A DNA stretch of 64,000 bases from a virus: positions 1 to 64,000 of IMG/VR virus record IMGVR_UViG_3300042559_002030, one strand, 5' to 3'. The notes below the pieces were generated by a model. It was not told the DNA's origin. It did no database searches and saw only the letters and a list, made by a program, of their open reading frames with translations. This document shows positions 1-64,000 of this stretch, in pieces. Every line of letters starts with the position of its first letter. The stretch's first letter is position 1. Made by a program: the position numbers and the translations under genes.

Positions 1-41
1 GCTGTGTAAGGTTGAGTCCAACTTATGGTATACAATGTCAT
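1..41 (-). CDS. Truncated start of an unidentified gene
   Basis: An ATG at 41 opens a frame that runs off the left edge (13 codons, beginning MTLYTISWTQ). It overlaps the stop of the upstream gene as ATGA. The last codons of that gene supply the ribosome site GGAATTGAAGA just before the ATG. Product unknown because only the first residues are visible. Confidence 0.5.
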   Translation of the reverse strand, partial: MTLYTISWTQPYT

Positions 42-325
42 TCTTCAATTCCGTATTCTGCTTTTAATGCATCCATTGCTGCTCGAACTTTTTCAGCCAC
101 AGGACGATATTTCACAGGATGAATAGGATGATAGCTCCATTCCTGGCCACCCCAGATCTTGCTACCGTTCAATAGTTTGTCCATTTCTGCCAGGATTTCA
201 AACCTAGGATCAGCCCAGAACTTGAATTTATTATCAGTCACGATGGGCATGACATTTACAGGACCGCATGGGTGAGCTGTGTCGCCTGTGCCCAGGTCAT
301 CGTGTCCGCATCGATTGCACTTCAT
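38..325 (-). CDS. Small conserved phage protein with an N-terminal CxxC
   Basis: 95 residues. I start at the ATG at 325 rather than the upstream TTG at 343, because GAGAG sits 7 nt before it. The N-terminus carries CNRCGHDD, half of a possible zinc knuckle, with a further His and Cys nearby. No enzyme family is recognised. It follows the 336-593 gene closely and ends in GIEE-stop, whose codons form a Shine-Dalgarno for the gene at the left edge. Function unknown. Confidence 0.6.
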   Translation of the reverse strand: MKCNRCGHDDLGTGDTAHPCGPVNVMPIVTDNKFKFWADPRFEILAEMDKLLNGSKIWGGQEWSYHPIHPVKYRPVAEKVRAAMDALKAEYGIEE

Positions 326-335
326 TTTTGGACTC

Positions 336-593
336 TCAAGCAAATTCGTAAAACTTAACTGAAGGGTCCAGCTTCTGGAGTTCTTTGGCGGCGGCTGTCA
401 AGGCACGGTAGCGAGTCTGAACTTGACTGCGGCTCAGTTCACCATCGCAGGTCAAATTCTCTGGGCTTAGGTCAGCATCAATGCTGTCTGCAATACGCTG
501 ACGATCTGTGGCGTTCTGCAGGCTCAGGGCTCGCTGTCCAAACAGTTTGGCAAAAGAATTTTTACGATCCAGGTAAGTGTTCAGTGCTGACAT
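336..593 (-). CDS. Small helical phage protein, unknown
   Basis: 85 residues, mostly charged and probably helical, with no membrane segment. The start is clear: AAGGAGT lies 6 nt before the ATG, downstream of a strong promoter at 623-651. It is first in a short unit with the 38-325 gene. Strong early promoter plus small size is typical of T4-type accessory early genes, many of which target host functions; no specific role can be assigned. Confidence 0.7.
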   Translation of the reverse strand: MSALNTYLDRKNSFAKLFGQRALSLQNATDRQRIADSIDADLSPENLTCDGELSRSQVQTRYRALTAAAKELQKLDPSVKFYEFA

Positions 594-622
594 AGTGACT
601 CCTTGTTGCTGTTTAAGTGTTA

Positions 623-651
623 ATTATAGCAGAATGGCAATTATTGGTCAA
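623..651 (-). promoter_or_regulatory. Strong sigma70-like promoter (early cassette)
   Basis: TTGACC, 17-bp spacer, TATAAT, reading leftward into the 336-593 gene. The leader that follows (TTAAGTG-type sequence, then AAGGAGT) is nearly identical to the leader at 18290-18340, so promoter, leader and ribosome site move as one cassette of about 60 bp. Confidence 0.85.
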
Positions 652-666
652 CCAAAATCAGTCATA

Positions 667-912
667 TTATTTTTTTAACATTTTAACAACGGTCTTAGAA
701 ACTTGGTTAGCAGTTCTAATAGCTTGACTCTGCGTTTGACTATGAATCCTTGCTTCATTTCTTTGAGCTCGGAGTTCTCTTCGAATTTCTTGAGGACTCA
801 ACCCTTCGTTATCTAATTCATGCTCGGTCATGGGCGCTGGAGATTTGTGTGTGTCTTTCAGAAGAAACCAAACAAGCCCTGCAAATACTATAATGCATAC
901 TACAATAGTCAT
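667..912 (-). CDS. Small single-pass membrane protein
   Basis: 81 residues. Residues 3-18 are a hydrophobic N-terminal segment (IVVCIIVFAGLVWFLL), followed by a charged, Arg/Gln-rich helical tail probably in the cytoplasm. AAAGGA precedes the ATG by 7 nt. It lies just downstream of another membrane gene (931-1326), so the two are probably co-transcribed from the promoter at 1359-1387. Function unknown; an inner-membrane effector is possible. Confidence 0.65.
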   Translation of the reverse strand: MTIVVCIIVFAGLVWFLLKDTHKSPAPMTEHELDNEGLSPQEIRRELRAQRNEARIHSQTQSQAIRTANQVSKTVVKMLKK

Positions 913-930
913 ATTTTTTCCTTTTGTAAA

Positions 931-1326
931 TTAGCTTTGATTAATTTTAAACGTCTGCTTACAATTAGTCGACACAATGTCATCTTTGAGGGTACTGGTA
1001 CACTCTAGTGTAGTAAGTTCTTTTGTAAATATCTTTTGAACAAGTGTAGTGTCATTATTTGCAATAACTTCGGACCTCAAGAATGTTAACTTATTTTGTT
1101 CAAGAATTTGTTTGGTTAACTTAGTTGCAGTTGTTTCCATGTTGGCGGATTTATTGTAATGATTATAAATCCCTAACCCGCCAAAGTACAACCCAAAGAA
1201 TAAGATTACAGATAAAATCCCACCTAAGTCTTGCAGTTTAGCAAACTTTGATTGGAGTGATCCAACAATTCCTGCTGAAATAAAATGTGACAAAATTGCT
1301 ACTGCTGCAAAGATTGCGAATTCCAT
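931..1326 (-). CDS. Two-pass membrane protein, unknown
   Basis: 131 residues with hydrophobic segments near 2-22 and 36-54, then a polar C-terminal region containing two Cys (in LECTS and TNCKQ) that may lie in the periplasm and pair. The ribosome site CAGGAGT is well placed and the promoter at 1359-1387 is near consensus. Unknown function; co-directional with the membrane protein at 667-912. Confidence 0.65.
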   Translation of the reverse strand: MEFAIFAAVAILSHFISAGIVGSLQSKFAKLQDLGGILSVILFFGLYFGGLGIYNHYNKSANMETTATKLTKQILEQNKLTFLRSEVIANNDTTLVQKIFTKELTTLECTSTLKDDIVSTNCKQTFKINQS

Positions 1327-1358
1327 ATCTAACTCCTGTTTTGTTTCTGTATGTGTTA

Positions 1359-1387
1359 ATTATAACGGTTTTGGCAATTACTGTCAA
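1359..1387 (-). promoter_or_regulatory. Consensus sigma70 promoter
   Basis: TTGACA, 17-bp spacer, TATAAT: a perfect match in both boxes. It drives the 931-1326 and 667-912 membrane genes. Confidence 0.85.
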
Positions 1388-1392
1388 CCGTT

Positions 1393-1668
1393 TTACATTG
1401 ACCAGTAAGTTTCTGACGCAGGGTTGCACGACCAAGGAGTGTCTGCATCAATTTCCACAGGTGCGCCAGTCATCAAATTCTTCACAGTCATCTTGGGAGT
1501 CCGGTAAGTGTCACGGCTCACAATGTTCAGTTGGTCCACAGTCCAACCTGCTTTGCGGCAAAGACGAGTGCGGGTGGCGTGAGCCGCAGGGAAAGTTTTG
1601 TATGCACGGGTTCGGTTGGGACCGTCTGTTACGATAAGACCGGTAGCTTTTGCGACGATGTAAAACAT
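1393..1668 (-). CDS. Small phage protein, unknown
   Basis: 91 residues, basic N-terminal half, no recognised domain. CAGGAGT lies ahead of the ATG and the gene has its own promoter at 1698-1726. The stop falls just upstream of the next promoter, giving a self-contained promoter-gene unit like several others in this window. Confidence 0.65.
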   Translation of the reverse strand: MFYIVAKATGLIVTDGPNRTRAYKTFPAAHATRTRLCRKAGWTVDQLNIVSRDTYRTPKMTVKNLMTGAPVEIDADTPWSCNPASETYWSM

Positions 1669-1697
1669 TCTGACTCCTGTTTGCTGTTTATGTGTAT

Positions 1698-1726
1698 ATT
1701 ATAGCATTTTGGGCATTTGGGGTCAA
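1698..1726 (-). promoter_or_regulatory. Strong sigma70-like promoter
   Basis: TTGACC, 17-bp spacer, TATAAT, then a leader with CAGGAGT before the 1393-1668 gene. Confidence 0.85.
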
Positions 1727-1740
1727 CCTTTTTCGCACAT

Positions 1741-1777
1741 AAAAAAAGTACTACTTTACGGTGCAAAAAGTAGTACT
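1741..1777 (-). terminator. Rho-independent terminator
   Basis: An 11-bp stem (AGTACTACTTT / AAAGTAGTACT) with a 9-nt loop and a run of seven T on the minus strand. It overlaps the stop codon of the 1776-2207 gene and insulates it from the promoter at 1698-1726. Confidence 0.85.
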
Positions 1778-2207
1778 AAAGTACTATAGAATTATACAGT
1801 TGTTCTACGGGTACACTGTGTGATTGATAGCCCTCCAGCACCAGGTCAAAATATCGATTGATGGGTGCAGCATCCGGGTGTCCTGGCTGCATCCGATAAG
1901 TCAGTGCATGATAGGTCCTTGACTCATGCACCACTTCAAGAGCACAGCGATCGTAATAGCTGGGATATCCTTCCAACTGGTCCAGTGCCTCAAGATTCTC
2001 CGGAGTGATTTCCCATAGTACTCCGTCAACATAGCTGCCTTCACATGCTTCAACATCAGCATGAAACGCAAAACGAAACACATGATCAATCAGGCGAGCA
2101 TGACCCATGCTTCGGGCACCAGGGCAACGGCGTGTCATCTCATCCTGATTGGTATTCATCCCGTATGCAAACATTAAAAGTTGTGGTTTTACCATATTTG
2201 TATTCAT
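1776..2207 (-). CDS. Gamma-glutamylcyclotransferase-like (AIG2/GGCT fold) protein
   Basis: 143 residues. The N-terminal FAYGMNTN matches the substrate-binding loop YGSN of the GGCT family, and LDQLEGYPSYYDR matches the second conserved block with its Glu-Gly. The family cleaves gamma-glutamyl amino acids or glutathione to 5-oxoproline, or acts on gamma-glutamylamines. The ATG at 2207 is preferred to an upstream one because GGAGGAAT lies directly before it, overlapping the upstream stop. Last gene of the unit driven from 4064-4092; a terminator follows. The family call is good; substrate unknown. Confidence 0.7.
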   Translation of the reverse strand: MNTNMVKPQLLMFAYGMNTNQDEMTRRCPGARSMGHARLIDHVFRFAFHADVEACEGSYVDGVLWEITPENLEALDQLEGYPSYYDRCALEVVHESRTYHALTYRMQPGHPDAAPINRYFDLVLEGYQSHSVPVEQLYNSIVL

Positions 2208-2208
2208 G

Positions 2209-2784
2209 TTATTCCTCCACAACATTAAAAAAACGATAGTGGTCTTCTAACGTCCAAGTGTCAAGATTGTCTATTGACTTGCCGTTAAAAGTTTTAATTT
2301 CAATATCTGGTGCAATTAGCTGGTAGCGTTTGAAAAAAGTCCATCCGTCTGGAGTGCTATCATGCAAACTGGCTTCACGCAAGGCTTTGTCGACTTTTTT
2401 GCTCACCCGACAGGTAGGCATGTTGATAGCCTGCTGAATAGTTATTTTGCCATCAATTAAGAGATCACGAACCACACAAAGTGGAATTACATGCTCAAAC
2501 GTCACATCCTTGGCAGCTAAACTGACCCCACTTTGGTTGTAGTGGCTTTTGATTCGTCCCTGAATAGCATACTCCTGATAACGACGAATAGCTTTGTCCA
2601 TATCATCACGCCATAAACGAGCTTGCATATCTTCTTCAACGACATTGTTACGATATAACTTTAATAGGCGTTCAAGGGCTACAACTGCCCATTCCTCGCA
2701 CTGACGATATGCCTTGTCGTTACGCTTGACCCTAGTATAATTTTTAACACGCATGTTCTGCATGCTTTCTTGTAGTGTAGGCAT
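2209..2784 (-). CDS. Unknown protein with an HNH-like FEHVIPL motif
   Basis: 191 residues. The central stretch FEHVIPLCVVRDLL resembles the first strand of His-Me finger (HNH) nucleases, where an Asp/Glu-His pair precedes a hydrophobic Pro. I do not see the remaining Asn/His residues clearly, so nuclease activity is only a possibility. It lies between the 401-residue unknown and the cyclotransferase in one operon. Confidence 0.55.
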   Translation of the reverse strand: MPTLQESMQNMRVKNYTRVKRNDKAYRQCEEWAVVALERLLKLYRNNVVEEDMQARLWRDDMDKAIRRYQEYAIQGRIKSHYNQSGVSLAAKDVTFEHVIPLCVVRDLLIDGKITIQQAINMPTCRVSKKVDKALREASLHDSTPDGWTFFKRYQLIAPDIEIKTFNGKSIDNLDTWTLEDHYRFFNVVEE

Positions 2785-2785
2785 A

Positions 2786-3991
2786 TTAATATAAATCCTT
2801 TCGAGCAGGTATAAATGGAACGCTACTGTTCAAGGCAGGAATGCGTCCACCTGTCCACGTTTTGGACAATTGATGCCACAAAAATGTACCACCTGTATTC
2901 CAATTTTTAGCCACCTTGATGTGTTTGGGTTGATGCTGTACCGGCATATTTGCATAGTATTTTTTATGCCAATTCTCATAAGCCTTGCGCACCTTTACCC
3001 AAAAATCACTTGATTCGTAAAAGTCTGACCCAAATAATTGATGCAAGTGATCTCCTAGACTAACAATTTCATCATCGGTGTAGTCTATTCCATCTTCTTT
3101 GGCCATGTTAAACCATGCACACATGATCTCAATCTCCTGCGAAACAATATTCCGCGGAGTAGGAATGGTGGTAGTGTACATACAGAATTTACGAATAGTG
3201 TCACTGGTGTATTTGTCGATTTCTGTCATACGACTGATAGCACCTGACATATGTGTGTCTCCAAACTTTTCCGCTGTAACAAACAATCCTGCTTGTTCTA
3301 GGTATTGTTGTTTTAGCTCGGCTTCAACCCATTCACTCTTTTTACTGCCATCAAGTCGAACACCTAGCACCATCTGACGGTACAAGTCAATACTGTCTAA
3401 ACGCAATTTACCAATGTCACTATTGCCACTCACAAAGTTTTCACGAATATCTGCACGATTTTTTATTTTGTAAAGAATACTGGGAACCATAACCTTACGA
3501 GGATCTTGATTAAAAATCATAACTGCAATAATCCAATACACAATTGCTGTGTGTTGGGCGTCCCAACTTGCAAATAATTTAGTGCCCACAGGATATAATT
3601 TGGCTAAATCTCCGCCGCCTGTGACCTCATATAGTTTAATAGGATCAGCTTGCACCTCGCGGAAGTTTCTAAGTATTTCAATTACCCAGGTTAGGTTAAG
3701 AATTCGTTGGATTGTGATGTCGATCAAAATGTCCGACATGGGAGTAAGACCAGCCACGCATAGTTGCAAGTCTTCAAAACATTTAACAAGTGGATTGTTT
3801 TTTTGGAATACCGCAATGGCATTCTTGAGTTGACTTCGAACTCCTGAGGACTTCATGGACAGAAGAGTGGAGAGTGTGTCATTGAAACGCTGTTTTAGGT
3901 CAACGAATTTAGAACCACTGTGATTGTACTGTGCGTTCTGTTGATCCGCATAACTCTGCGGTACAGCGGGTGAAATAAAGTTTGTTGTCAT
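2786..3991 (-). CDS. Large conserved phage protein, ParB/DGQHR-like motif
   Basis: 401 residues with no signal peptide. GTKLFASWDAQHTAIVYWII resembles the DGQHR-type core of ParB/Srx-like proteins, in which an Asp-Gly/Ala-Gln-His segment binds nucleotide. The remainder, including an aromatic C-terminus, gives no match I recognise. First gene after the promoter at 4064-4092, with a weak AAGG ribosome site. It could act on DNA or nucleotides; unproven. Confidence 0.6.
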   Translation of the reverse strand: MTTNFISPAVPQSYADQQNAQYNHSGSKFVDLKQRFNDTLSTLLSMKSSGVRSQLKNAIAVFQKNNPLVKCFEDLQLCVAGLTPMSDILIDITIQRILNLTWVIEILRNFREVQADPIKLYEVTGGGDLAKLYPVGTKLFASWDAQHTAIVYWIIAVMIFNQDPRKVMVPSILYKIKNRADIRENFVSGNSDIGKLRLDSIDLYRQMVLGVRLDGSKKSEWVEAELKQQYLEQAGLFVTAEKFGDTHMSGAISRMTEIDKYTSDTIRKFCMYTTTIPTPRNIVSQEIEIMCAWFNMAKEDGIDYTDDEIVSLGDHLHQLFGSDFYESSDFWVKVRKAYENWHKKYYANMPVQHQPKHIKVAKNWNTGGTFLWHQLSKTWTGGRIPALNSSVPFIPARKDLY

Positions 3992-4063
3992 TTCTAAATA
4001 CCTTTTTAAATTGTGATTTTCTCCGGCGTAGCCAGTGGCATGTCCATCGATAATTGAAATTGT

Positions 4064-4092
4064 ATGTTAACATAAAAATTAATTTGTGTCAA
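4064..4092 (-). promoter_or_regulatory. Sigma70-like promoter
   Basis: TTGACA, 17-bp spacer, TAACAT, about 70 nt ahead of the 2786-3991 gene. It lies in the 136-nt gap after the 4128-4472 gene and serves three genes down to 1776. Confidence 0.7.
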
Positions 4093-4127
4093 CTATAACT
4101 TGAAACTGGTAATAATTTATGGAGATA

Positions 4128-4472
4128 TCATACAATCACCTCTTTCTTGATTTGTCTATCACTGTAGTGCTTGTGACCAATGCGCCGAATGGTGTCGGCT
4201 GCTGTTTGTGGATCAGCTTCGAACATGTCACGAATGTCATCTTCAGTGATACCCGGTTGTGCAGTAATGACGTAGATTTCGTAGTGGCGTTGGCTATTGT
4301 ATCTAGCTCGCAATTCCCAATGCATGATGTTGGGCGGCCTTGGTGGTTCAACACCCTTTAACAGTGCAAATGTACGGTCAGCCGGATTGGGCACACGAAC
4401 CACAGCTTCCAGTCCATTGCAGTTCCACATGATGGCAAACATGGTTGGCCGTTCGTCAATTTCTTCAGTCAC
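4128..4472 (-). CDS. Small phage protein, unknown
   Basis: 114 residues from a GTG start; no domain recognised. A mixed alpha/beta composition with a charged C-terminus (IKKEVIV). Third gene of the unit that starts at 4923, with an 11-nt gap to the preceding gene. The start is not backed by a strong ribosome site, so the N-terminus is uncertain. Confidence 0.55.
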   Translation of the reverse strand: MTEEIDERPTMFAIMWNCNGLEAVVRVPNPADRTFALLKGVEPPRPPNIMHWELRARYNSQRHYEIYVITAQPGITEDDIRDMFEADPQTAADTIRRIGHKHYSDRQIKKEVIV

Positions 4473-4483
4473 AATAAATTCGC

Positions 4484-4702
4484 CTATTGAGGTTGTTTGA
4501 AAAAATCCTGCACTCTCAACACTGCTTCGTCCCAGCTGGGTGCTACCACTGTGACAAAAGCTTCGCCGGCCACAATGTTCATGTCAAACGGCACCACTCC
4601 AGAAAACCTAAATCCTTCCGGAATAGTGATCTGAACCTGATACTCTGTCAGGCTCTTGATGTCACGCATCACATGTTCGATTGTTCGGCCGTCTTGGTTC
4701 AT
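4484..4702 (-). CDS. Small phage protein, unknown
   Basis: 72 residues. The ATG overlaps the upstream stop as ATGA, so translation is probably coupled. Predicted alpha/beta, no membrane segment, no recognised family. Confidence 0.6.
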   Translation of the reverse strand: MNQDGRTIEHVMRDIKSLTEYQVQITIPEGFRFSGVVPFDMNIVAGEAFVTVVAPSWDEAVLRVQDFFKQPQ

Positions 4703-4923
4703 AACCGAAATTGTTGCAGCACTGAACGGGCTTCAGCACAGTTGCCCAGAGTTTCTTCCATGGCCTCAAGAATCACCAAGCGTTGTAGCACATCGGCACA
4801 GCATTGCTCTTCGGCTGTGAGCTGTTCGTACCAGTCCAGGTATTCTGATTCGCTGTCAAGATGCCACATTGTGTCCAGCATTTCGACCTGGTACGGAGTG
4901 AGATTTGTAAGGTGAATATCCAT
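4699..4923 (-). CDS. Small conserved phage protein (MDIHLTNLTPYQ family)
   Basis: 74 residues from the ATG at 4923, with AGGAAACACC ahead of it; the frame extends upstream but through the promoter at 4949-4977. The sequence (HLTNLTPYQVEMLDTMW) belongs to an acidic helical family that I recognise from many aquatic T4-like phages and that has no known function. First gene of a three-gene unit. Confidence 0.7.
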   Translation of the reverse strand: MDIHLTNLTPYQVEMLDTMWHLDSESEYLDWYEQLTAEEQCCADVLQRLVILEAMEETLGNCAEARSVLQQFRL

Positions 4924-4948
4924 GGTGTTTCCTAGTGAGTGAGCTTGT

Positions 4949-4977
4949 ATTATAGCTGATCTAGGGTTTGGAGTCAA
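4949..4977 (-). promoter_or_regulatory. Strong sigma70-like promoter
   Basis: TTGACT, 17-bp spacer, TATAAT, 26 nt ahead of the ATG at 4923. Confidence 0.8.
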
Positions 4978-4991
4978 GTACAGCAAAAGTA

Positions 4992-5252
4992 CTAACACCA
5001 TTGCAGCGAAAATGCTGCACAATCGCGATCTGAATCAAAGTAAAAAATATATTGTCCCGGACTTATATCCGAACTGACTGTTACCAATTCCCAGCGCCAC
5101 TCACCGGTGCATTCGCTTTTACACCAGTTGATCACAGAGTCCAGCGCCCCAAACGGTTTGGAAATTTTTCGGGTGTGTTGAAAACTCTCAGCTGCTCGCA
5201 GTTCGAAACTGAAAGTTTTAGATCGTTTTGCAACAGCGGTTGACATGGACAT
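4992..5252 (-). CDS. Small protein of a window-internal family ending FxLxW
   Basis: 86 residues. Its C-terminus YFDSDRDCAAFSLQW matches the C-termini of the proteins at 8724-9005 (DEKKYLVFFLKW) and 9013-9276 (FDDPKQAVAFALKW), so the three look like paralogues within one operon. The motif resembles an alpha/beta module in which an acidic loop precedes an amphipathic helix. Last gene of the heptose operon, 26 nt after hldD. Function unknown. Confidence 0.6.
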   Translation of the reverse strand: MSMSTAVAKRSKTFSFELRAAESFQHTRKISKPFGALDSVINWCKSECTGEWRWELVTVSSDISPGQYIFYFDSDRDCAAFSLQWC

Positions 5253-5278
5253 AATTTATCTTGACACAGTGACCAAAT

Positions 5279-6055
5279 TCAAACTGAATATTTTTTCAGT
5301 GTGGCATTGTATTTGGTCATGTCAGCACAGGTGTACTTTTGATATGAATCTTTAAGTATATCCGGCATGGGCACAGTGGTGATCGGCACTCCGTATTGTT
5401 TCGCCACCTCCATAAAACTCTGTGGCTTACCAGTGCCCACATTCCATATGCCACTTTCAGGAATTGACATGAACCGCAGGTGTGTGTCAACGATCTTGCT
5501 CACATGCACAAAGTCTCGATGATACAATTCACTGTTTTCAAACACCTTGATAGTGCCAGTGGTTTCGGCCTGTCGCCGAAACTGGCTGTGCGGACTGGCC
5601 TGATTGCCTTTGTGGTCTTCACCTTGAGATCCGTACACATTGAAATAGCGGAACCCTTGTGCTGTGTTGCCACCTTGATGTCGGGCATGATGTCGCTCAA
5701 ACAAATACTTGCTCCAGGCGTAAGGAGTTTTGGGATCAACTGGACTGTGTTCAGCAAAGTCACTGATCAGGCCATACACACTGGCCGAACTGGCGTACTG
5801 AAAGTTCACACCAAATCGTTTGCATTCGTCAAACAGTTCCGCAGAAAATTCATAGTTCTGACGCAGTACTCGGTCAACATCACGCTCTGTGGTACTGCTG
5901 ATGGCACCCAGGTGTATGACCCAATCTTGATCGATCACACCGGGTCTGGCACCGTCGTTCCAGTCGTATGTGGTCACTTCGTGATTTGCGTTTTTTAACG
6001 CAGTCAACATGTGACTGCCAATAAAACCTTTATGACCTGTAAGTAAAATTTTCAT
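5279..6055 (-). CDS. hldD: ADP-glycero-manno-heptose 6-epimerase-like (HldD/RfaD) protein
   Basis: 258 residues, short-chain dehydrogenase/epimerase fold. GHKGFIGSH near the N-terminus is the NAD(P)-binding glycine motif; SSASVYG and YAWSK hold the catalytic Ser, Tyr and Lys; FRYFNVYG followed by an HKG is characteristic of HldD (RYFNVYGPRE..HKG). HldD converts ADP-D-glycero- to ADP-L-glycero-D-manno-heptose, the LPS-core precursor. It is about 50 residues shorter than E. coli HldD. The ATG overlaps the HAD gene stop. The neighbouring heptose kinase and adenylyltransferase support the assignment. Confidence 0.8.
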   Translation of the reverse strand: MKILLTGHKGFIGSHMLTALKNANHEVTTYDWNDGARPGVIDQDWVIHLGAISSTTERDVDRVLRQNYEFSAELFDECKRFGVNFQYASSASVYGLISDFAEHSPVDPKTPYAWSKYLFERHHARHQGGNTAQGFRYFNVYGSQGEDHKGNQASPHSQFRRQAETTGTIKVFENSELYHRDFVHVSKIVDTHLRFMSIPESGIWNVGTGKPQSFMEVAKQYGVPITTVPMPDILKDSYQKYTCADMTKYNATLKKYSV

Positions 6056-6534
6056 AAATTTAAAATTTCTTGTAATGTTTTGTCAATGTCTCCACGATGT
6101 TGTATAGCAACACCACCAGCATTCTGCCATTCTTCACAGTTGCTGGTACGGTCGTCAATTAAAACATCACCTGGGTTACAATGCACATGTTTATCATGAC
6201 TATATGGTCCAAACATTACAGGAATATCCGGGTAGTGAATGGTGGCCCAATGCACTTTATCATAGAAGGCCCACTTAACATCATTGCCTTTGGGTACTGC
6301 TGTTAAAAACATCAAATTCCAATTATTGGATTTGCATTTTTCTTTGCAAGCCGTAACAATAGTGTCCGCTTCTGCTGTTTTATCTAAGTCTCTATACAGA
6401 CGTGGATTATCCCGTAGTCGTGTCCACTCCTTGTGTTCCCAGCGTTCGTCATCTTGTTTTTTACGCAACACACTGATTGCATAGGCGTTGAAGTCTGCAA
6501 TTACATCATCCATATCTAAATATACTGTTCTCAT
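6052..6534 (-). CDS. HAD-superfamily 5'(3')-deoxyribonucleotidase-like phosphatase
   Basis: 160 residues. DMDDVIADF is HAD motif I (two Asp), and VLIDDRTSNCEEW is motif IV with the acidic pair. The overall pattern fits the NT5C-like branch common in phages, which dephosphorylates deoxynucleotides. Its position inside the heptose operon raises the alternative that it replaces GmhB, the heptose-1,7-bisphosphate phosphatase, since no GmhB is otherwise visible. Overlaps both neighbours as ATGA. Confidence 0.7.
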   Translation of the reverse strand: MRTVYLDMDDVIADFNAYAISVLRKKQDDERWEHKEWTRLRDNPRLYRDLDKTAEADTIVTACKEKCKSNNWNLMFLTAVPKGNDVKWAFYDKVHWATIHYPDIPVMFGPYSHDKHVHCNPGDVLIDDRTSNCEEWQNAGGVAIQHRGDIDKTLQEILNL

Positions 6535-6890
6535 TTTTGGCTGTCACCCTTGCCCACACGGTAATTGTCTGCTATACTGTCGGCAGTGCTTACTTCAATG
6601 ATGGTTCCGGCTTCCAAACAGATCACCTGGTGCGGTTGCAATGGTCTATTGCGCCAGACGCAGCCTGCTGTCAGTTCTGTTTCGTGCTGGCTGGCATCGC
6701 GTGTTTCAATAAACTTGACAACAAACTTTCCATCCAGCACATACCACGACTCATCTTTTTCTGCATGAAAGTGCATGCTGAATTTGGCATCCTTGTTGAA
6801 TTTCAACAGCTTGCCGCAGTACTTGTCCGTGGTGGCCCATATCAGTTCTGAACCCCAGCCTTTTTCTACAAAACCTTCTAATCTCAACAT
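6531..6890 (-). CDS. Cupin-fold sugar isomerase-like protein
   Basis: 119 residues. EKGWGSE at the start and FSMHFHAEKDE, a cupin metal-binding motif with two His and a Glu, resemble the type II mannose-6-phosphate isomerase cupin. LQPHQV supplies the third His. It overlaps the heptose kinase gene by 7 nt and the HAD gene as ATGA. Probable role in sugar-phosphate handling in the same pathway; substrate unknown. Confidence 0.7.
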   Translation of the reverse strand: MLRLEGFVEKGWGSELIWATTDKYCGKLLKFNKDAKFSMHFHAEKDESWYVLDGKFVVKFIETRDASQHETELTAGCVWRNRPLQPHQVICLEAGTIIEVSTADSIADNYRVGKGDSQK

Positions 6891-7642
6891 TGAATTTCCT
6901 CTAGTGTTGGTGCATACACACCGGTGTGTTGCACAGTGACGGCTGCTGCCCGATTGGCAAAATCTATGGATTTCTTCATGCAGCCTGTATTTAAAAATTC
7001 TACAACCAGTGCAGACAAAAAGGTATCACCGGCACCACACACATCTGTCACTTCGACCAGTGGTGTTTGATAACTGTTTCCTTTGTATTTTGCGCCGTCT
7101 TTGCCGCTGGTCACAATCAGTTCACTGCATTCGGATTTCAACAAACTGTGTTCCAGTGCGTTGATTTTTACAATGCATCCTTCCAATCTTGCCAACTCAG
7201 TTTTTTTTGTATCAACAAAGATCGGGCCACGAAACTCTTTGCGTACCCATTCAATTGCTTCGTAACTTACAAAGCCTTTGTTGTAGTCCGAAATCACAAT
7301 GGCATCGTAGTTGTTGATGCCCACGGGCCATGATCCGGCTTGTATGCCTGATGATTGTGTATCGTTGTCTATTCTAACAATGTGCTGTTTGCTTCGTGCA
7401 TCGATCAATCTGGTTTTGGTACTGGGCGGGCCGTCTGTGATGTACTTTACATTGCAACCCAGTGCTATCAAATTGTCATTGACATTGCCGGCCATGCCGG
7501 GGCGTGACAGTTCGTAAAGAAGCTTGAACACCGGCACCGGCGCTTCGGGACTGATGCGATCTATAGACCCGTACTGGTAAACGTCTACACAGTCATCGCC
7601 CAGCAATAATATGTTGAATTTTTTCTGTTGTGGAGTAGCCAT
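6884..7642 (-). CDS. D-glycero-beta-D-manno-heptose-7-phosphate kinase-like (PfkB family)
   Basis: 252 residues from the ATG at 7642. GDDCVDVYQYG and RISPEAPVPVF are hallmarks of the kinase domain of HldE/RfaE; VCGAGDTF at residues 201-208 is the PfkB anion hole with catalytic Asp206. The enzyme phosphorylates heptose-7-phosphate at C1. In E. coli this is the N-terminal half of bifunctional HldE (the PfkB domain); here it is a separate gene lying downstream of, and overlapping by 50 nt, the adenylyltransferase. A start further upstream would deepen the overlap. Confidence 0.8.
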   Translation of the reverse strand: MATPQQKKFNILLLGDDCVDVYQYGSIDRISPEAPVPVFKLLYELSRPGMAGNVNDNLIALGCNVKYITDGPPSTKTRLIDARSKQHIVRIDNDTQSSGIQAGSWPVGINNYDAIVISDYNKGFVSYEAIEWVRKEFRGPIFVDTKKTELARLEGCIVKINALEHSLLKSECSELIVTSGKDGAKYKGNSYQTPLVEVTDVCGAGDTFLSALVVEFLNTGCMKKSIDFANRAAAVTVQHTGVYAPTLEEIQC

Positions 7643-7991
7643 TGATCCTGTCAAACCATTCTGTTTGTTTGCAGTATTCTTGTCCAATGTAGCCGTGAGC
7701 TTTCCAGTCACTGCCTTTGACCATGATGTCTGCGTTGTACTCTTTTAAAATATCAATCAAGTCTTGATCAGTGTTGAAGATTTTTACTTGATCCACTGCT
7801 CTAAGACTTTGCAACAATTCTTGGCGTTCTTGTTGGGAGTTTATTGGTCGGTCTAGGCCTTTGATCGTTTTTACTCTGCTGTCCGAATCAATACACACCA
7901 GCACATGATCGCCTAGCGTACTGGCGTGCGCCAACATGCGCAGATGTCCCACATGCACAATGTCAAATGTCCCATTCAATACAATCTTCAT
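7593..7991 (-). CDS. D-glycero-beta-D-manno-heptose-1-phosphate adenylyltransferase-like
   Basis: 132 residues. NGTFDIVHVGHL contains the HxGH nucleotidyltransferase signature (His13, His16), and VKGSDW plus YSTTEKIQHI match the C-terminal half of HldE. It would transfer AMP from ATP to heptose-1-phosphate, giving ADP-heptose. Its final 50 nt double as the start of the kinase gene in another frame. The ATG overlaps the upstream stop. Confidence 0.8.
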   Translation of the reverse strand: MKIVLNGTFDIVHVGHLRMLAHASTLGDHVLVCIDSDSRVKTIKGLDRPINSQQERQELLQSLRAVDQVKIFNTDQDLIDILKEYNADIMVKGSDWKAHGYIGQEYCKQTEWFDRINGYSTTEKIQHIIAGR

Positions 7992-8227
7992 TTGATATAG
8001 TGTTTTTGTATGTATTCATCGGCCCTGACAGGGTCTCGCGTGTAACACAATATATAGTCAACAATGTCGAAGTGGTTGCAAAAATCATCGCCGTAGGCCA
8101 CACCAAATTTTATTGCGTTAAAGATGTGATCTTTACGCCATTTTTGGTAGTCCCGTTTGGAAACTGCTGTTGTTCGATTTTGTACAGCCACGGCAGTGAA
8201 CACACTGTAGCCACGCTGCATTGTCAT
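7988..8227 (-). CDS. Small phage protein, unknown
   Basis: 79 residues, basic and aromatic, probably alpha/beta, no recognised domain. Start overlaps the upstream stop as ATGA and its stop overlaps the adenylyltransferase start. Conserved tight coupling suggests a role alongside the heptose genes, but none can be named. Confidence 0.6.
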   Translation of the reverse strand: MTMQRGYSVFTAVAVQNRTTAVSKRDYQKWRKDHIFNAIKFGVAYGDDFCNHFDIVDYILCYTRDPVRADEYIQKHYIK

Positions 8228-8400
8228 TTTTTCAATGCCTCGGACGCTGGGTTATCAAACAGATCAAATTGTCGATGTTGGTCACTGCTGGGTTCCGTCC
8301 AGTATTCACACTCGCACACATATCGATTTTCAGTGTGTGACGCATTCCTTAAAAATCCATGTGGCGCATCCGGATGAGTTTTACAAGCTGGTTGATGCAT
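8224..8400 (-). CDS. 58-residue Cys/His-rich conserved phage protein
   Basis: A short frame from ATG 8400 to TGA 8224, overlapping both neighbours. It begins MHQPACKTHPDAPHGF and contains YVCECEYW: three Cys and several His that could bind a metal. I recognise this pattern from other aquatic T4-like phages. GAGGTG stands 11 nt before the ATG. Confidence 0.7.
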   Translation of the reverse strand: MHQPACKTHPDAPHGFLRNASHTENRYVCECEYWTEPSSDQHRQFDLFDNPASEALKK

Positions 8401-8403
8401 GAT

Positions 8404-8727
8404 CTAATTCCACCTCATTGCTGCTATTGTGGCATATTTGGCATGCTTGCGTCTAATCTTTATGGTCAGATAATTCTTTGTCTCATCTATAGACGGCCCC
8501 ACGGTCCAGTCCCAGTCCCAGCCTTGACGACCCACATGTTGTTCTATCCAAGGTCTGTAATGATCATTGGGGTCTGCTGACTCAAAAGTCACATAGGCTG
8601 CACCGCCCAAATCATACCAGAATGGATCTTCGGGCCCGGGCCCTGCTACGATCGCACCTGTTGGCCAGCGAACATTGATCACAACTCCGGGCATGAATCG
8701 CCACCAAAGTTTTCTTTTAATATTCAT
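8404..8727 (-). CDS. Small conserved phage protein, Trp-rich
   Basis: 107 residues from the ATG at 8727, which overlaps the upstream stop as ATGA; another ATG lies two codons upstream. Rich in Trp and acidic residues (GWDWDWTVGP), then a basic C-terminus. No domain recognised. Member of the heptose operon by position. Confidence 0.6.
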   Translation of the reverse strand: MNIKRKLWWRFMPGVVINVRWPTGAIVAGPGPEDPFWYDLGGAAYVTFESADPNDHYRPWIEQHVGRQGWDWDWTVGPSIDETKNYLTIKIRRKHAKYATIAAMRWN

Positions 8728-9005
8728 AACCATTTTAGAAAAAACACAAGATATTTTTTTTCATCCACAATGTCATAGGTGTCTGTTATGCTGCCGCCTG
8801 CGTCTTCATGCAGTTGTATTCCATAAGTTTCTTCGATATAATTTTTAAAATCACGCTCATCAAATTTTTTTCCCAACGGAATCAAGCTGTTCATGTATTC
8901 CAGGCGTGTCGTTTTCAGGCCCTGCCAATACTTCCAACGTCGGCGACGAAACTCAATGTCAGGATCACTGTCGTCAAAATCTTGAAATGGAACAATGCTG
9001 GCCAC
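8724..9005 (-). CDS. Small protein of the FxLxW family
   Basis: 93 residues from a GTG at 9005, since no in-frame ATG is well placed. Ends DEKKYLVFFLKWL, matching the C-termini of 4992-5252 and 9013-9276. Central region is charged and helical. The start is uncertain. Function unknown. Confidence 0.55.
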   Translation of the reverse strand: MASIVPFQDFDDSDPDIEFRRRRWKYWQGLKTTRLEYMNSLIPLGKKFDERDFKNYIEETYGIQLHEDAGGSITDTYDIVDEKKYLVFFLKWL

Positions 9006-9012
9006 GGTGGTG

Positions 9013-9276
9013 TCATGCCCACTTCAATGCAAAGGCCACTGCCTGTTTGGGATCATCAAACTCCACATCATAAAAGCTAGTGCCCACGGTGCCTCTTGGT
9101 GCTACTTGTCTATGTGAGGTGCCGCGTCTCATATGCCATCCTTCGCCGTGCCACATCATGATAGGCCGGCAGTGCAACAAATTGCCCACATGCTGTTGCA
9201 AGTAACTCAGCACTTCGGCCCAGGGCTGATAGGTTCTCACTGTGTGTTTAGCCGCGGCGCATGGTTGCGATGTCAT
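9013..9276 (-). CDS. Small protein of the FxLxW family
   Basis: 87 residues if it starts at ATG 9276; a GTG at 9240, just after the upstream stop, is an alternative. The frame stays open far upstream but that part lies antisense-in-frame under the 9248-9646 gene and reads as shadow. The C-terminus FYDVEFDDPKQAVAFALKW marks the shared family. An internal MMWHGEGWHMRRG is His/Trp-rich. Confidence 0.55.
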   Translation of the reverse strand: MTSQPCAAAKHTVRTYQPWAEVLSYLQQHVGNLLHCRPIMMWHGEGWHMRRGTSHRQVAPRGTVGTSFYDVEFDDPKQAVAFALKWA

Positions 9277-9646
9277 GTGCTTCTTCCGAGCTGAACACCG
9301 GAACTGCATTGCTCTTGTGCATGGTGCCAATACCGAGAATTTTTGTGCCAGTGTATTTGGGAATGTCTTTGGTGCGTAATGCACCCGAATGTCCTGTGTC
9401 CAGACTGGGAATATGCCTGGTGTTGGCACGATCATTTGAGGATGAGAGATTGTACTGCAAGGGTTCTGCTCGCATGGCTCTAGCCCGGCGTTTTTCTTCC
9501 GCTGCCACACCTTGAGATTTTAAGATCTCTTTCCAGCTGGCATCAAGTTCTCGTGCTCGTTGTGCTTCGGCAGCGTTGCGAAACTTGACCTTGCCCTTGC
9601 GTTTGCCTGTCAGACTGAGGGCAGGATGGTGTAGGTGCATGCTCAT
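9248..9646 (-). CDS. Conserved phage protein, basic N-terminus
   Basis: 132 residues. The start MSMHLHHPALSLTGKRKGK and the C-terminal run LDTGHSGALRTKDIPKYTG identify a conserved family of T4-like aquatic phages with no known function. N-terminal third strongly basic, suggesting nucleic-acid contact. Start overlaps the upstream stop as ATGA. Confidence 0.65.
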   Translation of the reverse strand: MSMHLHHPALSLTGKRKGKVKFRNAAEAQRARELDASWKEILKSQGVAAEEKRRARAMRAEPLQYNLSSSNDRANTRHIPSLDTGHSGALRTKDIPKYTGTKILGIGTMHKSNAVPVFSSEEAHDIATMRRG

Positions 9647-9873
9647 TTTTTCAATAACTCCCAGGTATATTCAGAATCTTGCATGTAGGCAACAGGTTTG
9701 ATCCAGCCGTAGTTGATACAATCTGCAAGGATCATTCGATATTCTTTTGGACATTTTTCACTGATTTCAAAACCAGCACGTGGCACCAAAGTAAATTCAT
9801 TGGGGCTGAAATGCCAGTCAGGATCGCCAGACTTGATTGTTCGAAAGGGTCGACCAGAAGTAATCTTTATCAT
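9643..9873 (-). CDS. Small phage protein translated from a leaderless mRNA
   Basis: 76 residues from ATG 9873. The -10 box of the promoter at 9880-9908 ends 6 nt before the ATG, so transcription should start at or next to the A of the start codon; no ribosome site fits. First gene of the long operon that reaches the ADP-heptose genes. Sequence itself (IKITSGRPFRTIKSGD) matches no family I know. Confidence 0.65.
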   Translation of the reverse strand: MIKITSGRPFRTIKSGDPDWHFSPNEFTLVPRAGFEISEKCPKEYRMILADCINYGWIKPVAYMQDSEYTWELLKK

Positions 9874-9879
9874 GCTGTT

Positions 9880-9908
9880 ATTATAACACAATTGGGATTA
9901 ATGGTCAA
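9880..9908 (-). promoter_or_regulatory. Sigma70-like promoter producing a leaderless transcript
   Basis: TTGACC, 17-bp spacer, TATAAT, then six bases (AACAGC) and the ATG of the 9643-9873 gene. The TGA stop of the 9905-10600 gene lies inside the -35 box. Confidence 0.8.
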
Positions 9909-10600
9909 GCAAGATCAACCTGTGTCATTTTGATGTAAACTCTGTCCCGATAATGGCCGCGATGATGTTTGAAGTGCGTTGTGCCCGCGGAAAACATCTG
10001 CGGCTGTTGAGTCAGGGTGTCAAACAACTTGTACAGCACATTGTCATTCTTGATTTCTACCAAGTATGGCTCTGGAGAATTGTTGCGCACAAACCAAAAC
10101 TGCCAATGAGATCCGGCCCCAGCACGACTGCAAAATATTTTCTTCACAAGGGTAAACTTTCCTGCAATCTTTGCTGTGGCAGCGGCGGTCATTGATGCTG
10201 ACTGTGTCTGACTCATCACATGATCAAGGCCAGTGTCTTCAGCATAAAAGTATGGCAGTCGATACAGCAGACCTTCTTCAGATTTCTTCAGTTGATAGTT
10301 GCCAGTGACCACACCATACAGCTTGCGTCTAAATTCACTCATGACACCTTTGGACTTGAGTGCTGTCATCAACAGTCGATCAGCATAGTATCGGCGAATG
10401 TCAACTGCTGTGTCGCGATCCTGAGGGTCTACTGTTACTGAGTGCAGATCCAACCAGGCAAATCCACCTTCTTGCGACAATCTATAGCTGGCGCAGGCCA
10501 TGGCAATTGGATCATCTTTGAACACAATTGGTCCTTCAGGAGGCTCGTTGTCAGTGGTGAGAAAATCGTCCCAGTTGATTGTACGCAGTGCAGTTGTCAT
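9905..10600 (-). CDS. Conserved phage protein, unknown
   Basis: 231 residues starting at ATG 10600 (MTTALRTINWDDFL), two bases after the upstream stop. No signal peptide or membrane segment. The C-terminus QVDLA-stop is written into the -35 box of the next promoter. Function unknown; its partner upstream (10602-11315) is a conserved T4-like phage protein, so a joint role is plausible. Confidence 0.65.
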   Translation of the reverse strand: MTTALRTINWDDFLTTDNEPPEGPIVFKDDPIAMACASYRLSQEGGFAWLDLHSVTVDPQDRDTAVDIRRYYADRLLMTALKSKGVMSEFRRKLYGVVTGNYQLKKSEEGLLYRLPYFYAEDTGLDHVMSQTQSASMTAAATAKIAGKFTLVKKIFCSRAGAGSHWQFWFVRNNSPEPYLVEIKNDNVLYKLFDTLTQQPQMFSAGTTHFKHHRGHYRDRVYIKMTQVDLA

Positions 10601-10601
10601 G

Positions 10602-11315
10602 TCAATCCCAAAGATTTTGATAGTATTTTCCAAACAGAGCAAAACCGGTTTGGATTCGTTTTTCGTAGGCCATGCGACCTTTCATGTCAATCTCAAATGT
10701 GTCTTTTGGACCTTTGATCATTTCACTATTGCCATTTTCCAGTTTCTTCCATTGAAGGTCATGTTCACCGGAGTGAAACTGATCTTCCCAACTGTCGTCA
10801 ACCTTGCTGTTGAACGCAAAAATCATTTCGTCCAGGACCCATTCCCAACGAGCAAAATGATTGGAATCTGTGTCCCATTCATTTTCTTTGGGCTCTGCAG
10901 ATGTGCTACGCAGTTCTTTGGGAACATCTTTGTCGTCAACACTGCCAGCGCCGTGTTGCTGTTCCTTCAGTTGTCGCAGCATGGGCAACACAATCAACGC
11001 CAGTGTATGATCCATGTTCCAAGTATCCCACGGGTCAATTTCGACTTTGATTGTACGCTGTTGTCGACTGTGAATCCAAGTCAGGAATTTACTCAGCACA
11101 GTGTCCGGACGATTGTGATTCCAACGGGTAATCTCGCCCACTTGGGGTTCAGGCGCTATGCTGCCGTGCGCCAGCCATTCGCCAAACTGGTGTACCCAAT
11201 GCGGCTTGCTTTTGATGCCGTATTCGCCTTCTTGTTCTTTGACCCAGAAGCAAAGTAGTTCGGCCAGTTGGTAAGGACCGAAATAATTTGTGTGTGGTCC
11301 AATTTTTACTTTCAT
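10602..11315 (-). CDS. Conserved T4-like phage protein of unknown function
   Basis: 237 residues beginning MKVKIGPHTNYFGP. The segment WNMDHTLALIVLPMLRQL and the following VDDKDVP are the core of a family frequent in marine and freshwater T4-like phages, to my knowledge without assigned function. Soluble, acidic in the middle. Start overlaps the upstream membrane-protein stop. Confidence 0.7.
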   Translation of the reverse strand: MKVKIGPHTNYFGPYQLAELLCFWVKEQEGEYGIKSKPHWVHQFGEWLAHGSIAPEPQVGEITRWNHNRPDTVLSKFLTWIHSRQQRTIKVEIDPWDTWNMDHTLALIVLPMLRQLKEQQHGAGSVDDKDVPKELRSTSAEPKENEWDTDSNHFARWEWVLDEMIFAFNSKVDDSWEDQFHSGEHDLQWKKLENGNSEMIKGPKDTFEIDMKGRMAYEKRIQTGFALFGKYYQNLWD

Positions 11316-11686
11316 AATTTGTTCACCTTTGAAATTTCCGGCTCACTGCAGAGAGATTGCACTGCGGTAGCATCAGCAGAAGAAATCAACGCCCGCATTC
11401 CGGGATAACGAGAATGGAACTGTTCGTCCAGCTCAGGAATACTTTTGCCCTGACACACAAACTCACCGGTTGTGGTATTGTAGCAGTAGTATTGATCTTG
11501 AAATTTTTCTATATTCAACAACACAACATCCGGAGTTTCTGACTCCAACTCCGGGTCTGCGGATCGCAGTTGGTGAAGCTGTGTCATCAATCTATACACT
11601 ATGTATTGTTGGACAACAAAAAATAATAGTTTACCAACAAAATAAATCGTCACAAGCACAGTGAGAAAGTTTACAAATTCACTCAT
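11312..11686 (-). CDS. Single-pass membrane protein, unknown
   Basis: 124 residues. Residues 5-27 form a membrane segment (NFLTVLVTIYFVGKLLFFVV); the rest is soluble and contains a short domain YCYNTTTGEFVCQG resembling a beta-hairpin. AAGGATTGT precedes the ATG. First gene from the promoter at 11725-11753. Confidence 0.65.
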   Translation of the reverse strand: MSEFVNFLTVLVTIYFVGKLLFFVVQQYIVYRLMTQLHQLRSADPELESETPDVVLLNIEKFQDQYYCYNTTTGEFVCQGKSIPELDEQFHSRYPGMRALISSADATAVQSLCSEPEISKVNKL

Positions 11687-11724
11687 ACAATCCTTAAAAT
11701 GGGTCCGGGTCTACAGTCCGACTT

Positions 11725-11753
11725 ATTATACAACATATTTCTCAAATGATCAA
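11725..11753 (-). promoter_or_regulatory. Sigma70-like promoter
   Basis: TTGATC, 17-bp spacer, TATAAT. The TGA stop of the 11750-11932 gene sits within the -35 box. Confidence 0.75.
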
Positions 11754-11932
11754 CGGACTTTTTTTCTTTCAAGTTCCAATCTGGCAGTGAGTTCTCTTTG
11801 TAGATTCTGATCAGCTTTGGTTGCCCGGGTCAGGATGGCCATCAGGTATCCTGCGGTGTAAGTGGCGCCGCGCTGTTTTATCAGACACTGAACCAGCTCG
11901 TTCCATTCTTGTCCTGGATCCAGGTGAATCAT
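11750..11932 (-). CDS. 60-residue helical phage protein
   Basis: 60 residues (MIHLDPGQEWNELVQC), amphipathic helices with a basic end, AAGGAAA about 10 nt before the ATG. Terminates inside the next promoter. No family recognised. Confidence 0.6.
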   Translation of the reverse strand: MIHLDPGQEWNELVQCLIKQRGATYTAGYLMAILTRATKADQNLQRELTARLELERKKVR

Positions 11933-11949
11933 ATCACAATTTCCTTACA

Positions 11950-12165
11950 TTAATCCAAATTCACTCCGGGCATGAGTTTCTTACCGGTCCAGTGATCGTT
12001 GGTTACACAAATGCCCCGCAAGAAATATTTATTGTTGGCAGTGACAGTTTCCAATGCTTTGGATCGTGCCGTACAGTCCTGCTGGGTGTCGTGGCGTTCG
12101 GTATATTGATGTTGCCACACACCAGCCGGATTGAATATTGCAATAATTAACACCCAACTGTTCAT
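11950..12165 (-). CDS. Small probably exported protein
   Basis: 71 residues from ATG 12165, with GGAG 6 nt upstream, two bases after the GIY-YIG gene stop. The N-terminus SWVLIIAIFNPAGVW is hydrophobic and could be a signal peptide or anchor; two Cys (QDCTAR, GICVTN) follow, consistent with a periplasmic disulfide. Unknown. Confidence 0.55.
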   Translation of the reverse strand: MNSWVLIIAIFNPAGVWQHQYTERHDTQQDCTARSKALETVTANNKYFLRGICVTNDHWTGKKLMPGVNLD

Positions 12166-12166
12166 C

Positions 12167-12517
12167 TCATGCTCCAGAATAGGCACAGCCACGAACGTCA
12201 GTATTCAAGTTTGGCTGATGCAGTTTGATCAGTTCACGCTCACGAGCATGTGCTTCAGCCTTGCCACGAACCACATCCACGATCACCTGCACAAACGAAT
12301 CAGCACCACGCTCACGCATGGCTTGGTAAAGAGTCCAACTTTTGTTCTCACTGCGCGAGCGGTAGATGTGCTTGTTGAAGCGGGTTGCCAAACTCTTGTC
12401 CACAGTGCTTTCGGTCTTGGCAGTTACGCCAATGTAGAAGTCCGCACCAGATTGCAGCATGTAGATCACATGCGTACGATCTGATCGTTTTTTACGGGGT
12501 GTGTTTCTTGCTTCCAT
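12167..12517 (-). CDS. GIY-YIG-like endonuclease domain protein
   Basis: 116 residues. [16 protein letters not shown] fits the two-strand GIY-YIG core (IY...YIG), followed by a KxxATRFNKH helix and a RERELI-type segment with a conserved Glu. Small stand-alone GIY-YIG proteins in phages include homing endonucleases and DNA-processing enzymes. The ATG lies 6 nt after the -10 box, so the mRNA appears leaderless. Confidence 0.6.
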
Positions 12518-12523
12518 GTGTAT

Positions 12524-12552
12524 ATTATAGCATTTCGAGCATTAATGGTCAA
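12524..12552 (-). promoter_or_regulatory. Sigma70-like promoter producing a leaderless transcript
   Basis: TTGACC, 17-bp spacer, TATAAT, then ATACAC and the ATG of the GIY-YIG gene. Confidence 0.8.
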
Positions 12553-12574
12553 CCGTTGTTTTTATGCTACATTT

Positions 12575-13030
12575 TTACGCTTTTTTCCTACGCAAATCAA
12601 AGAATTCCACATTGGCTATCCATTTATTGTCAACCAAAAATCCCCAATCTCTTTGCTGTGGGCCCGGCATAAACAAGGTCCATGGCGTGACGCCCGGTTC
12701 CAATTCCACACGATGATAGGTGTTTGCACCCGCAGTTCTAAACGAACCCGGTGCCCGCCAATGTCTGGTTTCGCCAACCATCTTACCCTCAGCATCAAAT
12801 TCTGGAACCCACTCCCAGTAGCCACCACGCAGTATCAGCGTGGCATAGGGCCACGGATGATCATGCACCACATCTGGATCGCTTTTTAAAAACTTGTGTA
12901 CAAAGATGTTGAACGGAAAACGTTTACGATCCTTGAGAAATACATAATATCGTTCCAGATAGGGTTCTTCTGCGGTGCGATCCAAAATTACTCGGTGTCG
13001 ACCCCAGCGTTGAAACAGTTGTTTTATCAT
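12575..13030 (-). CDS. Cupin-like conserved phage protein
   Basis: 151 residues. VHDHPWPYATLILRGGYWEW has the His pattern of a cupin first motif, and a later YHRVEL gives the third His; the rest is beta-rich. Cupins of this type may act as isomerases or dioxygenases; no substrate can be read. Its ATG lies 6 nt after the -10 box at 13037-13065, so it appears leaderless. Confidence 0.65.
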   Translation of the reverse strand: MIKQLFQRWGRHRVILDRTAEEPYLERYYVFLKDRKRFPFNIFVHKFLKSDPDVVHDHPWPYATLILRGGYWEWVPEFDAEGKMVGETRHWRAPGSFRTAGANTYHRVELEPGVTPWTLFMPGPQQRDWGFLVDNKWIANVEFFDLRRKKA

Positions 13031-13036
13031 TGTTGT

Positions 13037-13065
13037 AGTATACGCTAACCAGGAATTTTAGTCAA
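13037..13065 (-). promoter_or_regulatory. Sigma70-like promoter producing a leaderless transcript
   Basis: TTGACT, 17-bp spacer, TATACT, then ACAACA and the ATG at 13030. Confidence 0.75.
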
Positions 13066-13066
13066 G

Positions 13067-13096
13067 AAAAAAGGCTACCAGGGCGGCAGCCTTTTT
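13067..13096 (-). terminator. Rho-independent terminator
   Basis: Stem GGCTGCC / GGTAGCC extended by A/T pairs, loop of five bases, T-run on the minus strand (A-run mirrored on the other side, so it may work both ways). It ends the 13132-13398 transcript. Confidence 0.8.
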
Positions 13097-13131
13097 GCAT
13101 GTGTTCAGTTTGAGTTGAACAGCGAGGGGAT

Positions 13132-13398
13132 TTAGACCAGGCCTAAAGACATGGCTTTGTAACCAGCAGCAATCAACTTGCGGCTTGGTGTGCCAATCGC
13201 GTACTCAGTGACCTGAACGCCATTGCCAGCTTTGCGGCTGTTTGCATATACTGCAAAACCGCTTTGGCGAATCCGGCTCACTTCGGCCGAGATGTTCTTG
13301 ATGCCAAAACGCTTGGCAGCTTGGCTGGCAGTCACTGTTTCACCGGAGTGAAGAGCAGAGAACAATTTGTAAGTCTTTGTTTCAGTGTTAAAACGCAT
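13132..13398 (-). CDS. Small winged-helix/HTH DNA-binding protein
   Basis: 88 residues. LHSGETVTASQAAKRFGI followed by NISAEVSRIRQSGF is a helix-turn-helix arrangement, then a wing-like beta hairpin (GNGVQVTEYAIGT). Likely a small transcriptional regulator. It has its own promoter and terminator and sits divergently next to the tail-fibre gene at 13542, which it could control. Confidence 0.65.
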   Translation of the reverse strand: MRFNTETKTYKLFSALHSGETVTASQAAKRFGIKNISAEVSRIRQSGFAVYANSRKAGNGVQVTEYAIGTPSRKLIAAGYKAMSLGLV

Positions 13399-13455
13399 AT
13401 AAATGTTACCTTTCTTTGATAATAAACATTAGCTGTTAAACTACAGCATGTATCT

Positions 13456-13484
13456 AGTATACAACAATTTTGCGCATCAAGCAA
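13456..13484 (-). promoter_or_regulatory. Sigma70-like promoter
   Basis: TTGCTT, 17-bp spacer, TATACT, upstream of the HTH gene. Weaker -35 than the other promoters. Confidence 0.6.
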
Positions 13485-13506
13485 GCGGTTTTGAATAGCA
13501 TTTAGC

Positions 13507-13514
13507 CATAAATA
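13507..13514 (+). promoter_or_regulatory. T4-type late promoter-like motif
   Basis: CATAAATA, one base from the T4 late -10 consensus TATAAATA, 27 bp ahead of the tail-fibre ATG. A weak sigma70-like -35 (TTGAAT) also lies upstream. Confidence 0.45.
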
Positions 13515-13541
13515 ATACAAACGGCAAACAAGGATTCCAAA

Positions 13542-15830
13542 ATGGCTCAAATAATTATAGATACTGGTGCGGCAGCAAATGACGGAACGGGCGATCCATT
13601 ACGCACAGCATTTACTGATACCAATACAAATTTCACAGAAATCTACACCGCAGGCCCAGTGGCTTCAAATGTGCAGATTGCCAACAACACCATCTTGACC
13701 ATCAACACCAATGGAAACTTGGTGTTGGCGCCCAACGGCGTGGGCGTGGTGCAGAGCAATGTGAATATTGTTCCAAATTCTTCAAACATTCGCAACTTAG
13801 GATCCAGCACACAGCGTTGGAGTTCGTTGTATGTGCAATATGCCAACATTTCTGGAAACTTAGAGCTGGCCGGCACATTGGGTGTGGGCGACTTGACGGT
13901 AACTGGCAATCTAACAGTGACTGGCAACACCATTCAAATTGGTAATCTTGTTACCGATTCTAAAACTATTCAATTGTCCAACACAGCCAGCACTGCCAAT
14001 GCGGCCAATGGATCCGGTGTCACAGTGGGTGCCAGTGACAACATAGCCACACTGCTGTACAACGCCACCGGCAATGTATGGACCACAAACATTGGCCTAA
14101 GTTCTGTGGGCAATGTCACAGCACCGTACTTCATTGGCAATGGATCACAACTAACCGGATTACCAGTACCGTACGGCAACGCCAATGTGGTTACCTTGTT
14201 GTCTGGATTTGGATCAAACACAATCACGACCACTGGCAATATTTCGGGCGGATACTTCATTGGCAACGGATCCACATTGACCAGTTTGACAGGTGCCAAT
14301 GTAACTGGCACAGTGGCCAATGCCACTTCGGCTGTGTCAGCAACAACAGCCGGCACAGTGACCACAGCCGCACAAGGCAACATTACCAGTGTTGGTGTGC
14401 TGACATCATTGAGCGCAAGTGGTAATATCACCAGTGGTAATTTATTAACAGGTGGACTGATTTCAGCTACCGGTAACGTCACCGGCAACTATATCTTTGG
14501 TAATGGTAGTCAGTTGACTGGTATCTCGGGTAACATAGCCAACATCACAGCCAATGTGATCTCTTTCAACACCGCAGCCGGTATCAATGTAGCAGCCGGG
14601 CAAATGGCCTGGAATAGTTCCGATGGCACCTTGGACATTGGTTTAAGCTATGCCGACGTGGTGTTACAGGTAGGACAAGAAACACACTATGTGGTTCGCA
14701 ACGACACCGGCAACATTATCGAAAACGGTACTGCTGTATATTGTTCAGGAGTCACTGCTGGATCCGGTCGTATTGAAGCCAGTCCTATGACAGGATCAAC
14801 AGACCCTATAAAATTCTTGGGCTTGGCCACACAAGATATCAGCAACGGTGTCAACGGTGTGATCACATACTTTGGTTATGTGCGTGGATTAGATACCAGA
14901 GGCACAGCCAACACAGCCATATCAGTGGGCGACGAAACCTGGGCAGTGGGTGATCAGTTGTATGTTCACCCTACTGCGGTTGGTAAACTGACCAATGTAG
15001 AACCTGCCGCACCCAATGTGAAGATCTGCGTGGCCTCTATCATGACCCGCAATCAAACCTCAGGTGTGTTGTTTGTGCGACCCACTACCAATCTTAACAT
15101 GACAGATCTCAGTGATGTGCAAATTACCACACCTGCGACCAACCAGTTTTTGGTCTATGTCGGCAATCGTTGGGAAAACACAGCCCTGGACATCAGTTTG
15201 GCCACCACACCTACCTTGGGTGGCAACTTGGCCGGTGCTGGATTCAACGTCAGCAACGTGGGTAACATCAGTGCAACGGGCAACATCACAGCACAAAACT
15301 TCACAGGTAACATCAACATCACTGGCAATGTCCAAGGAACCACGGCCAATGTGACCTTGGTTGCTGGTGCGTATTCAACTGTGTTTGACAACACTGGCAA
15401 TCTAACACTACCCGGCAATACTTTTGCAGTTAACTATGCCAACAACACACCAGTGGATGTGATTACAAGGGTCGAAGGGGCTTGGACGGTGACTGCAGGT
15501 ACCAACAACTACAGTTTCACAGTGCCGATCAACAACACATATCAACTATGGGTCAACAGCAACATACCCAACGGTATCATAGTCTACAATGCCACGGTCA
15601 GTGTGTCCAATACCAACGTGCCAGTGATAGGTCAACAGTTTGCCTGGAACTATACAGGCGGTGGCAACATATTGATGTTTACCAGCATCCCTGCTCAAAT
15701 CATAGGCACAGCCGGCGCTATCAGCAATGCCTCTCCTGCGGTGGCCAATACCAATGTGTTCTCTTTTGGTATCGACAATACCAGCGGCAACACTGTAACT
15801 GTGAATTACGGTTGGATACAAATTAGTTAA
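13542..15830 (+). CDS. Tail fibre-like structural protein
   Basis: 762 residues. The N-terminus (IIIDTGAAANDGTGDPLR then FTDTNTNFTEIY) is a conserved tail-fibre start in marine T4-like phages. The body holds many degenerate repeats built from GNVT, FIGNGSQLTG and TGNI-type units, typical of beta-helical fibre shafts. The region around 380-500 is less repetitive and may be a head domain. AAGGATT precedes the ATG. It is one of few plus-strand genes and is followed 10 bp later by a LamG-like gene. Likely virion adhesion fibre. Confidence 0.8.
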   Translation: MAQIIIDTGAAANDGTGDPLRTAFTDTNTNFTEIYTAGPVASNVQIANNTILTINTNGNLVLAPNGVGVVQSNVNIVPNSSNIRNLGSSTQRWSSLYVQYANISGNLELAGTLGVGDLTVTGNLTVTGNTIQIGNLVTDSKTIQLSNTASTANAANGSGVTVGASDNIATLLYNATGNVWTTNIGLSSVGNVTAPYFIGNGSQLTGLPVPYGNANVVTLLSGFGSNTITTTGNISGGYFIGNGSTLTSLTGANVTGTVANATSAVSATTAGTVTTAAQGNITSVGVLTSLSASGNITSGNLLTGGLISATGNVTGNYIFGNGSQLTGISGNIANITANVISFNTAAGINVAAGQMAWNSSDGTLDIGLSYADVVLQVGQETHYVVRNDTGNIIENGTAVYCSGVTAGSGRIEASPMTGSTDPIKFLGLATQDISNGVNGVITYFGYVRGLDTRGTANTAISVGDETWAVGDQLYVHPTAVGKLTNVEPAAPNVKICVASIMTRNQTSGVLFVRPTTNLNMTDLSDVQITTPATNQFLVYVGNRWENTALDISLATTPTLGGNLAGAGFNVSNVGNISATGNITAQNFTGNINITGNVQGTTANVTLVAGAYSTVFDNTGNLTLPGNTFAVNYANNTPVDVITRVEGAWTVTAGTNNYSFTVPINNTYQLWVNSNIPNGIIVYNATVSVSNTNVPVIGQQFAWNYTGGGNILMFTSIPAQIIGTAGAISNASPAVANTNVFSFGIDNTSGNTVTVNYGWIQIS

Positions 15831-15840
15831 TGGATCAACC

Positions 15841-16566
15841 ATGATTATACAAGGCGTAAAACTCAGCAACACCGTTGTGTACGATGCATCGTTTAATTCA
15901 ACGGGTGCGCTACTGTACCTAGATCCAGGAAATGTTGCCAGTTATCCTGGTTCTGGAACCACATGGACTGATCTGTCAGGCAACAACAACACAGCCACCT
16001 TGGTTGGTAGTCCAACTTGGACTAGTGCTGGGCCAGCCAGTTATTTCTCACTCAACGGCACCGGTTCACAGTATGCGTCCACTGTCTCTAACAAGTACAA
16101 TCAAACCTACACTGGCAAAACTGTCATGGCAGCCATACAAATCAATGCCAGTGCTTGGACTCCGGGAGTTGATTTTTACCGGGGGATATTTGGCACAAAC
16201 ACTGGCCTTAGAAACTTTAACACTTATATACACCACGATGTTTCGAATAATTTACAAATACATTACAGTGCAAACAGTTTTGGCGGACTCAGCGACAATG
16301 TGTCAATTCCCGCAAACACCTGGGTGATTGTTGCTGTGACACAGACCACAGGCGGTGTAGTAACTTTTTATTTCAACGGACAAGCAGTAGGAACTGTGGC
16401 AGGGCAAACATTTAGTCAGTATCTGAGCAGTTCAACTGAAAATGTAGGTAGACTTGACAACTTCTGGTATGGCAACATTGGTGTCACTGCGGTATACGGA
16501 CGAGCCCTGACTGCTGACCAAATAAAACAAAACTCCAACGCACTACAATTAAAGTACGGAATATAA
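15841..16566 (+). CDS. LamG/concanavalin-like lectin-fold tail protein
   Basis: 241 residues. After an N-terminal strand region, LYLDPGNVASYPGSG, WTDLSGNNNTATL and YFSLNGTGSQYAS form the start of a LamG-type jelly roll, and FYFNGQAVGT plus VGRLDNFWYGNIG its end. Such domains bind sugars in phage tails. Directly follows the fibre gene, so probably part of the receptor-binding tip. A bidirectional terminator follows. Confidence 0.75.
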   Translation: MIIQGVKLSNTVVYDASFNSTGALLYLDPGNVASYPGSGTTWTDLSGNNNTATLVGSPTWTSAGPASYFSLNGTGSQYASTVSNKYNQTYTGKTVMAAIQINASAWTPGVDFYRGIFGTNTGLRNFNTYIHHDVSNNLQIHYSANSFGGLSDNVSIPANTWVIVAVTQTTGGVVTFYFNGQAVGTVAGQTFSQYLSSSTENVGRLDNFWYGNIGVTAVYGRALTADQIKQNSNALQLKYGI

Positions 16567-16575
16567 AAACAAAGA

Positions 16576-16597
16576 AAAACCCGCCTAGGCGGGTTTT
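16576..16597. terminator. Bidirectional terminator between converging genes
   Basis: A perfect palindrome of AAAACCCGC and its complement around a CTAG centre, with A-run and T-run on each side. It separates the rightward tail gene from the leftward 16621-16854 gene. Confidence 0.85.
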
Positions 16598-16620
16598 CTA
16601 TTCTATAGACTGCTAGTCTA

Positions 16621-16854
16621 TCACTTGCCTCGGGTGAATGACATGTACAACACTGCCACTGCAACTAAACCAACTAGACCCTGGCTGCCCAACGAGGCAA
16701 CAATCTTTGTGATATTAGCAATTACATCCAGACCCAAAAATGGCACTGCTGCGCCAAAAAGAATTTGAAGTACCACTGCAACAGAAATCAACTTGATACC
16801 CACATCGGTAATGTTAGTGATTAGACTGCTGAATACGCTTAATGCTTTGTCCAT
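16621..16854 (-). CDS. Two-pass small membrane protein, holin candidate
   Basis: 77 residues with two long hydrophobic segments (about 19-42 and 52-72), short charged ends, and a C-terminal TRGK. AAAGGAGT precedes the ATG. Size, topology and position beside tail-fibre genes suit a class II holin, but no endolysin is visible nearby, so this is tentative. Confidence 0.5.
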   Translation of the reverse strand: MDKALSVFSSLITNITDVGIKLISVAVVLQILFGAAVPFLGLDVIANITKIVASLGSQGLVGLVAVAVLYMSFTRGK

Positions 16855-16971
16855 ATAATAGACTCCTTTTAAAATACGCCAGTCGACGACTCACGGACAA
16901 ATATTTAAGTACTATCGCCAAAGACCACAAATTCCCACGGGGTTTCTGGGCACTTTTGCCATTATCCTGGG

Positions 16972-17178
16972 TTATTTCGGCATGCTGTTTACAAAGGCAT
17001 TCATCATGGTCATGGCCTGTTTCATGGCCTCTTCCGCCGATGGTTGCTGAACGCACCCGGCCTTGACACCCTGCGCTTGCCATTCTTTAGCAGAGGTTTG
17101 GCAGGCCTGTTGTGTTGCAAATGTTCCAACCGGCGCAGGTGCAGCGTTGATTGCTGTCACTAACAATAATGTCCACAT
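16972..17178 (-). CDS. Small secreted protein
   Basis: 68 residues from ATG 17178 (TAATG overlap with the SWIM gene; AAGGAG ahead). MWTLLLVTAINAAPAPVG looks like a short signal peptide, though it lacks basic residues. The mature part has two Cys (ACQTS, AGCVQ), suggesting a periplasmic disulfide-bonded peptide. Function unknown. The 117-bp stretch to 16854 holds no other supported gene. Confidence 0.5.
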   Translation of the reverse strand: MWTLLLVTAINAAPAPVGTFATQQACQTSAKEWQAQGVKAGCVQQPSAEEAMKQAMTMMNAFVNSMPK

Positions 17179-17522
17179 TATGCTGTCTCCTTGATGTGTT
17201 TGCAAGCGCCACGAAACTTGAATCCCGGGCAAGAACAGGTTTGTTCGCCCTGGTACTCGGTCACAGTGTATTCTGCACCTTTTGAGCCGGCTACGGTCCA
17301 ACTACGACCCTGCGGTGTTTCCAGATCTTTTGGAACAAAATTCCACAAATTCGGCACTTCCCGAAACCGGCGTCCTGTGGTGTAAAAACTGATGGGCTTT
17401 TTGAACTCCTGTATTTGTGTAGTACCCCAACGAACATACGCAACCATTTTGTTACGGGCATCGTTGAGGAAATACACATGATTGGGATGAGTCCACTCAG
17501 TGGTTTCTTGTACCACTTTCAC
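17178..17522 (-). CDS. SWIM-type zinc-finger protein
   Basis: 114 residues from GTG 17522, with CAGGATCC ahead of it. The C-terminus CSCPGFKFRGACKH is a clear CxCx(n)CxH SWIM zinc finger, a DNA/protein-binding module. The N-terminal part is beta-rich. Known in several T4-like phages without defined role. Its GTG overlaps the stop of the 52-residue gene. Confidence 0.7.
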   Translation of the reverse strand: MKVVQETTEWTHPNHVYFLNDARNKMVAYVRWGTTQIQEFKKPISFYTTGRRFREVPNLWNFVPKDLETPQGRSWTVAGSKGAEYTVTEYQGEQTCSCPGFKFRGACKHIKETA

Positions 17523-17677
17523 GCTGGATCCTGTTGGTCGTATCGCACACCAAACTCATTCAACACAGACACAATCTTGCCAATGCTGATTTTTAATTTG
17601 CTGGCAATTTCGTGCGGCTCGTATCCGTCAAGGTACAGCTCTTGAATGTCGTAGTGCAGTTCGCTAAAATAACCCAT
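17519..17677 (-). CDS. 52-residue HTH-like protein
   Basis: From ATG 17677 to TGA 17519: starts MGYFSELHYDIQELYLDG, and GYEPHEIASKLKISIGKI has a helix-turn-helix shape similar to sigma-factor region 4 fragments. AGGAAATC precedes the ATG by 8 nt. Stop overlaps the next start. A small DNA-binding regulator is possible. Confidence 0.65.
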   Translation of the reverse strand: MGYFSELHYDIQELYLDGYEPHEIASKLKISIGKIVSVLNEFGVRYDQQDPA

Positions 17678-17692
17678 GATGATTTCCTATTG

Positions 17693-17815
17693 TTAAATTT
17701 TACGAATGTATTCGCCAGCGCGGCCAAGGTCTTGTCCTGCTCCGGACACTGCGCCGCCAATGGTGCCGCAGCCAGTTACGCTGATCAAAATCAATGCCAA
17801 CGCAATTTTACGCAT
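17693..17815 (-). CDS. Entericidin-like small lipoprotein
   Basis: 40 residues from ATG 17815 (GGGGAG 8 nt upstream). Basic MRKI, hydrophobic core, lipobox SVTGC, then GTIGGAVSGAGQDLGRAG, which is the glycine-rich pattern of entericidins (EcnA/EcnB). Entericidins are membrane lipoproteins, EcnB being bacteriolytic and EcnA its antidote. The Cys should be lipidated. Overlaps the 17808-18281 gene by 8 nt. Longer frame upstream is shadow. Confidence 0.65.
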   Translation of the reverse strand: MRKIALALILISVTGCGTIGGAVSGAGQDLGRAGEYIRKI

Positions 17816-18281
17816 GTTCAGTCTCCCCAATTGCAGCCAAGGCCTCTGAGAGAGCCACCAGCTTACTACCCTTGTCGGGGCTACCACAATACCACACACC
17901 GTCCCGCATGATGTAGTAATACTCTGCGCCACAGGCCTCGACCTGATCCAGGAAGGCAGCAAAGGTGTGTGCCACTTTGAAGTCCACGCCTTCTTCGCCA
18001 CGGTCACGACCGTAAAAAGTGGTCATGTTGCCGTAGAGTTTCTCATACGCTTCGTCTGACATGTCAGTGTCAAATCGACTGAACGGATGCTTCTCACCAA
18101 TCTCTTTGTCCAGACTACTGATGTCGCCCAGTGCTACAAGATGATTTGCTTTAGGAGATTGATCTGAGCCATAATGCTCTTGCAGGATCCGGCCATTGTG
18201 CTCCAGGTAGCCATCCCAATGACAGTAAACACTCTTAACAACGTCACCGTGCATGACACCAATTCGACTTCGTGTACCCAT
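17808..18281 (-). CDS. Conserved phage protein (MGTRSRIGV family)
   Basis: 157 residues. MGTRSRIGVMHGDVVKSVYC and CHWDGYLEHNGRILQEHY mark a widely distributed phage family of unknown function. Soluble, His/Asp-rich. It is the first gene after the early cassette promoter at 18312-18340 with AAGGAGT as ribosome site. Confidence 0.7.
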   Translation of the reverse strand: MGTRSRIGVMHGDVVKSVYCHWDGYLEHNGRILQEHYGSDQSPKANHLVALGDISSLDKEIGEKHPFSRFDTDMSDEAYEKLYGNMTTFYGRDRGEEGVDFKVAHTFAAFLDQVEACGAEYYYIMRDGVWYCGSPDKGSKLVALSEALAAIGETEHA

Positions 18282-18311
18282 TTTCGACTCCTTGTTGCTG
18301 TTTAAGTATTA

Positions 18312-18340
18312 ATTATAGCAGAATGGCAATTATTGGTCAA
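18312..18340 (-). promoter_or_regulatory. Strong sigma70-like promoter (early cassette)
   Basis: TTGACC, 17-bp spacer, TATAAT. Sequence including leader is nearly identical to the cassette at 623-651. The upstream gene (18330-18485) runs through the -35 box and stops in the spacer. Confidence 0.85.
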
Positions 18341-18485
18341 CCAGAAGCTGTGTCATCTTTTGTGCGTTCATTGCACAGATTTCGCTCATGATCTTGAGTA
18401 TTTTGATGGTGTTGGCGTCACTGGCTTGGCCAGACTCCAGCACTTCCATTGCAGTTTTTAAATAATCCCAATGTTGAATAGTCAT
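18330..18485 (-). CDS. 51-residue helical protein ending in a promoter
   Basis: ATG 18485 to TAA 18330, starting MTIQHWDYLKTAMEVLES. All-helical composition. The last codons Val-Asp-Gln-stop are the bases GTTGACCAATAA, that is, the -35 region of the next promoter. Weak ribosome site AAGAG. Short, but frame and context support it. Confidence 0.55.
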   Translation of the reverse strand: MTIQHWDYLKTAMEVLESGQASDANTIKILKIMSEICAMNAQKMTQLLVDQ

Positions 18486-18490
18486 ACGGT

Positions 18491-18643
18491 TTACTCTTGT
18501 AATTGTTTGGCATGTTTGACCCGACGAGTGTACACTGTTCGTGACTGCTCAACACGGGATTTGAACGGCGTGTCGCGGCTGTACAGTTCCACAGCTCGGC
18601 GACGCTGACGCGGTAGTTGTATAACAAAAGACACGGGTTTCAT
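18491..18643 (-). CDS. 50-residue basic conserved phage protein
   Basis: From ATG 18643 with TTGAGGC before it. MKPVSFVIQLPRQRRRAVEL and the Arg-rich remainder belong to a small basic family that I recognise from other phages. Probably nucleic-acid binding. Stop lies 5 nt before the next gene. Confidence 0.65.
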   Translation of the reverse strand: MKPVSFVIQLPRQRRRAVELYSRDTPFKSRVEQSRTVYTRRVKHAKQLQE

Positions 18644-18650
18644 AATTGCC

Positions 18651-18866
18651 TCAACCAAATTCTGCGTAGATTTCTTGTTCAATTTCGCGGTTCAGCGCAT
18701 GAGCCAGGTCGCGGGCCTGTTCCTGCCCCGCAGGGGTGGGGTCAAATTCAGCACGGATATCGCTGGTGCGATTGCCTTCGCCGTCGTCCGCCAGCACTTC
18801 AGTCACCAGCCAGCTGGAAGATGCTGCATCTTCACTACGAAAAAAACGAACTTCAAACTTGCTCAT
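18651..18866 (-). CDS. Small phage protein, unknown
   Basis: 71 residues, acidic, beta then helix (FEVRFFRSEDAASSSW). CAGGAGA precedes the ATG and a dedicated promoter lies at 18897-18925. Heads a unit of three small genes. Confidence 0.65.
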   Translation of the reverse strand: MSKFEVRFFRSEDAASSSWLVTEVLADDGEGNRTSDIRAEFDPTPAGQEQARDLAHALNREIEQEIYAEFG

Positions 18867-18896
18867 TTGGCTCTCCTGTTTGCTGTTTATGTGTAT

Positions 18897-18925
18897 ATTA
18901 TAGCAGAATGGGAATTAATGGTCAA
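18897..18925 (-). promoter_or_regulatory. Strong sigma70-like promoter
   Basis: TTGACC, 17-bp spacer, TATAAT. The TGA of the 18922-19080 gene is inside the -35 box. Confidence 0.85.
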
Positions 18926-19080
18926 TCGTTGGCTAACTCACGCAATTTTTCAGAAATAGCAGCCTGCTTGATAAAAATGTTGCCACCGTAACGACCGTTA
19001 CAGCTGATGAGAGTCAGCCACTCGTATTCAGCTGTCAAACGCTCAATCTCTACTGCCTTCTGTTCCGGTGTCATCTGCAT
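18922..19080 (-). CDS. 52-residue helical protein ending in a promoter
   Basis: ATG 19080 to TGA 18922, starting MQMTPEQKAVEIERL; helical with one Cys. CGGAGC precedes the ATG by 6 nt, and the gene has its own promoter. A complete promoter-gene unit of about 215 bp. Confidence 0.6.
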   Translation of the reverse strand: MQMTPEQKAVEIERLTAEYEWLTLISCNGRYGGNIFIKQAAISEKLRELAND

Positions 19081-19108
19081 GTCTGCTCCGTTTGCTGTTT
19101 ATGTGTAT

Positions 19109-19137
19109 ATTATAGCAGAACGGGAATTAATGGTCAA
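19109..19137 (-). promoter_or_regulatory. Strong sigma70-like promoter
   Basis: TTGACC, 17-bp spacer, TATAAT, driving the 52-residue gene at 18922-19080. Confidence 0.85.
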
Positions 19138-19179
19138 CCAGAGCAAAATCGTCTTTTCTCCTGGTGTGTTATTTTAATA

Positions 19180-19410
19180 TTACTTGATCAATATGTCAAT
19201 GATGTTTGGTTCATTGTGCCGGGTCACAACTGCACGGTTATCATACACTTCAATGCTGTTGTGATAAATCCTGGTGACCGTGGCACCATTGGGATAAGTG
19301 GTCTGTTGCCAACTTTCCTGTTTGACAACACCTTTGCCCACAGTGGCAATGGGCAGCACGCCAGTGAAGCTGGTAGCAAACTGAGTTACGGGTATGATGG
19401 AGTCACTCAT
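19180..19410 (-). CDS. Small beta-rich phage protein, unknown
   Basis: 76 residues from ATG 19410, overlapping the T5orf172 gene stop as ATGA. Repetitive Val/Thr strands (VTRIYHNSIEVYDNRAVVT) suggest a small beta structure. Last gene of the 17-gene operon that begins at 23439. No terminator hairpin seen downstream. Confidence 0.6.
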   Translation of the reverse strand: MSDSIIPVTQFATSFTGVLPIATVGKGVVKQESWQQTTYPNGATVTRIYHNSIEVYDNRAVVTRHNEPNIIDILIK

Positions 19411-19919
19411 TCTTCCACACCAAAATGTTCTATTAAGTTTGGAATATTGGTAATATCGTCTTTTGTGATATTGAACCATTCTCCCCTCACCCATTTCTTT
19501 TCAAAATGTTTGTGTAATTTTTTTTCAATAATATCTGCTCGGTACAACAAGTCTGATTTCCAAACTTCTTTAAGATCCATCCAGTGTGCTGTTTGTAATG
19601 CTGCTTTTCTTTTTCGAGTATCTGATCCCGAAGTTATTCCAATTTTATAAGGAGCTCCGGGACTATCAGTACCGATAACATACACGGTTCCTGTAACTGC
19701 ACCTGCTAATGCTATTGTTGTCTTTTGACTACGAACTAATCCTTTGGCCTTAATGTCACTACGCCATTTTGTAGCATATTGTTTGGCGCAGGCTTTACAT
19801 TGTCCAATAACTGTTAAATTACTATTATTAGATACTTTTTTAAGACTGTGAGTAAAAAAATGTTTGTCACCTGCTTCTAACAACAGGTTACATTTTCCGC
19901 AGGTATAATGTGATTTCAT
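19407..19919 (-). CDS. T5orf172/MUG113 (GIY-YIG superfamily) protein with zinc ribbon
   Basis: 170 residues. N-terminal CGKCN plus CKACAK give a four-Cys zinc ribbon (about residues 7-45). VYVIGT and YKIGITSGSDTRKR form the GIY-YIG-like core of the T5orf172 family, and IEKKLHKHFEKKWVRGEWF its C-terminal helix and strand. Probably a nuclease or nucleic-acid-binding protein. It ends LIEHFGVEE, the same tail as the unrelated small genes upstream; see the ribosome-site repeat. Confidence 0.7.
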   Translation of the reverse strand: MKSHYTCGKCNLLLEAGDKHFFTHSLKKVSNNSNLTVIGQCKACAKQYATKWRSDIKAKGLVRSQKTTIALAGAVTGTVYVIGTDSPGAPYKIGITSGSDTRKRKAALQTAHWMDLKEVWKSDLLYRADIIEKKLHKHFEKKWVRGEWFNITKDDITNIPNLIEHFGVEE

Positions 19920-20146
19920 TCTTCAACTCCGAAATGTTGTTTAATCATGTCTACGGCCTGGCCGCGACTGATCATGTCACGCAACATGGGATTCAATGCT
20001 CGACCACATTCCTGCACAATCAACTGGGCGAACTTTGCCATCTCATCTTCCCAACATTCCACAAAAGCTCGCATAGGAGTCTCAGTTGGGTCATAGGTAA
20101 ATTCAATTCCAGCCTGTTCGGCAAGTTCTCGAATTCGTTCGTTCAT
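19916..20146 (-). CDS. Tandem paralogue family member (MNERI...HFGVEE)
   Basis: 76 residues from ATG 20146 (GGGAG 8 nt ahead). Family plan: MNxRIxxLAEQ start, a variable middle, AxLIVQEC (here FAQLIVQECG), and a HFGVEE end. An all-helical short protein with an invariant Cys. Shares FTYDPTETPxRAFVECWED with the 21563-21823 copy, so those two are the closest pair. Confidence 0.65.
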   Translation of the reverse strand: MNERIRELAEQAGIEFTYDPTETPMRAFVECWEDEMAKFAQLIVQECGRALNPMLRDMISRGQAVDMIKQHFGVEE

Positions 20147-20262
20147 AAAAACCACTCCCGGATGTGCCAAACCGCAATGGCAACAATATTAAACCATAAA
20201 GCAAACAACGCCGTATAGAGATATATCATAGCCCAGCGTCCTGCTCGTTCTCCTTCGGTCAT
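20143..20262 (-). CDS. 39-residue single-pass membrane protein
   Basis: ATG 20262 to TGA 20143. Charged N-terminus MTEGERAGRW, hydrophobic AMIYLYTALFALWFNIVAIA, then HIREWFL. Overlaps both neighbours as ATGA, and its end carries GGGAG for the next gene. Supported by perfect fit in the coupled operon. Confidence 0.65.
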   Translation of the reverse strand: MTEGERAGRWAMIYLYTALFALWFNIVAIAVWHIREWFL

Positions 20263-20501
20263 GATTCAACTCCAAAGTGTTTCAAAATCAAATCGCTGGT
20301 TTGATAGGGCTCTGCTGTGTCAGCAATCCGGGCACATTCCTGCACAATCAAGTCAATAAAATCAAGCATGTTGTTGTGTTCAAACACGAATCGCGGAGTT
20401 TGGTTGCCAGGAGAAATGTAAAATTGTCCATTGGCCTGTTCAAACAATTTTTTAATCCGAGGATTTATGTATTTTTCTAGATATTCTTGTTCAATTGTCA
20501 T
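20259..20501 (-). CDS. Tandem paralogue family member (HFGVES end)
   Basis: 80 residues. Start diverged (MTIEQEYLEKYINPRIKKL) but the core FIDLIVQECARI and the end LILKHFGVES mark the family. AGGAG precedes the ATG. Overlaps both neighbours. Confidence 0.65.
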   Translation of the reverse strand: MTIEQEYLEKYINPRIKKLFEQANGQFYISPGNQTPRFVFEHNNMLDFIDLIVQECARIADTAEPYQTSDLILKHFGVES

Positions 20502-20620
20502 GATCCACTCCTACGCCATACAATGTCAAATGTGTTGGGATTTAGAAAAACTACCCAACCCTGGGGAATGTGTTCAGGAAATAGACTTGTTTTACCGTTG
20601 CTGTGCTTGTAGACTTTCAT
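20498..20620 (-). CDS. 40-residue small protein
   Basis: ATG 20620 to TGA 20498, starting MKVYKHSNGKTSLFPEHIP; AAGGA 8 nt upstream; overlaps both neighbours as ATGA. Basic and beta-like; the codons WRRSGS supply AGGAGT for the next gene. Unknown. Confidence 0.6.
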   Translation of the reverse strand: MKVYKHSNGKTSLFPEHIPQGWVVFLNPNTFDIVWRRSGS

Positions 20621-20916
20621 GGTTCGATTCCTTCAATTTCATGTTCCTCTACGGCTTGGTTGGGAATGTTGTCTGCATCACCGGGTTGTGCAAATACAAA
20701 TCCCAAGCCCAACAATGCGTCAATCTCTGCGGGTGTGCAGTTGGGCCAGCCGCGATGAACAAAAATCCTACGGGTCAGGTTGTCCTGGGAATAATAAATC
20801 CTGTAGCTGACTCGAGGCGCATTGACTGCGGCTGCAATCACAGACTGTGATATCTCGTCATCCCATGTGTCGGTCACAGTGACTCGAGTTTGCTCATACA
20901 TGAAATCTTGCATCAT
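20617..20916 (-). CDS. Small phage protein, unknown
   Basis: 99 residues. The start uses GGAGTTGAACC placed in the 14-nt gap after the upstream stop, so here the ribosome module is non-coding. Contains TPAEIDALLGLGFVF; no family recognised. Coupled to the 40-residue gene downstream. Confidence 0.6.
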   Translation of the reverse strand: MMQDFMYEQTRVTVTDTWDDEISQSVIAAAVNAPRVSYRIYYSQDNLTRRIFVHRGWPNCTPAEIDALLGLGFVFAQPGDADNIPNQAVEEHEIEGIEP

Positions 20917-20930
20917 GGTTCAACTCCGTG

Positions 20931-21326
20931 TTAGTATAATACAGGTTCCACAGCATGCTCATTCCGTAGAATCTTGAACACTTCTTCATGCTGGGTATAG
21001 ATCAGCCCCTGACGTTCAAGGATCGCTCGGCGAGTCCCAGCATCAAGCTGACACCACTGTCGAACAGTTTCGTAGCTGCCGAATGCTTCACGAGGCATAG
21101 TATCTTGGATCCAACCAGACAAGGCCTTGAATGCTTCCACAGTGTTACTGGGATGGCTGGATCCAATTGCTCTAAAAAAGTCATTGGCCAACACCGCAGA
21201 GAAACAACTACCTGGCGCATAACCATACACCAGATAGTTCAGCATGGGGTCGGCAAAGTCTCTGGGCACCGACCAACGCTCACAGGATTCTTTTAGTAGA
21301 TTCCAGCTGTATACAGTTATGTTCAC
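20931..21326 (-). CDS. Small helical phage protein, unknown
   Basis: 131 residues from GTG 21326, preceded by GGGAGTTGAATC. Helical, Trp-rich (SWNLLKESCERWSV), no membrane segment. Sits between two groups of the tandem family but is not a member. Confidence 0.6.
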   Translation of the reverse strand: MNITVYSWNLLKESCERWSVPRDFADPMLNYLVYGYAPGSCFSAVLANDFFRAIGSSHPSNTVEAFKALSGWIQDTMPREAFGSYETVRQWCQLDAGTRRAILERQGLIYTQHEEVFKILRNEHAVEPVLY

Positions 21327-21329
21327 GAT

Positions 21330-21566
21330 TCAACTCCCAAATGCTTTTTCAATTGGCTTGTAATACTCAACCCCAAACTTGGCTTTGATCCTTTGAATTT
21401 CTGGTCTTTGCATTGGTCCATCACCCACTGCATCCATACATTCCCGCACAATCAACTGGGCGAACTTTTCGTTATACTCGGCAATATAGTTCCATCCGGT
21501 TAGATGCATTTTGGATTCAGCATATTGCCTAGCCTGTTCGGCAAGTTGTTGAATTCGTAAGTTCAT
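21330..21566 (-). CDS. Tandem paralogue family member with shifted end
   Basis: 78 residues: MNLRIQQLAEQA start, FAQLIVREC core, and KFGVE followed by 11 extra residues ending KAFGS. The DNA of that end still spells AAGCATTTGGGAGTTGAA, read in another frame; read in the usual frame it would give KHLGVES. The ribosome module for the next gene is thus kept although the peptide is lost. Confidence 0.65.
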   Translation of the reverse strand: MNLRIQQLAEQARQYAESKMHLTGWNYIAEYNEKFAQLIVRECMDAVGDGPMQRPEIQRIKAKFGVEYYKPIEKAFGS

Positions 21567-21823
21567 TCTTCAACTCCGTAAAAATGTCGTTTAATCTGCT
21601 CTACCGCATCAGAAATTTCTCCCCACGCTTCTGTGCCTATATCTGTGGTAATGACTGTGTTCTGGCTTTCACATTGAGCGATACATTCCTTCACAATCAT
21701 GTCAACGAACTTTTCAAGATCATCTTCCCAACACTCGACAAATGCTCTGACAGGTGTCTCTGTTGGGTCATAGGTAAACTCAATGTTTGCTTTTTCAGCA
21801 AGAGCTCGAATTCGTTGATTCAT
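21563..21823 (-). CDS. Tandem paralogue family member (HFYGVEE end)
   Basis: 86 residues: MNQRIRALAEKANIEFTYD, FVDMIVKECIA core, RHFYGVEE end with one inserted Tyr. Close relative of 19916-20146. ATGA overlaps on both sides. Confidence 0.65.
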   Translation of the reverse strand: MNQRIRALAEKANIEFTYDPTETPVRAFVECWEDDLEKFVDMIVKECIAQCESQNTVITTDIGTEAWGEISDAVEQIKRHFYGVEE

Positions 21824-22050
21824 TCTTCAACTCCAAAATGTTTATCAATCTGATATACAGCAAATTCCGTTCCCATCTTCCACATTCTTTCATATTCATC
21901 TTCAACAGGAACTTCGGTAGCCTTAGTATTAATAACTGATATACATTCCTGAACAATCAATTCGGCGAATTTTTCGTTGTCAAAATGTAATTGGCCTTCT
22001 GGACGCTTGTCCCAGCATTGTTCAGCCAGTTGTTTAATTCGTAGGTTCAT
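21820..22050 (-). CDS. Tandem paralogue family member (HFGVEE end)
   Basis: 76 residues: MNLRIKQLAEQC start, KFAELIVQECIS core, IDKHFGVEE end. Overlaps both neighbours as ATGA; its last codons give GGAGTTGAAGA for the next gene. Confidence 0.65.
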   Translation of the reverse strand: MNLRIKQLAEQCWDKRPEGQLHFDNEKFAELIVQECISVINTKATEVPVEDEYERMWKMGTEFAVYQIDKHFGVEE

Positions 22051-22262
22051 AGTTCAACTTCCCAATGTTTAGCAGCCATCGCTACTCGCTCTGGACTCGC
22101 CCCGTGTAAATTCATCACATCGTAAGAGTATTCCCGCACAATCAACTCGGCGAACTTGTCTGCAAATGCATCTAACATATACGCACTGTTATGTTCAAGT
22201 GTGAACGGAAGATTCTGTTCCATACAGACTTGTGTATAAAGTTCTTTAATTCGTTCGTTCAT
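22047..22262 (-). CDS. Tandem paralogue family member (HWEVEL end)
   Basis: 71 residues from ATG 22262 (TAATG overlap with the previous gene). MNERIKEL start, KFAELIVREYS core in which the Cys is Tyr, and AAKHWEVEL end. GGGAAGTTGAACT replaces the usual ribosome module. Confidence 0.6.
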   Translation of the reverse strand: MNERIKELYTQVCMEQNLPFTLEHNSAYMLDAFADKFAELIVREYSYDVMNLHGASPERVAMAAKHWEVEL

Positions 22263-22591
22263 TAGTCTTTCCATTCTGATGGATGAAGTTTTGGGACATA
22301 TCCGTATCTGCTGGCAACCTTTTTATCCTCTGCGGCAATAAATTCAGCTGCTTCTTGATCCCAGTCTGACTGGGGTTTCGCAACTCCAAAATGGTCGGCA
22401 ATCGACCGGGCCACCCAGGCCACTGCCGCATGTTGTGCAGGCTCATCTTCCAACATGTCATCCACCCGGGCAACCTGTGCCAAACATTCAGCCACAATCA
22501 GTTCAGCGAACTTTTCTTTATCAAAAAGCCAACCATCACTGTTATTGTAAGATGTAGCCTGTTCGGCAAGTTGTTGAATTCGTTTGTTCAT
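22262..22591 (-). CDS. Tandem paralogue family member with C-terminal extension
   Basis: 109 residues: MNKRIQQLAEQA, KFAELIVAECLAQ, ADHFGVA, then about 30 additional residues (SDWDQEAAEFIAAEDK...). The extension is absent from the other copies. AGGAG lies 8 nt upstream, within the codons of the previous gene. Confidence 0.65.
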   Translation of the reverse strand: MNKRIQQLAEQATSYNNSDGWLFDKEKFAELIVAECLAQVARVDDMLEDEPAQHAAVAWVARSIADHFGVAKPQSDWDQEAAEFIAAEDKKVASRYGYVPKLHPSEWKD

Positions 22592-22791
22592 GCATTTTCT
22601 CCTGTGTAGCCCCAGAACTCGGTGTAGGATTCGCCCACCTTGTATCTGCCTTTATCTCGCAAAAAAACAGTTTGAGCATCCAGACGTATGACCAGATCGC
22701 CTTTGTTTATCTCTCCAACCGCCCAGGCTGGCACTCGGGCCACAACATCAATACGCCGCTTTATCAAGGTGTAGGGATGGGTCACTTTCAC
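22588..22791 (-). CDS. Small beta-rich phage protein, unknown
   Basis: 67 residues from GTG 22791, with GGAGTTGAATC supplied by the previous gene. Basic with many Val/Arg strands (LIKRRIDVVARV). Not a member of the tandem family. Function unknown. Confidence 0.6.
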   Translation of the reverse strand: MKVTHPYTLIKRRIDVVARVPAWAVGEINKGDLVIRLDAQTVFLRDKGRYKVGESYTEFWGYTGENA

Positions 22792-23033
22792 GATTCAACT
22801 CCGAAATGTTCTTTCATGTTACTAAACACATGATCAAGTGCATCGTCGTATGAAAAATTATCTGCATTGCCTTCGTTGTGTGTAAGCATAACAATATTCA
22901 AACATTCTTTCACAATCAGTTCGGCGAACTTTTCTGCCACAATCATATCAAAATTGCGGTCAATATCTTTGTTGTCATCGGTGTTGGCAAGTTTAGATGC
23001 CTGTTTCAACAGTTCTAGAATTCGTTCGTTCAT
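22788..23033 (-). CDS. Tandem paralogue family member (HFGVES end)
   Basis: 81 residues: MNERILELLKQA, KFAELIVKECLN core, NMKEHFGVES end. First copy of the family in transcription order; ribosome site TTGGAGTTGC is within the previous gene's last codons. Confidence 0.65.
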   Translation of the reverse strand: MNERILELLKQASKLANTDDNKDIDRNFDMIVAEKFAELIVKECLNIVMLTHNEGNADNFSYDDALDHVFSNMKEHFGVES

Positions 23034-23242
23034 TTCGCAACTCCAACAGCGTCAGCGTCAGCATCATCCAGTCGTTCAGCAATGTTCAGGAAGTTTTCGC
23101 AGTATTCTCGCATGAGATCGTAGCTGCGTTTTTCGTCGCGGCTCAGTTCCAGTTCAGCCAGGGTCTCGGCTGCATCCATGCTCTCAAGACAGTGCCGCAG
23201 ATCAGTTGCGGTATTTTGAAACATACAATAGCTCATGTTCAT
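23030..23242 (-). CDS. Small helical phage protein
   Basis: 70 residues, all-helical and acidic with three Cys (YCMF, HCLE, YCEN). AGGAG 8 nt before ATG within the upstream gene. Its end DAVGVAK encodes GGAGTTGCGAA, a variant ribosome module for the next gene. Confidence 0.6.
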   Translation of the reverse strand: MNMSYCMFQNTATDLRHCLESMDAAETLAELELSRDEKRSYDLMREYCENFLNIAERLDDADADAVGVAK

Positions 23243-23439
23243 TCTAATTCTCCTGTGGCATCATTGACCCTGCCGTAGTACACGGCCTCAACACCGTCTT
23301 TTGCGTGAGCATTGAAGTGTTCAACATACCCCATTGCCTGTTTCCAAGTGTCAAATTCTTGTTCCGACTTGACCTTCGACAGGTTGGGCAGACCAAGTTC
23401 TACGGGGTGGACATAAACAATGTGAACATATCGTGTCAT
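23239..23439 (-). CDS. First gene of the small-gene operon
   Basis: 66 residues from ATG 23439 (AAGGAATC upstream); the frame continues upstream only into the leader. MTRYVHIVYVHPVELG then a helical part; alpha/beta. No family recognised. Transcribed from the promoter at 23470-23498. Confidence 0.6.
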   Translation of the reverse strand: MTRYVHIVYVHPVELGLPNLSKVKSEQEFDTWKQAMGYVEHFNAHAKDGVEAVYYGRVNDATGELE

Positions 23440-23469
23440 AGTCGATTCCTTGTTGCTGTTCAAGTGTTA

Positions 23470-23498
23470 ATTATAGCACTTTGGTGAATATTAGTCAA
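23470..23498 (-). promoter_or_regulatory. Strong sigma70-like promoter of the 17-gene operon
   Basis: TTGACT, 17-bp spacer, TATAAT, 31 nt ahead of ATG 23439. No other promoter or terminator is visible down to 19180. Confidence 0.8.
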
Positions 23499-23503
23499 CC
23501 GTT

Positions 23504-23758
23504 TTAGACACGGCTCAGATTCATCACACGACCCGGAAAGTCGTTGTAGGCCACTGCCACAGGCACAAAGATGACTTTGCCAAAACGACCTTTGTCTTCA
23601 GCATCTGACCAGGAGTCCCGAGTCACACGGATTTTATAAGCATCGTAACCTTGCTCGGCAGTGGCTTCGATTACCATACCTTCCACAAAGCAATCTTCAC
23701 GACCCAGCATGGGTTTGAAATCGTAACTGCGAATCACATCACCTGTTTTAACAATCAT
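23504..23758 (-). CDS. Small beta-barrel-like phage protein
   Basis: 84 residues: MIVKTGDVIRSYDFKPML, FVEGMVIEA, KGRFGKVIFVPVAV; a small all-beta (SH3-like) pattern. AGGAG ahead of the ATG and its own promoter at 23789-23817. I recognise relatives in other T4-like phages, function unknown. Confidence 0.65.
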   Translation of the reverse strand: MIVKTGDVIRSYDFKPMLGREDCFVEGMVIEATAEQGYDAYKIRVTRDSWSDAEDKGRFGKVIFVPVAVAYNDFPGRVMNLSRV

Positions 23759-23788
23759 TGTCTGCTCCTGTTTACTTACTATGCCACT

Positions 23789-23817
23789 ATTATAACCGAT
23801 TGGGAATTATTAGTCAA
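23789..23817 (-). promoter_or_regulatory. Strong sigma70-like promoter
   Basis: TTGACT, 17-bp spacer, TATAAT. The TGA of the 23814-24143 gene lies in the -35 box. Confidence 0.8.
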
Positions 23818-24143
23818 CTGCGGGCAATACGATAAGTGATGCCTTGTGCGGTAATTACTTTGCTAATGTTGCCTTGTGCAGTATAATCTTGTTCCAGCAA
23901 AGCCAGTGTCTTACGGTCGCGCACTTGAGCTTGATCCAATTTAATAGTCACAAACTTCTTGCGATAAGTGAGGAAAGCACTCTTAACGGAGTACACCATC
24001 TCCAGTCCCAACTTCATGCGCTCTGCACGAATTTTTTGAGCTTCAGTGTACAATGTGCTGGCAGCATAACTTTTTATTGCTGCATCTCTGGCGGCGAGCC
24101 ATGCAAACGGTGCGGCTTTAGAGTCCAGTTCAGTTGCGTTCAT
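23814..24143 (-). CDS. Small basic helical phage protein
   Basis: 109 residues, Lys/Arg-rich, long helices (LYTEAQKIRAERMKLG). AAAGGATG precedes the ATG. Single-gene unit between two promoters. Possible nucleic-acid binding; no domain recognised. Confidence 0.65.
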   Translation of the reverse strand: MNATELDSKAAPFAWLAARDAAIKSYAASTLYTEAQKIRAERMKLGLEMVYSVKSAFLTYRKKFVTIKLDQAQVRDRKTLALLEQDYTAQGNISKVITAQGITYRIARS

Positions 24144-24173
24144 ATTGACATCCTTTTTACTTACTATGCCACT

Positions 24174-24202
24174 ATTATAGCACTTTGGGAATTATTGGTC
24201 AA
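24174..24202 (-). promoter_or_regulatory. Strong sigma70-like promoter
   Basis: TTGACC, 17-bp spacer, TATAAT. The 24192-24380 gene reads through the -35 box and stops in the spacer. Confidence 0.8.
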
Positions 24203-24380
24203 CTGGCGCCAGCAATTGGCCAAAGCCTGCCATCAATTCACGCACGGCCAGGCGCTCGTCGCGGTGCAGTTCGTCTGACCCACATGCCTGCATGGCCTGT
24301 AAAGTTTCCAGCATGCCGCCCTGGATGTTGTGGTACATGCCCCAATTGGTGACAAGTTCCAGGTGTTTGGTGTAGTCCAT
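24192..24380 (-). CDS. 62-residue protein ending in a promoter
   Basis: From ATG 24380, with AAGGAGC before it (the longer frame crosses the promoter). MDYTKHLELVTNWGMYHN then helical. Ends Val-Asp-Gln-stop, encoded by GTTGACCAATAA of the next promoter, as in the 18330-18485 gene. Confidence 0.65.
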   Translation of the reverse strand: MDYTKHLELVTNWGMYHNIQGGMLETLQAMQACGSDELHRDERLAVRELMAGFGQLLAPVDQ

Positions 24381-24410
24381 TTCACGCTCCTTTTTACTTA
24401 CTATACCACT

Positions 24411-24439
24411 ATTATAGCAAAAAGAGCATTTTGAGTCAA
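24411..24439 (-). promoter_or_regulatory. Strong sigma70-like promoter
   Basis: TTGACT, 17-bp spacer, TATAAT, just downstream of a terminator. Confidence 0.8.
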
Positions 24440-24446
24440 CCAAAAC

Positions 24447-24473
24447 AAAACCCGCCAATCAGACGGGTTTTTT
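24447..24473 (-). terminator. Rho-independent terminator
   Basis: Stem ACCCGTC / GGCGGGT with one G-T pair, loop of five, T-rich tail on both strands. Ends the 24659-24832 / 24488-24619 transcript. Confidence 0.8.
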
Positions 24474-24487
24474 AGTAGTAAAAAGTA

Positions 24488-24619
24488 TTACTTTTTTGGT
24501 GGTTTTTCCAGTGCAGCAATTTTTCCAGAATATGCGCCATTGGAGCGATGAATCAGCCCTGTTTTGGTATAGGTAATTGTGCCGCCAGTGGCAGTGCGGA
24601 TTGTGGTAGGAACAGTCAT
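24488..24619 (-). CDS. 43-residue small protein
   Basis: ATG 24619 to TAA 24488: starts MTVPTTIRTATGGTITYTKT, ends in a Lys/Pro tail. Beta-like. Follows the 57-residue gene by 39 nt and precedes a terminator. Weak ribosome site (AGAAAG). Confidence 0.5.
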   Translation of the reverse strand: MTVPTTIRTATGGTITYTKTGLIHRSNGAYSGKIAALEKPPKK

Positions 24620-24658
24620 GGTTTTCTTTCTAGGATTAATAATGGGATTGAAAATCAT

Positions 24659-24832
24659 TTAATAGATTTCTTTGGTTACTTGATACTGTTCGGGAGGATA
24701 TTTTGCTTTGAATTCATCAGTTTTCACAAAATCATTAAGGTCGGCCATTTTAAAAAACATTCGGTTCAACACAGTTTTCCTGGTGTCAATTTGAGTTACC
24801 GAAAGATAACATGATTTTGCTTTGCCTGCCAT
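24659..24832 (-). CDS. 57-residue small protein
   Basis: ATG 24832 to TAA 24659, starting MAGKAKSCYLSVTQIDTRK. AAGGAGTC ahead of the ATG and a strong promoter at 24857-24885 make this a secure gene despite its size. Unknown function. Confidence 0.7.
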   Translation of the reverse strand: MAGKAKSCYLSVTQIDTRKTVLNRMFFKMADLNDFVKTDEFKAKYPPEQYQVTKEIY

Positions 24833-24856
24833 ACGACTCCTTGTTGCTAAGTGTTA

Positions 24857-24885
24857 ATTATACGACAAATGGATTTATTGGTCAA
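24857..24885 (-). promoter_or_regulatory. Strong sigma70-like promoter
   Basis: TTGACC, 17-bp spacer, TATAAT with a TTAACAC leader as in the early cassette. Confidence 0.8.
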
Positions 24886-24893
24886 CTGTTATT

Positions 24894-25484
24894 TCAGCGC
24901 TTTTCCACAATTTTATCAATCAACCCATAATCCAGCGCTTCCGCTGCACTCATAAAGGTGTCTCGGTCCATGTCGCGCTCAAATTCCTCATAGGTTTTGC
25001 CACGGCTGTTGTGCTTGACATACAGATCGGTCAGCATCTTTTTCATATGCATGATTTCTTTGTAGCTGATTTCAATGTCACTGGCCATGCCACGGGCACC
25101 ACCCGACGGTTGGTGTATCATGTGTCGTGCATGTGGCAGCATCAGTCGTTTGCCCGCTGTGCCAGCCTGTGCCAAAAATGACCCCATTGAGCAGGCTTGT
25201 CCCATCACAATGGTGCTGACATCGCATTTGATAAAGTTCATTGTGTCATAAATGCTCATACCTGCGGTAATAACACCGCCTGGGCTGTTGATGTAAAACA
25301 GGATATCTGCGTCGGGATTTTCACTCTCCAAAAATAACATTTGTGCAACGATCAAGCTGGCACTGTGATCACTGACTTCGGTATCCAACATCACAATACG
25401 ATCTTTGAGCAGACGGCTGTAGATGTCGTAACTGCGCTCGCCTTTGGAGGTTTGCTCGATTACCATTGGGACTAGATGGGGCAT
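24894..25484 (-). CDS. clpP: ATP-dependent Clp protease proteolytic subunit (ClpP)
   Basis: 196 residues, close to bacterial ClpP length. [20 protein letters not shown] is the canonical N-terminus. The triad is intact: Ser99 in GQACSMGS, His124 in HMIHQPSGG, Asp175 in [12 protein letters not shown] (67-70) forms the oxyanion strand. ClpP forms a 14-mer peptidase chamber fed by a Clp ATPase. ClpX is encoded at 49933-51141. AAGGAATT precedes the ATG; a sigma70-like promoter drives it alone. No propeptide-like extension is seen. Confidence 0.9.
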
Positions 25485-25512
25485 GAAATTCCTTGTTGTT
25501 GTTCAATAAACA

Positions 25513-25541
25513 ATTGTAACATCAAACTGTGCAATAGTCAA
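25513..25541 (-). promoter_or_regulatory. Promoter of clpP, beside a palindrome
   Basis: TTGACT, 17-bp spacer, TACAAT. Immediately upstream, 25544-25556 is the palindrome GAGCAATTTGCTC, lying between divergent genes and possibly an operator. Confidence 0.7.
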
Positions 25542-25584
25542 CTGAGCAATTTGCTCGTATACAGGCAATTGAGATAAGTACAAG

Positions 25585-27135
25585 ATGAGAGATTTAATCA
25601 ACATACTAGATGATTTGCTTCAGGAAGCAACTCTGAGCCCGGGTGAGATCACCAAGTATCCCGAACGCTTTGACGCATTTATTGCGCACATTCAAAATAA
25701 ACGGCCATTCTATACCGAAAAAGAAGGCGCCGAAGTTGTGTTGGCTCCCGCCGAAGCTGACAGATTCTTAAAGATGAAAGCAGCCGGCGAATTCCAAGGC
25801 AGCATCAAAGCAGTCGACGCCGATGGAAAACAATGGCCGCTTTCGAACTTTAGAAAAACTGCTGAATTTGGTGGCAGCAGCGCCAAGCCCGGAGCGCAAG
25901 CACCTGGGCAGACCAGCAAAGAAGGTGTATTGGTCAAACCAGCACAGATTGGTATTACTGATCAGGCCATTCCAGCAGATGAGTTTGGTGCGGCCATTGT
26001 GAATAATCCAGTGCTACAATCAACTGAATACGGACAAGCAGTCATCGTCATGGCACAGAATATCATGGCTGGCAATCCTGCTGTGATGCCTGACGAAATT
26101 CGCAAAAACGACAAGCTAAAAAAAGCCATTGTGGATTACGCAGGGGAATATCTTGGTGTGCTGGCATTGGTCTACAATCAATCCAAATTTGCATCGCGTG
26201 ACCAGTTTTTAGCCTGGTTGGGCACAGATATGATGAGCCTGGTATTGAGCTTTCCCAGTGAACAAAATAATCCCATTGCTGACAGTTTTGCTTCAGTTAC
26301 CAATCCAGAAAATGCACACACACTAAACATCAGCAGCAAGGGCACCGGCGGCGGCGCTGCACCCAGTGTGAGCAGCTTAAAGATTCCTGATCATCTGCGT
26401 TCAAAGACTCAATACCAAACAGCAATTGATTTGATTGAGCTGTGTCAAAACGAAAATTTACCCAAGCCATGGACTGTGAGTCAAGTGTTCCAGGTCATGA
26501 ATTTGTTGAACCAGCGGTTGGGACCTGACGCGATCCCTGCAGACTTTCAACCATTCCTTCCTTGGTCAAAAGATATTGTGGCCCAGGTGTCAGACAGTTT
26601 AAAAAATGGCACAGCCATGCCCAAGTACGAGCCACTGTTTGCCAAGTTAGACAGCAAAGGCAGTGACGGTGGAAAACTTACCTATGTGACCAAAGCTGCT
26701 GTGATGAACATTGTGAACAGCGGAGCAGTCCCTGAATTTCAAGCTGTTGTGCTGGAAGTGTTGGATTACAATTTCATTCAGCAGTATACCACAGCATCTG
26801 GCAACACGCTGATTTTCAACACTCAATGGCCTGCAAAACTTGATGGCGAAGTTACTATAGAATCAAAATCTGGCGGCGTTAACCCTACCAAAGGCGGATT
26901 CAGTTTCAAACTCAAACCCAAAGGTGCCAGGTCTGAACCCAGTATGGAACCGTATGATGCGGATGCCGCTGGGACTGGGCAAGAACCTGCAAATCTAAAT
27001 GCTGCCGACCTAGATGCAGTGACACAAAAACGCTCAAGAGTTACTGCTAGAGCCGGCGGCGACGAAGACGAGACAGAAGTTGTGAAACCTCCGAGAGATA
27101 ATGTGCCAATGTTTGGCCGTAAACGTCAGCGCTGA
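25585..27135 (+). CDS. Large unknown phage protein
   Basis: 516 residues on the plus strand. N-terminus MRDLINILDDLLQEATLSPG resembles the start of conserved T4-like phage proteins (ATLSPGEITKYPERF), then a short domain to residue 70, a low-complexity linker, a soluble middle domain and a basic RKRQR end after an acidic/Thr tail. No catalytic motif recognised. Weak ribosome site. Overlaps the convergent ClpP-like gene by 10 bp. Confidence 0.65.
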   Translation: MRDLINILDDLLQEATLSPGEITKYPERFDAFIAHIQNKRPFYTEKEGAEVVLAPAEADRFLKMKAAGEFQGSIKAVDADGKQWPLSNFRKTAEFGGSSAKPGAQAPGQTSKEGVLVKPAQIGITDQAIPADEFGAAIVNNPVLQSTEYGQAVIVMAQNIMAGNPAVMPDEIRKNDKLKKAIVDYAGEYLGVLALVYNQSKFASRDQFLAWLGTDMMSLVLSFPSEQNNPIADSFASVTNPENAHTLNISSKGTGGGAAPSVSSLKIPDHLRSKTQYQTAIDLIELCQNENLPKPWTVSQVFQVMNLLNQRLGPDAIPADFQPFLPWSKDIVAQVSDSLKNGTAMPKYEPLFAKLDSKGSDGGKLTYVTKAAVMNIVNSGAVPEFQAVVLEVLDYNFIQQYTTASGNTLIFNTQWPAKLDGEVTIESKSGGVNPTKGGFSFKLKPKGARSEPSMEPYDADAAGTGQEPANLNAADLDAVTQKRSRVTARAGGDEDETEVVKPPRDNVPMFGRKRQR

Positions 27136-27701
27136 AGTATTGAAATGCTATCGCAGATGCGGAGTCTTAATGCATCTTCGGCAGTGAGCCATACATCATG
27201 TGGTGGTAGTAAATTTTTACGAATGTTTTCTTCATCAAGCCCAGTGCATTCTTGATAGTGCTTGACCATACGGTGTTGAGTCAGTTCAAACTCTTTCATA
27301 GTGGCAAATAACTCATGAACCTTGCCTTCGTTGTACCAAGAGAATTGATGACTCAGTATCGAAGTGTTTGGAGTCAACACACGGCGTCCAGCACTGCCAG
27401 CAAGAAAAATCAACAGTCCCGAACTGGCAATCATTCCCAAGCCCACTGTCTTTACAGGAATAAGACTGCTGCGCATCACATCAATCAAGGCAAATGCATC
27501 TTGTACATCGCCGCCCTCACTACAGATCATCAACAAGAGTTCTTTGCGTTTTTTCTTGGACACAAAGTTTTCGTGTAAAATCCATTCAATCACCGGTTTG
27601 ACTGTTTCAGCATTGATTTCTCCCATCAGCACATACATGCCTATGTCGGCCAAGGCCTGTGTGTGGTCTTTGTTGAATTCTGTATCTGTTTGGTTTGCCA
27701 T
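27126..27701 (-). CDS. Second, diverged ClpP-like protease
   Basis: 191 residues. CSEGGDVQDAFALIDVMR matches the ClpP oxyanion region (SxGG), Ser93 in MIASSGLLIF, His118 in SILSHQFSW and Asp169 in PPHDVWLTAEDA complete a plausible triad. The divergence from the gene at 24894 is large, so these are not a recent duplication. In bacteria with two ClpPs, mixed rings form; whether that happens here is inference. Weak ribosome site. Confidence 0.75.
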   Translation of the reverse strand: MANQTDTEFNKDHTQALADIGMYVLMGEINAETVKPVIEWILHENFVSKKKRKELLLMICSEGGDVQDAFALIDVMRSSLIPVKTVGLGMIASSGLLIFLAGSAGRRVLTPNTSILSHQFSWYNEGKVHELFATMKEFELTQHRMVKHYQECTGLDEENIRKNLLPPHDVWLTAEDALRLRICDSISILQR

Positions 27702-27727
27702 GATGTGATCTAATTAAAGTTATAGTA

Positions 27728-27762
27728 GTTAGCATTGTACAGCTAACCAAATTGGTACACAA
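27728..27762 (-). promoter_or_regulatory. Promoter with inverted repeat over the -10
   Basis: TTGTGT, 17-bp spacer, TACAAT (27734-27762). GTTAGC-N8-GCTAAC (27728-27747) is centred on the -10 box and could be an operator controlling the ClpP-like gene. Confidence 0.5.
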
Positions 27763-27766
27763 CTAC

Positions 27767-27788
27767 TTATGGCACTATTGTGCCATAA
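27767..27788 (-). other. Hairpin after the FlgT-like gene
   Basis: Perfect 9-bp stem TTATGGCAC / GTGCCATAA with a four-base loop, 6 nt past the end of the 27795-28859 gene. No T-run follows on the minus strand, so it may stabilise the mRNA end rather than terminate. Confidence 0.55.
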
Positions 27789-27794
27789 TCCAAA

Positions 27795-28859
27795 TTAACA
27801 ACCAGGTCCGCGAACCAGGGATATTTCCACTTTGTCCAGCCGGTTTGCCGGCACAGAACCAAGATTGATCAATGTGCTGAATCTCTTGCTGGCCTGGCCG
27901 TTTATGGACACTTTGTTGTGGTCCAGCGTTACATAATACCAGGCCGCGTACTCGCGATAATCCAGTTCTTTGGCATAAAAGCACTGTTTGAACTGTTCAT
28001 TGCCGTTCACATCCATAATGGCCACACGAACGGTGGGCTGGCTTTGCACCATTTCTTTTCGTATCAATTCCTGTGCATTGCGATCATCAAAATATGCTGT
28101 GGTGGTGGATCCAAATCCACGCCGTTTAACAGTCACTTCCGAAGTCACATTGGTACAGCCGGGAAATCTACCGCAGTCGGGTCTTTGATTTATTGCAGCA
28201 ACAGCTTCGGCTATGCTGTCAATGTACAACTTGTTCCAGGACAGATGAAATGCCACTTCCAACTGTCCATTTCTGTTGGCATCGAAAAATACTCGAGTCG
28301 GTGCCAATTCAATATCAAACGCTCTGCGTGGATAGTCTGCTAGCACAGATTGCAACAATCGATCGCCGGACACTCGTTCTCGTTGCAGAGACTGTATCTG
28401 TGCGCTGATACGCCCACCGTCGATGGTGCCGGCTGTTTCAGATTGGTTCAACAATCTATTGGCCAACTTGCTGTGCTTGACCCATATTTTCATACTGACC
28501 TGAACTCTATTGCCCGCCTGCTGTTGTTTGACAATTTCAAATCGATCCACATAGCCCGAAGAGTAGGTGATGATCTCGTCCCGTACTATACGACTGTTGC
28601 GCACAGCAGTTTCGCTCACAATCACAGTGCCCACAGCATGTTCCACCGCCAGTGCAAATCCCTGTTGTCTTGCTTGATCCACAGTGGCGCCTTCGCCAAC
28701 AACTTCTACATAAAGAATTTTTTCTTGGCCTTCAGCCAGCCATCGAACTAACCCAATGCCCACAGTCCACGGCGTTGGTAAAAATATAGAAAGCACATCA
28801 GCATGAGCAGTTGTCAGCACTGTGGCAGTGCTGATGGCCAGCAGTAAACGCTTGAACAT
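27795..28859 (-). CDS. Secreted protein with FlgT N-terminal-like region
   Basis: 354 residues. Signal peptide MFKRLLLAISTATVLTTAHA, likely cleaved after AHA. Residues about 50-135 (VEVVGEGATVDQARQQGF, SSGYVDRFEIVKQQ) resemble the FlgT N-terminal domain, a periplasmic fold of the Vibrio flagellar H ring. The C-terminal half has two CFYAK/GPGC cysteines and no known domain. It follows the lipoprotein gene by one base. Export and pairing are well supported; the FlgT link is moderate. Confidence 0.6.
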   Translation of the reverse strand: MFKRLLLAISTATVLTTAHADVLSIFLPTPWTVGIGLVRWLAEGQEKILYVEVVGEGATVDQARQQGFALAVEHAVGTVIVSETAVRNSRIVRDEIITYSSGYVDRFEIVKQQQAGNRVQVSMKIWVKHSKLANRLLNQSETAGTIDGGRISAQIQSLQRERVSGDRLLQSVLADYPRRAFDIELAPTRVFFDANRNGQLEVAFHLSWNKLYIDSIAEAVAAINQRPDCGRFPGCTNVTSEVTVKRRGFGSTTTAYFDDRNAQELIRKEMVQSQPTVRVAIMDVNGNEQFKQCFYAKELDYREYAAWYYVTLDHNKVSINGQASKRFSTLINLGSVPANRLDKVEISLVRGPGC

Positions 28860-28860
28860 G

Positions 28861-29547
28861 TTACTGCATCATTGCAGAACGCACAGTGGGACGAACAGCA
28901 TTGCTCCGAGCGTCCCAGCGATAGACGGTCATTACAGTTTTGCCGCTGTTGATCACTTTACCTTCGACCAGGTACAGCCCGCCCAGGATACCCGAAGCTT
29001 TCACAGTGATTGTGTTGTTCACAGTGCTGGCAATTTTCAATGCGTCATTGCGTACAGCAGTGTTGGTTTCGTTGTTGTTGATACGATTGGGATTGACAGC
29101 CGTTTCAACTTCGGCAAACTCGTCAGTGGACTTGACCACATTGCTTACAAAGTTGTTTTTCTTGTTGTCTGTGGCCTGCTCCAGATTATGACTGATCATT
29201 TTGACCGAAGTGCTGCTGGTGATGTTTTCACGATTGATAAAATCGTTAAGACTTTTCTTGGCTTCGAGTTCGGCCACACGGAATGATTCTCGCACTGCGG
29301 ATGCACTGTTGCCCCAGACTGGAGCATATCCAGTGGCTTCAATGCTTTCAAGCTCACCTGTGATCAATTTATATTTGATACGCACTCCGATGCGGGTAAA
29401 GTCGTTCACTGCCACTTGTTCACTGATGGCAGTGGTAGCACTGGCACCGGGGTCTGCGCCGCTGCCGGGTTTGAGCGGATTGTTGCTGCATCCTGTGGTC
29501 ATCATAGCAGCAGCCAATGCCACAGCAGTTAAAATACGATGTTTCAT
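28861..29547 (-). CDS. LPP20-like outer-membrane lipoprotein
   Basis: 228 residues. MKHRILTAVALAAAMMTTGC is a lipoprotein signal with the Cys at 20. TGYAPVWGNSASAVRESF and the following helix (ELEAKKSLNDFI) resemble the LPP20/FlgP family, where Gly-x-Gly-type strands precede a helix rich in Ala/Lys. Ser/Asn after the Cys suggests outer-membrane sorting. AAGGGT precedes the ATG. Paired with the FlgT-like gene. Confidence 0.6.
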   Translation of the reverse strand: MKHRILTAVALAAAMMTTGCSNNPLKPGSGADPGASATTAISEQVAVNDFTRIGVRIKYKLITGELESIEATGYAPVWGNSASAVRESFRVAELEAKKSLNDFINRENITSSTSVKMISHNLEQATDNKKNNFVSNVVKSTDEFAEVETAVNPNRINNNETNTAVRNDALKIASTVNNTITVKASGILGGLYLVEGKVINSGKTVMTVYRWDARSNAVRPTVRSAMMQ

Positions 29548-29628
29548 TTCAATACCCTTAAATGTTGATGGTGTATTACCACTGAACTTGATTGGTCAAC
29601 CAGAATTGGTTTGTGTAAATCCAAAAAA

Positions 29629-29674
29629 ATCCAGCTCATGTATCTAGTGTACACGAACTGGATTAATTGGTCAA
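29629..29674 (-). promoter_or_regulatory. Overlapping terminator and promoter
   Basis: Hairpin of 14 pairs (29629-29663; arms contain ATCCAG / CTGGAT) followed by seven T ends the FkbM transcript. The same bases form a promoter: TTGACC (29669-29674), 17-bp spacer, TACACT (29646-29651). The 5' arm is the spacer, so only read-through RNA can fold the terminator; RNA starting here lacks that arm. A second weaker promoter (TTGACC, 15 bp, TAATAC, 29573-29599) lies closer to the lipoprotein gene. Confidence 0.7.
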
Positions 29675-29711
29675 GTGCAGGCAACCCAAATGGTCAATTG
29701 TGTTGCTGTTG

Positions 29712-30515
29712 TCACACTTGTTGCAGTCCTGTTGTGGAAATGTTGGCCAACCGTTCTTTGGGAGCAACCAACATGTTTTGGTAATCAACCAAATAAAAAG
29801 AATAATCGGTAAGGTCTGCCAGGGCTGCTTTGATTGGTTCAGTTCCGGTGATGAAATACTCAACCCAAATCCACGGACGATATTGTTTGATTGTGTTGAG
29901 AGCTCCGGTCAACGCTGGAACTTCGTATCCTTCAACATCCAATTTGAAGAAATCCAGTCTGGGCAAATGCATGTCATCAATGCTTACAATGTCAACCAAA
30001 CGGTCTGCCATCCAGCTGTCTTCAATGAGTTTGGTTTGATCGTTCAAAGACACTGTGCCAAAATCTTCTATGCGACTGTAATCCACTTTGGGCAAAGTGC
30101 CGATGCCGGGTTTGGCGCCAAGTCCACGGTTGTGTAGATACACATGATCGTATCCGTTCAAGGCCAAACTGCCACCCAAGGCATGGAACAATTGTCGTTG
30201 TGGTTCAAACGAAATGATCCTAATGCCGCGGCCCTGTGTTTTGTGGGCCACAGGCACAGTGAAGAATCCAATGTTGGCTCCACCATCCACAATCACTGCA
30301 TCATCGGACAGTGTGTTGATCAATGCAAAAATATTGGCCAACTCACTTTCGATGTGGGTACGGCCGGTCTTGACCAAGGCTTCGGCCTGGAACAAACAGG
30401 TTCTGGCCACAATAAATTTACCATACACACTGTCTAACACTACAAAATTATCTACAGACACATCGACTCCATTTGTTTGTTTGTGTACACTCAAGAAAAA
30501 ATCCAGTTCATGCAC
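29712..30515 (-). CDS. FkbM-family methyltransferase
   Basis: 267 residues. VIVDGGANIGFFTVPVAH is the SAM-binding motif I, IISFEPQ motif II, DFFKLDVEGYEVPALTGA the FkbM signature, and RPWIWVEY a later conserved block. FkbM enzymes O-methylate sugars or polyketides; in phages and bacteria they often modify glycans. The start is uncertain: GTG 30515 lies within the upstream hairpin and TTG 30494 is an alternative. Confidence 0.8.
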   Translation of the reverse strand: MHELDFFLSVHKQTNGVDVSVDNFVVLDSVYGKFIVARTCLFQAEALVKTGRTHIESELANIFALINTLSDDAVIVDGGANIGFFTVPVAHKTQGRGIRIISFEPQRQLFHALGGSLALNGYDHVYLHNRGLGAKPGIGTLPKVDYSRIEDFGTVSLNDQTKLIEDSWMADRLVDIVSIDDMHLPRLDFFKLDVEGYEVPALTGALNTIKQYRPWIWVEYFITGTEPIKAALADLTDYSFYLVDYQNMLVAPKERLANISTTGLQQV

Positions 30516-30546
30516 CTAGTGTACACGAACTGGATCCATTGGTCAA
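30501..30546 (-). promoter_or_regulatory. Overlapping terminator and promoter (second copy)
   Basis: 15-pair hairpin 30501-30535 with loop ACTAG and a T-run terminates the phasin-like gene. Promoter boxes TTGACC (30541-30546), 17-bp spacer, TACACT (30518-30523) share the 5' arm. Near-identical to 29629-29674 in boxes and arm. Confidence 0.7.
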
Positions 30547-30564
30547 GCGGTTTTGAACTGGATA

Positions 30565-30846
30565 TTACTTGGCTTTGGCTGTGCTTTGAGCAGAGTAGGC
30601 CTTCATGATACCTTCACCAAATTTGGAATAGTCAAACTTGGCAGCAGCCTGTGCAGCTTTGACTGTTTCAGCAGCAATTTCTTGTGCAGCATCAGTGGTT
30701 GCTTTGAATGCTTTTTTGGTGTAGTCAGCTTGACTGTCAACAAAATGATTCATTGACTCGGCAATGTGATTGTTTGTGATGAAAGTTTTGATCCAGGTTT
30801 TTTTGGCTGTTTGGACGGTGTCCACGAATGAGTCGGTTGTAAACAT
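30565..30846 (-). CDS. Phasin-like small helical protein
   Basis: 93 residues: FVDTVQTAKKTWIKTF, HFVDSQADYTKKAFKATTDA, then a long Ala/Lys helix. This resembles phasin-type proteins, which coat polyhydroxyalkanoate granules, and similar small proteins in T4-like phages. AGGAGAAAA precedes the ATG. Abundant low-complexity helix makes the family call moderate. Confidence 0.6.
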   Translation of the reverse strand: MFTTDSFVDTVQTAKKTWIKTFITNNHIAESMNHFVDSQADYTKKAFKATTDAAQEIAAETVKAAQAAAKFDYSKFGEGIMKAYSAQSTAKAK

Positions 30847-30915
30847 AATTTTCTCCTAATTTAAGCGAGTTTACTGAAAATAAGACCCGCCTTATTGCGG
30901 CATCCTATGGTTGTT

Positions 30916-30936
30916 ATTATAACACACTTATTTATG
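30916..30936 (-). promoter_or_regulatory. Extended -10 promoter with late-type motif
   Basis: TGT-TATAAT (30916-30921) is an extended -10 box with no -35 at 17 bp; just upstream, CATAAATA (30929-30936) differs by one base from the T4 late consensus. About 70 nt of leader with a short CCGC/GCGG hairpin follows before the phasin-like gene. Confidence 0.5.
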
Positions 30937-30999
30937 ATTTTTGTGCAACGCAGCAATTTTTGCTGATCTATCTCTTCAAAAAGTTCTAGTTAGGACAAA

Positions 31000-31056
31000 T
31001 TAGTTGGATGGTTGATTAAACCATGCTTCCCATTCTTCGTCAGTTACAGGCCACAT
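31000..31056 (-). CDS. 18-residue microprotein candidate
   Basis: ATG 31056 to TAA 31000: MWPVTDEEWEAWFNQPSN, rich in Trp and acidic residues. It follows the 33-residue membrane gene by one base. Very short; supported only by position and composition. Confidence 0.35.
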   Translation of the reverse strand: MWPVTDEEWEAWFNQPSN

Positions 31057-31057
31057 G

Positions 31058-31159
31058 TTACAATTTCCCAATCAAATGCAGAGTGTTGACTGTTACCAGT
31101 CCAAACGCAACAACAGCCACACTCAGCGCTACTGCCACATGAATGATGCTGTCTTTCAT
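31058..31159 (-). CDS. 33-residue membrane peptide
   Basis: ATG 31159 to TAA 31058, overlapping the upstream stop as ATGA. VAVALSVAVVAFGLVTV spans the membrane. Unknown. Confidence 0.5.
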   Translation of the reverse strand: MKDSIIHVAVALSVAVVAFGLVTVNTLHLIGKL

Positions 31160-31284
31160 GTATGTGCCTTTTCATATATTTCTCTAGCCTGTTTAATGTG
31201 TCCGCGGCGTGTCAGCCAAGCAGCGCGATTAGCAGAGCTGATTATGTCCGATAGATCATATATGATTTTAAAAAAATTTTTCAT
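31156..31284 (-). CDS. 42-residue small protein
   Basis: ATG 31284 to TGA 31156; TAATG overlap with the previous gene. MKNFFKIIYDLSDIISSANR then a basic helix (WLTRRGHIKQAREIY). AAAGGAAA in the upstream codons could be the ribosome site. Confidence 0.5.
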   Translation of the reverse strand: MKNFFKIIYDLSDIISSANRAAWLTRRGHIKQAREIYEKAHT

Positions 31285-31427
31285 TACCAATTTCCTTTGT
31301 GCTGATATACTCTCATCCAATGTTCAACATCGCCTGCATTTTTGGGATTCTTACTTGAAACGAACATTTCAATATCCGAAGGCCGATAGAAAACTTGTTG
31401 TAAGAGCTGTTTGATAGATTTTAACAT
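31284..31427 (-). CDS. 47-residue DUF3563-like small prot.
   Basis: ATG 31427 to TAA 31284: MLKSIKQLLQQVFYRPSDIE, then SKNPKNAGDVEHWMRVY. The pattern (short N-terminal helix, small loop, AxDVExWMR helix) resembles DUF3563-type proteins of Burkholderiales and other phage proteins. First of four tiny coupled genes. Confidence 0.55.
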   Translation of the reverse strand: MLKSIKQLLQQVFYRPSDIEMFVSSKNPKNAGDVEHWMRVYQHKGNW

Positions 31428-31445
31428 TGTGTGTTTTTCTTTCTC

Positions 31446-31488
31446 ATGGTTTCTACTGAGTTATTTAGTGTCTCTCAGTAGAAACCAT
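31446..31488. repeat. Perfect 15-bp inverted repeat between divergent genes
   Basis: ATGGTTTCTACTGAG and its exact complement are separated by 13 bases. No T-run follows on either strand, so it is not a terminator. It lies between the micro-genes (minus) and the basic protein (plus), as an operator or mRNA leader structure would. Confidence 0.75.
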
Positions 31489-31518
31489 TAGTATTCTTCA
31501 ACATTTTTTACACTTGTT

Positions 31519-31547
31519 TTGGCAGTTTGAGTAAATATGTTTAACAT
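31519..31547 (+). promoter_or_regulatory. Sigma70-like promoter
   Basis: TTGGCA, 17-bp spacer, TAACAT, 17 bp ahead of the 31565 ATG. Confidence 0.55.
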
Positions 31548-31564
31548 AACCAAAAGGAAACTTT

Positions 31565-31786
31565 ATGTCATTTTTATCAGCGATTAAGAACTTTTTTGTC
31601 ACCGCGCCAAAACAAGAACCAACAGTAGAATCAGCACCATACAAGATTCCAGAGCCGGCTGCAACTACTCCAATTCCATTGGTGGCGGAAGTTGCTCCTG
31701 CGGTGGTTGAAAAGAAAAAGCCGGCTGCAAAGAAACCGGCGGTGGCCAAGGCTGTTGCTCGCAAGCCACGAGCACCCAAAGTTTAA
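31565..31786 (+). CDS. Small protein with basic Ala/Lys/Pro tail
   Basis: 73 residues: helical start MSFLSAIKNFFVTAPKQE, Pro-rich linker, and a histone H1-like tail KKKPAAKKPAVAKAVARK. AAAGGAAAC precedes the ATG. Such tails bind DNA or acidic proteins. Overlaps the convergent membrane gene by 4 bp. Confidence 0.7.
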   Translation: MSFLSAIKNFFVTAPKQEPTVESAPYKIPEPAATTPIPLVAEVAPAVVEKKKPAAKKPAVAKAVARKPRAPKV

Positions 31787-32085
31787 TTCTGCAACAGGTA
31801 TCGGATCAAGCCGACACCATCGATCACAACCAGGAACACGGAATTGGCCATCAAGCCAAAACTCCGTCTGGTCCAACATGCCCAGGCGCTGGCAAAACAG
31901 CCTGCAATAAAAATCGTATACAGTGGCACCACTGGAATATTGGGCACTGTGGCTGCAAACATCACAGCAGAAACTACGCTGCAAGCCCAGGCAAATACTT
32001 CTGTACAAAAACGCACACGATTGCTGGCCCAGTCAGTACGAATATATTGACGCACACTGCCGACTGCTTTTGAAATAAAATTCAT
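31783..32085 (-). CDS. Conserved phage membrane protein
   Basis: 100 residues with three hydrophobic stretches (about 30-47, 50-70, 78-97) after a soluble start MNFISKAVGSVRQYIRTDW. I recognise this arrangement from other aquatic T4-like phages. TAATG overlap with uvdE, so it is co-translated with it. Function unknown. Confidence 0.65.
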   Translation of the reverse strand: MNFISKAVGSVRQYIRTDWASNRVRFCTEVFAWACSVVSAVMFAATVPNIPVVPLYTIFIAGCFASAWACWTRRSFGLMANSVFLVVIDGVGLIRYLLQN

Positions 32086-33116
32086 TATGCCAATCCCAAT
32101 TCAACAGCACGACGGTAAACTTGTTCACTGGACAAGTTTTTGCCTTTGGATTCGCACTGTATATCAAACTGATCCCAAAAGGTCAGAGCCCAATCAGTAA
32201 CAGGTTGATTCCAATAAAAATCACTGTGTGCTCGCATCTTTTGTTTTTTGTAGCCGGCCTCTAACAACACAGCATGATCCGGAATGATATCCGCAGCATG
32301 ATCCACCAGCACATCTTCACGACTCACACTGTAATGCAGTGCAGGTCTAACACCGCGCCAGCTGTCAACTATGCCTTTGACCCTATCGTCGGTGGCCTGG
32401 ATGTATTCTCCAGTACGGATCCAATGATGATGTATGTCCAGCACAAGAGCACAGTCTTTGGCCAGTTCAAGACTTGAGTCAACACCCCAGGCGTTTTCGT
32501 CGTTTTCGATTGTGATTGAACTTCTTGCTTCAGGCGACAGTCGTTTGAGTGCATCTCGAATACCAGCTGGTCCGCGTTTGCCTGAGATGTGTACATTGAT
32601 CTTAAAGTCCTGGAAGGTTCGGCCATAGCCCATCCAACGCACCATGTCTGCATGATATTCGAATTCTTCTATACTGCGTTCTACAATGCCAGGATTCTCA
32701 CTTGCCAACACGCAAAACTGTCCGGGATGAAAGCTGAGTCTAACATCCAGTCTACGAGCAGTTTCACCAATGGGTGCAAATATACGAGCCAGATGATCTT
32801 GTATCTCTGGTCGTTGCCACCAGGCCTTCCAACTGGGTTCAGTGTAGCCTTGCAACATTTCACTGCCTAACCGCACCATTCTGCGATTGGCCGGCAGTGT
32901 GGCCACACGCTCGATCATTCGCACAGCAGCAGCAGTGTTGTGATTCATGATGTCCCACTGGCGCTGTTCAGCTTCGGCAGGATGTTCGCGCAGCCAGCGC
33001 ATGGTGGTTGATCGGCCGTTGAGTTCACGGTCCACAGCATTGACTTTCATGCCGCCGCATTCGGACGGATCATTGAGCCATTTGCAACAGAAACCAATAC
33101 GCTTTAGTGTAGTCAT
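32085..33116 (-). CDS. uvdE: UV damage endonuclease (UvdE/UvsE family)
   Basis: 343 residues from ATG 33116. IGFCCKWL and NHNTAAAVRMIE open the TIM-barrel; LSFHPGQFCVLAS, INVHISGKRG, ITIENDE and VLDIHHHW carry the His/Glu/Asp residues that bind the three metals; ALHYSVS follows. UvdE nicks DNA 5' of UV photoproducts, an alternative to nucleotide excision. The ATG is 7 nt after the -10 box, so the mRNA appears leaderless. Useful to a phage of sunlit water. Confidence 0.9.
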   Translation of the reverse strand: MTTLKRIGFCCKWLNDPSECGGMKVNAVDRELNGRSTTMRWLREHPAEAEQRQWDIMNHNTAAAVRMIERVATLPANRRMVRLGSEMLQGYTEPSWKAWWQRPEIQDHLARIFAPIGETARRLDVRLSFHPGQFCVLASENPGIVERSIEEFEYHADMVRWMGYGRTFQDFKINVHISGKRGPAGIRDALKRLSPEARSSITIENDENAWGVDSSLELAKDCALVLDIHHHWIRTGEYIQATDDRVKGIVDSWRGVRPALHYSVSREDVLVDHAADIIPDHAVLLEAGYKKQKMRAHSDFYWNQPVTDWALTFWDQFDIQCESKGKNLSSEQVYRRAVELGLA

Positions 33117-33123
33117 ACAGAGT

Positions 33124-33152
33124 ATTGTACACTGATCATTGGACATTGTCAA
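33124..33152 (-). promoter_or_regulatory. Sigma70 promoter of uvdE, leaderless
   Basis: TTGACA, 17-bp spacer, TACAAT, then seven bases and ATG 33116. The TGA of the 33149-33706 gene lies in the -35 box. Confidence 0.8.
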
Positions 33153-33706
33153 GTGGACAGTAGTTCCATTACATTTTGTAGGGTATCTTGTGTCAAGTTA
33201 TCAAAATCAGCCAATTCGGGCATGACATCGCCTTCGTGGTCTACCAAAACCCATTGCACTTGGGGATTGTTTTGTACAGCGTCCACAACAAATTTACGAT
33301 AGTTGTTTGCTCTGTGTGCTATTAACCGATCACTGCTGATGGGCTTTTCGGTCCAATCAAATCCCATCAGTAACACAATATCGCTTTGGCCAGATACCAA
33401 TTGTATAGCAATCAGTTCATCTTGATTGTCTACTGCAAATGTAAACTGGCCACCAAACAACCGAACCGATCGAGGTCTATCCAATTCAGCATACATGGAC
33501 TCAGGAATATACATGTTGCACATTTCTTGCATGTTGCGTTTTAACAATTCGCGAGCTTTGCCGGCGTCATTGCACACCACATTGTCGGTGCTGCATCCAC
33601 GCCAGGTGCGCCAGCTGCCCCAAATGCTGGCAATGTCTTTGACAGCAGCAATGTCCACATCTGGTGCAATCACAGTGGCGTCGGCCACAACCCAGTTGAT
33701 TCTCAT
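33149..33706 (-). CDS. Conserved T4-like phage protein, unknown
   Basis: 185 residues from ATG 33706 (ATGA overlap). MRINWVVADATVIAPDVDIA, GSWRTWRGCSTDNVVC and the C-terminal VQWVLVDHEGDVM define a family that in related phages lies beside tail genes. Alpha/beta with alternating strands (IVLLMGFDW). Possibly a structural-assembly factor; not proven. Confidence 0.7.
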   Translation of the reverse strand: MRINWVVADATVIAPDVDIAAVKDIASIWGSWRTWRGCSTDNVVCNDAGKARELLKRNMQEMCNMYIPESMYAELDRPRSVRLFGGQFTFAVDNQDELIAIQLVSGQSDIVLLMGFDWTEKPISSDRLIAHRANNYRKFVVDAVQNNPQVQWVLVDHEGDVMPELADFDNLTQDTLQNVMELLST

Positions 33707-34980
33707 TCCGCTGCCCGAAGCACTTTCCAGTTGTGACCACCCAGGCATACCCAGGCAAATGCACTGTTGGGCACAGGATTCACATTGAACACAAGGTCGC
33801 CTTTGGTACCAGCGTAGCCAGGTACTGAGATACCGTGCCCAATCAGGTACTGTGCTACTCGCAATTTTTTAATGCTGGTGATGCCGTCAGTACCAATGGT
33901 AATGTGCGGAAGTTTATTGACGCCGATGTTCAAGGCTTGATCGCGGTTGGTTCCAAAATATGCTTCATGATTTTTATATTTGCCTGCGGAAATGCTGACT
34001 TCCTCGTCCCATAGATTCAGCGCAGCATCCGGTTGTTCTGTGTTGATGCCCACTCGTTTCTTTACCACTATCACTGTTTCATTCAAACTTGTTTCACCAT
34101 CCACTATCAAGTCCTGCAGTCGACCTACCTTGCGTAAACTGCTCTGTGTCACAGTTCTGGCCAGCTCGGCACCAGATACCAATGGATATCCATCAACTTT
34201 TACATTGGCAAAATCAATCCCATTGGCTTTAATTTCATCTGCTACCTGAGCAACCAGCCGGTGTTTCCAATCTTGATCCAGCTGGGTCAATGTCTTGGCA
34301 CTGATGTCGGCAGCCAAGGCATTCCAACTGTGGTTGTCTGTGTTGATAGAACCTGTTACTGCCAGATCTTTTACTGTGACAGATTCTACAAAATTTGCAG
34401 ACCGAGCAGTCAATGTATTTTCAATCACAGTGGCATCGTCCATAATGGTCAACTGACACGCAGTTGCTTTGTCATCTATGCCAGTGCTTGAAAAACTTTC
34501 TAGCAATTCACGCTTGAACACAGCCATGTTTTCATCCACACGCTGATGAATAATAGTGGCAATATCAATTGACCCAATGGTCATCACTGTTCGACGAACA
34601 ACTGCCTGGTTAACTAATTTTTCAATTTTTTCTAACCATGCTGGGTCTTTGAACAGTTCTATCACAGTTAATTGTGTTAGATTTTCTACTCCTTTATCCA
34701 CTGTGGTTTGTATGAGATCGTTGTCAACAAATGCAGATACTCCAGGTATGTGCCCATTGGCAAATAACTCACCCACACTTGCCTTGACAGCTTCGATGAT
34801 TTCGGGCATTGCAGTTGAATTAGCAAACTTGGAAAGTATACGATCTTGAGTGTATTTTAATATTTTTTCTTCAATTGGCTGAGCCCATTCGTTGGATGTG
34901 AGTACGCCCGACACATGACTGCCAACAGTTTCAGCAATCTGTCGTTCTATCATTCGTTTTAGTACTTCAGTGTCAATCAT
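33703..34980 (-). CDS. Tail fibre/baseplate structural protein
   Basis: 425 residues from ATG 34980 (CGGAGAAAAC ahead). The N-terminal two-thirds is helical/coiled with repeated Ile/Val/Thr segments. The C-terminal QYLIGHGISVPGYAGTKGD and FAWVCLGGHNWKVL are a conserved fibre tip motif in marine T4-like phages. Probably a virion component contacting the host surface. Overlaps the amidinotransferase by 8 nt. Confidence 0.7.
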   Translation of the reverse strand: MIDTEVLKRMIERQIAETVGSHVSGVLTSNEWAQPIEEKILKYTQDRILSKFANSTAMPEIIEAVKASVGELFANGHIPGVSAFVDNDLIQTTVDKGVENLTQLTVIELFKDPAWLEKIEKLVNQAVVRRTVMTIGSIDIATIIHQRVDENMAVFKRELLESFSSTGIDDKATACQLTIMDDATVIENTLTARSANFVESVTVKDLAVTGSINTDNHSWNALAADISAKTLTQLDQDWKHRLVAQVADEIKANGIDFANVKVDGYPLVSGAELARTVTQSSLRKVGRLQDLIVDGETSLNETVIVVKKRVGINTEQPDAALNLWDEEVSISAGKYKNHEAYFGTNRDQALNIGVNKLPHITIGTDGITSIKKLRVAQYLIGHGISVPGYAGTKGDLVFNVNPVPNSAFAWVCLGGHNWKVLRAAE

Positions 34981-35890
34981 GTTTTCTCCGTGTGTCAAGT
35001 GTTACGCAGTGGAATCCGCCGCCCAAGGTACGACTGTGACTGAGTGTATGTGGAACAGCATCAACTCCCTTTGATTTTAACAATGTAATTAGCTCAGTTT
35101 GTTGCGAATCAACAATAACTGTCTTGGGATCCAATACCAGCATGTTCAGCGCAATCCATTTGGATGCGTACGGATATTCAAAAAAGCCTTGCGGAACCAC
35201 ATCATTGATGTAGATTTTTTCCCAAGAGTCAAACGCCCGTGGACAGTTTGACTCGTTCACTCTGCTGCCATTCAACAGCACGAGACCTTCGCGTACAGGC
35301 ACAATGGTGGAGTCAATGTGTACTCCAGCATAAAAGTTACATAACTCAATGTTGATTTCAGGAAATTGTTCACACAACCAATTGTATGCAGCACGGTTGC
35401 CGCTGTGACTTTCCAGATATAACCATGTGTTGCCCAGTCTGCACACATTGGCAGCGTCCAATGTCATGCCTTGATCTCGTGGCATTGTTTTGATAATTCT
35501 GGCCTGATCCAAGACTGTGCGCAGAGCTTGAGATTCTTGATTTCTACAAGGATACATCATGTTGCAATCTACCACAGTGTCCCCGGCCACAATAAGTCGA
35601 TCTCTAGGACAGTAGTTGTACATGCCTTTTCGTGCCACAAAGTCCATTGGTATCGGTCTGTACACAACAGCACCGTAATCCACTAATATTTCTGTCAGCT
35701 TGTCCAACTCAATATTGGCTTCTTCTACTATCCAGCCGGGCACGGGCCCACTGGGCACAGGAGTTTCGGTCCACAGTGTTCGAGATGCTTCTTTGGCAAA
35801 CACTGGGTCTGAGCTGGGCCAGTTGGCCATTGATGCACTGCCAACCATGATTGCTTGCAATGGATCCCATTCGTTGCGACTGTCAATCAT
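34973..35890 (-). CDS. Amidinotransferase-family enzyme
   Basis: 305 residues. NEWDPLQAIMVGSA at the start, YAGVHIDSTIVP with the catalytic His/Asp, and SHSRTLGGGFHCVTLD with the catalytic Cys at the end are the signature of the glycine/inosamine-phosphate amidinotransferase family. These move the amidino group of arginine to an amine acceptor. The acceptor here is unknown; a sugar amine or amino acid on a glycan is conceivable. Overlaps both neighbours. Confidence 0.8.
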   Translation of the reverse strand: MIDSRNEWDPLQAIMVGSASMANWPSSDPVFAKEASRTLWTETPVPSGPVPGWIVEEANIELDKLTEILVDYGAVVYRPIPMDFVARKGMYNYCPRDRLIVAGDTVVDCNMMYPCRNQESQALRTVLDQARIIKTMPRDQGMTLDAANVCRLGNTWLYLESHSGNRAAYNWLCEQFPEINIELCNFYAGVHIDSTIVPVREGLVLLNGSRVNESNCPRAFDSWEKIYINDVVPQGFFEYPYASKWIALNMLVLDPKTVIVDSQQTELITLLKSKGVDAVPHTLSHSRTLGGGFHCVTLDTRRKHD

Positions 35891-36399
35891 ACATGACCTG
35901 TGATCTGCAAAGTGTATCTGGGCGTCAGTCCCAGATTAGCTGCCATGTGCGGAGTGTCATAACTCCATTCCACAGTGGCGCCGGCTGACCAATTTACAAA
36001 TGCCTGGTCACTGTATTCGGCATAATGACCGGGTGCCCAGTCATCTAAAAATACTATGGCACGCCGTATGGTTGTCTGTTTTTTGTGTAGGTCAAACAGG
36101 TCGATATACCGCAAATATAGATCACTGTGTGTGGGCAAAACTGTTCCGGTATTCATGCGATAATAACTGGTGCCAATGTCTCGCCACCCTTGGGCAGCAA
36201 AGATATCAACAAATCGTTGATTCCATGATGGCTGCGGATGTCGCATGTCACACATGTCGCCGGTGAACCGGTTGGGATATCCTTGTGTCACCCAGCGAGC
36301 CGACAACTCAACATCATTGAAGTTTTCATTAGCATACGCTAAATTTTTATACTCGTCATCCCAGAACTTGTACAGTTGATATTTTTTTATGTTGTTCAT
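35887..36399 (-). CDS. 2OG-Fe(II) oxygenase-like / aspartyl hydroxylase-fold protein
   Basis: 170 residues. YYRMNTGTVLPTHSD gives the first His and Asp, DTPHMAANLG the distal His, and PRYTLQITG the Arg that binds 2-oxoglutarate, as in beta-hydroxylases. Jelly-roll strand pattern in between. Substrate unknown. Coupled by ATGA to the amidinotransferase. Confidence 0.65.
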   Translation of the reverse strand: MNNIKKYQLYKFWDDEYKNLAYANENFNDVELSARWVTQGYPNRFTGDMCDMRHPQPSWNQRFVDIFAAQGWRDIGTSYYRMNTGTVLPTHSDLYLRYIDLFDLHKKQTTIRRAIVFLDDWAPGHYAEYSDQAFVNWSAGATVEWSYDTPHMAANLGLTPRYTLQITGHV

Positions 36400-37085
36400 T
36401 TTAAGAATATTCCATAGTTTTCTGTTTTAATTTTATCCGAAACAACATCATATAATAATTCACAATCTACTGTATTATACACATCGACTATTGACCAAAA
36501 TCTTTCTGATTCTTTCAAAGACAATTGTTCCTCTTTTTCAAGACACAATTTTAAAATTGATGTGCTATGATTTTTTTCAATTGTTATAGAATTCAACTGA
36601 TTAGTTTGCAGTAACATATCTATTTCTGCTGCGGTTGGTGATTTGTTATTAATTTGTTGAAATAAATCAATCATACATTGTGTATCAAATGTATCTTCAA
36701 AATTTATAATGTAATCGTATACGGAATAATTCAACTGTGCATCATTCTCAAACAATTCTTGTGCAAAATGCGTTAGTTTAGTAAATGTGTCTAGACAAAA
36801 TTCATCTCGTGTAAAATCTGGAAGTTGAACATGCACATTCTTTCTTAAAAATAATAAACAATGTAAGTCAATCATTTTTAATGTTGGACGAATTCTTATT
36901 TTTATTCCACTAAAATTTGTAATTTGTTGTGTATTATCTAAGTCATGTATTTTATAAAATTGTGGTTTAAGTTCTTCGCCCGAATCAAATGTTAATTTGG
37001 TTAATTTTTGAGTAAGCCATGCAGCCACGAATCCAGACCTAGCTCCAGGATCAGCATGTATAAGCAAACTTAATTTAGTTTCCAC
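36396..37085 (-). CDS. Conserved phage protein with HADPGARSGF motif
   Basis: 229 residues from GTG 37085. HADPGARSGFVAAWL near the N-terminus has the shape of a P-loop/sulfotransferase 5' binding strand-loop, but no full Walker motif. DLHCLLFLRKNVH follows. The gene is markedly A/T-rich compared with neighbours. A family I know from other T4-like phages; function unknown. A start further upstream is possible. Confidence 0.6.
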   Translation of the reverse strand: METKLSLLIHADPGARSGFVAAWLTQKLTKLTFDSGEELKPQFYKIHDLDNTQQITNFSGIKIRIRPTLKMIDLHCLLFLRKNVHVQLPDFTRDEFCLDTFTKLTHFAQELFENDAQLNYSVYDYIINFEDTFDTQCMIDLFQQINNKSPTAAEIDMLLQTNQLNSITIEKNHSTSILKLCLEKEEQLSLKESERFWSIVDVYNTVDCELLYDVVSDKIKTENYGIFLK

Positions 37086-37235
37086 TGTATGCCAGTCTGA
37101 CTGTCATATCAAAATAAATTATTTTTACTGTCATCCCGATTGATGTCAAGCGTGAAACAATGCCGACTGCTGTTCTAAAAATCAAATTGTCAGAGAGAAG
37201 GTGCAAGATAAACATATATGATAACATATATATGA

Positions 37236-37243
37236 TATTTATC
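37236..37243 (-). promoter_or_regulatory. Late promoter-like motif
   Basis: GATAAATA on the minus strand in the 173-bp gap between divergent genes. The surrounding 11 bases (TGATATTTATC on plus) are identical to those at 47783-47793. About 150 nt ahead of GTG 37085. The rest of the gap is A/T-rich without a clear sigma70 promoter. Confidence 0.35.
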
Positions 37244-37258
37244 CTCGATAAGTACATA

Positions 37259-38413
37259 ATGAATGTATTAATCCTTACCCCCGATCGAGTGGGAAGTACC
37301 TTATTGCAACGGCTAATCACAGTGTACATGAATTTTCACGATTTTTTTGATCGTCCTGTGATCAACTTGCACGAACTCAGCAATGGCCTGATCAAATATT
37401 ACAATCCTGCTTATCAGCGTGAAGTACTGGGCAAGCCAAATGGAAGATCTTGGGGTTATTATCAGAGCCTTGATGACATAACTGAATTGCTGAATTCTGT
37501 TGATCACTACAAAACGTCTAGACTGGCGCACTATCACATTCAAGGCCGTGCAGACTCACTGGAGCAGCAGATACCTTTTTACAACTATCTAAACGAAAAC
37601 TTTTTCATTATTCAAGCCCGACGTCATAATCTATTAGAACATGCATTGAGCTGGTGCATTTACAATGAAACCAAACGATTGAATGTGTACAGCCACGCAG
37701 AAAAAATACAAACACTGGGCGCACTGTATCGTGATAGAATCACAGTTGATACAGGGATAATGATCAATTACCTATTCAAATACAAGGCCTATCTGGAATG
37801 GGTAGATCAACACTTTGTGGTCAGCAGTCATTTTGAATACGAGCAGCACTTGCCCAATATAGAACAGTACATACTGAATCTTGGAATATTTCGCGGCCAG
37901 TCTAAAAAAATCAATTGGAACGAACATTTTGGCATTGATTTTCAGCAGTGGAATCGCTGTCATTATTTGTTGAGCGATTTGAGTGGCATAAGTCAACAAT
38001 TGCCTGCACCCGATAAAATGTTGCAGCTAGAACATTCTCACAGCAGCCACACGAATATGCAACTACAAAGCATTGCACACAACGACATCTCGCTCAGTCT
38101 CAGCAGTGCTGATCGGGACTTTTTATTAACACACGGACCCAAATATCAATTAGTTCAACAGGCCATTGATGAATTAGTAGAAAGAAAAACACTCACCACA
38201 CCAATACCCATCAAATTAAACACTCTGTTGGAAAAACGTTTGTTGATCAAGAACTTTGATCAGTGCGTAGCAGTTTACAATCAATGGATGACTGATCAAC
38301 ACAGTAAAATATGCGGGTTAGGCGATGTTTATTCAGACCAGGATATTGATCAACAAACAGAAACAGAGATGAATCAGTGGCACACTCGTCCACAATTAAC
38401 GCAACCTGTGTGA
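37259..38413 (+). CDS. Sulfotransferase-like phage protein
   Basis: 384 residues from ATG 37259. LILTPDRVGSTLLQRLI is a P-loop-like strand-turn-helix matching the phosphosulfate-binding segment of sulfotransferases (PRSGST); IIQARRHNLLEHALSW resembles the 3'-phosphate-binding RxPxxxxxS-type region. C-terminal part unknown. The frame extends upstream but without a better start. Overlaps the convergent SGNH gene by 18 bp. Confidence 0.6.
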   Translation: MNVLILTPDRVGSTLLQRLITVYMNFHDFFDRPVINLHELSNGLIKYYNPAYQREVLGKPNGRSWGYYQSLDDITELLNSVDHYKTSRLAHYHIQGRADSLEQQIPFYNYLNENFFIIQARRHNLLEHALSWCIYNETKRLNVYSHAEKIQTLGALYRDRITVDTGIMINYLFKYKAYLEWVDQHFVVSSHFEYEQHLPNIEQYILNLGIFRGQSKKINWNEHFGIDFQQWNRCHYLLSDLSGISQQLPAPDKMLQLEHSHSSHTNMQLQSIAHNDISLSLSSADRDFLLTHGPKYQLVQQAIDELVERKTLTTPIPIKLNTLLEKRLLIKNFDQCVAVYNQWMTDQHSKICGLGDVYSDQDIDQQTETEMNQWHTRPQLTQPV

Positions 38414-39193
38414 AATTTTGTCCACAAACCAGTTGGCAGTTTGAATATCATAATGAAACCCGTCTCTAGCACGGTCTTTTTGTTGCACTAAAATTACATT
38501 ATAATCTGACAGAATAGATTGCAGTTGCCAATGTTGATCAAACTGCTGTGGCACTGTGATATCTTTGGGCGGTAAATTGGGTAAAATTTCTGGCCAATTG
38601 TCTTGTCGCAGATTCCACCACCAACCTTCTGCTTCTGAGCGACTGATTCCCGGAGCAGCGTCGGGTATGACACTTTGAACAACATTGGGATAGCAAGCAA
38701 ACTCTGCACACAGCTCGCGCCATTGCGGTATATTGTGTTCAGAGTCTGCACTCAGCGCAGTGTGATGCATCTTTTTGAAACTTTTGTTTTCTGTTCTATG
38801 TAAAAAACTCCACTGTATCACACAGTAGTGCGGTCGAATATGATTCAATATCAATCTTGCTTGTCGTGCAATCCAGGCGTTGCTGGCACCATCCATACTG
38901 ATATTGATAGTGCTACATTTATTTTTTTGTGCTAATACTTTAGGCCAAGTGTGCGACTCGGGACTTCCAATTCCTACAGTAAAGCTATCACCAATACACC
39001 ATACGGCATTGGCCAGATTCACTGGCCATTCTTGATCACGAAATCCTCTAGTGTTATATTTGTACTCAATCGGGTGTGACCAATGAATGAATAATTCTTT
39101 ATCCAAACAACTGTTTAAAGTATCTATTCCGGAGTAAGCAAATTGTTTGTTGGCTAATTCTGGCACTGTTAATAAATCAATGACTGCATTCAT
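38396..39193 (-). CDS. SGNH/GDSL-like hydrolase
   Basis: 265 residues. VWCIGDSFTVGIGS holds the nucleophile Ser of block I, NISMDGASN block II/III with Gly and Asn, and RARDGFHYD the Asp-His pair of block V. Such enzymes de-acylate sugars or lipids. No signal peptide. Likely acts on a glycan together with its neighbours; the 61-bp gap before hides nothing clear. Confidence 0.75.
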   Translation of the reverse strand: MNAVIDLLTVPELANKQFAYSGIDTLNSCLDKELFIHWSHPIEYKYNTRGFRDQEWPVNLANAVWCIGDSFTVGIGSPESHTWPKVLAQKNKCSTINISMDGASNAWIARQARLILNHIRPHYCVIQWSFLHRTENKSFKKMHHTALSADSEHNIPQWRELCAEFACYPNVVQSVIPDAAPGISRSEAEGWWWNLRQDNWPEILPNLPPKDITVPQQFDQHWQLQSILSDYNVILVQQKDRARDGFHYDIQTANWFVDKISHRLR

Positions 39194-39254
39194 ATTCAGT
39201 ACTGATCACTAATCCATATTTGTCTCAATGGCGTAAATCCAAAATCAGAATTAA

Positions 39255-40514
39255 TCATGTTGTTTTACGAGTATTTCCGTAGTGTATTACTGTAATGTCA
39301 TTCATGGTCTTGGACAGTTTACGCCACGGATCAACAATGACACTGCCGGGATGAATTGTACAGTACGGTTGAGTGTCCTGCTGATCACCGGTGTATTCGT
39401 AAGTGATCTTGCGATTGTGAGCCCATAAAAATACCGCGGGCCCGTCAACTGTGGCCACCACATCAGCAAGGTCGTCGGCCAATGGGTCAACATACTTGAC
39501 CAATACTCCCAGTTCTTTCAAGTAGTGTCCAACCAGGGTGCTGTAGCTGCCAATGCAGTATGGTACATCGGGTTTGTAGGCTTTGCCGTGAATCACAATG
39601 GGTAAAAGACCAAAGGCTTTTCCGTCCTGAAGGGCTGTGTCAAACAAAAACTGAGCAAGATTCTTTGCCTGCACTTCTCTAGCACTCATCACAGTGTCAA
39701 ACAGATCGTAGCCAATGTCGTATTCTTCGGCCAGCCACCGCAGTGCAATGTTGTCACGGGGATGGCAAGCACCGGCATCGCCCATGCCTGCTGTCATGTA
39801 CTTTGGACCCATGATACGCATGGTGCTACGAGCCAAGGCATCAGTTACTACATCCACATTGATATTGCCAATCTTCATGGCAAAGTCCTGTATCATGTTG
39901 ACCAGTCCAACTTTGGCCGAAATGAATGTGTTGTAAAAAATCTTTATTGCTTCGCATTCGTCCCAGGTGCCAATTTCGTAGCGTGGATTGTTGGCCATAA
40001 TCTGTTTGTAAATGTCTACCAGTTCAGATGCTACCCCGTTCCAGTTGCCATCTTCGGTTCCGATCATGACCATTTCTGGATGAGCCATGTCCCATTTGAC
40101 CGAACCCATGGCAATCAAGTAAGGATTGTATAAAAATTGATGTTGCTTGTCTAGTAGATTAACAAAATGCCTGCGAGTGGTTCCGGGCAGCACTGTGCTG
40201 ATCAACACAATCTTTTTAGGCTCTGTGGCGTATTGATTTATTTTGGCAATGGCATCTTTGACAGCATCATGTCCAAAATCTTTTGGCGTCATATGACTGC
40301 TGGGAACCGAACCGTCGTATCCAGCTTCGTGCGGTGTAGGAACAGCAATAAAAATCCATTCACTTTCATTTACAGTTTCTTCAATGCCGCAAACTTTTAT
40401 CAGGTCACTGGTTCTTGGGTAAATATCATAACCCCGCACTGTGAACTTTTCTGCCATGACTTCGGCACAATCCAGCCCCAATTTTCCAATGCCAATAAAG
40501 CCTATATTTTTCAT
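39255..40514 (-). CDS. UDP-glucose/GDP-mannose dehydrogenase family enzyme
   Basis: 419 residues. GFIGIGKLGLDCAEV is the NAD-binding motif; VPTPHEAGYDGSVP, TVLPGTTRR and EAIKIFYNTF (Lys191) are family blocks; GMGDAGACHPRDNIAL carries the catalytic Cys250. It oxidises a UDP- or GDP-sugar to the uronate in two steps. The N-terminal region is shorter around 30-50 than in bacterial Ugd. The start codon lies three bases from that of the divergent gene. Confidence 0.8.
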   Translation of the reverse strand: MKNIGFIGIGKLGLDCAEVMAEKFTVRGYDIYPRTSDLIKVCGIEETVNESEWIFIAVPTPHEAGYDGSVPSSHMTPKDFGHDAVKDAIAKINQYATEPKKIVLISTVLPGTTRRHFVNLLDKQHQFLYNPYLIAMGSVKWDMAHPEMVMIGTEDGNWNGVASELVDIYKQIMANNPRYEIGTWDECEAIKIFYNTFISAKVGLVNMIQDFAMKIGNINVDVVTDALARSTMRIMGPKYMTAGMGDAGACHPRDNIALRWLAEEYDIGYDLFDTVMSAREVQAKNLAQFLFDTALQDGKAFGLLPIVIHGKAYKPDVPYCIGSYSTLVGHYLKELGVLVKYVDPLADDLADVVATVDGPAVFLWAHNRKITYEYTGDQQDTQPYCTIHPGSVIVDPWRKLSKTMNDITVIHYGNTRKTT

Positions 40515-40517
40515 TTT

Positions 40518-41834
40518 ATGAGTATTCCTTTAGATCGATTGTATCACTACATTCATAGTATTGCCGAACAGGTGCGCGGCGACTATGTATTAATTTATCG
40601 CTTTTTCCCACATGGCTCAAAAAATATTGAAGATTTAGATATGGTGTGTGATCATGTCGGAGCCTATGCATCGCCAACTTACCGAATATATCCAGAGATA
40701 GTGTGCCACGATCAAGAACCATTGGATTATGATTTTTATCAATCCAGTAACTTTGTTCGCACTCACCACTGGATTACCGAGCATCTTAACGGCGGCCCTG
40801 TGCCATACGCACAGCCACCAAATCTAAGAATATACATGGATAATATATATGATAAATGTATCCTGTTACACAGTGAACAACAATCTACAAATGTTCAAAA
40901 ATACCAACACAGTCACTTTATCCCGGTATATTATTGGGCACATGCTGTGATCGCACAAGACTGGTTTCGTTTTGCAAAACATATGGATATCACACCTAAC
41001 AAATTACAAAAACAATTTCTTATTTACAATCGTGCCTGGGCAGGAACAAGAGAATACAGACTTAAATTTGTAGAACTACTACAACAACATCAATTGGTCG
41101 ACGATTGTCAAACATCATTCAATCCTATTGACCCCGAACACAGTGTACACTACGCTGCGCATGAGTTTAAGAATGCAGTATTTAAACCAGTTCACATTCA
41201 AGACACATTACCCACTACCGCAGCATCAAGCAGTTCTAGTGCAGATTTTACTGTTGACGACTATGCCAATACAAAATTTGAAGTGGTGTTAGAAACACTG
41301 TTTGACGACGATAGAATACAGTTGACTGAAAAAATACTCAGACCCATTGCTTGTGGACACCCGTTTATATTGGCGGCAACCCCGGGCAGCTTGGCATATC
41401 TTCAAAATTACGGCTTTAAAACATTTGCCGGCATCATCGACGAATCGTATGACACTGTGACAGATCCGGTTGATCGATTAAATTCAATTGTTGCTGCAAT
41501 GAAAACTATCACAGAGTGGACGCCCGAAGAACAATTGATCAATTGGGCAAAGATTAAAGAAATTACAAATCACAATAAGCAACATTTTTTTAGTGAACAG
41601 TTTTTTAATTTGATCGTCAATGAATTAAAACACAACTTGGCCGTGGCATTTGCTGAAATGGAAGAAACCAATACCAGTAAAACTTTTTTTGATTTTAAAA
41701 AAACTATTAGAAAGATACCAGGACTTTATAAAAGTGAAAGAGAGAGTAGAAGAAATGATATCAGCGAAACAATGGTTGTAACGCTTAAGGCCAGAAGCTA
41801 TTACAAGAGATATTTGAAATCGCTTAAAAAGTAA
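40518..41834 (+). CDS. Phage glycosyltransferase-like protein
   Basis: 438 residues from ATG 40518. FLIYNRAWAGTREYRLKF and LTEKILRPIACGHPFILA, followed by TPGSLAYLQNYGFKTF, match a glycosyltransferase-like family found in aquatic T4-like phages; the TEKxLRPIACGxPF block is like the nucleotide-sugar Glu/Pro loop of GT-B or exostosin-type enzymes. The frame is open upstream, but that part is antisense to the dehydrogenase. No ribosome site is evident. Confidence 0.65.
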   Translation: MSIPLDRLYHYIHSIAEQVRGDYVLIYRFFPHGSKNIEDLDMVCDHVGAYASPTYRIYPEIVCHDQEPLDYDFYQSSNFVRTHHWITEHLNGGPVPYAQPPNLRIYMDNIYDKCILLHSEQQSTNVQKYQHSHFIPVYYWAHAVIAQDWFRFAKHMDITPNKLQKQFLIYNRAWAGTREYRLKFVELLQQHQLVDDCQTSFNPIDPEHSVHYAAHEFKNAVFKPVHIQDTLPTTAASSSSSADFTVDDYANTKFEVVLETLFDDDRIQLTEKILRPIACGHPFILAATPGSLAYLQNYGFKTFAGIIDESYDTVTDPVDRLNSIVAAMKTITEWTPEEQLINWAKIKEITNHNKQHFFSEQFFNLIVNELKHNLAVAFAEMEETNTSKTFFDFKKTIRKIPGLYKSERESRRNDISETMVVTLKARSYYKRYLKSLKK

Positions 41835-41846
41835 ATATTCACAAAT

Positions 41847-41864
41847 TTGTAACAAAACTGTAAT
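41847..41864 (+). promoter_or_regulatory. Pho box upstream of pstS
   Basis: TTGTAACAAAACTGTAAT matches the PhoB-binding consensus CTGTCATAwAwCTGTmAy at 15 of 18 positions; two 7-bp half sites sit 4 bp apart. A -10-like TTAAAT lies about 10 bp downstream, and the pstS ATG at 41931. A 7-bp stem-loop (41884-41909) lies in the leader. PhoB activation under phosphate starvation is inferred. Confidence 0.7.
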
Positions 41865-41930
41865 ATATTAACACTTAAATAACTGTGCAAGAGCATTCTG
41901 CATTGCACAATTATTTAAGGAACATACAAA

Positions 41931-42932
41931 ATGAACAAACTATTAGCTATTTTGCTAGCGGCCATAACTGTCACAGCTCACGCAGACATCACTGGCGCAG
42001 GCGCAACATTCCCCTATCCCATCTATGCCAAGTGGGCAGAAGCCTACAAGAAAGAAACAGGCATTGGACTCAACTATCAGTCAATTGGTAGTTCAGGTGG
42101 CATACGCCAGATCAACAACAAAACAGTGACCTTTGGTGCCAGCGATGCTCCAGTAGCAGGTGCAGAGCTAGACAAGCTAGCACAAGTACAGTTTCCCGCC
42201 ATCATTGGTGGCACAGTGCCTATTGTGAACTTGGAAGGGTTTAAACCTGGAGAGTTGCGAATCACTGGCACAGTGTTGGCAGAAGTGTTTCTGGGTGACA
42301 TCACTCGTTGGAATGATGCCAGACTGGCAGCACTGAACCCTGGCAAGAAGCTGCCTGATCAACCAATCACCGTGGTTCATCGTGCAGACGGGTCGGGCAC
42401 AACATTCAACTGGACTGACTACTTGACTGTGGCCAGCACCGAGTGGGCCAAGCGTGTGGGTCGTGGTGCAGCAATCAAATGGCCTGCTGTGAGCAGTATT
42501 GGTGGCAAAGGCAACGAAGGTGTTGCAGCCATTGTGAATCGTACCAAGGGCGGCATTGGTTATGTTGAGTATGCTTATGTAAAGAAAAACAACATGACTT
42601 TTATGCAGCTACAGAACAAAAACGGTAAATTTGTCAGCCCTGATGATGTGACATTTGCGGCCGCAGCCGCAGGTGCTGATTGGTTCAGTGTGCCGGGCAT
42701 GGGCTTGAGCATTGTGGATCAAAAGGGTGATGCGGTCTGGCCAATAAGCACTGCCAGCTTTATTATCATGTACAAAGATCCAGCAGATAAAAAATCTTCA
42801 GCTGAAGTGCTCAAGTTCTTTGACTGGGCATTCCGCAACGGCAAGAAGGATGCTGCTGACCTTGACTATGTGTCATTGCCCGACAGCTTGACTAAACAAA
42901 TTCGTGAACGAGTTTGGACACAGATCAAATAA
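41931..42932 (+). CDS. pstS: Phosphate ABC transporter substrate-binding protein PstS
   Basis: 333 residues. Signal peptide 1-18 (MNKLLAILLAAITVTAHA). GAGATFPYPIYAKW, IGSSGGIRQI, FGASDAPV and HRADGSGTTFNWTDYL are the phosphate-contacting blocks; length matches bacterial PstS. Periplasmic phosphate binding for the host Pst transporter would supply phosphate during infection, as known for cyanophage pstS. AAGGAAC precedes the ATG, a Pho box lies upstream, a terminator follows, so it is an independent unit. The protein is close to proteobacterial PstS, suggesting acquisition from host. Confidence 0.95.
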   Translation: MNKLLAILLAAITVTAHADITGAGATFPYPIYAKWAEAYKKETGIGLNYQSIGSSGGIRQINNKTVTFGASDAPVAGAELDKLAQVQFPAIIGGTVPIVNLEGFKPGELRITGTVLAEVFLGDITRWNDARLAALNPGKKLPDQPITVVHRADGSGTTFNWTDYLTVASTEWAKRVGRGAAIKWPAVSSIGGKGNEGVAAIVNRTKGGIGYVEYAYVKKNNMTFMQLQNKNGKFVSPDDVTFAAAAAGADWFSVPGMGLSIVDQKGDAVWPISTASFIIMYKDPADKKSSAEVLKFFDWAFRNGKKDAADLDYVSLPDSLTKQIRERVWTQIK

Positions 42933-42978
42933 ACCGGCCGCAAGATTGAGCGGAGGCTGGAACTCGTAACCAGCACTA

Positions 42979-42999
42979 AGGGCCGCAAGGCTCTTTTTT
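42979..42999 (+). terminator. Rho-independent terminator after pstS
   Basis: Stem AGGGCC / GGCTCT with a GCAA tetraloop, followed by five T. Confidence 0.8.
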
Positions 43000-43008
43000 A
43001 TTGGCTAA

Positions 43009-43725
43009 TTATTGCGGCCGTCTTGTGGTCAGCGTTGCTAGTCCTATGGATTTAAGCACAGTAATATACATCCAACCTATGTCAAATTCAAACCAACGTC
43101 TGCTCAGTCGAGGGTTAGCAGGATCCAAATGATGGTTATTATGCAGGCATTCCCCACCAATAACAATACCCCAAGGCATAATGTTTCTACTGTGATCTTT
43201 GGTTTCGCCATTTCTGTATCCTATCCAGTGTCCTACACCGTTGACTATTCCTGCTGCCCAAAACGGTATCCAGATCATCTGTATGCCCCAAATCAGCAGC
43301 CCCCACCAGCCAAACACCGCTAGGTTGAACACAAAGAGAATGCCAATGCCAAGTCTACTGTGAGCAGTGTATATGTTGCGCTCCATCCAATCAGCAGGAG
43401 TACCAACGCCGTATGAATCAACCATGACTTTATCTTTGCTTGCTGCATGATATAACATTGCTCCTCGAAATAGCACACGCCTGATGCCATACACATGTGG
43501 TGTATGCGGATCACCTTGTTGATCACTAAATCTATGATGCTTGCGATGTATTGCAACCCATTGTTTGGTGACCATGCCTGTGGTCAACCACAACCAAAAT
43601 CTCATGGCATGAGCAATCACAGGATGAAAAGTCACGCCACGATGTGCTTGGCTACGGTGCAAAAACAAAGTCACGCACACTATGGTAATGTGCGTGACTA
43701 TCAAGGTGTAAATTAAATATGTCAT
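43009..43725 (-). CDS. Membrane fatty-acid desaturase
   Basis: 238 residues from ATG 43725 (TAATG overlap). Three histidine boxes are present: HRSQAH (23-28), HRKHH (60-64) and HNNHH (195-199), with four hydrophobic segments between. This is the acyl-lipid/acyl-CoA delta-9 desaturase type, an integral diiron enzyme that introduces double bonds in acyl chains. The length is short of 300, typical of bacterial forms. Last gene of the envelope operon. Confidence 0.85.
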   Translation of the reverse strand: MTYLIYTLIVTHITIVCVTLFLHRSQAHRGVTFHPVIAHAMRFWLWLTTGMVTKQWVAIHRKHHRFSDQQGDPHTPHVYGIRRVLFRGAMLYHAASKDKVMVDSYGVGTPADWMERNIYTAHSRLGIGILFVFNLAVFGWWGLLIWGIQMIWIPFWAAGIVNGVGHWIGYRNGETKDHSRNIMPWGIVIGGECLHNNHHLDPANPRLSRRWFEFDIGWMYITVLKSIGLATLTTRRPQ

Positions 43726-44273
43726 TACATACTTAGCGGAGCCCACAGCCATAGGCCTTGACTCATGAGTACCAGACCTAGTGCTCCTACTCCTATTGAA
43801 CCCCAATACATACGCATGTTAACTGCTAAAATACTGGCAGATAACAGCACAATGGCCAACTGAAACAGCATGCCCGAAAAGTTCAGCCACGGACTGTGTA
43901 GTCTAGCTTCATCTCTTGCAGCTTCTTGTGCTCGTGCTCGGACCAATAACTCTCGTTTGCCTTCGCCTGTGTCGGGTTCTGACTCGTAGCGATCAATTTT
44001 GGCCTGCAGTTTTTCCATGCGTTCTTTGTTGCCAACAATCCGGGCTTCTTCCAGTTGTCCTTCAGCCAGAGTTTGCTTGATACTTTTGGACTGATAAAAT
44101 CCGTAGGTGTTGCTGGCCTTCAGCAGATTGGTTTGTGCTACACTGCTGAAGTTGTTGGCAATGTATGTATTTGCTGCTAGGAACAAGGCCATGAAAACAA
44201 TTACTAAGCCTGCTTTGTCCTTGATTTGTGCTTCACGTTCTGATCTTGATAGGGGTTTCTTTTCTTCTGCCAT
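43725..44273 (-). CDS. DUF4337-like membrane protein
   Basis: 182 residues. TM segment about 24-40, then NTYGFYQSKSIKQTLAEG and a coiled region, then TM pair (about 132-152 and 155-178). The order TM, Gln/Lys-rich YQSKSIKQ, coiled coil, TM pair is the DUF4337 pattern; function unknown. Next to the desaturase and a coiled-coil membrane protein. Confidence 0.65.
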   Translation of the reverse strand: MAEEKKPLSRSEREAQIKDKAGLVIVFMALFLAANTYIANNFSSVAQTNLLKASNTYGFYQSKSIKQTLAEGQLEEARIVGNKERMEKLQAKIDRYESEPDTGEGKRELLVRARAQEAARDEARLHSPWLNFSGMLFQLAIVLLSASILAVNMRMYWGSIGVGALGLVLMSQGLWLWAPLSM

Positions 44274-44288
44274 GTTAACTCCTTTGAA

Positions 44289-44909
44289 TTATTTACCAGC
44301 CAAGGGATTATCAATGGCTCGCTGAATTTTTTGATCAAGTTCTTTCTTCAATGCTTCCACTTCTCTATTGACTTCTCTCTTGAGTGATTGAGTTTCAGAA
44401 TTGATCTCTCTACGAGCATCAGCCATTTCTTTGCGTATAGTATTGACTTCAGCACGAGCCTTGTCAAGGTCTTCACGCACATCTTTGCGGGCTGCTCGCA
44501 TTTCAGCTTCAGTCTCACGCTGAGCAGTTTTTACACTGCGCTCCACTTGTTCTGTCACAGTTTCGTTGCGGCGAATATCGTTCTTTAGATCATTTTTGAT
44601 GTCACGAGTGTAGTCGCTGGTCTTGCCTGAATTTTCTTCAATCACGGCCAGCCTTTTGTCAAAGCCACTCAAGTCTGGTGCTGAATATTCAGCAATCTTT
44701 TTCTTCATGCCCTGATAGTCCTTGTACACTTCAAACGCACCATATAAGCCGCCTAGTGTTGAACTCACAATGGTAGCTGCTACCATGAGCTTGGCTGGAG
44801 TAAATTCATACCCGCCAATGCTGATCACAGTGTCTTTGCTGGCATACTTCTTTACAGCTTTTTCAGCTTCGTCAATTTTGGCATTGACATCTTTAATTTC
44901 TTCTGACAT
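44289..44909 (-). CDS. Membrane-anchored coiled-coil protein
   Basis: 206 residues. Acidic N-terminus, one hydrophobic segment (about 38-60, LMVAATIVSSTLGGLYGAF), then a long coiled coil of about 130 residues rich in Glu/Lys/Arg heptads. AAGGAGACC precedes the ATG. Tether or scaffold at the inner membrane; no specific role. Confidence 0.65.
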   Translation of the reverse strand: MSEEIKDVNAKIDEAEKAVKKYASKDTVISIGGYEFTPAKLMVAATIVSSTLGGLYGAFEVYKDYQGMKKKIAEYSAPDLSGFDKRLAVIEENSGKTSDYTRDIKNDLKNDIRRNETVTEQVERSVKTAQRETEAEMRAARKDVREDLDKARAEVNTIRKEMADARREINSETQSLKREVNREVEALKKELDQKIQRAIDNPLAGK

Positions 44910-44920
44910 TTTGGTCTCCT

Positions 44921-47167
44921 TTATTTTTTGTATTGACTGTCCACCATGTCTTGGTGGATTCTATCACTGCGCACCAGCAGCAATCTTGCTGCAGGTGAGT
45001 CTATGTTGCGCTGCCCAGGATAGATATCAAATGGCTTGTATCCCACAGCGTCGGGTATGGTGCTGCGGCTGTATGTATCAAATCCTGCTACAAATCCCAT
45101 TGCACCTAGTACCACGGATTGCAGTTCAACCTGTTGTTCCATGCTGCCTGCTGCGTCCATTTGTGCTGCCATTGCAGCAGGATTTTGTTTGGCCGCGGCT
45201 GTTGCTTTTTCACGGGCTGCTTCCATTCTGCGTTCGGCCAAGGCTTGCCGATTGGTTTTGGGCTGTTCTTTTGAACCGCTGCTGTTGGAGGTGCCGGAGG
45301 TGCTGCTGGTTGCATCAGCAGTGGCCTTGGTTTCTTTTTTGCTTTCTGCAGGTGCTGCTGCGGCCACGGGTGCAGGTGGTGGCACAAGTTGCACAGGGGC
45401 AGTGGCAGACTCTGCAGGCGATGCTGTGGCCATTGGTGCAGGTGCTGCTGGAGGTGCTGGTTCGGCTGCTGCCGGAGCGGTGTTTGCTATGGCCATGACT
45501 CCGACTGACACTGTTTCTTCTGCCTTGGGTTTTTCAATCACAATGTATTTCAAAGCATAAGCTTCACGATAGCCTGTACACTGCGAATTGTAGAGTGGAT
45601 CCAGGCCGCACTGTTGATCAAAGTAGGCTTGAGCATATCCTGTACATCCTGAATCATACAGTGGACTGCCAGTGCATTGTTGTACATAATAGGCATCAGC
45701 ATACCCAGGACACTGCGAATTGTAAAGTGTGTTCAAGCTGCACTGTTGGTCAAAATAGGCCTGTGCATATCCTGTACAGCCTGTGTGGTATAATGGGTTG
45801 GCCGAACACTGATAATTGTAGTAGGCAGTGGCATATCCTGGACAGGCAGTGCTGTACAAGGAATTGGCTGTGCATTGTTGGTTGAAATAGGCCTGAGTAT
45901 AGCCTGGACACTGTGAGCTGTATAACGCATTGTTCGAGCACTGTTGATCAAAATAGGCCTGTGCATAGCCAGCACACTGTGAGTTGTATAGGGGATTAGC
46001 ACCGCACTGTTGGTCAAAGTAGGCCTGTGCATAGCCCGAGCAGGTGGTTGAACTAAGTGGGTTGACCACGCACTCGTCTATGGTATAAGCAGCCTGGCTA
46101 TACATACCAAAAATTGTAGAATTACCTGCAGTCGTAGCTGAGTATCCAATGTTGCCCAGTTCAGTGATTGATCGGGGATTGGCAAATCTGTATTGATAAT
46201 CTCTACTGCGATTGCCGGTATTATTGCCAGTTTCGCTGTGAGTAACATCATACAACAGGCTATTGGTGTTGCTGCGAATTTTAAAGTTCACATCCACTCG
46301 CGGATTAAATGTCATGGTCCATGAGCAACTGCCGTCTTGATTGAACGCTGTACACTGAGAGTATGAGCTGCCCAGATTGTATTGATAGCCATAATTGAAA
46401 CCGTGGATCACAACACCAGCGCCCACTGAACTCAGGGCCTGGTTGATGGCATAGGTCTGATTGATGCCTTGGCCGGCAGTGGTCCAGTGGTTGGGAAATG
46501 GCACCAGGTTGTCTGAAATAATTGTGTAGCCCGGGCATGAAGGCGAACTCTGAGGATTGGCCACACAAGGATCCGGCGGTGCCGAGGTATAGTTCACAGT
46601 CATCTCAACATCGCGCACCTGAGGGCCGTAATATCCACCCCAGTTACCGCTGTCGTTGGCCACAAACTGAATGCCCAGGGAACCACTATCTGCCAGGCTC
46701 ACACTAGTGGGCAATCCCACTGTGCCAGAAAATCTAGTCCAGTCAAACTGTGTGTTGTAGTGTCGGTCATCTTGCGCTAGAAACTGATTGAACCGATTGG
46801 TCATGAATGTGGTGGCCACAATAGAGTCAGTTCCGGTTTGCACACCACGCACACCGTTCATGTTTCTCAAATCATAGCCCCAGTTGTACCCATTGATTTG
46901 TACACCAGAACCAGACAGTGCTTGATTGATGGCTATGACTCTATGCACTGCGGTCAGAGTGTAGGAGAAATGTATGGTGTTGGTTGCAGGATCATACAGA
47001 GGTTGTGGACCGCCCCAGCAACACTCATTGGCACCGGGATGAGTGCCGGTCACTACATTGTTCCAACTGCCTGTGAGTGGAGCACTGGTTCCTGTGGTCT
47101 GTGCTGACACAGTCAACCCTGAGATTGACACAGCCAATGCCACAAGCAGTTGACTGATCAGTTTCAT
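44921..47167 (-). CDS. Large secreted protein with seven Cys-rich 21-residue repeats
   Basis: 748 residues. Signal peptide 1-22 (MKLISQLLVALAVSISGLTVSA). N-terminal beta-rich domain to about 360 with two related halves (both begin around INQALSxxGxxxxG.NYGY). Residues about 375-525 are seven tandem units GYAQAYFDQQCxxNPLYNSQC, two Cys each. Then an Ala/Pro-rich linker and a C-terminal domain containing an Arg/Ala helix and GYKPFDIYPGQRNIDS. Cell-envelope or virion location; the repeats could be disulfide-linked. No enzyme motif. Confidence 0.7.
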   Translation of the reverse strand: MKLISQLLVALAVSISGLTVSAQTTGTSAPLTGSWNNVVTGTHPGANECCWGGPQPLYDPATNTIHFSYTLTAVHRVIAINQALSGSGVQINGYNWGYDLRNMNGVRGVQTGTDSIVATTFMTNRFNQFLAQDDRHYNTQFDWTRFSGTVGLPTSVSLADSGSLGIQFVANDSGNWGGYYGPQVRDVEMTVNYTSAPPDPCVANPQSSPSCPGYTIISDNLVPFPNHWTTAGQGINQTYAINQALSSVGAGVVIHGFNYGYQYNLGSSYSQCTAFNQDGSCSWTMTFNPRVDVNFKIRSNTNSLLYDVTHSETGNNTGNRSRDYQYRFANPRSITELGNIGYSATTAGNSTIFGMYSQAAYTIDECVVNPLSSTTCSGYAQAYFDQQCGANPLYNSQCAGYAQAYFDQQCSNNALYSSQCPGYTQAYFNQQCTANSLYSTACPGYATAYYNYQCSANPLYHTGCTGYAQAYFDQQCSLNTLYNSQCPGYADAYYVQQCTGSPLYDSGCTGYAQAYFDQQCGLDPLYNSQCTGYREAYALKYIVIEKPKAEETVSVGVMAIANTAPAAAEPAPPAAPAPMATASPAESATAPVQLVPPPAPVAAAAPAESKKETKATADATSSTSGTSNSSGSKEQPKTNRQALAERRMEAAREKATAAAKQNPAAMAAQMDAAGSMEQQVELQSVVLGAMGFVAGFDTYSRSTIPDAVGYKPFDIYPGQRNIDSPAARLLLVRSDRIHQDMVDSQYKK
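45565..46050 (-). repeat. Tandem 63-bp repeats inside the secreted protein gene
   Basis: Seven units of about 63 bp encode the GYAQAYFDQQC..LYNSQC repeats. Units differ at 10-30% of codons, so they are old enough to have diverged, but still align end to end. Confidence 0.75.
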
Positions 47168-47739
47168 TTGACCTCAGGAGTCTCAGACACAACAGCAGCA
47201 GGTGCTTTTTTGGGCGGTACGCCGTAGAAGCCAATGGCCTTTTTGTCATTTGCTAGCACACCGCGACTGTCCCATTCAGCCTTGGCCTGTACACCAATTT
47301 TGCCGTCTATGGGGCAAGGTGTTCCTGCTGCAATCATGGCAGCAAACACACGCTCGTCTTGGCACAAGGTGGCCACGGCTGCTACTTTCATGCCCATGTC
47401 AAACAAGTTCTTGCTGAGTTTGATGCGTTCGCAGTTCATGTCCCGCATGGTACCGCCCATGCTGAATCCAAAAATCTGTGTTTGCACAGCACCTGATGCT
47501 ACCACAGCGCACACATCATTGTTGATGGTTGTGACTGCTGGTGCCACGGCCGTGGGTGGTGGCGACCGTAGAGTCTGAGTGCTGTCACTCACACTACGAC
47601 TGTCACTGATGTTGGTATTGGTATTGTTGCTGGTGCTGGTACTACGACTGGTACTGTCAGTCACAATTGGGTCTGACTGTGCAAACGCAGAAACGGCAAC
47701 AAACCCCAAAATTGCCGCCAGGTAATTTAATTTTTTCAT
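47164..47739 (-). CDS. Secreted small protein, first gene of the envelope operon
   Basis: 191 residues from ATG 47739 (AAAGG upstream). Signal peptide MKKLNYLAAILGFVAVSAFA. A Ser/Thr/Asn-rich linker (TSRSTSTSNNTNTNIS), then a folded part with five Cys (NDVCAVVASG, MNCERI, TLCQDE, TPCPIDG). Probably periplasmic or on the outer surface. Overlaps the next gene as ATGA. Confidence 0.6.
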   Translation of the reverse strand: MKKLNYLAAILGFVAVSAFAQSDPIVTDSTSRSTSTSNNTNTNISDSRSVSDSTQTLRSPPPTAVAPAVTTINNDVCAVVASGAVQTQIFGFSMGGTMRDMNCERIKLSKNLFDMGMKVAAVATLCQDERVFAAMIAAGTPCPIDGKIGVQAKAEWDSRGVLANDKKAIGFYGVPPKKAPAAVVSETPEVK

Positions 47740-47784
47740 TTCACTGGCCTTTATAATCGCAGCCAATCTTTGTTGGCTTGTTGA

Positions 47785-47792
47785 TATTTATC
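47785..47792 (-). promoter_or_regulatory. Late promoter-like motif of the envelope operon
   Basis: GATAAATA, one base from the T4 late consensus, 46 nt ahead of ATG 47739. A 6-bp stem-loop (AGCCAA / TTGGCT, 47761-47778) lies in the leader. No sigma70 -35/-10 pair seen. Confidence 0.45.
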
Positions 47793-47811
47793 GCACCAGT
47801 GTCCAATACAA

Positions 47812-48174
47812 TTATGCTGTGTGTTTTTCTATAATGCCGTCCCATTGCGGCCCGGGATCATTTTCCATAAACACATTGATTCTGTTGCGTACATCATCGT
47901 AGAATGAATCTAATTCGCCATTCCAACTGCCGATCAAATGGTCCAGGGCCTGATGGCAGTAGTTCCAGTCGCGTTTGCGATAGTTTTCCAATAGACCATT
48001 GTGTAGATTTCGCTTGCTTTCTGTCAAATGCAATTCCAAAATAGGAATTGATTCAACCACACAGTAGGCCGTCACTTGTTTGTTTTCTGGCACCATGCGA
48101 ATAGTGTCCAGTTCCAACACAGTGTATTTTTCCTGATATGTTTTCAGCTGATCTGGGTCAATAATAATGTTCAT
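47812..48174 (-). CDS. Conserved T4-like phage protein, unknown
   Basis: 120 residues: MNIIIDPDQLKTYQEKYTVL then NYRKRDWNYCHQALDHLIG. A family recognised from many aquatic T4-like phages, mostly helical, function unknown. AAAGGATT precedes the ATG. Divergent from the phosphoesterase gene. Confidence 0.7.
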   Translation of the reverse strand: MNIIIDPDQLKTYQEKYTVLELDTIRMVPENKQVTAYCVVESIPILELHLTESKRNLHNGLLENYRKRDWNYCHQALDHLIGSWNGELDSFYDDVRNRINVFMENDPGPQWDGIIEKHTA

Positions 48175-48200
48175 GTTGTAAATCCTTTTAAATATGTATC

Positions 48201-48989
48201 ATGCAAATGACCTTTGATTTAATTTCCGACCTGCATTTGGATCCGCATGAGACCCTGGACTGGATGGGGCAAGCTACCAGTCCTATTTGTATAGTTGCCG
48301 GAGACATTTCCCGTGATGTAGAAGTGGTAAGAGAAACTCTTGAGCACTTGGGCAAATGCTATCAAGCAGTGTTTTATATAGATGGCAACAACGAACACAG
48401 ATACAATTTAGATGTGATTGAACAAAGTTATTCCATACTGGAAGAAGCAATAACTGACATTCCAAATGTTGTGTTTTTACAAAACAACTGTGTGATCATC
48501 AATGGTGTTGCTATCATTGGCACCAATGGATGGTGGACCTGGGACTTTGATCGCAACATAGACGAACAACAGTGCAAGCTGTGGTGGACTGATGTGATGA
48601 AAACCAATTACGATACCACCGCAGAAATAGAGTCTTTTGCATTTGATGATGTTGCTTATCTAATCAACAGTGTTAAAAAACTACAAACACATTCAGATGT
48701 CAAACGCATTGTTGTGGTCACGCACACTGTGCCTGCCATGGATCTTATCAGTCACGATGTCAGCATAACCGACACCTACGAGTTCAACAAAATGGGTAAT
48801 TCGCACATGTCGCTAGTGCTGGACGAAGACACTGAAAACAAAATAGACACATGGTGCTTTGGTCACTATCACAATTCAGTAGATCGCAACATCAACGGGG
48901 TACGCTATGTGAACAATTGCAAGGGCCGACAAGAAGACAGTGGCTGGACACCAACTTATTATCCCAAACGCATCAGCATAGATTTTTAA
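48201..48989 (+). CDS. Calcineurin-like metallophosphoesterase
   Basis: 262 residues. SDLHLD (Asp10, His12), AGDIS, GNNEH, VTHT and GHYH are the five metal-binding blocks in order. Hydrolyses phosphomono- or diesters; in phages nucleotides or nucleic-acid ends are candidate substrates. No ribosome site visible before ATG 48201. Convergent with clpS, with 7 bp between ends. Confidence 0.85.
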   Translation: MQMTFDLISDLHLDPHETLDWMGQATSPICIVAGDISRDVEVVRETLEHLGKCYQAVFYIDGNNEHRYNLDVIEQSYSILEEAITDIPNVVFLQNNCVIINGVAIIGTNGWWTWDFDRNIDEQQCKLWWTDVMKTNYDTTAEIESFAFDDVAYLINSVKKLQTHSDVKRIVVVTHTVPAMDLISHDVSITDTYEFNKMGNSHMSLVLDEDTENKIDTWCFGHYHNSVDRNINGVRYVNNCKGRQEDSGWTPTYYPKRISIDF

Positions 48990-48996
48990 ATTTTAT

Positions 48997-49311
48997 TCAA
49001 TGCACAACTGTTTCAGGTTCCAGCTTGATCTGCAATGGAAAATTATGATTGCGAGCATCCACAGTGACTTCGATGCCTTTTTGTTCAGCAATTTCGTAGG
49101 GCAATACTGCTACCACTGCGGATCCAGAATTATGGATATCTTCAGTGATGGCGACAGCAGTGTCTGCTGTGTATTCAAAGTGTGTGATTAAACTTTCAAC
49201 TACAAAATCTACAGATGTCTTGGTGTCGTTCAAGTAGATGATCTTAAACATTGGTGGTTCACGCAGTTCTACTTTTGATTTGATTAATGTATTGATATCT
49301 GGTGATGTCAT
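48997..49311 (-). CDS. clpS: ClpS adaptor protein (N-end rule recognin)
   Basis: 104 residues from ATG 49311 (AAAGGACAC upstream). EPPMFKIIYLNDTKTSVDFV aligns with the ClpS core; Asn28-Asp29 and His60 of DIHNSG correspond to the residues gripping the substrate N-terminus. Asp at position 30 is Thr and the Met gate is Val, changes seen in some divergent ClpS. ClpS delivers substrates with bulky N-terminal residues to ClpA in bacteria; no ClpA is seen here, but clpX is nearby. Confidence 0.8.
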   Translation of the reverse strand: MTSPDINTLIKSKVELREPPMFKIIYLNDTKTSVDFVVESLITHFEYTADTAVAITEDIHNSGSAVVAVLPYEIAEQKGIEVTVDARNHNFPLQIKLEPETVVH

Positions 49312-49372
49312 AGTGTGTCCTTTGTTGTAGTAGTGGCAGCACTGTGCTGCCACTGTACTTATGATTATTATA

Positions 49373-49831
49373 TTACTTTTTGTAGTTGATTGCAATGGTC
49401 TTTGGCTTGGCTTCTTCAGGAATATCACGCTTTAGGTGTATGCTCAAGATGCCCAGTTCAAGATTTGCATTGACAATTTCCACATGATCAGCCAACTGAA
49501 ATTCCCTGCGGAAATGTCTTTCACTGATGCCTTTGTGCAGATATTTTGCAGTAGAATCTTCATTGTCCACAGTTTCACGGCTGTGCTTACCTTCAATGAC
49601 CAAAACTTTTTTGTCCTTGATCACTGAAAGATTGTCGTCGCCAAATCCGGCCACAGCCACAGCAATCATGTACTCATCTTCGTTGATTTGTACAATATCA
49701 TAAGGTGGATAATTTGTGGTAGATTGTTGAGCACTCACACGCATGAGATCATCAAACATGTTGTCGAATCCGATGCCAAATTTGTGAATTGCAGGAATGT
49801 CGAAAGAGCGAAGGGTGAGAGTTTTTGTCAT
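49373..49831 (-). CDS. Small heat-shock protein (Hsp20/IbpA family)
   Basis: 152 residues. YPPYDIVQINEDEYMIAVAV starts the alpha-crystallin domain, KYLHKGISERHFRREFQLAD and GILSIHLKRDIPEEAKPK end it, with an I-x-I-like IAINYKK tail. Holds unfolding proteins for refolding or degradation. Known in T4-like cyanophages. Strong AAGGAG; strong promoter overlapping a late motif. The position between clpS and clpX suggests a joint proteostasis role. Confidence 0.9.
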   Translation of the reverse strand: MTKTLTLRSFDIPAIHKFGIGFDNMFDDLMRVSAQQSTTNYPPYDIVQINEDEYMIAVAVAGFGDDNLSVIKDKKVLVIEGKHSRETVDNEDSTAKYLHKGISERHFRREFQLADHVEIVNANLELGILSIHLKRDIPEEAKPKTIAINYKK

Positions 49832-49896
49832 TTGTTTTCTCCTTTATTAAGCAAGATGACTTTTAAAATGTAGCCCCACCATGGGCACTACACGAT

Positions 49897-49927
49897 TATT
49901 TATAACAGATATCTCAACATCTGTCAA
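49897..49927 (-). promoter_or_regulatory. Combined sigma70 and late-type promoter of hsp20
   Basis: TTGACA, 17-bp spacer, TATAAA; the -10 continues as TATAAATA, a perfect T4 late consensus. Early and late polymerase forms could both use it. Confidence 0.7.
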
Positions 49928-49932
49928 TAAAT

Positions 49933-51141
49933 TTAAGAATTTTGTTGTTCTAATTTAAGAGGCGTTGTGACTTGTGTTTTGTCAATGGCAATTTTTAGCA
50001 CATTGCGTGACTGATAATCTTTCAAGTTGTACATATGCGGCAACAACACACGCTCTAGTTCTGTATGCAGTCCACGAGCACCAGTTTTTGTGACCATTGT
50101 GCGTTCAGCAATTAGATCTAAACTGTCGGTATCAAAGTCCAATGCTACCCCATCTTGGTTAAACAACCATCTGTACTGACCAACCAGGTTGTTTTTTACT
50201 TCGGTAAGAATGGTAATAAGTTGTGGTTTGGTCAGCTCGTCCAGTTGTATAATGCTGGGAAATCTTCCCACAAACTCCGGTATCATTCCGTAGCGTACTA
50301 GATCGTCTGGAGTGATTGCTTCTGTTGTGGCGTTGTTTGGCACTGTTAACTTTGCACCAAATCCAATGGCAGTTCCGTGTGTGCGGGTTTTGATAACTTT
50401 GTCTAGCCCAACAAAAGCTCCACCACAGATAAACAGGATGTTGGTAGTGTCGATGTCAACTGTTTCACCTGTTGAGACCTTGCGACTATTTTGCTGGGCC
50501 ACTTTGCACTTGGTACCTTCGATCAGTTTGAGCAGTGCTTGCTGCACACCCTCGCCGGATATGTCCCGTGTTACCGTGGCGCTTTCGCTTTTGCGGGCTA
50601 TTTTGTCTACTTCGTCTAGGAATATAATACCGCGCTGTGTGCGTTCCACATCATTTCCACTGGCATGATATAACCGTGTGATCAAACTGTCAACATCATC
50701 ACCCACATAACCTGCTTCGGTCAATGTGGTTGCATCTGCAATGACAAAAGGAACATCTAAATATTTGGCCACAGTACGGGCCATCAGTGTTTTGCCTGTG
50801 CCGGTTGGTCCTGTTATTAAGATATTGGCTTTTTGTATTTCTTGTTCTAGACCTGTATCACTGATGCGCTTGTAATGATTGGCCACAGCCACACTCAACA
50901 CAATTTTAGCAGTTGGTTGACCAATCACATACTGATCAAGATATTTGTGTATTGCTCGTGGATCTAAAATTGATTCTTCTGTGACGTTTTTTGTTTTGGC
51001 CTGTTCTTTTATCAGTAGCCCGTGACAAAAATCAACACACTCGTTGCATATGCCTACATTGTGCCCCACAATCAGTTTGACGACTTGATCCTTGTGCTTG
51101 TCACAAAAACTGCAATGCGTGGGTGTTGATCTGATGGTCAT
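49933..51141 (-). CDS. clpX: ClpX ATPase subunit
   Basis: 402 residues. N-terminal zinc domain with Cys10, 13, 32 and 35. Walker A GPTGTGKT (111-118), pore loop GYVG (144-147), Walker B IIFLDE (172-177), second pore RDISGEGVQQ, IGF ClpP-docking loop (259-261), GRFP (292-295) and sensor II GARG (354-357). Everything needed for an AAA+ unfoldase that feeds ClpP. Length as in bacterial ClpX (about 420). It follows the membrane gene by one base. Confidence 0.95.
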   Translation of the reverse strand: MTIRSTPTHCSFCDKHKDQVVKLIVGHNVGICNECVDFCHGLLIKEQAKTKNVTEESILDPRAIHKYLDQYVIGQPTAKIVLSVAVANHYKRISDTGLEQEIQKANILITGPTGTGKTLMARTVAKYLDVPFVIADATTLTEAGYVGDDVDSLITRLYHASGNDVERTQRGIIFLDEVDKIARKSESATVTRDISGEGVQQALLKLIEGTKCKVAQQNSRKVSTGETVDIDTTNILFICGGAFVGLDKVIKTRTHGTAIGFGAKLTVPNNATTEAITPDDLVRYGMIPEFVGRFPSIIQLDELTKPQLITILTEVKNNLVGQYRWLFNQDGVALDFDTDSLDLIAERTMVTKTGARGLHTELERVLLPHMYNLKDYQSRNVLKIAIDKTQVTTPLKLEQQNS

Positions 51142-51142
51142 T

Positions 51143-52891
51143 CTAGTTTCCAGTTAATCTTTGTTCAATCTGTTCTCTCTCGGCATCACTCAGCAGGTCT
51201 GGATCATACTCACCAGTGTCTATCTTGGAGATGAGATAATCAATGTATGCTTCGTCGTGTGCGTAACGGTCACTGAGAGCTTTGTCTACTTCTATCCAGC
51301 CAAGGCCATTGAACTTGTACAGCACACTTGGCAGTCGGTCTACACGCAGATAGCTGTCGCCTTTGTTGGGAGCAGTAGGAAACGCAATGCCAAATCCTGA
51401 TTGTGTTTCATTGCCCAAATCAATATCTGGAACCAAGCTAGAATTGTATTCTGCTGCCAACCAAGGAAGTTGTGCCAGTTTTCCCATGTCAACTAGTCGT
51501 CGTTGAAATTTCAAAGTGTGGCCGGGGTGAGCTGCTTTCCATCGTCTGGCCGCGTCCTTTTCAACAGAATCCATCGAACTAAGTTCGACATCGTCATCCA
51601 TTGGGTCGTCGCTGCTGATAATTGTTGTTGGTGGCTGCACTTCTGGCTCAACCACTGTTTCCGGTTGCACAAACAATTTGTAAGAACGGTACTCTGAGGG
51701 CAATGGCTGGGTAAAATCAAGTTCTAGTTGATCATCCCACAATGGGCCGTCTAGTACATCACACGCCTTGTTGGGGCAAAATAGCCCGATGCCCGGTGCA
51801 TTTACTAAATCAGTGCCGCACTTGTGACAAGGGATAGTATCTTCTTCAATGATGTACTCTGTGGTCTGCGGTACAAAGTCATTGATGCTTGGATGTTTTG
51901 GCAGTGTAGTTGTTTCACCCGGTTTATACACCATTGGTGTAAGATTTTTAAAATGCACAAACGGCTGGTCCAGATAAGGGTGTTGCTGTGCTAGTGTTTT
52001 TTTAATCTGTTCAACCTGATGGCCGGTCAACGCGCCGTCGTCGGCTTCATACTTGGGCTCGGCCACTCTGCCGAGATCCTGCATTGTTTCTGTTAACTCT
52101 TGCTCAATCCTTTTGTGGGCGTCTTCATCCGTTTCTTCACGATTCCATTTTATACTTTGTTGAGCAGCAAGAATTAACATCAGCGCCAGAGGATCAAACA
52201 CTGCAACAATAATAATAATCACCCATGTCACTGCTTTTTCCAACAAATTGGCGTCGGGATTATCACCATAGATAAATGCCGCAATGTATTTTATTGGTCC
52301 AACCTCGGCTTCAACTTTACGGACCTCAGCGGCAATAGGCGCACGGGCATCGTTAAGTTCCGCAATAGACTTTTGCGACTGCGATATTTCAGCTTGAAGG
52401 CGAGCACGTTCTTTCTGCTGGGCTCGACGCAGAGCCACAGCTTTGTCGGCACCCGTTTCTGATGTTGAGCGGCCCAGTACTTGGTCCACTCCTTCATCCA
52501 TCTGTTTAAGTGCCTTACGGTTTGCTTCAATATTCTCTTTTTCGGTTTTGATTTTTTCATCATATATTGCAATCTTACTGGTAACATCGCCCGACACCAG
52601 ACTTTGATCGCTGTGTGCCTTGCTCAAAAAGCCAAAAATGCCCATGCTGGTCAACAACATGAGGAATACCAGTGCTGGAACCAGATACAGTTTATAAGTT
52701 ATACTGGCACGGTGCCAATTTAATTTCAACCAAATTGCGGCTGTGATTTTGCCTACTCCAAGTGCAACACCCATAATAACCACCGGCCAAAAAGCTGCGG
52801 AAAAAATAGAAGTCAGGCCTATAATGCTATAGAACTCTGCCACTGCACTGATGACCAGTGCAACAAATAATGTAAAGTATCCGAATATCAT
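51143..52891 (-). CDS. Large membrane protein with coiled coil and zinc ribbon
   Basis: 582 residues. Hydrophobic segments near 4-22, 30-52, 70-92 and 222-247; a coiled coil of about 100 residues between the third and fourth; then a zinc ribbon (CHKCG...CPNKAC) and a conserved C-terminal domain (YKFNGLGWIEVDKALSDR). I recognise the C-terminal block from T4-like cyanophages. ATG 52891 lies 6 nt after a late -10 motif, so the mRNA may be leaderless. Function unknown. Confidence 0.65.
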   Translation of the reverse strand: MIFGYFTLFVALVISAVAEFYSIIGLTSIFSAAFWPVVIMGVALGVGKITAAIWLKLNWHRASITYKLYLVPALVFLMLLTSMGIFGFLSKAHSDQSLVSGDVTSKIAIYDEKIKTEKENIEANRKALKQMDEGVDQVLGRSTSETGADKAVALRRAQQKERARLQAEISQSQKSIAELNDARAPIAAEVRKVEAEVGPIKYIAAFIYGDNPDANLLEKAVTWVIIIIVAVFDPLALMLILAAQQSIKWNREETDEDAHKRIEQELTETMQDLGRVAEPKYEADDGALTGHQVEQIKKTLAQQHPYLDQPFVHFKNLTPMVYKPGETTTLPKHPSINDFVPQTTEYIIEEDTIPCHKCGTDLVNAPGIGLFCPNKACDVLDGPLWDDQLELDFTQPLPSEYRSYKLFVQPETVVEPEVQPPTTIISSDDPMDDDVELSSMDSVEKDAARRWKAAHPGHTLKFQRRLVDMGKLAQLPWLAAEYNSSLVPDIDLGNETQSGFGIAFPTAPNKGDSYLRVDRLPSVLYKFNGLGWIEVDKALSDRYAHDEAYIDYLISKIDTGEYDPDLLSDAEREQIEQRLTGN

Positions 52892-52897
52892 AATGTG

Positions 52898-52905
52898 TAT
52901 TTATA
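52898..52905 (-). promoter_or_regulatory. T4-type late promoter
   Basis: TATAAATA, perfect, six bases before ATG 52891. No matching -35, as expected for T4 late promoters. Confidence 0.6.
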
Positions 52906-52909
52906 GGGT

Positions 52910-53308
52910 TTAGTACCAGCGCTGATGAGCTTCAGCCACCCACTCTTTACCACCGCGATTCATAATTTCCCATTCAACACTGGCAGGGATTTTTACAATT
53001 TTTAAGTCGGCATACGGACCATTGGCTTTTTTCCCCAATCTTTTTACCACAGATACCAGCACAGGATCGTCTCTTTTCAAGTCAGTTGACAACCACTCAT
53101 CTCCGTCGACCATCAGTTGCGGTCCCAGTCTTGTGGTTTCATCGCGACTTGTTCGATCCTGTTGGGTATAGTCAATCATGGCCAGTTTAAGATACAACAG
53201 GTCAGCATCATGACTCAGCCCAAACCCACCATGACATCTGTTAATGACTATTTCTCGTATGCCTTTGAGATGTCGAATCAGATCATCGTGGGATTGATCG
53301 TCGCTCAT
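52910..53308 (-). CDS. Conserved phage protein with CHGGFGLS motif
   Basis: 132 residues. REIVINRCHGGFGLSHDADL is a conserved segment of many T4-like phage proteins, function unknown. C-terminal half resembles a small alpha/beta domain. TAATG overlap with the upstream gene. Confidence 0.7.
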   Translation of the reverse strand: MSDDQSHDDLIRHLKGIREIVINRCHGGFGLSHDADLLYLKLAMIDYTQQDRTSRDETTRLGPQLMVDGDEWLSTDLKRDDPVLVSVVKRLGKKANGPYADLKIVKIPASVEWEIMNRGGKEWVAEAHQRWY

Positions 53309-53766
53309 TAGTCAAATTTGTATTCGTAATTTACCGATGTTGAATTGACCTGTAGTACACCAGCGCCGTTGCTGAGATGAAATCGGCGTGCCATGTCGGT
53401 CATTGGACTCAGTGTGACAAATCTTTTGACATCGGGCATTGTGTTTCTGATCAATTCAGCCACACCCAACACAATTGTTCTACCTGAACCAGGCCGGTAA
53501 CTCCACACAGTATAGAATATTGCATTGGTGCCTCGGGCGCTGTGTTCGTCTGTTGGCGTGGAATATTTTTCTAATTCACCTTCGTCAATGGGTATTTCGT
53601 TGCAGAATGCCACACATATCATTGCAGTAACTTCGTTGGTTTCATCATCTTCCAACACATAGACTTCGCGATTGGGTTCTACACGCCAAAAGGTCGGCAG
53701 ATGAGGACGAACAGGGTCGTCTTTAATGAAATTCAAATAATAGTCTGTCCTTACATTTTTTATCAC
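53308..53766 (-). CDS. GNAT acetyltransferase-like phage protein
   Basis: 152 residues from GTG 53766 with AAGGG 8 nt ahead. EVYVLEDDETNEVTAMICVA (strand pair), YTVWSYRPGSGRTIV and the C-terminal LSPMTDMARRFHLSNGA follow GNAT topology; PGSGR could be the acetyl-CoA pyrophosphate loop. Substrate unknown. First gene after a perfect sigma70 promoter. Confidence 0.6.
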   Translation of the reverse strand: MIKNVRTDYYLNFIKDDPVRPHLPTFWRVEPNREVYVLEDDETNEVTAMICVAFCNEIPIDEGELEKYSTPTDEHSARGTNAIFYTVWSYRPGSGRTIVLGVAELIRNTMPDVKRFVTLSPMTDMARRFHLSNGAGVLQVNSTSVNYEYKFD

Positions 53767-53801
53767 AATAAACCCTTGACATTTGTATGTTATGCATAGC
53801 G

Positions 53802-53830
53802 ATTATAACAGTAGCAACCAGTGTTGTCAA
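53802..53830 (-). promoter_or_regulatory. Consensus sigma70 promoter
   Basis: TTGACA, 17-bp spacer, TATAAT, a perfect consensus, about 36 nt before GTG 53766. Begins the 52910-53766 unit. Confidence 0.85.
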
Positions 53831-53833
53831 GTT

Positions 53834-54511
53834 TTACTCAGGTTTATTTGCCAGTCCGCGCCATTCTTTGACAGGCTCGCCCCACTGCTTGCCATTCCAC
53901 TCTACCATGGTAGGAAACGGCCACATAGGTGCTGCCTCAGTAATTGCTTGATAATTGCCTTTATGTACAGGCTTGACATCTGCTGTAAACCAGTCGGTAA
54001 CAGCAGGTTCATCTGGATCTGGCATGGCGGCAATCAGCTGGTCCAACTCTGCCAGCAACTGTTGTTCAGTTTGAGCTTGAGTACCCGCAGCGTTACCTAG
54101 GAATACTTCACCAGTGTCTTCGTTGGTTAATTCCAACGGACCATGGTACCAATACTCAGTATCGTCATTGCTCCAGCCCAGAGCTTCCACGCCATCGTAG
54201 CCATCATCTTCCCAGGCTTGTTCAAACGCTGCCACATCCTCTTCAGTGGCGTCGCGGCCTGCGTCAATATCTAGCCAGCAACCGTCGGTCATTTCATAAA
54301 GTTCCCATGACTCGTCGTTGTCAATGCAACCAAGTTCATAGCCGTCTTCATTTGCAAGTTCTGAATCTGTAAGCGGACGCTCATCTGATTCTACTGTGAA
54401 CGTGCCCCAGCGCCAGCCTTGTTCAACAACAATAGTTTTGCTGCCATTGTAGAAAAACATTGTCTCTACTGCTGATTTTTTGTACTGTGGTGATAGTTTC
54501 CAGGTGGCCAT
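53834..54511 (-). CDS. Acidic conserved phage protein
   Basis: 225 residues: MATWKLSPQYKKSAVE then Trp/Asp/Glu-rich sequence (WEDDGYDGVEALGWS). Strongly acidic overall, possibly a DNA mimic or inhibitor, though that is speculation. Family known from aquatic T4-like phages. AAGGACAA precedes the ATG. Last gene of the long ligase operon. Confidence 0.65.
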   Translation of the reverse strand: MATWKLSPQYKKSAVETMFFYNGSKTIVVEQGWRWGTFTVESDERPLTDSELANEDGYELGCIDNDESWELYEMTDGCWLDIDAGRDATEEDVAAFEQAWEDDGYDGVEALGWSNDDTEYWYHGPLELTNEDTGEVFLGNAAGTQAQTEQQLLAELDQLIAAMPDPDEPAVTDWFTADVKPVHKGNYQAITEAAPMWPFPTMVEWNGKQWGEPVKEWRGLANKPE

Positions 54512-54521
54512 GTTGTTGTCC

Positions 54522-54734
54522 TTAAACGTCTAGGTCCATTTCGCCGGCTTCTTTCACAAGAATCAGTACCTCATCTAGTGTGTTGCACAGGATCTTGGCA
54601 GTAACATAGTCGCCTTTTTTGTTGCGACCGCCTGCTTCTATCATGAAGCCGTTGTCGTAACGATACACAGTGTATGATTCATTTATCTTGGTCAGCTTGT
54701 CGCTGATTTTTGATACTGTTGCTTTAGTTGCCAT
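54522..54734 (-). CDS. Small beta-rich phage protein
   Basis: 70 residues from ATG 54734 (AAGGAGAG ahead): MATKATVSKISDKLTKIN, YTVYRYDNGFMIEAGG. Mixed beta structure, no domain recognised. Overlaps the upstream gene by 11 nt. Confidence 0.65.
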   Translation of the reverse strand: MATKATVSKISDKLTKINESYTVYRYDNGFMIEAGGRNKKGDYVTAKILCNTLDEVLILVKEAGEMDLDV

Positions 54735-55188
54735 TTTTTCTCTCCTTAGTAAGTTCACATGTTAACATAAATTTCTCCCATGCGTCAACCACTGCGGGAT
54801 GACTCATCAGTTTGTCAGCTTCGGCCTGCATGGCCTTGACACCTGCTTCGGCCAAATCTCTGGCACTGGCATGCTGTAATGTACACAATTCATCACCAAA
54901 CTCCTTGGCTAATTTTTGCCAGGCCTTGAGTTGACCCGGAGTGATGGGAGTTTTTTGTGGCCGCATTTCACTGGCCTTGTGTAGGGCCTGACAGATGGCA
55001 TCTTCAGCCAGCCGTCCAGCGGCAATCATGGCCGCATGGTTAGGTTCCACATTAAACCTACGGGATTGTCCCCCGGGGTATACGCAGACAAGGTGACTAC
55101 CTCGATGGAAACTATCCAAAAGATTGCTATCATACTCAGCCACAGGCCGATACCGCCGTCCAATTTTTTCATAATACACCTTTTTCAT
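54724..55188 (-). CDS. Phage protein, unknown
   Basis: 154 residues from ATG 55188 (ATGA overlap with the upstream gene): MKKVYYEKIGRRYRPVAEYD, then GSHLVCVYPGGQSRRFNVEP and a helical part. Similar N-termini occur in other T4-like phages. Alpha/beta; no catalytic motif recognised. Confidence 0.65.
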   Translation of the reverse strand: MKKVYYEKIGRRYRPVAEYDSNLLDSFHRGSHLVCVYPGGQSRRFNVEPNHAAMIAAGRLAEDAICQALHKASEMRPQKTPITPGQLKAWQKLAKEFGDELCTLQHASARDLAEAGVKAMQAEADKLMSHPAVVDAWEKFMLTCELTKERKNGN

Positions 55189-55625
55189 TGATAATCTCGA
55201 TCCAACTTTGTGTTGGTTAATCCGGCCAGCATCTGAAACCGATCCCATGCGTCTTTTACTGCGGGGCGTGATTCCAGTTCAGAATCAGGCAGCACTGCTT
55301 CCAACCAAAATTCACCACGCCGACTCGGATTTGCGCCAAATTTGCGTGGCTGGTGCAGCTTGCCCAACTTCCATAAGCCTACGCTCACACTACGGAAAAG
55401 ATCTTCGTCAGTTTGACCAGCCCACTCTGGAGCACTACGACTAAAGCCCGTAATAGAATCAAATCTAGGCGAGCCGCCGCCGTAGGCCGACCACATGTTT
55501 GCCCATTGCTCGTCGTCATTGGGATCAAAATCTGTACGAGCAATGATAACCAGCACATCGTCAATGTCCACACGACCTTCCGCAATGTCTCGAACACATC
55601 GGCTGTAACTGAGTCCAATTTTCAT
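55185..55625 (-). CDS. Conserved phage protein, unknown
   Basis: 146 residues: MKIGLSYSRCVRDIAEGRVD and VLVIIARTDFDPNDDEQW form a conserved family core in T4-like phages. Acidic/aromatic, no domain. GGTGGCTAA ahead of the ATG. Confidence 0.7.
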   Translation of the reverse strand: MKIGLSYSRCVRDIAEGRVDIDDVLVIIARTDFDPNDDEQWANMWSAYGGGSPRFDSITGFSRSAPEWAGQTDEDLFRSVSVGLWKLGKLHQPRKFGANPSRRGEFWLEAVLPDSELESRPAVKDAWDRFQMLAGLTNTKLDRDYQ

Positions 55626-55820
55626 TTAGCCACCAAAATGTTTGATCACAGCATCCAAGTGATGGATCATGATTGTGTTTCCGCTTACATCTTCAGGATG
55701 CAGGTATTCGCCTTTTTTGAAGTCGGCCAGTTCTTTTTTGAGATACTTGCGCTGTTCTTTCAGTGTGAGCACTGTGATGCGGTCTGCTGTTTCAAAATCA
55801 ATTTCAAGTTTCTTGTTCAT
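55626..55820 (-). CDS. Small helical phage protein
   Basis: 64 residues, mostly helix (ADRITVLTLKEQRKYLKKEL), ending KHFGG-stop whose bases provide GGTGGCTAA for the next start, echoing the HFG-type tails at 19-23 kb. TTGGAATA precedes the ATG. Confidence 0.6.
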   Translation of the reverse strand: MNKKLEIDFETADRITVLTLKEQRKYLKKELADFKKGEYLHPEDVSGNTIMIHHLDAVIKHFGG

Positions 55821-55836
55821 ATGTTATTCCAAGTGC

Positions 55837-56388
55837 TTAATCGTTGTACAACTGACCAAATCTTTCTGGGTTCGCGTCGCGGAGTTGAATGGCCTCGGTC
55901 AAGGCCTGCACCACCAATTCGTTGAATGTGATATCACGCTCGTGTGCCAGTTTCATGTACTTCAACAGATCTTCATCTGAAAAGTCAACTGTAATCTGTA
56001 CTCGTGTGTCATAATCCTCACCGGCGCGAATGGCCAGGCACTTTTGAATAAAGTCGTCTGCCACTTCCAAATCCACATAGTCAACATTGTCCCAGGCTTG
56101 ATTAGCCGGCACATTTCTAGACTTGGCTTCGTTATGATACTGCTCTGCATAGTCTGGATTGATCATTCGGTAAGCACGATTGTTGGTGTAGTCGTATGCC
56201 GACACTTGATGCGCTGTTTGTGCAGATTCAGTACTGAACACAATGCTGAAACTGTATCCGCCTTCGCCTTGAACACCGTTCCACGAATCTAGTGTATAAG
56301 CATCGGGACCGTAGCATGACCAGCCGTATGCACTGCCTTCGGTGATCTTATAGTCGACCAATTCCATCCATTCTTTCATTGAAATCAT
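55837..56388 (-). CDS. Phage protein with ribbon-helix-helix-like C-terminus
   Basis: 183 residues. N-terminal two-thirds is soluble and aromatic (SAYGWSCYGPDAYTLDSW). C-terminal ITVDFSDEDLLKYMKLAHERD with following FNELVVQALTEAI looks like a ribbon-helix-helix unit. Possible DNA binding or protein dimerisation. ATGA overlap. Confidence 0.6.
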   Translation of the reverse strand: MISMKEWMELVDYKITEGSAYGWSCYGPDAYTLDSWNGVQGEGGYSFSIVFSTESAQTAHQVSAYDYTNNRAYRMINPDYAEQYHNEAKSRNVPANQAWDNVDYVDLEVADDFIQKCLAIRAGEDYDTRVQITVDFSDEDLLKYMKLAHERDITFNELVVQALTEAIQLRDANPERFGQLYND

Positions 56389-56558
56389 TTGAACATCCTA
56401 GCATCTAAAATTATTGCAGCGCCCAAGACTAACCATAATATCCCAGGCCAAACACTGCCACCGGCAATTGCGGCAATGCCAGCTCCTAAGTTAACACCAC
56501 CGACAGTGTATCCAATCGTCTTACGGTGCCGACCAAACCATTCCATAAATTTTTCCAT
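56385..56558 (-). CDS. 57-residue membrane protein
   Basis: ATG 56558 to TGA 56385: MEKFMEWFGRHRKTIGYTVG, then two hydrophobic stretches (GVNLGAGIAAIAGG, WPGILWLVLGAAIIL). AAGGAATT precedes the ATG. Overlaps the 55837 gene start as ATGA. Unknown. Confidence 0.6.
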   Translation of the reverse strand: MEKFMEWFGRHRKTIGYTVGGVNLGAGIAAIAGGSVWPGILWLVLGAAIILDARMFK

Positions 56559-56576
56559 TTTCAATTCCTTGTTAGA

Positions 56577-56678
56577 TTAATTTTTTGTTTGTTTGCCAAA
56601 AAATATAAAAATTGCTGCCAACCCCAGGGCCAGCGGCAGGTTAACAAATGCCAAGATCAATACCAGTAGCCAATGCAT
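56577..56678 (-). CDS. 33-residue membrane peptide
   Basis: ATG 56678 to TAA 56577, TAATG overlap with the ligase stop; GGAG 8 nt upstream. WLLVLILAFVNLPLALGLAA is one membrane helix, then a basic end. Unknown. Confidence 0.55.
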   Translation of the reverse strand: MHWLLVLILAFVNLPLALGLAAIFIFFGKQTKN

Positions 56679-58054
56679 TACAGTTTCTCCCCGGCTTCAA
56701 ATCCACGGAACCGAACATGCCTAGGGAATCTCAAACTGTATGATCCGTCTTGATTTTGAGTAACTGCATCAGCTTGGATTTCGCCAATGACACCAAGTAA
56801 CTGATCCCGGGCAGCCCAAAACTCATCACGATCATTATCACTATAGCCAGTACCAACATTAACCCGAATATTTCGTTCATTATCAACTCCTTCGTAAATT
56901 ATAGCACCCAACCGGCCTGCATTGCGACCAGTTCCTTCTTCAAAACCCACAATGGTCAAATCCACTGTGATGGTGGGTTTCCATTTCATCCAGTGATCAC
57001 TGCGTTTGCATTCGTACGGAGCATCGAGATTTTTAATCATGATGCCTTCATATCCTTGCTCAACTGACGCTTCAGCAAACCTGCGCATAACATCATGTCC
57101 TTCCGCAGTGTCCAGGTTCACATCCATACCCGGCATGATACGCAAACAATCGGTTTCGTCCAACACCGTTTTTGCACTTTCTAGCCATGCTATACGTTTG
57201 TGCTGTTGCAAGTTGCAATGGCCTTCTTTGAGTGCATCCAATGGAATGATATCAAAAATGTGATAAACCATACCAGTTGTTTTGGCATTGCTTTTGCGTT
57301 GTGCCTGTTTCATCAAGGCTTGGAAATTCTCACCTACAATTTCACCATCCAACACAAAGTGTCCACCTGTGCCTCGACCGTGTTGGAATGCCCGACGGTT
57401 GTCCAAGATAGCCTCAGCAATCTGCGGAAAGTTTTCAAACTCCTTGCCATTGCGGCTGTACAACACACAGCTATTGCCCGACACCACTGCAATCACACGC
57501 ACACCGTCCAATTTGACTTCCAGGCGTTTGATGCCCTTCATCTTCTTGGGGTGGTCGGTGGAGTCCTGTGCCAGCTGACAAGTAAAGGTAGGGATCTTCC
57601 ATTCTGTTCGGCCCACAACTTTGTTGATGGTCTTTTCACTGATGCCGCATCGCAGGTCTTTGATCAGCACTCGACGACACAACATGTTCCATTCGGCACT
57701 GTCAAACTCTTGGCTCACGGCCGCAATACGATCACGAGCTTCGTGTCCGGTCAAGCTACGAGTGCGCAGTGCTTCACACAAGGCCCAGAACACAGGCCAG
57801 TTGTTGGGTTGGTTCTCAAGTCCAGTAGTCTCGGGTATTTGTTTGACGCCGAACACATAGAAAGGGTTGTAGGCCTGATAGCAGTTGAACAAAAAGCATT
57901 GAGCACTGGCGCTGCCAAGTTGTGAGGCCACATAGGCTTTTTCGATCACAGATTCTTTGTGTAATCTACTGTCGCTGCTTTCAAGATCTCGAATCCAGTC
58001 TGCTGCCAACTTGATCCCTTCAAATTCTTTTGTGCTAAAATCTATTTTGTTCAT
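56678..58054 (-). CDS. ATP-dependent DNA ligase (T4 gp30-like)
   Basis: 458 residues from ATG 58054, one base after the upstream stop. EVKLDGVR is motif I with the nucleotidyl Lys, LYSRNGKEFENFP motif III, FVLDGEIVG motif IIIa-like, EGIMIKNLD motif IV and DHWMKWKPT motif V. N-terminal helical domain resembles T4 ligase. Seals nicks in replication and repair. An upstream TTG exists but overlaps the preceding gene. Confidence 0.9.
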   Translation of the reverse strand: MNKIDFSTKEFEGIKLAADWIRDLESSDSRLHKESVIEKAYVASQLGSASAQCFLFNCYQAYNPFYVFGVKQIPETTGLENQPNNWPVFWALCEALRTRSLTGHEARDRIAAVSQEFDSAEWNMLCRRVLIKDLRCGISEKTINKVVGRTEWKIPTFTCQLAQDSTDHPKKMKGIKRLEVKLDGVRVIAVVSGNSCVLYSRNGKEFENFPQIAEAILDNRRAFQHGRGTGGHFVLDGEIVGENFQALMKQAQRKSNAKTTGMVYHIFDIIPLDALKEGHCNLQQHKRIAWLESAKTVLDETDCLRIMPGMDVNLDTAEGHDVMRRFAEASVEQGYEGIMIKNLDAPYECKRSDHWMKWKPTITVDLTIVGFEEGTGRNAGRLGAIIYEGVDNERNIRVNVGTGYSDNDRDEFWAARDQLLGVIGEIQADAVTQNQDGSYSLRFPRHVRFRGFEAGEKL

Positions 58055-58055
58055 G

Positions 58056-58220
58056 TTATTTACTGTTGCGTTGCTGATGTTTATACTCTCGTTTAAGCCA
58101 ATATTTGTATCGGTTAAAATACTCTTGTTGGCTGACAACAGGCTCTCGATGGGCCTGATGTTCTTCGCGATTTTCCATCCACATCTGTGTTAACCACAGA
58201 CGAAAAGTTGATTGTTTCAT
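58056..58220 (-). CDS. 54-residue basic conserved phage protein
   Basis: ATG 58220 to TAA 58056: MKQSTFRLWLTQMWMENREE, then YFNRYKYWLKREYKHQQRN. A very common small protein family in T4-like phages, basic and aromatic, function unknown. Stop lies one base before the ligase ATG. Confidence 0.65.
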   Translation of the reverse strand: MKQSTFRLWLTQMWMENREEHQAHREPVVSQQEYFNRYKYWLKREYKHQQRNSK

Positions 58221-58236
58221 TTGCAAGCACAGTCAA

Positions 58237-58512
58237 TTATACTGTTTCCAACATGGCAGCCGGAACATTGTATCGAACACCAACATCGGTGTCGACCAGA
58301 ATATTCTTCAGCTTGACCTTGTTGACTGTTCCGGTATAGGTCACACCAGTTTTACGATTGTGAAACTTGACGCGAGTACCAATCACAAAGGATCCAGTGT
58401 TGCGGCGAGTGAGTTGACTACGAGCAAATCGCACTGCGTCTACAATGCTGGTCAGCTGATCGTTGGTAAATGGGCCTTGAATGATGGCAGTGTTGATTTC
58501 TTGGATATTCAT
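58237..58512 (-). CDS. Small KOW/SH3-like phage protein
   Basis: 91 residues from ATG 58512 with AAGGAGTA ahead. MNIQEINTAIIQGPFTNDQL is helical; GTRVKFHNRKTGVTYTGTVN forms a beta-barrel like KOW/SH3 folds; ends VRYNVPAAMLETV. A known conserved phage family, possibly nucleic-acid binding. Confidence 0.65.
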   Translation of the reverse strand: MNIQEINTAIIQGPFTNDQLTSIVDAVRFARSQLTRRNTGSFVIGTRVKFHNRKTGVTYTGTVNKVKLKNILVDTDVGVRYNVPAAMLETV

Positions 58513-58522
58513 AACATACTCC

Positions 58523-58708
58523 TTAGTCAATTTGAATGTCGGCAATTTGGCCGTTGCGAAAAATAAAATACTCGTTGATCGCGCCATGGTAAGCCCAGAT
58601 GCAATCGTTGCCTTTGGTCAAGGTGTAACACTTGATGCCACGCTTTCGATAGTGCTCCTGCACCAGCATGACTTCAAACAGATTAAGATCAGGATGGATT
58701 GATATCAT
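58523..58708 (-). CDS. Small phage protein, unknown
   Basis: 61 residues, alpha/beta (LNLFEVMLVQEHYRKRG, IWAYHGAINEYFIF). Start overlaps the previous stop as ATGA. No domain recognised. Confidence 0.6.
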   Translation of the reverse strand: MISIHPDLNLFEVMLVQEHYRKRGIKCYTLTKGNDCIWAYHGAINEYFIFRNGQIADIQID

Positions 58709-58926
58709 GCTGCCGCCAGTACCGCCATCAAACTGTTGTTGATCATGTCCATCTCGTCGCGTTCCACATAGAAGTCTGTGGTTGGATCATAGTACTGACC
58801 TTGTTTGACATCATAGTAGAGCACACGACCCGAGAAGTTGAACGGACCTTCAAGTCCCGCCCGTGGACCGTATTTGACACGCATCAGGTCTGTCTCGAAT
58901 TTGTCTGCCAGTACCTTGTAGCCCAT
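58705..58926 (-). CDS. Small phage protein, operon start
   Basis: 73 residues from ATG 58926, with AAGGAGTTGATT ahead (a variant of the ribosome module). MGYKVLADKFETDLMRVKYG then FSGRVLYYDVKQGQYYDPT. Beta-rich. First gene of the 13-gene operon down to 53834. Confidence 0.65.
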   Translation of the reverse strand: MGYKVLADKFETDLMRVKYGPRAGLEGPFNFSGRVLYYDVKQGQYYDPTTDFYVERDEMDMINNSLMAVLAAA

Positions 58927-58956
58927 AATCAACTCCTTTTGTGTCTGTGTATGTAT

Positions 58957-58985
58957 ATTATAGCAGAATGGCAATTTTGGGTCAA
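58957..58985 (-). promoter_or_regulatory. Strong sigma70-like promoter of the ligase operon
   Basis: TTGACC, 17-bp spacer, TATAAT, 31 nt ahead of ATG 58926. Confidence 0.85.
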
Positions 58986-58991
58986 CCAAAA

Positions 58992-59216
58992 TTAGGCAAA
59001 CAATTCTCCGTACATTTCTTCGTACACTGCATCAAAGTCTTCGCGGATCCATTCGATGGCATATCCGCGCTGGGCATAGTCATCGGCCATGACCTGCAGG
59101 TAGTGCAGGGCCTGTGTGGCGCTCATATCGCGATCAGCCATCAGGCTTAGATTACTGCAATGAGCAAAATTGTTGCTGTCTCTGTGGGCACTAACTTGGA
59201 CAAATTGCTTGATCAT
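58992..59216 (-). CDS. Small acidic helical phage protein
   Basis: 74 residues: MIKQFVQVSAHRDSNNF then ALHYLQVMADDYAQRGYAI. AGGAG ahead of the ATG, own promoter at 59247-59275. Unknown. Confidence 0.65.
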   Translation of the reverse strand: MIKQFVQVSAHRDSNNFAHCSNLSLMADRDMSATQALHYLQVMADDYAQRGYAIEWIREDFDAVYEEMYGELFA

Positions 59217-59246
59217 CTCTGGCTCCTGTTTGCTGTTTATGCATTA

Positions 59247-59275
59247 ATTATAGCAGAATGGCAATTTTGAGTCAA
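59247..59275 (-). promoter_or_regulatory. Strong sigma70-like promoter
   Basis: TTGACT, 17-bp spacer, TATAAT. The TGA of the 59272-59505 gene is in the -35 box. Confidence 0.8.
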
Positions 59276-59505
59276 CCAAATGCTTTTACCAGCCCAGAAA
59301 AGCCAATGGCTACACTTACAAGATTCACAAACATTTGTGGTTTATTTGCAACACGAATAGTCCATGCTAGAAACAGTATTGTTCCCACAAAGAATGTAAG
59401 TATATTGTAGGGGTAAGCCTCCGGGCCCATGGCGTTCAGGCTATGCCCGGCCACTATGAATACAGCGCCGGCCCACTGCAAAATTTCGTTAACATCTAAT
59501 TTCAT
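59272..59505 (-). CDS. Membrane protein from a leaderless mRNA
   Basis: 77 residues from ATG 59505, six bases after the -10 box. Three hydrophobic stretches (LQWAGAVFIVAG, ILTFFVGTILFLAWTI, FVNLVSVAIGFSGLV) suggest three membrane helices in a very small protein. No ribosome site. Function unknown. Confidence 0.65.
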   Translation of the reverse strand: MKLDVNEILQWAGAVFIVAGHSLNAMGPEAYPYNILTFFVGTILFLAWTIRVANKPQMFVNLVSVAIGFSGLVKAFG

Positions 59506-59511
59506 AACTGT

Positions 59512-59540
59512 ATTATAGCAGAATGGCGATTTTGGGTCAA
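59512..59540 (-). promoter_or_regulatory. Sigma70-like promoter producing a leaderless transcript
   Basis: TTGACC, 17-bp spacer, TATAAT, then ACAGTT and ATG 59505. Confidence 0.8.
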
Positions 59541-59552
59541 CCGTTTTATGCC

Positions 59553-59582
59553 ACAAAAAAACCCCTGATTTTGGGGTAATTT
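59553..59582 (-). terminator. Rho-independent terminator
   Basis: Stem ACCCC / GGGGT with a 7-base loop, followed by seven T on the minus strand, 20 nt after the end of the 59604-61553 gene. Confidence 0.8.
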
Positions 59583-59603
59583 TTGTTGTTTTTTAGCAAC
59601 AGA

Positions 59604-61553
59604 TTAGTAAACTACATTGGCCCGGGCAGCGCTTTCGCTCACTATGGACGGTATCAAATTTGCCTGTGGTGGTATTTGATCTGGATCAGCAGGCACAACA
59701 TTGGATGCGGTTCCTACGCCTGAACTGTTTAGTCCTAACTTGCTGCGTCCTTCTCTCAAGGTGGCCACTATTGCTTGTCCGCCTGCTGTGGCCACATTGG
59801 CAACATCTTCGAGATATTGCGCAGTGCCACCTACTTTGGTATCAACGCCGTAGCTGGGCAAAGAGAATATAAAACTTTGAGTGGAGGTTTGACTGGCCAC
59901 AACATTTGCAACATCTATTGCGGCTGCTGTTTGGAAAGAGACTTCTGACGTTATCTGTGAACTGATTGCTGAGAAGTATGTGTTGAGTTCTGTGGTCTGT
60001 GTAGGGTTGGCCGTGATAATATTTCCAATTTCAGTTTGTGCTTGCCCAATCAAGGTCAGTATTGTGGCGTCCGATGCCACATTCCCCAACATGTTGTTGT
60101 AAATGGTAATTAGATTGGTCAGCTGACCAGCAGCATACAGTGAATTGATAACTGTGACAGAATTGTTTAAACTGTCAATGATGTTGGTGCCCACTGCTGT
60201 GCCAAGAATATCTGTTATCAGTATTGTGCCGTTGTCGCCAGAACCCGTGGCATAGGTGTTGGCATAGTAATCTAAATCTGTTTGCGGAACAGCCTGAGTC
60301 TGTGCAGTGATATCTGGCAAGTCAGTGTTTGTTTCCACTGCCAAGAATGCATCTGACAACTGTGGCAATGTCATTCTGCTGATGTTGGTAATTTGCAATA
60401 GAGCATTGGCAAGCGCTTTGTTAGCCAAAGCCAGGCCAGGCTCAGTTATGATGGACAAGCGCTCAAGACTTATACCAAACGGTGGCAGTGTAGTTTCCAA
60501 ATTAGAATTCACTGTGTAAAATACACCTGAGCTGGTGTTGTTGGTGGTGGGAATCGTGGAACTTTGTCGCACTGCACATGCCAATGGGCGTTCAACTACT
60601 CGTGCTGCGGCTTCTTGATCTAAAGTGCTGTAGGGTGGCACAGGTTCGGGTGTTATATAGATGCCACGAAGACCATCAGCAGTGGCTGTTGTCAATGACG
60701 CATAACTGTTGGGCAGCATTATGGCTGGGTTTAATAAATCTGCCAATGAATTGATGTTGGGTGTCCATATGCCAAGTGTTTGCAGTATCTGTTCTAGCGT
60801 AGAGCCTGTTATGGCTGTCAGTGCCAAGTACATGATTTTTTGCACATCGTCAGTGACAATTAAATCATTGTTGCTTAGGTTCAATATGATATTTTCATTT
60901 ATGCCGGCATCAGACAATGCGCCAATCAGCGGAGTTATTGTGCCCGATCGTAATGAGATTTGTTGTATCAAGGCCAAGGGTGATCCCAGGTTGGCCAAGT
61001 TACCTAAATTTATCCAATAGCCGGCATTGAACAAATCATCGCCCATGGCCTGAGTTGCCAAATTTACATCTGTCAATCCACCGGTGGTCAGACTATTCAT
61101 GTTGGTGAATGTGTCTGCCAGATAAGTGTTGGCGTTTACAGCACTGTTGATAAAGATATTTGTAGTGTCTGCATACGCTGCTGCGGTGTTGAATATCTGT
61201 GTAAACTTGCTGACATTGTTGTTGCCCAAATACTCATCAGCAGTCAATGTAATGATGCCGGTCATGCCTGGATCAACAATGGTAGACGACACCGACGACA
61301 CAGTTCCGGTCACTATGGAATCCGCCAATGCAGGACAACTATTGCCAATGTTGCCTGCAAATGTCTGTAGCGCTGTTTGTGTACTGCCGGGCAAAGAACC
61401 AGAATTACCAATGGTTGCAATCAAATTTGCCAACAACGGCAACGAGGTATAATTGGTGATTGCTGTTGTCAGTGTAGAAGGAATGTCAATTCCTGTATTT
61501 TGCAGCAGAGCAGCACCTGCTTGCAATTGCAATGGTGTTAGTATTGCTGCCAT
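59604..61553 (-). CDS. Large structural protein following the PAAR gene
   Basis: 649 residues, low in charge, rich in Thr/Asn/Leu/Ile. Alternating helices and short Gly/Asn loops, no signal peptide; C-terminus IPPQANLIPSIVSESAARAN. TAATG overlap with the PAAR gene. The late position and size suit a baseplate or tail protein associated with the spike. No characterised homologue recognised. Confidence 0.6.
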   Translation of the reverse strand: MAAILTPLQLQAGAALLQNTGIDIPSTLTTAITNYTSLPLLANLIATIGNSGSLPGSTQTALQTFAGNIGNSCPALADSIVTGTVSSVSSTIVDPGMTGIITLTADEYLGNNNVSKFTQIFNTAAAYADTTNIFINSAVNANTYLADTFTNMNSLTTGGLTDVNLATQAMGDDLFNAGYWINLGNLANLGSPLALIQQISLRSGTITPLIGALSDAGINENIILNLSNNDLIVTDDVQKIMYLALTAITGSTLEQILQTLGIWTPNINSLADLLNPAIMLPNSYASLTTATADGLRGIYITPEPVPPYSTLDQEAAARVVERPLACAVRQSSTIPTTNNTSSGVFYTVNSNLETTLPPFGISLERLSIITEPGLALANKALANALLQITNISRMTLPQLSDAFLAVETNTDLPDITAQTQAVPQTDLDYYANTYATGSGDNGTILITDILGTAVGTNIIDSLNNSVTVINSLYAAGQLTNLITIYNNMLGNVASDATILTLIGQAQTEIGNIITANPTQTTELNTYFSAISSQITSEVSFQTAAAIDVANVVASQTSTQSFIFSLPSYGVDTKVGGTAQYLEDVANVATAGGQAIVATLREGRSKLGLNSSGVGTASNVVPADPDQIPPQANLIPSIVSESAARANVVY

Positions 61554-61834
61554 TATGCAGCCCTTACATTGGAGCTACCACCTGATCGTGGATGACCGCA
61601 GGTGTCGGTATCTCCAGTTCGGATCACTGGCTTGCCGCCGGCTCGCACTGTGGCGCTGCCACCTTTGACTGTGGCAGAAGCATGTGGAGGATGCGGTTTT
61701 CCCCACGGAGCATGCCCAGTGACACCGTTGCCCGCGACAACAATAGGACTGCCATTCACTCGTACAGAAGCCACGCCACCGGTGGCTTGACCGCCTGCTG
61801 AATTTGAATCGCCTACTCGCTGTACTGCTGGCAT
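61553..61834 (-). CDS. PAAR-motif tail-spike tip protein
   Basis: 93 residues. Begins MPAVQRVGDSNSAGG and contains repeated Gly-x-x-x-V/P-x-V blades (SPIVVAGNGVTGH, KPVIRTGDTDTCG). PAAR proteins form the sharp zinc-bound tip on the phage spike or T6SS; here His and Cys residues near the C-terminus (HPPH, TCGHP) fit metal binding. AGGATAAC precedes the ATG. T4 gp5.4 is the equivalent. Confidence 0.85.
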   Translation of the reverse strand: MPAVQRVGDSNSAGGQATGGVASVRVNGSPIVVAGNGVTGHAPWGKPHPPHASATVKGGSATVRAGGKPVIRTGDTDTCGHPRSGGSSNVRAA

Positions 61835-61835
61835 G

Positions 61836-62141
61836 TTATCCTAGTATAAGTTTTTTCTCCGGCACCCGGATGCCAGTGGTTGCTTCAATGTACTTCATTT
61901 TGACTTCTTCGTCAGTGAGTGCATAGATTGCAACATTGTTAATATTTAGTGTGACAGAACCCTTTCGTTCTGCGGTAAACACGCTGGGTACAAGACCAAG
62001 TCCTTGTGGGCCCGGTGCCACACTGACTGGCTCGCTCACTGTGATAAAATTGTATTCAATCAGTTCTACTCTTGCAATCAGTTCTTCTCCTGAATTGAGT
62101 TTAAATGTGCAAACCTGTCCCATTGTTTTTTCAATATTCAT
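61836..62141 (-). CDS. LSm/Hfq-like small phage protein
   Basis: 101 residues. GQVCTFKLNSGEELIARVEL followed by EYNFITVSEPVSV resembles the first strands of Sm-like barrels, and VNINNV-like NINNVAIYALTDEE the closing strand. Such proteins occur in marine T4-like phages near structural genes. RNA binding or structural role uncertain. Overlaps the glutaredoxin stop as ATGA. Confidence 0.55.
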   Translation of the reverse strand: MNIEKTMGQVCTFKLNSGEELIARVELIEYNFITVSEPVSVAPGPQGLGLVPSVFTAERKGSVTLNINNVAIYALTDEEVKMKYIEATTGIRVPEKKLILG

Positions 62142-62365
62142 TCTGTTAGTTTCTTTCTAAGTTCTGTAAATCCGCCCACCAGTTCTTGGTCCAAGAAGAT
62201 TTGTGGCAGTGTTCGAGCTGTTGGTACAGCTTCTAATAGTTGTTCTCGGGTCCAGGTGCCTTGTGTAATATTGCGTTCTTCGTAATCTATGCCGCGGCTT
62301 TCTAACATCGCCTTGGCTTGAACACAGTAAGGGCACGAGTCTTTTGACCATATAATTGCTTTCAT
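62138..62365 (-). CDS. Glutaredoxin
   Basis: 75 residues. CPYC active site at 11-14, TLPQIF with the cis-Pro, and GGFTEL. Reduces ribonucleotide reductase with glutathione; the RNR small subunit lies two genes upstream. AAGGAAAAT precedes the ATG. T4 nrdC is the analogue. Confidence 0.9.
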   Translation of the reverse strand: MKAIIWSKDSCPYCVQAKAMLESRGIDYEERNITQGTWTREQLLEAVPTARTLPQIFLDQELVGGFTELRKKLTE

Positions 62366-62818
62366 TTATTTTCCTTCTTTTGATTTGTTGTATGTTTTGG
62401 CAAAGATGTCTGCTTTCACAACACCGTAGTCACCAGGACCATGTTTCACAATGTAGTCATTGCCCTTGGTATAATTTAAATCTCCCCAGCTGGCTCGGAC
62501 AACACCGTCATGGTCGGCAATCTTTGCCACCTTCATGATTTTCTTGGGTGTTGCTGTGCCATCACCATTGTCGTCGTAGTATGCAGCAAACTTGATGGGG
62601 CTCACAGGATACTTCTCACCTTTGGGACCAGTGATGATCTTGTGACCCACGGTGTAGTCCACAGGTCCTTCTAGTGTATCTACTGTGCCGTTGTCTGTGG
62701 CAGTTTCATAACTGATAGGTGTTGGGTGTTTGTAGGTCTGGAAACCGCCAGCATCAAACCAGGCATCATCTACTCCGGGTGCGGTTGCTGCAATAGATTG
62801 TCGAATATCGTCATTCAT
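62366..62818 (-). CDS. Phage protein with duplicated GDY-type module
   Basis: 150 residues. Two related units: VDYTVGHKIITGPKGEKYPV and NYTKGNDYIVKHGPGDYGVV, each followed by a KxxFAxxY-like helix. This GDYIV/KHGPGDYG arrangement is known in several phage proteins of unknown function. GGAG in the upstream nrdB end provides the ribosome site. Located between nrdB and glutaredoxin, so a link to nucleotide metabolism is possible. Confidence 0.6.
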   Translation of the reverse strand: MNDDIRQSIAATAPGVDDAWFDAGGFQTYKHPTPISYETATDNGTVDTLEGPVDYTVGHKIITGPKGEKYPVSPIKFAAYYDDNGDGTATPKKIMKVAKIADHDGVVRASWGDLNYTKGNDYIVKHGPGDYGVVKADIFAKTYNKSKEGK

Positions 62819-62820
62819 TT

Positions 62821-63921
62821 TTATAGCTCCGGTAGTTGTTCGTAGTCCAGGTCAGACGACATCACGCCAATGACATAATTTGTGCTTTCATTTTCTTGCA
62901 AAGCTGTCTGCTTGTTGGCTGTGTTTGTATGCTTGTTGAACCACGGAATGGGGGTTGAACGAGGTGCAGGTTCTTGATACTTGATACCAATTTCTTTCAG
63001 TGCGCCCACGGCTGTGTAGTCCACAAAGTCTTTGAGAATGTTGGCATTGAGTCCAATCACTGGACCTTGATTGAACAAATAGTCGGCCCAGGCTTTTTCT
63101 TCACGAATCACATCTAGATACATTTGATACACTTCGGCTTCGCATTCTTGCTTGGCTCGGGCAAAGCGTGGATCTTCTTTGACCACCTGATTGATGATCC
63201 AGGCTGTCCAGTCCTTGTGTAGAATTTCGTCTTGCAGTATCAAGCTGATGATATTGCCATTGCCAATGAAGATTCTGTTCTCAACCATGGCCAAGCTGGT
63301 GGCAAAGCTGACCATGAATCTGAACGCTTCTAGTCCGTAGCTGGCATTCAGTGCTAACCAGATGGCTTTGATGTGTTCATATTCGTCAAAATCTTCTTGT
63401 AGTTCTTTGCGGCAGTTGATCATGTGCAGGCGATCATAATACAGGCCAATTGTACTGGCCATTTCAACAATTTCTTTTGTGTCATGGATTGTGCTGAACA
63501 CATCCTTGGGCACATTGTAGATGTTACGGATGATGTGACTGTAACTTCTACTGTGAATGTTGGTTTCAAAGAATCCCCAGTTGTACATTAAGGCTTCTAA
63601 TTCAGGAATTGATACCACAGGAGTAAACACCTGTGTGGGTCCACGACCTTGTAAACTGTCCAGTGCTGTTTGACGCAGCAGGTTTGATGTAAAAATATGT
63701 TTGACTGTGCTGCTGGCTTCCTTGAAGTCGTTGGCATCCTTGGTCAGGCTGACTTCCTCGGGCACCCAGAAGAATCCGCGAGCCTCTTGTTCAAATTTTA
63801 CAATCTTGTTGTATTTGACTTCTTCAAAGCGTTGAATGGTCACAGGACCCGCAGGATCCAGAAACATCTTACGATTGAGATAATCTGTTTTTGTTTTTAA
63901 GTTGTATTGCGCTTGGCTCAT
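62821..63921 (-). CDS. nrdB: Class Ia ribonucleotide reductase small subunit
   Basis: 366 residues. Metal ligands D88 (LDSLQGR), E119 and H123 (FFETNIHSRSY), E198, E232 and H235 (DEILHKDW); the radical Tyr is probably Y127 in HSRSY. Makes the tyrosyl radical for the NrdA subunit, giving deoxynucleotides. The E119-H123 spacing is one residue longer than E-x-x-H in E. coli NrdB. C-terminus DYEQLPEL could dock NrdA. AGGAAAATATT precedes the ATG. Confidence 0.9.
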   Translation of the reverse strand: MSQAQYNLKTKTDYLNRKMFLDPAGPVTIQRFEEVKYNKIVKFEQEARGFFWVPEEVSLTKDANDFKEASSTVKHIFTSNLLRQTALDSLQGRGPTQVFTPVVSIPELEALMYNWGFFETNIHSRSYSHIIRNIYNVPKDVFSTIHDTKEIVEMASTIGLYYDRLHMINCRKELQEDFDEYEHIKAIWLALNASYGLEAFRFMVSFATSLAMVENRIFIGNGNIISLILQDEILHKDWTAWIINQVVKEDPRFARAKQECEAEVYQMYLDVIREEKAWADYLFNQGPVIGLNANILKDFVDYTAVGALKEIGIKYQEPAPRSTPIPWFNKHTNTANKQTALQENESTNYVIGVMSSDLDYEQLPEL

Positions 63922-63936
63922 TTTAATATTTTCCTG

Positions 63937-64000
63937 TTATTCTTTTTTTGCATCAATGGAGTAAAACCAATCATCACCGGCTGACCAATTGCGCTCGTAC
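63937..64000 (-). CDS. Partial gene, C-terminal end only
   Basis: An open frame enters from the right edge and stops at 63937, ending NWSAGDDWFYSIDAKKE. It lies 16 bp before nrdB. Identity cannot be fixed from 20 residues; in this family of phages another nrd-region protein is likely. Confidence 0.4.
   Translation of the reverse strand, partial: YERNWSAGDDWFYSIDAKKE

Follow-up and report, generated by a model that had tools for sequence, protein, structure and literature searches.

The presence of genes for ClpS, a small heat-shock protein and ClpX side by side in a viral genome raises the question of which proteolytic machine a phage-encoded ClpS serves and how its synthesis is controlled. 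The locus lies in a stretch of 64,000 nucleotides, hereafter the window, taken from an IMG/VR record of 105 kb. An earlier note had regarded the locus, together with two genes for ClpP, as an unusual set which suggests that the phage runs its own regulated proteolysis. The reading favoured here, at roughly two chances in three, is that the phage encodes ClpAPS for N-degrons and a separate ClpXP, with hsp20-clpS under its own promoter and a ROSE-like leader as part of a small heat-shock regulon. Gene identities and a conserved RNA structure were observed, and from these we infer docking, substrates and a response to heat.

Identity and arrangement of the genes

ClpX, Hsp20, ClpS, ClpP1 and ClpP2 are all real members of their families (Table 1). 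ClpX scored 1e-31 against Pfam AAA_2 and 1e-12 against zf-C4_ClpX and reached 509 bits with the NCBIfam ClpX equivalog, for which the cut-off is 359. In 54/54 relatives it has kept the cysteines of the zinc domain, the Walker and sensor motifs, the GYVG pore loop and the I/M-G-F loop, in agreement with the motor motifs, zinc domain and IGF loop previously ascribed to it. The loop that reads ssrA, RKH, is RKV in the window and its H is retained in 35/54 relatives. The open reading frame of ClpS opens with a GTG at 49428, inside hsp20. Since the ATG at 49311 is preceded by a good Shine-Dalgarno sequence (AAAGGA) the start was placed there, so that ClpS is likely to be free of overlap with hsp20. 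It consists of an 18-residue N-terminal extension ending in EPP, followed by a core with the N-degron pocket and the ClpA-docking residues.

Table 1. Positions of the features discussed, numbered from the first base of the window
Feature	Position	Strand	Remarks
ClpP1, orthodox ClpP	24894..25484	(-)	Pfam 2e-78; Ser-His-Asp and most of the hydrophobic docking cleft kept
ClpP2, divergent ClpP	27126..27701	(-)	Pfam 4e-27; triad kept, docking cleft largely changed
Phasin-like helical protein, 93 aa, behind the second element	30565..30846	(-)	No Pfam or NCBIfam family
Second ROSE-like element	30844..30908	(-)	Rfam ROSE_3 match at 30841-30909, 31.1 bits, E 2.8e-5 vs gathering score 43
ClpS, 104 aa	48997..49311	(-)	Start corrected to ATG 49311; Pfam ClpS 1e-20
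Perfect hairpin in the hsp20-clpS gap	49330..49356	(-)	z -3.3; no U-tract in the clpS direction
Hsp20 / IbpA-like small heat-shock protein, 152 aa	49373..49831	(-)	Pfam HSP20 2e-16; NCBIfam IbpA 9e-37, under its cut-off
ROSE-like two-hairpin 5'UTR of hsp20	49829..49892	(-)	Covarying hairpin I; hairpin II UUGCU facing Shine-Dalgarno; 71.3 bits
Sigma70-type promoter TTGACA-N17-TATAAA, before hsp20-clpS	49899..49927	(-)	
ClpX, 402 aa	49933..51141	(-)	Unfoldase with C4 zinc domain, GYVG pore loop and IGF ClpP-docking loop; Pfam and NCBIfam
Conserved membrane and coiled-coil protein	51143..52891	(-)	Next gene upstream of clpX in almost all relatives
Perfect sigma70 promoter	53802..53830	(-)	Likely start of transcript 53308-52910-51143-clpX

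The three genes are indeed adjacent on the minus strand, between 48997 and 51141, as had been noted, and relatives of ClpS were found in 577 viral stretches. The order clpX-hsp20-clpS on one strand was seen in 77/77 viral contigs long enough to judge, which excludes chance as the source of the gene set; together with the matches to Pfam and NCBIfam families this confirms that the Clp set is genuinely encoded by phages. Across loci the identities of ClpX and ClpS were weakly correlated (0.32). No Pfam match was found for the membrane and coiled-coil protein encoded next to clpX. The hairpin between hsp20 and clpS is a possible element of mRNA processing or stability, and a metallophosphoesterase gene (48201-48989, plus strand), convergent to clpS, is there in nearly all relatives. 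Other genes of the window include one for a secreted-looking 748-aa protein (44921-47167) with about eight cysteine-rich repeats of the form QCxxNPLYxSxCxGYxxAYxxQQC and auxiliary metabolic genes for a phosphate-transporter subunit (41931-42932), a UDP-glucose dehydrogenase (39255-40514) and an FkbM methyltransferase (29712-30515).

The Ser-His-Asp triad was intact in both ClpPs and in every relative, and the claim that the phage encodes two ClpPs thus stands. The positions of the docking cleft are those of E. coli ClpP. From their sequences the two proteins may form an asymmetric ClpP1-ClpP2 particle, with the ATPases docking on the ClpP1 face.

Phage ClpA

A first impression that the phage was without ClpA proved wrong, as clpA sits outside the window. 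A genome of 340,172 bases (G001) carries the window region at 99.7-100% identity; since its ends (L126 and L128) overlap by ~430 bases and are bridged by positions 1-33357 of the window it was taken as a closed circle, and it is in effect a complete circular map, of ~339.7 kb, of the same species as the window. ClpA is absent from the window's own 105-kb record and was assigned to the window phage via this map. The longest contigs of relatives were 320-347 kb, and ClpA, at 757-801 aa and with a Clp_N domain, was present in all five genomes of that size and in three fragments. Most relatives come from freshwater-type metagenomes, judged by the look of the hosts.

The phage ClpA of 757 aa matched Pfam Clp_N, AAA and AAA_2, has a ClpP loop and is without the middle domain. 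Its closest match in the PDB is E. coli ClpA (4e-168), and its NCBIfam ClpA score of 784 bits lies under the cut-off of 993. The KYR, GYVG and IGF loops are kept, and the ClpS-contact residues E28, T81 and R86 were kept in 8/8 sequences; E23 was kept in 6/8 and is replaced by G or A in the window's species, where it is G, and in G002, another of the genomes. A gene for DnaJ is located just upstream of clpA in the same-species genome, again outside the window.

Fold and binding sites of ClpS

Structure prediction was run as a test of whether the protein encoded at 48997 folds as ClpS. It does: the AlphaFold2 model had a core pLDDT of about 84 and an rmsd of 0.8-1.1 Å to PDB 3gq0, 3o2o and 1mbx. 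Conservation of the residues that bind the N-terminus, the other point on which the assignment had been made to depend, was partial. Among 53 distinct phage ClpS, in which 33/77 core columns were invariant, the alpha-amino ligands N34 and H66 were found in all, as were the other pocket residues D35, T38, V43 and L99. However, the third alpha-amino ligand, D36, varied between N, S, T, D and E (D in 4/53, N in 39, T in the window), the gatekeeper M40 was retained in only 31/53, the window having V at this position, and M62 was T in 52/53. Binding of N-termini by the phage ClpS is thus plausible and its N-degron specificity has probably shifted.

Bacterial ClpS docks on the ClpA N-domain via E79, E82 and K84 (PMC12493166) and its N-terminal extension is threaded into ClpA (PMC9663308). 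Each of these three residues (E. coli numbering) was found in 53/53 phage relatives, and the proline junction, EPP, in 52/53.

Which machine ClpS serves

The gene neighbourhood suggests that ClpS feeds the phage ClpX directly, in a ClpS-ClpX-ClpP machine. ClpS and ClpX are neighbours throughout the window's lineage, and the zinc domain of ClpX is an adaptor platform. However, it is precisely the residues for docking on the N-domain of ClpA that ClpS has kept, the phage has a ClpA, the ClpX of the window carries just an ordinary zinc domain and AAA module, and in the cultured phages PA5oct and Phosso ClpS lies away from ClpX yet near Hsp20. A ClpS-ClpX machine is therefore highly improbable and was rejected; with the ClpA-docking residues of ClpS invariant and a phage ClpA encoded, ClpX in all likelihood acts independently of ClpS. 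The idea that the phage runs its own regulated proteolysis gains from the completeness of the Clp set, but the partner of ClpS appears to be a ClpA encoded outside the window and not the neighbouring ClpX. It has also been proposed, in a 2021 survey, that jumbo-phage ClpS targets host ClpAP (PMC7824862). That the phage protein mainly retargets or blocks host ClpAP would fit with this published proposal, with the generic nature of the ClpA-docking residues and with the altered N-degron pocket of the window, but is rather unlikely in phages that own both ClpA and ClpP, which make host ClpAP unnecessary. Both ClpPs match PHROG families of head maturation proteases, and they, perhaps with ClpX, might serve virion maturation instead of quality control. 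This is improbable: PHROG families of this kind pick up every ClpP, the sequence of ClpP1 is much nearer to that of cellular ClpP (263 bits Pfam, 309 NCBIfam), ClpP1 is not in a head gene fusion, and ClpS, ClpA and the chaperones are without a known role in prohead cleavage.

In the preferred reading, of ClpAPS alongside a separate ClpXP, ClpS would catch proteins with destabilising N-termini and pass them to the phage ClpA, and possibly to that of the host too. ClpA would unfold the substrates so delivered into ClpP, ClpX would form a second, ClpS-independent ClpXP, and Hsp20 would hold aggregating clients for disaggregation or degradation. Production of N-degrons by a phage Leu/Phe-transferase was considered and rejected, none being found among 14 phage records.

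Promoter and leader of hsp20

The promoter before hsp20-clpS, TTGACA-N17-TATAAA, is one of three such sites in the 64 kb, against 0.03 expected. Some 95 nt ahead of the start of hsp20, 32/55 distinct relatives had a match to a sigma70-type promoter with no more than 2 mismatches, vs 1/55 shuffled. We infer that hsp20-clpS is transcribed as a unit of its own from a strong sigma70-type promoter.

The leader that follows has two hairpins. A search that required at least 4 outer pairs detected hairpin I in 51/52 distinct leaders, PA5oct and Phosso included. In an alignment of 70 hits to a covariance model (66 of them distinct), which was fitted to the model and so favours pairing, 11 of 15 pairs had changes on both sides, mainly in hairpin I; such cells numbered 122, vs 27 after shuffling, and pairing held in 97% of cells vs 42-60% with the arms slid. 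MAFFT alignments misplaced hairpin I and were left out of these counts. Hairpin II sets CUUGCUU against AAGGAG, and in the 66 distinct elements the 3' hairpin carried U(U/C)GCU facing the Shine-Dalgarno sequence (second base U in 54, C in 12). U(U/C)GCU opposite the Shine-Dalgarno sequence defines ROSE thermometers, among which the Pseudomonas ibpA leader has two hairpins in ~62 nt (PMC3669281). The hsp20 leader of one relative, L010, matched Rfam ROSE_3 with 31.8 bits (E 1.7e-5; gathering score 43), and that of the window gave no ROSE match at E<=10; scans at Rfam gathering scores returned nothing, no tested member reaching the ROSE_3 cut-off. For these reasons the leader is named ROSE-like and is not filed as a member of ROSE_3. 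A sub-threshold match of 22 bits to the Rfam freshwater-2 RNA (RF02980) was seen at 49829-49924, with an identical AAAGGAGAAAACAAAUG end, and the families may be related.

The leader would hide the Shine-Dalgarno sequence and gate translation of hsp20, and should open as the temperature rises. Nearest-neighbour folding of the window leader with Vienna, which cannot score the non-canonical pairs of ROSE elements, had the Shine-Dalgarno sequence paired at 0.50 at 5 C and 0.58 at 42 C; that no melting was computed may be expected if sensing rests on such pairs.

Other copies of the element and the chaperone slot

A strict descriptor of the element had 198 matches, with 0 in shuffled DNA. Those before hsp20 numbered 179, a figure that includes contigs retrieved with a piece of the leader itself and contigs counted twice, and the other 19 were associated with dnaK, with helical phasin-like proteins of 80-93 aa, with short ORFs upstream of groESL and with fragments at contig ends. 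With the covariance model, R1, 2-3 copies were found per 320-347 kb genome, one at hsp20 and a second at a site which, where read, is the phasin-like gene. One of these genomes, G003, has a copy directly before groES, and the single R1 match in Atu_ph07 and in Phosso is at hsp20. In the window the second element probably controls the 93-aa phasin-like protein. The pairing of element and phasin-like gene recurs in relatives (L126, L127, L229 and L233).

The interval between clpX and hsp20 contained DnaK in 6 loci and GroEL in 7 (with groES too where read) and is thus an exchangeable chaperone slot. DnaK stands there behind a ROSE-like leader in L020:7535-9436 (complete, 633 aa), L032, L036, L067, L078 and L084; it was found in these other relatives and in neither the window's own species nor the complete relatives. 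The groES-groEL pair occupies the slot in L010:7441-9384 and L019:7467-9363 and is located elsewhere in G003 and L322:1501-1860. In both L010 and L019 an ORF of 14 or 8 codons comes after the element, and groES has a promoter of its own. The closest bacterial matches to the DnaK of L020 share 67-75% identity with it, and those at the top are from Burkholderiales (such as Hydrogenophaga, Limnohabitans and Polynucleobacter), typical freshwater bacteria whose relatedness hints at the hosts. The thermometer model gave one weak match (E 0.6) in 15 bacterial genomes near the phage DnaK, with 150 candidates scored per genome.

A switch of translation that answers to some signal other than temperature, be it an RNA-binding protein, autoregulation or mRNA stability, is possible and deserves some weight, given that hairpin I is the most covarying part of the leader, that folding energies show no melting and that the element also precedes the phasin-like gene and, in L010 and L019, very short ORFs upstream of groESL. 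However, the anti-Shine-Dalgarno motif U(U/C)GCU, the two-hairpin layout and the ROSE_3 matches point to ROSE thermometers, as does attachment of the element to hsp20, dnaK and groES, and a heat-sensing leader remains the preferred reading.

Significance of a proposed phage heat-shock regulon

With the same leader on dnaK, groES and the phasin-like gene, these phages would possess a small heat-shock regulon of their own, which would protect production of virion proteins under host stress. The balance of the evidence tips towards a wider proposal, that a lineage of freshwater phages of ~320-347 kb runs a virus-encoded regulon in which ROSE-type thermometers couple translation of Hsp20(-ClpS), DnaK, GroES(L) and the phasin-like protein to temperature, feeding a complete ClpAPS and ClpXP system; PA5oct, Phosso and Atu_ph07 would have weaker counterparts. 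Phage Clp genes have usually been listed singly, as individual auxiliary genes. In these phages they make up a locus that is conserved and ordered, together with ClpA, ClpP and an interchangeable Hsp70/Hsp60, and it appears that the phage, and not the host alone, can control proteostasis during infection. What is new, and of more interest than the Clp set, is the conserved ROSE-like leader before phage hsp20 together with the interchangeable Hsp70/Hsp60 slot. The leader looks like a bacterial heat-sensing RNA switch, a kind of element that was unexpected in phages; in the literature searched, largely open-access papers, RNA thermometers of jumbo phages were not described. If the leaders sense heat then temperature-gated translation of chaperones would be a viral trait too, and one that may affect infection in lakes of differing temperature.

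Comparison with known systems

The earlier note had thought a set with ClpS and a holdase unusual, but all 77 contigs carry it, as do PA5oct, Atu_ph07 and Phosso. The phage Clp kit is already known from cultured jumbo phages and has been in print since 2018/2021, the 2018 genome paper of Atu_ph07 listing ClpX, ClpA, ClpB, ClpP and ClpS (PMC6102473). Matches of ClpS to Acinetobacter phage MD-2021a were rejected as phage genes: CAKLQF020000008.1 and CAKLQH020000043.1 have the bacterial order argC-clpS-clpA and look like host contigs. These records, and OR845177.1, a 3-kb clpX record that may be a host contig too, inflate counts of phage Clp genes.

Pseudomonas phage PA5oct (Wroclawvirus) resembles the window phage in having the order clpX-S21-x-x-hsp20-clpS within 3.2 kb, ClpP and ClpA in its genome, and a related hsp20 leader with a TGCC/GGG hairpin and a UUGC anti-Shine-Dalgarno. 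It differs in that its proteins are 28-42% identical, it has one ClpP, S21 and two more genes are inserted, and its leader was missed by R1 at E<=0.1. Agrobacterium phage Atu_ph07 has ClpX, ClpP and ClpA, with hsp20-tk-clpS running across the origin of the record, and Sinorhizobium phage Phosso has ClpX, Hsp20-TK-ClpS, ClpA and two ClpPs; in both, unlike the window, a thymidine kinase lies between hsp20 and clpS and the leader match is weak (E 0.02-0.03), and in Phosso ClpX is 17 kb away.

The phage elements share with ROSE thermometers (Rfam ROSE_3 RF02523; Pseudomonas ibpA) the two hairpins, a 5'UTR of ~62 nt, U(U/C)GCU against the Shine-Dalgarno sequence and a small heat-shock gene downstream, and their hairpin I (GAUGCCG...CGGGUC) is like that of ROSE_3. 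They differ in lying in phage genomes behind a sigma70-type promoter, in scoring under the Rfam gathering score and in serving, besides hsp20, the genes dnaK and groES and one for a phasin-like protein. Compared with bacterial ClpAPS (E. coli, Caulobacter) and ClpXP, the phage proteins have D36 and M40 changed, M62 replaced by T nearly throughout the family, a second, divergent ClpP and genes arranged in phage operons, but share with them the fold, the ClpA-docking residues, most of the N-degron pocket and the catalytic triads.
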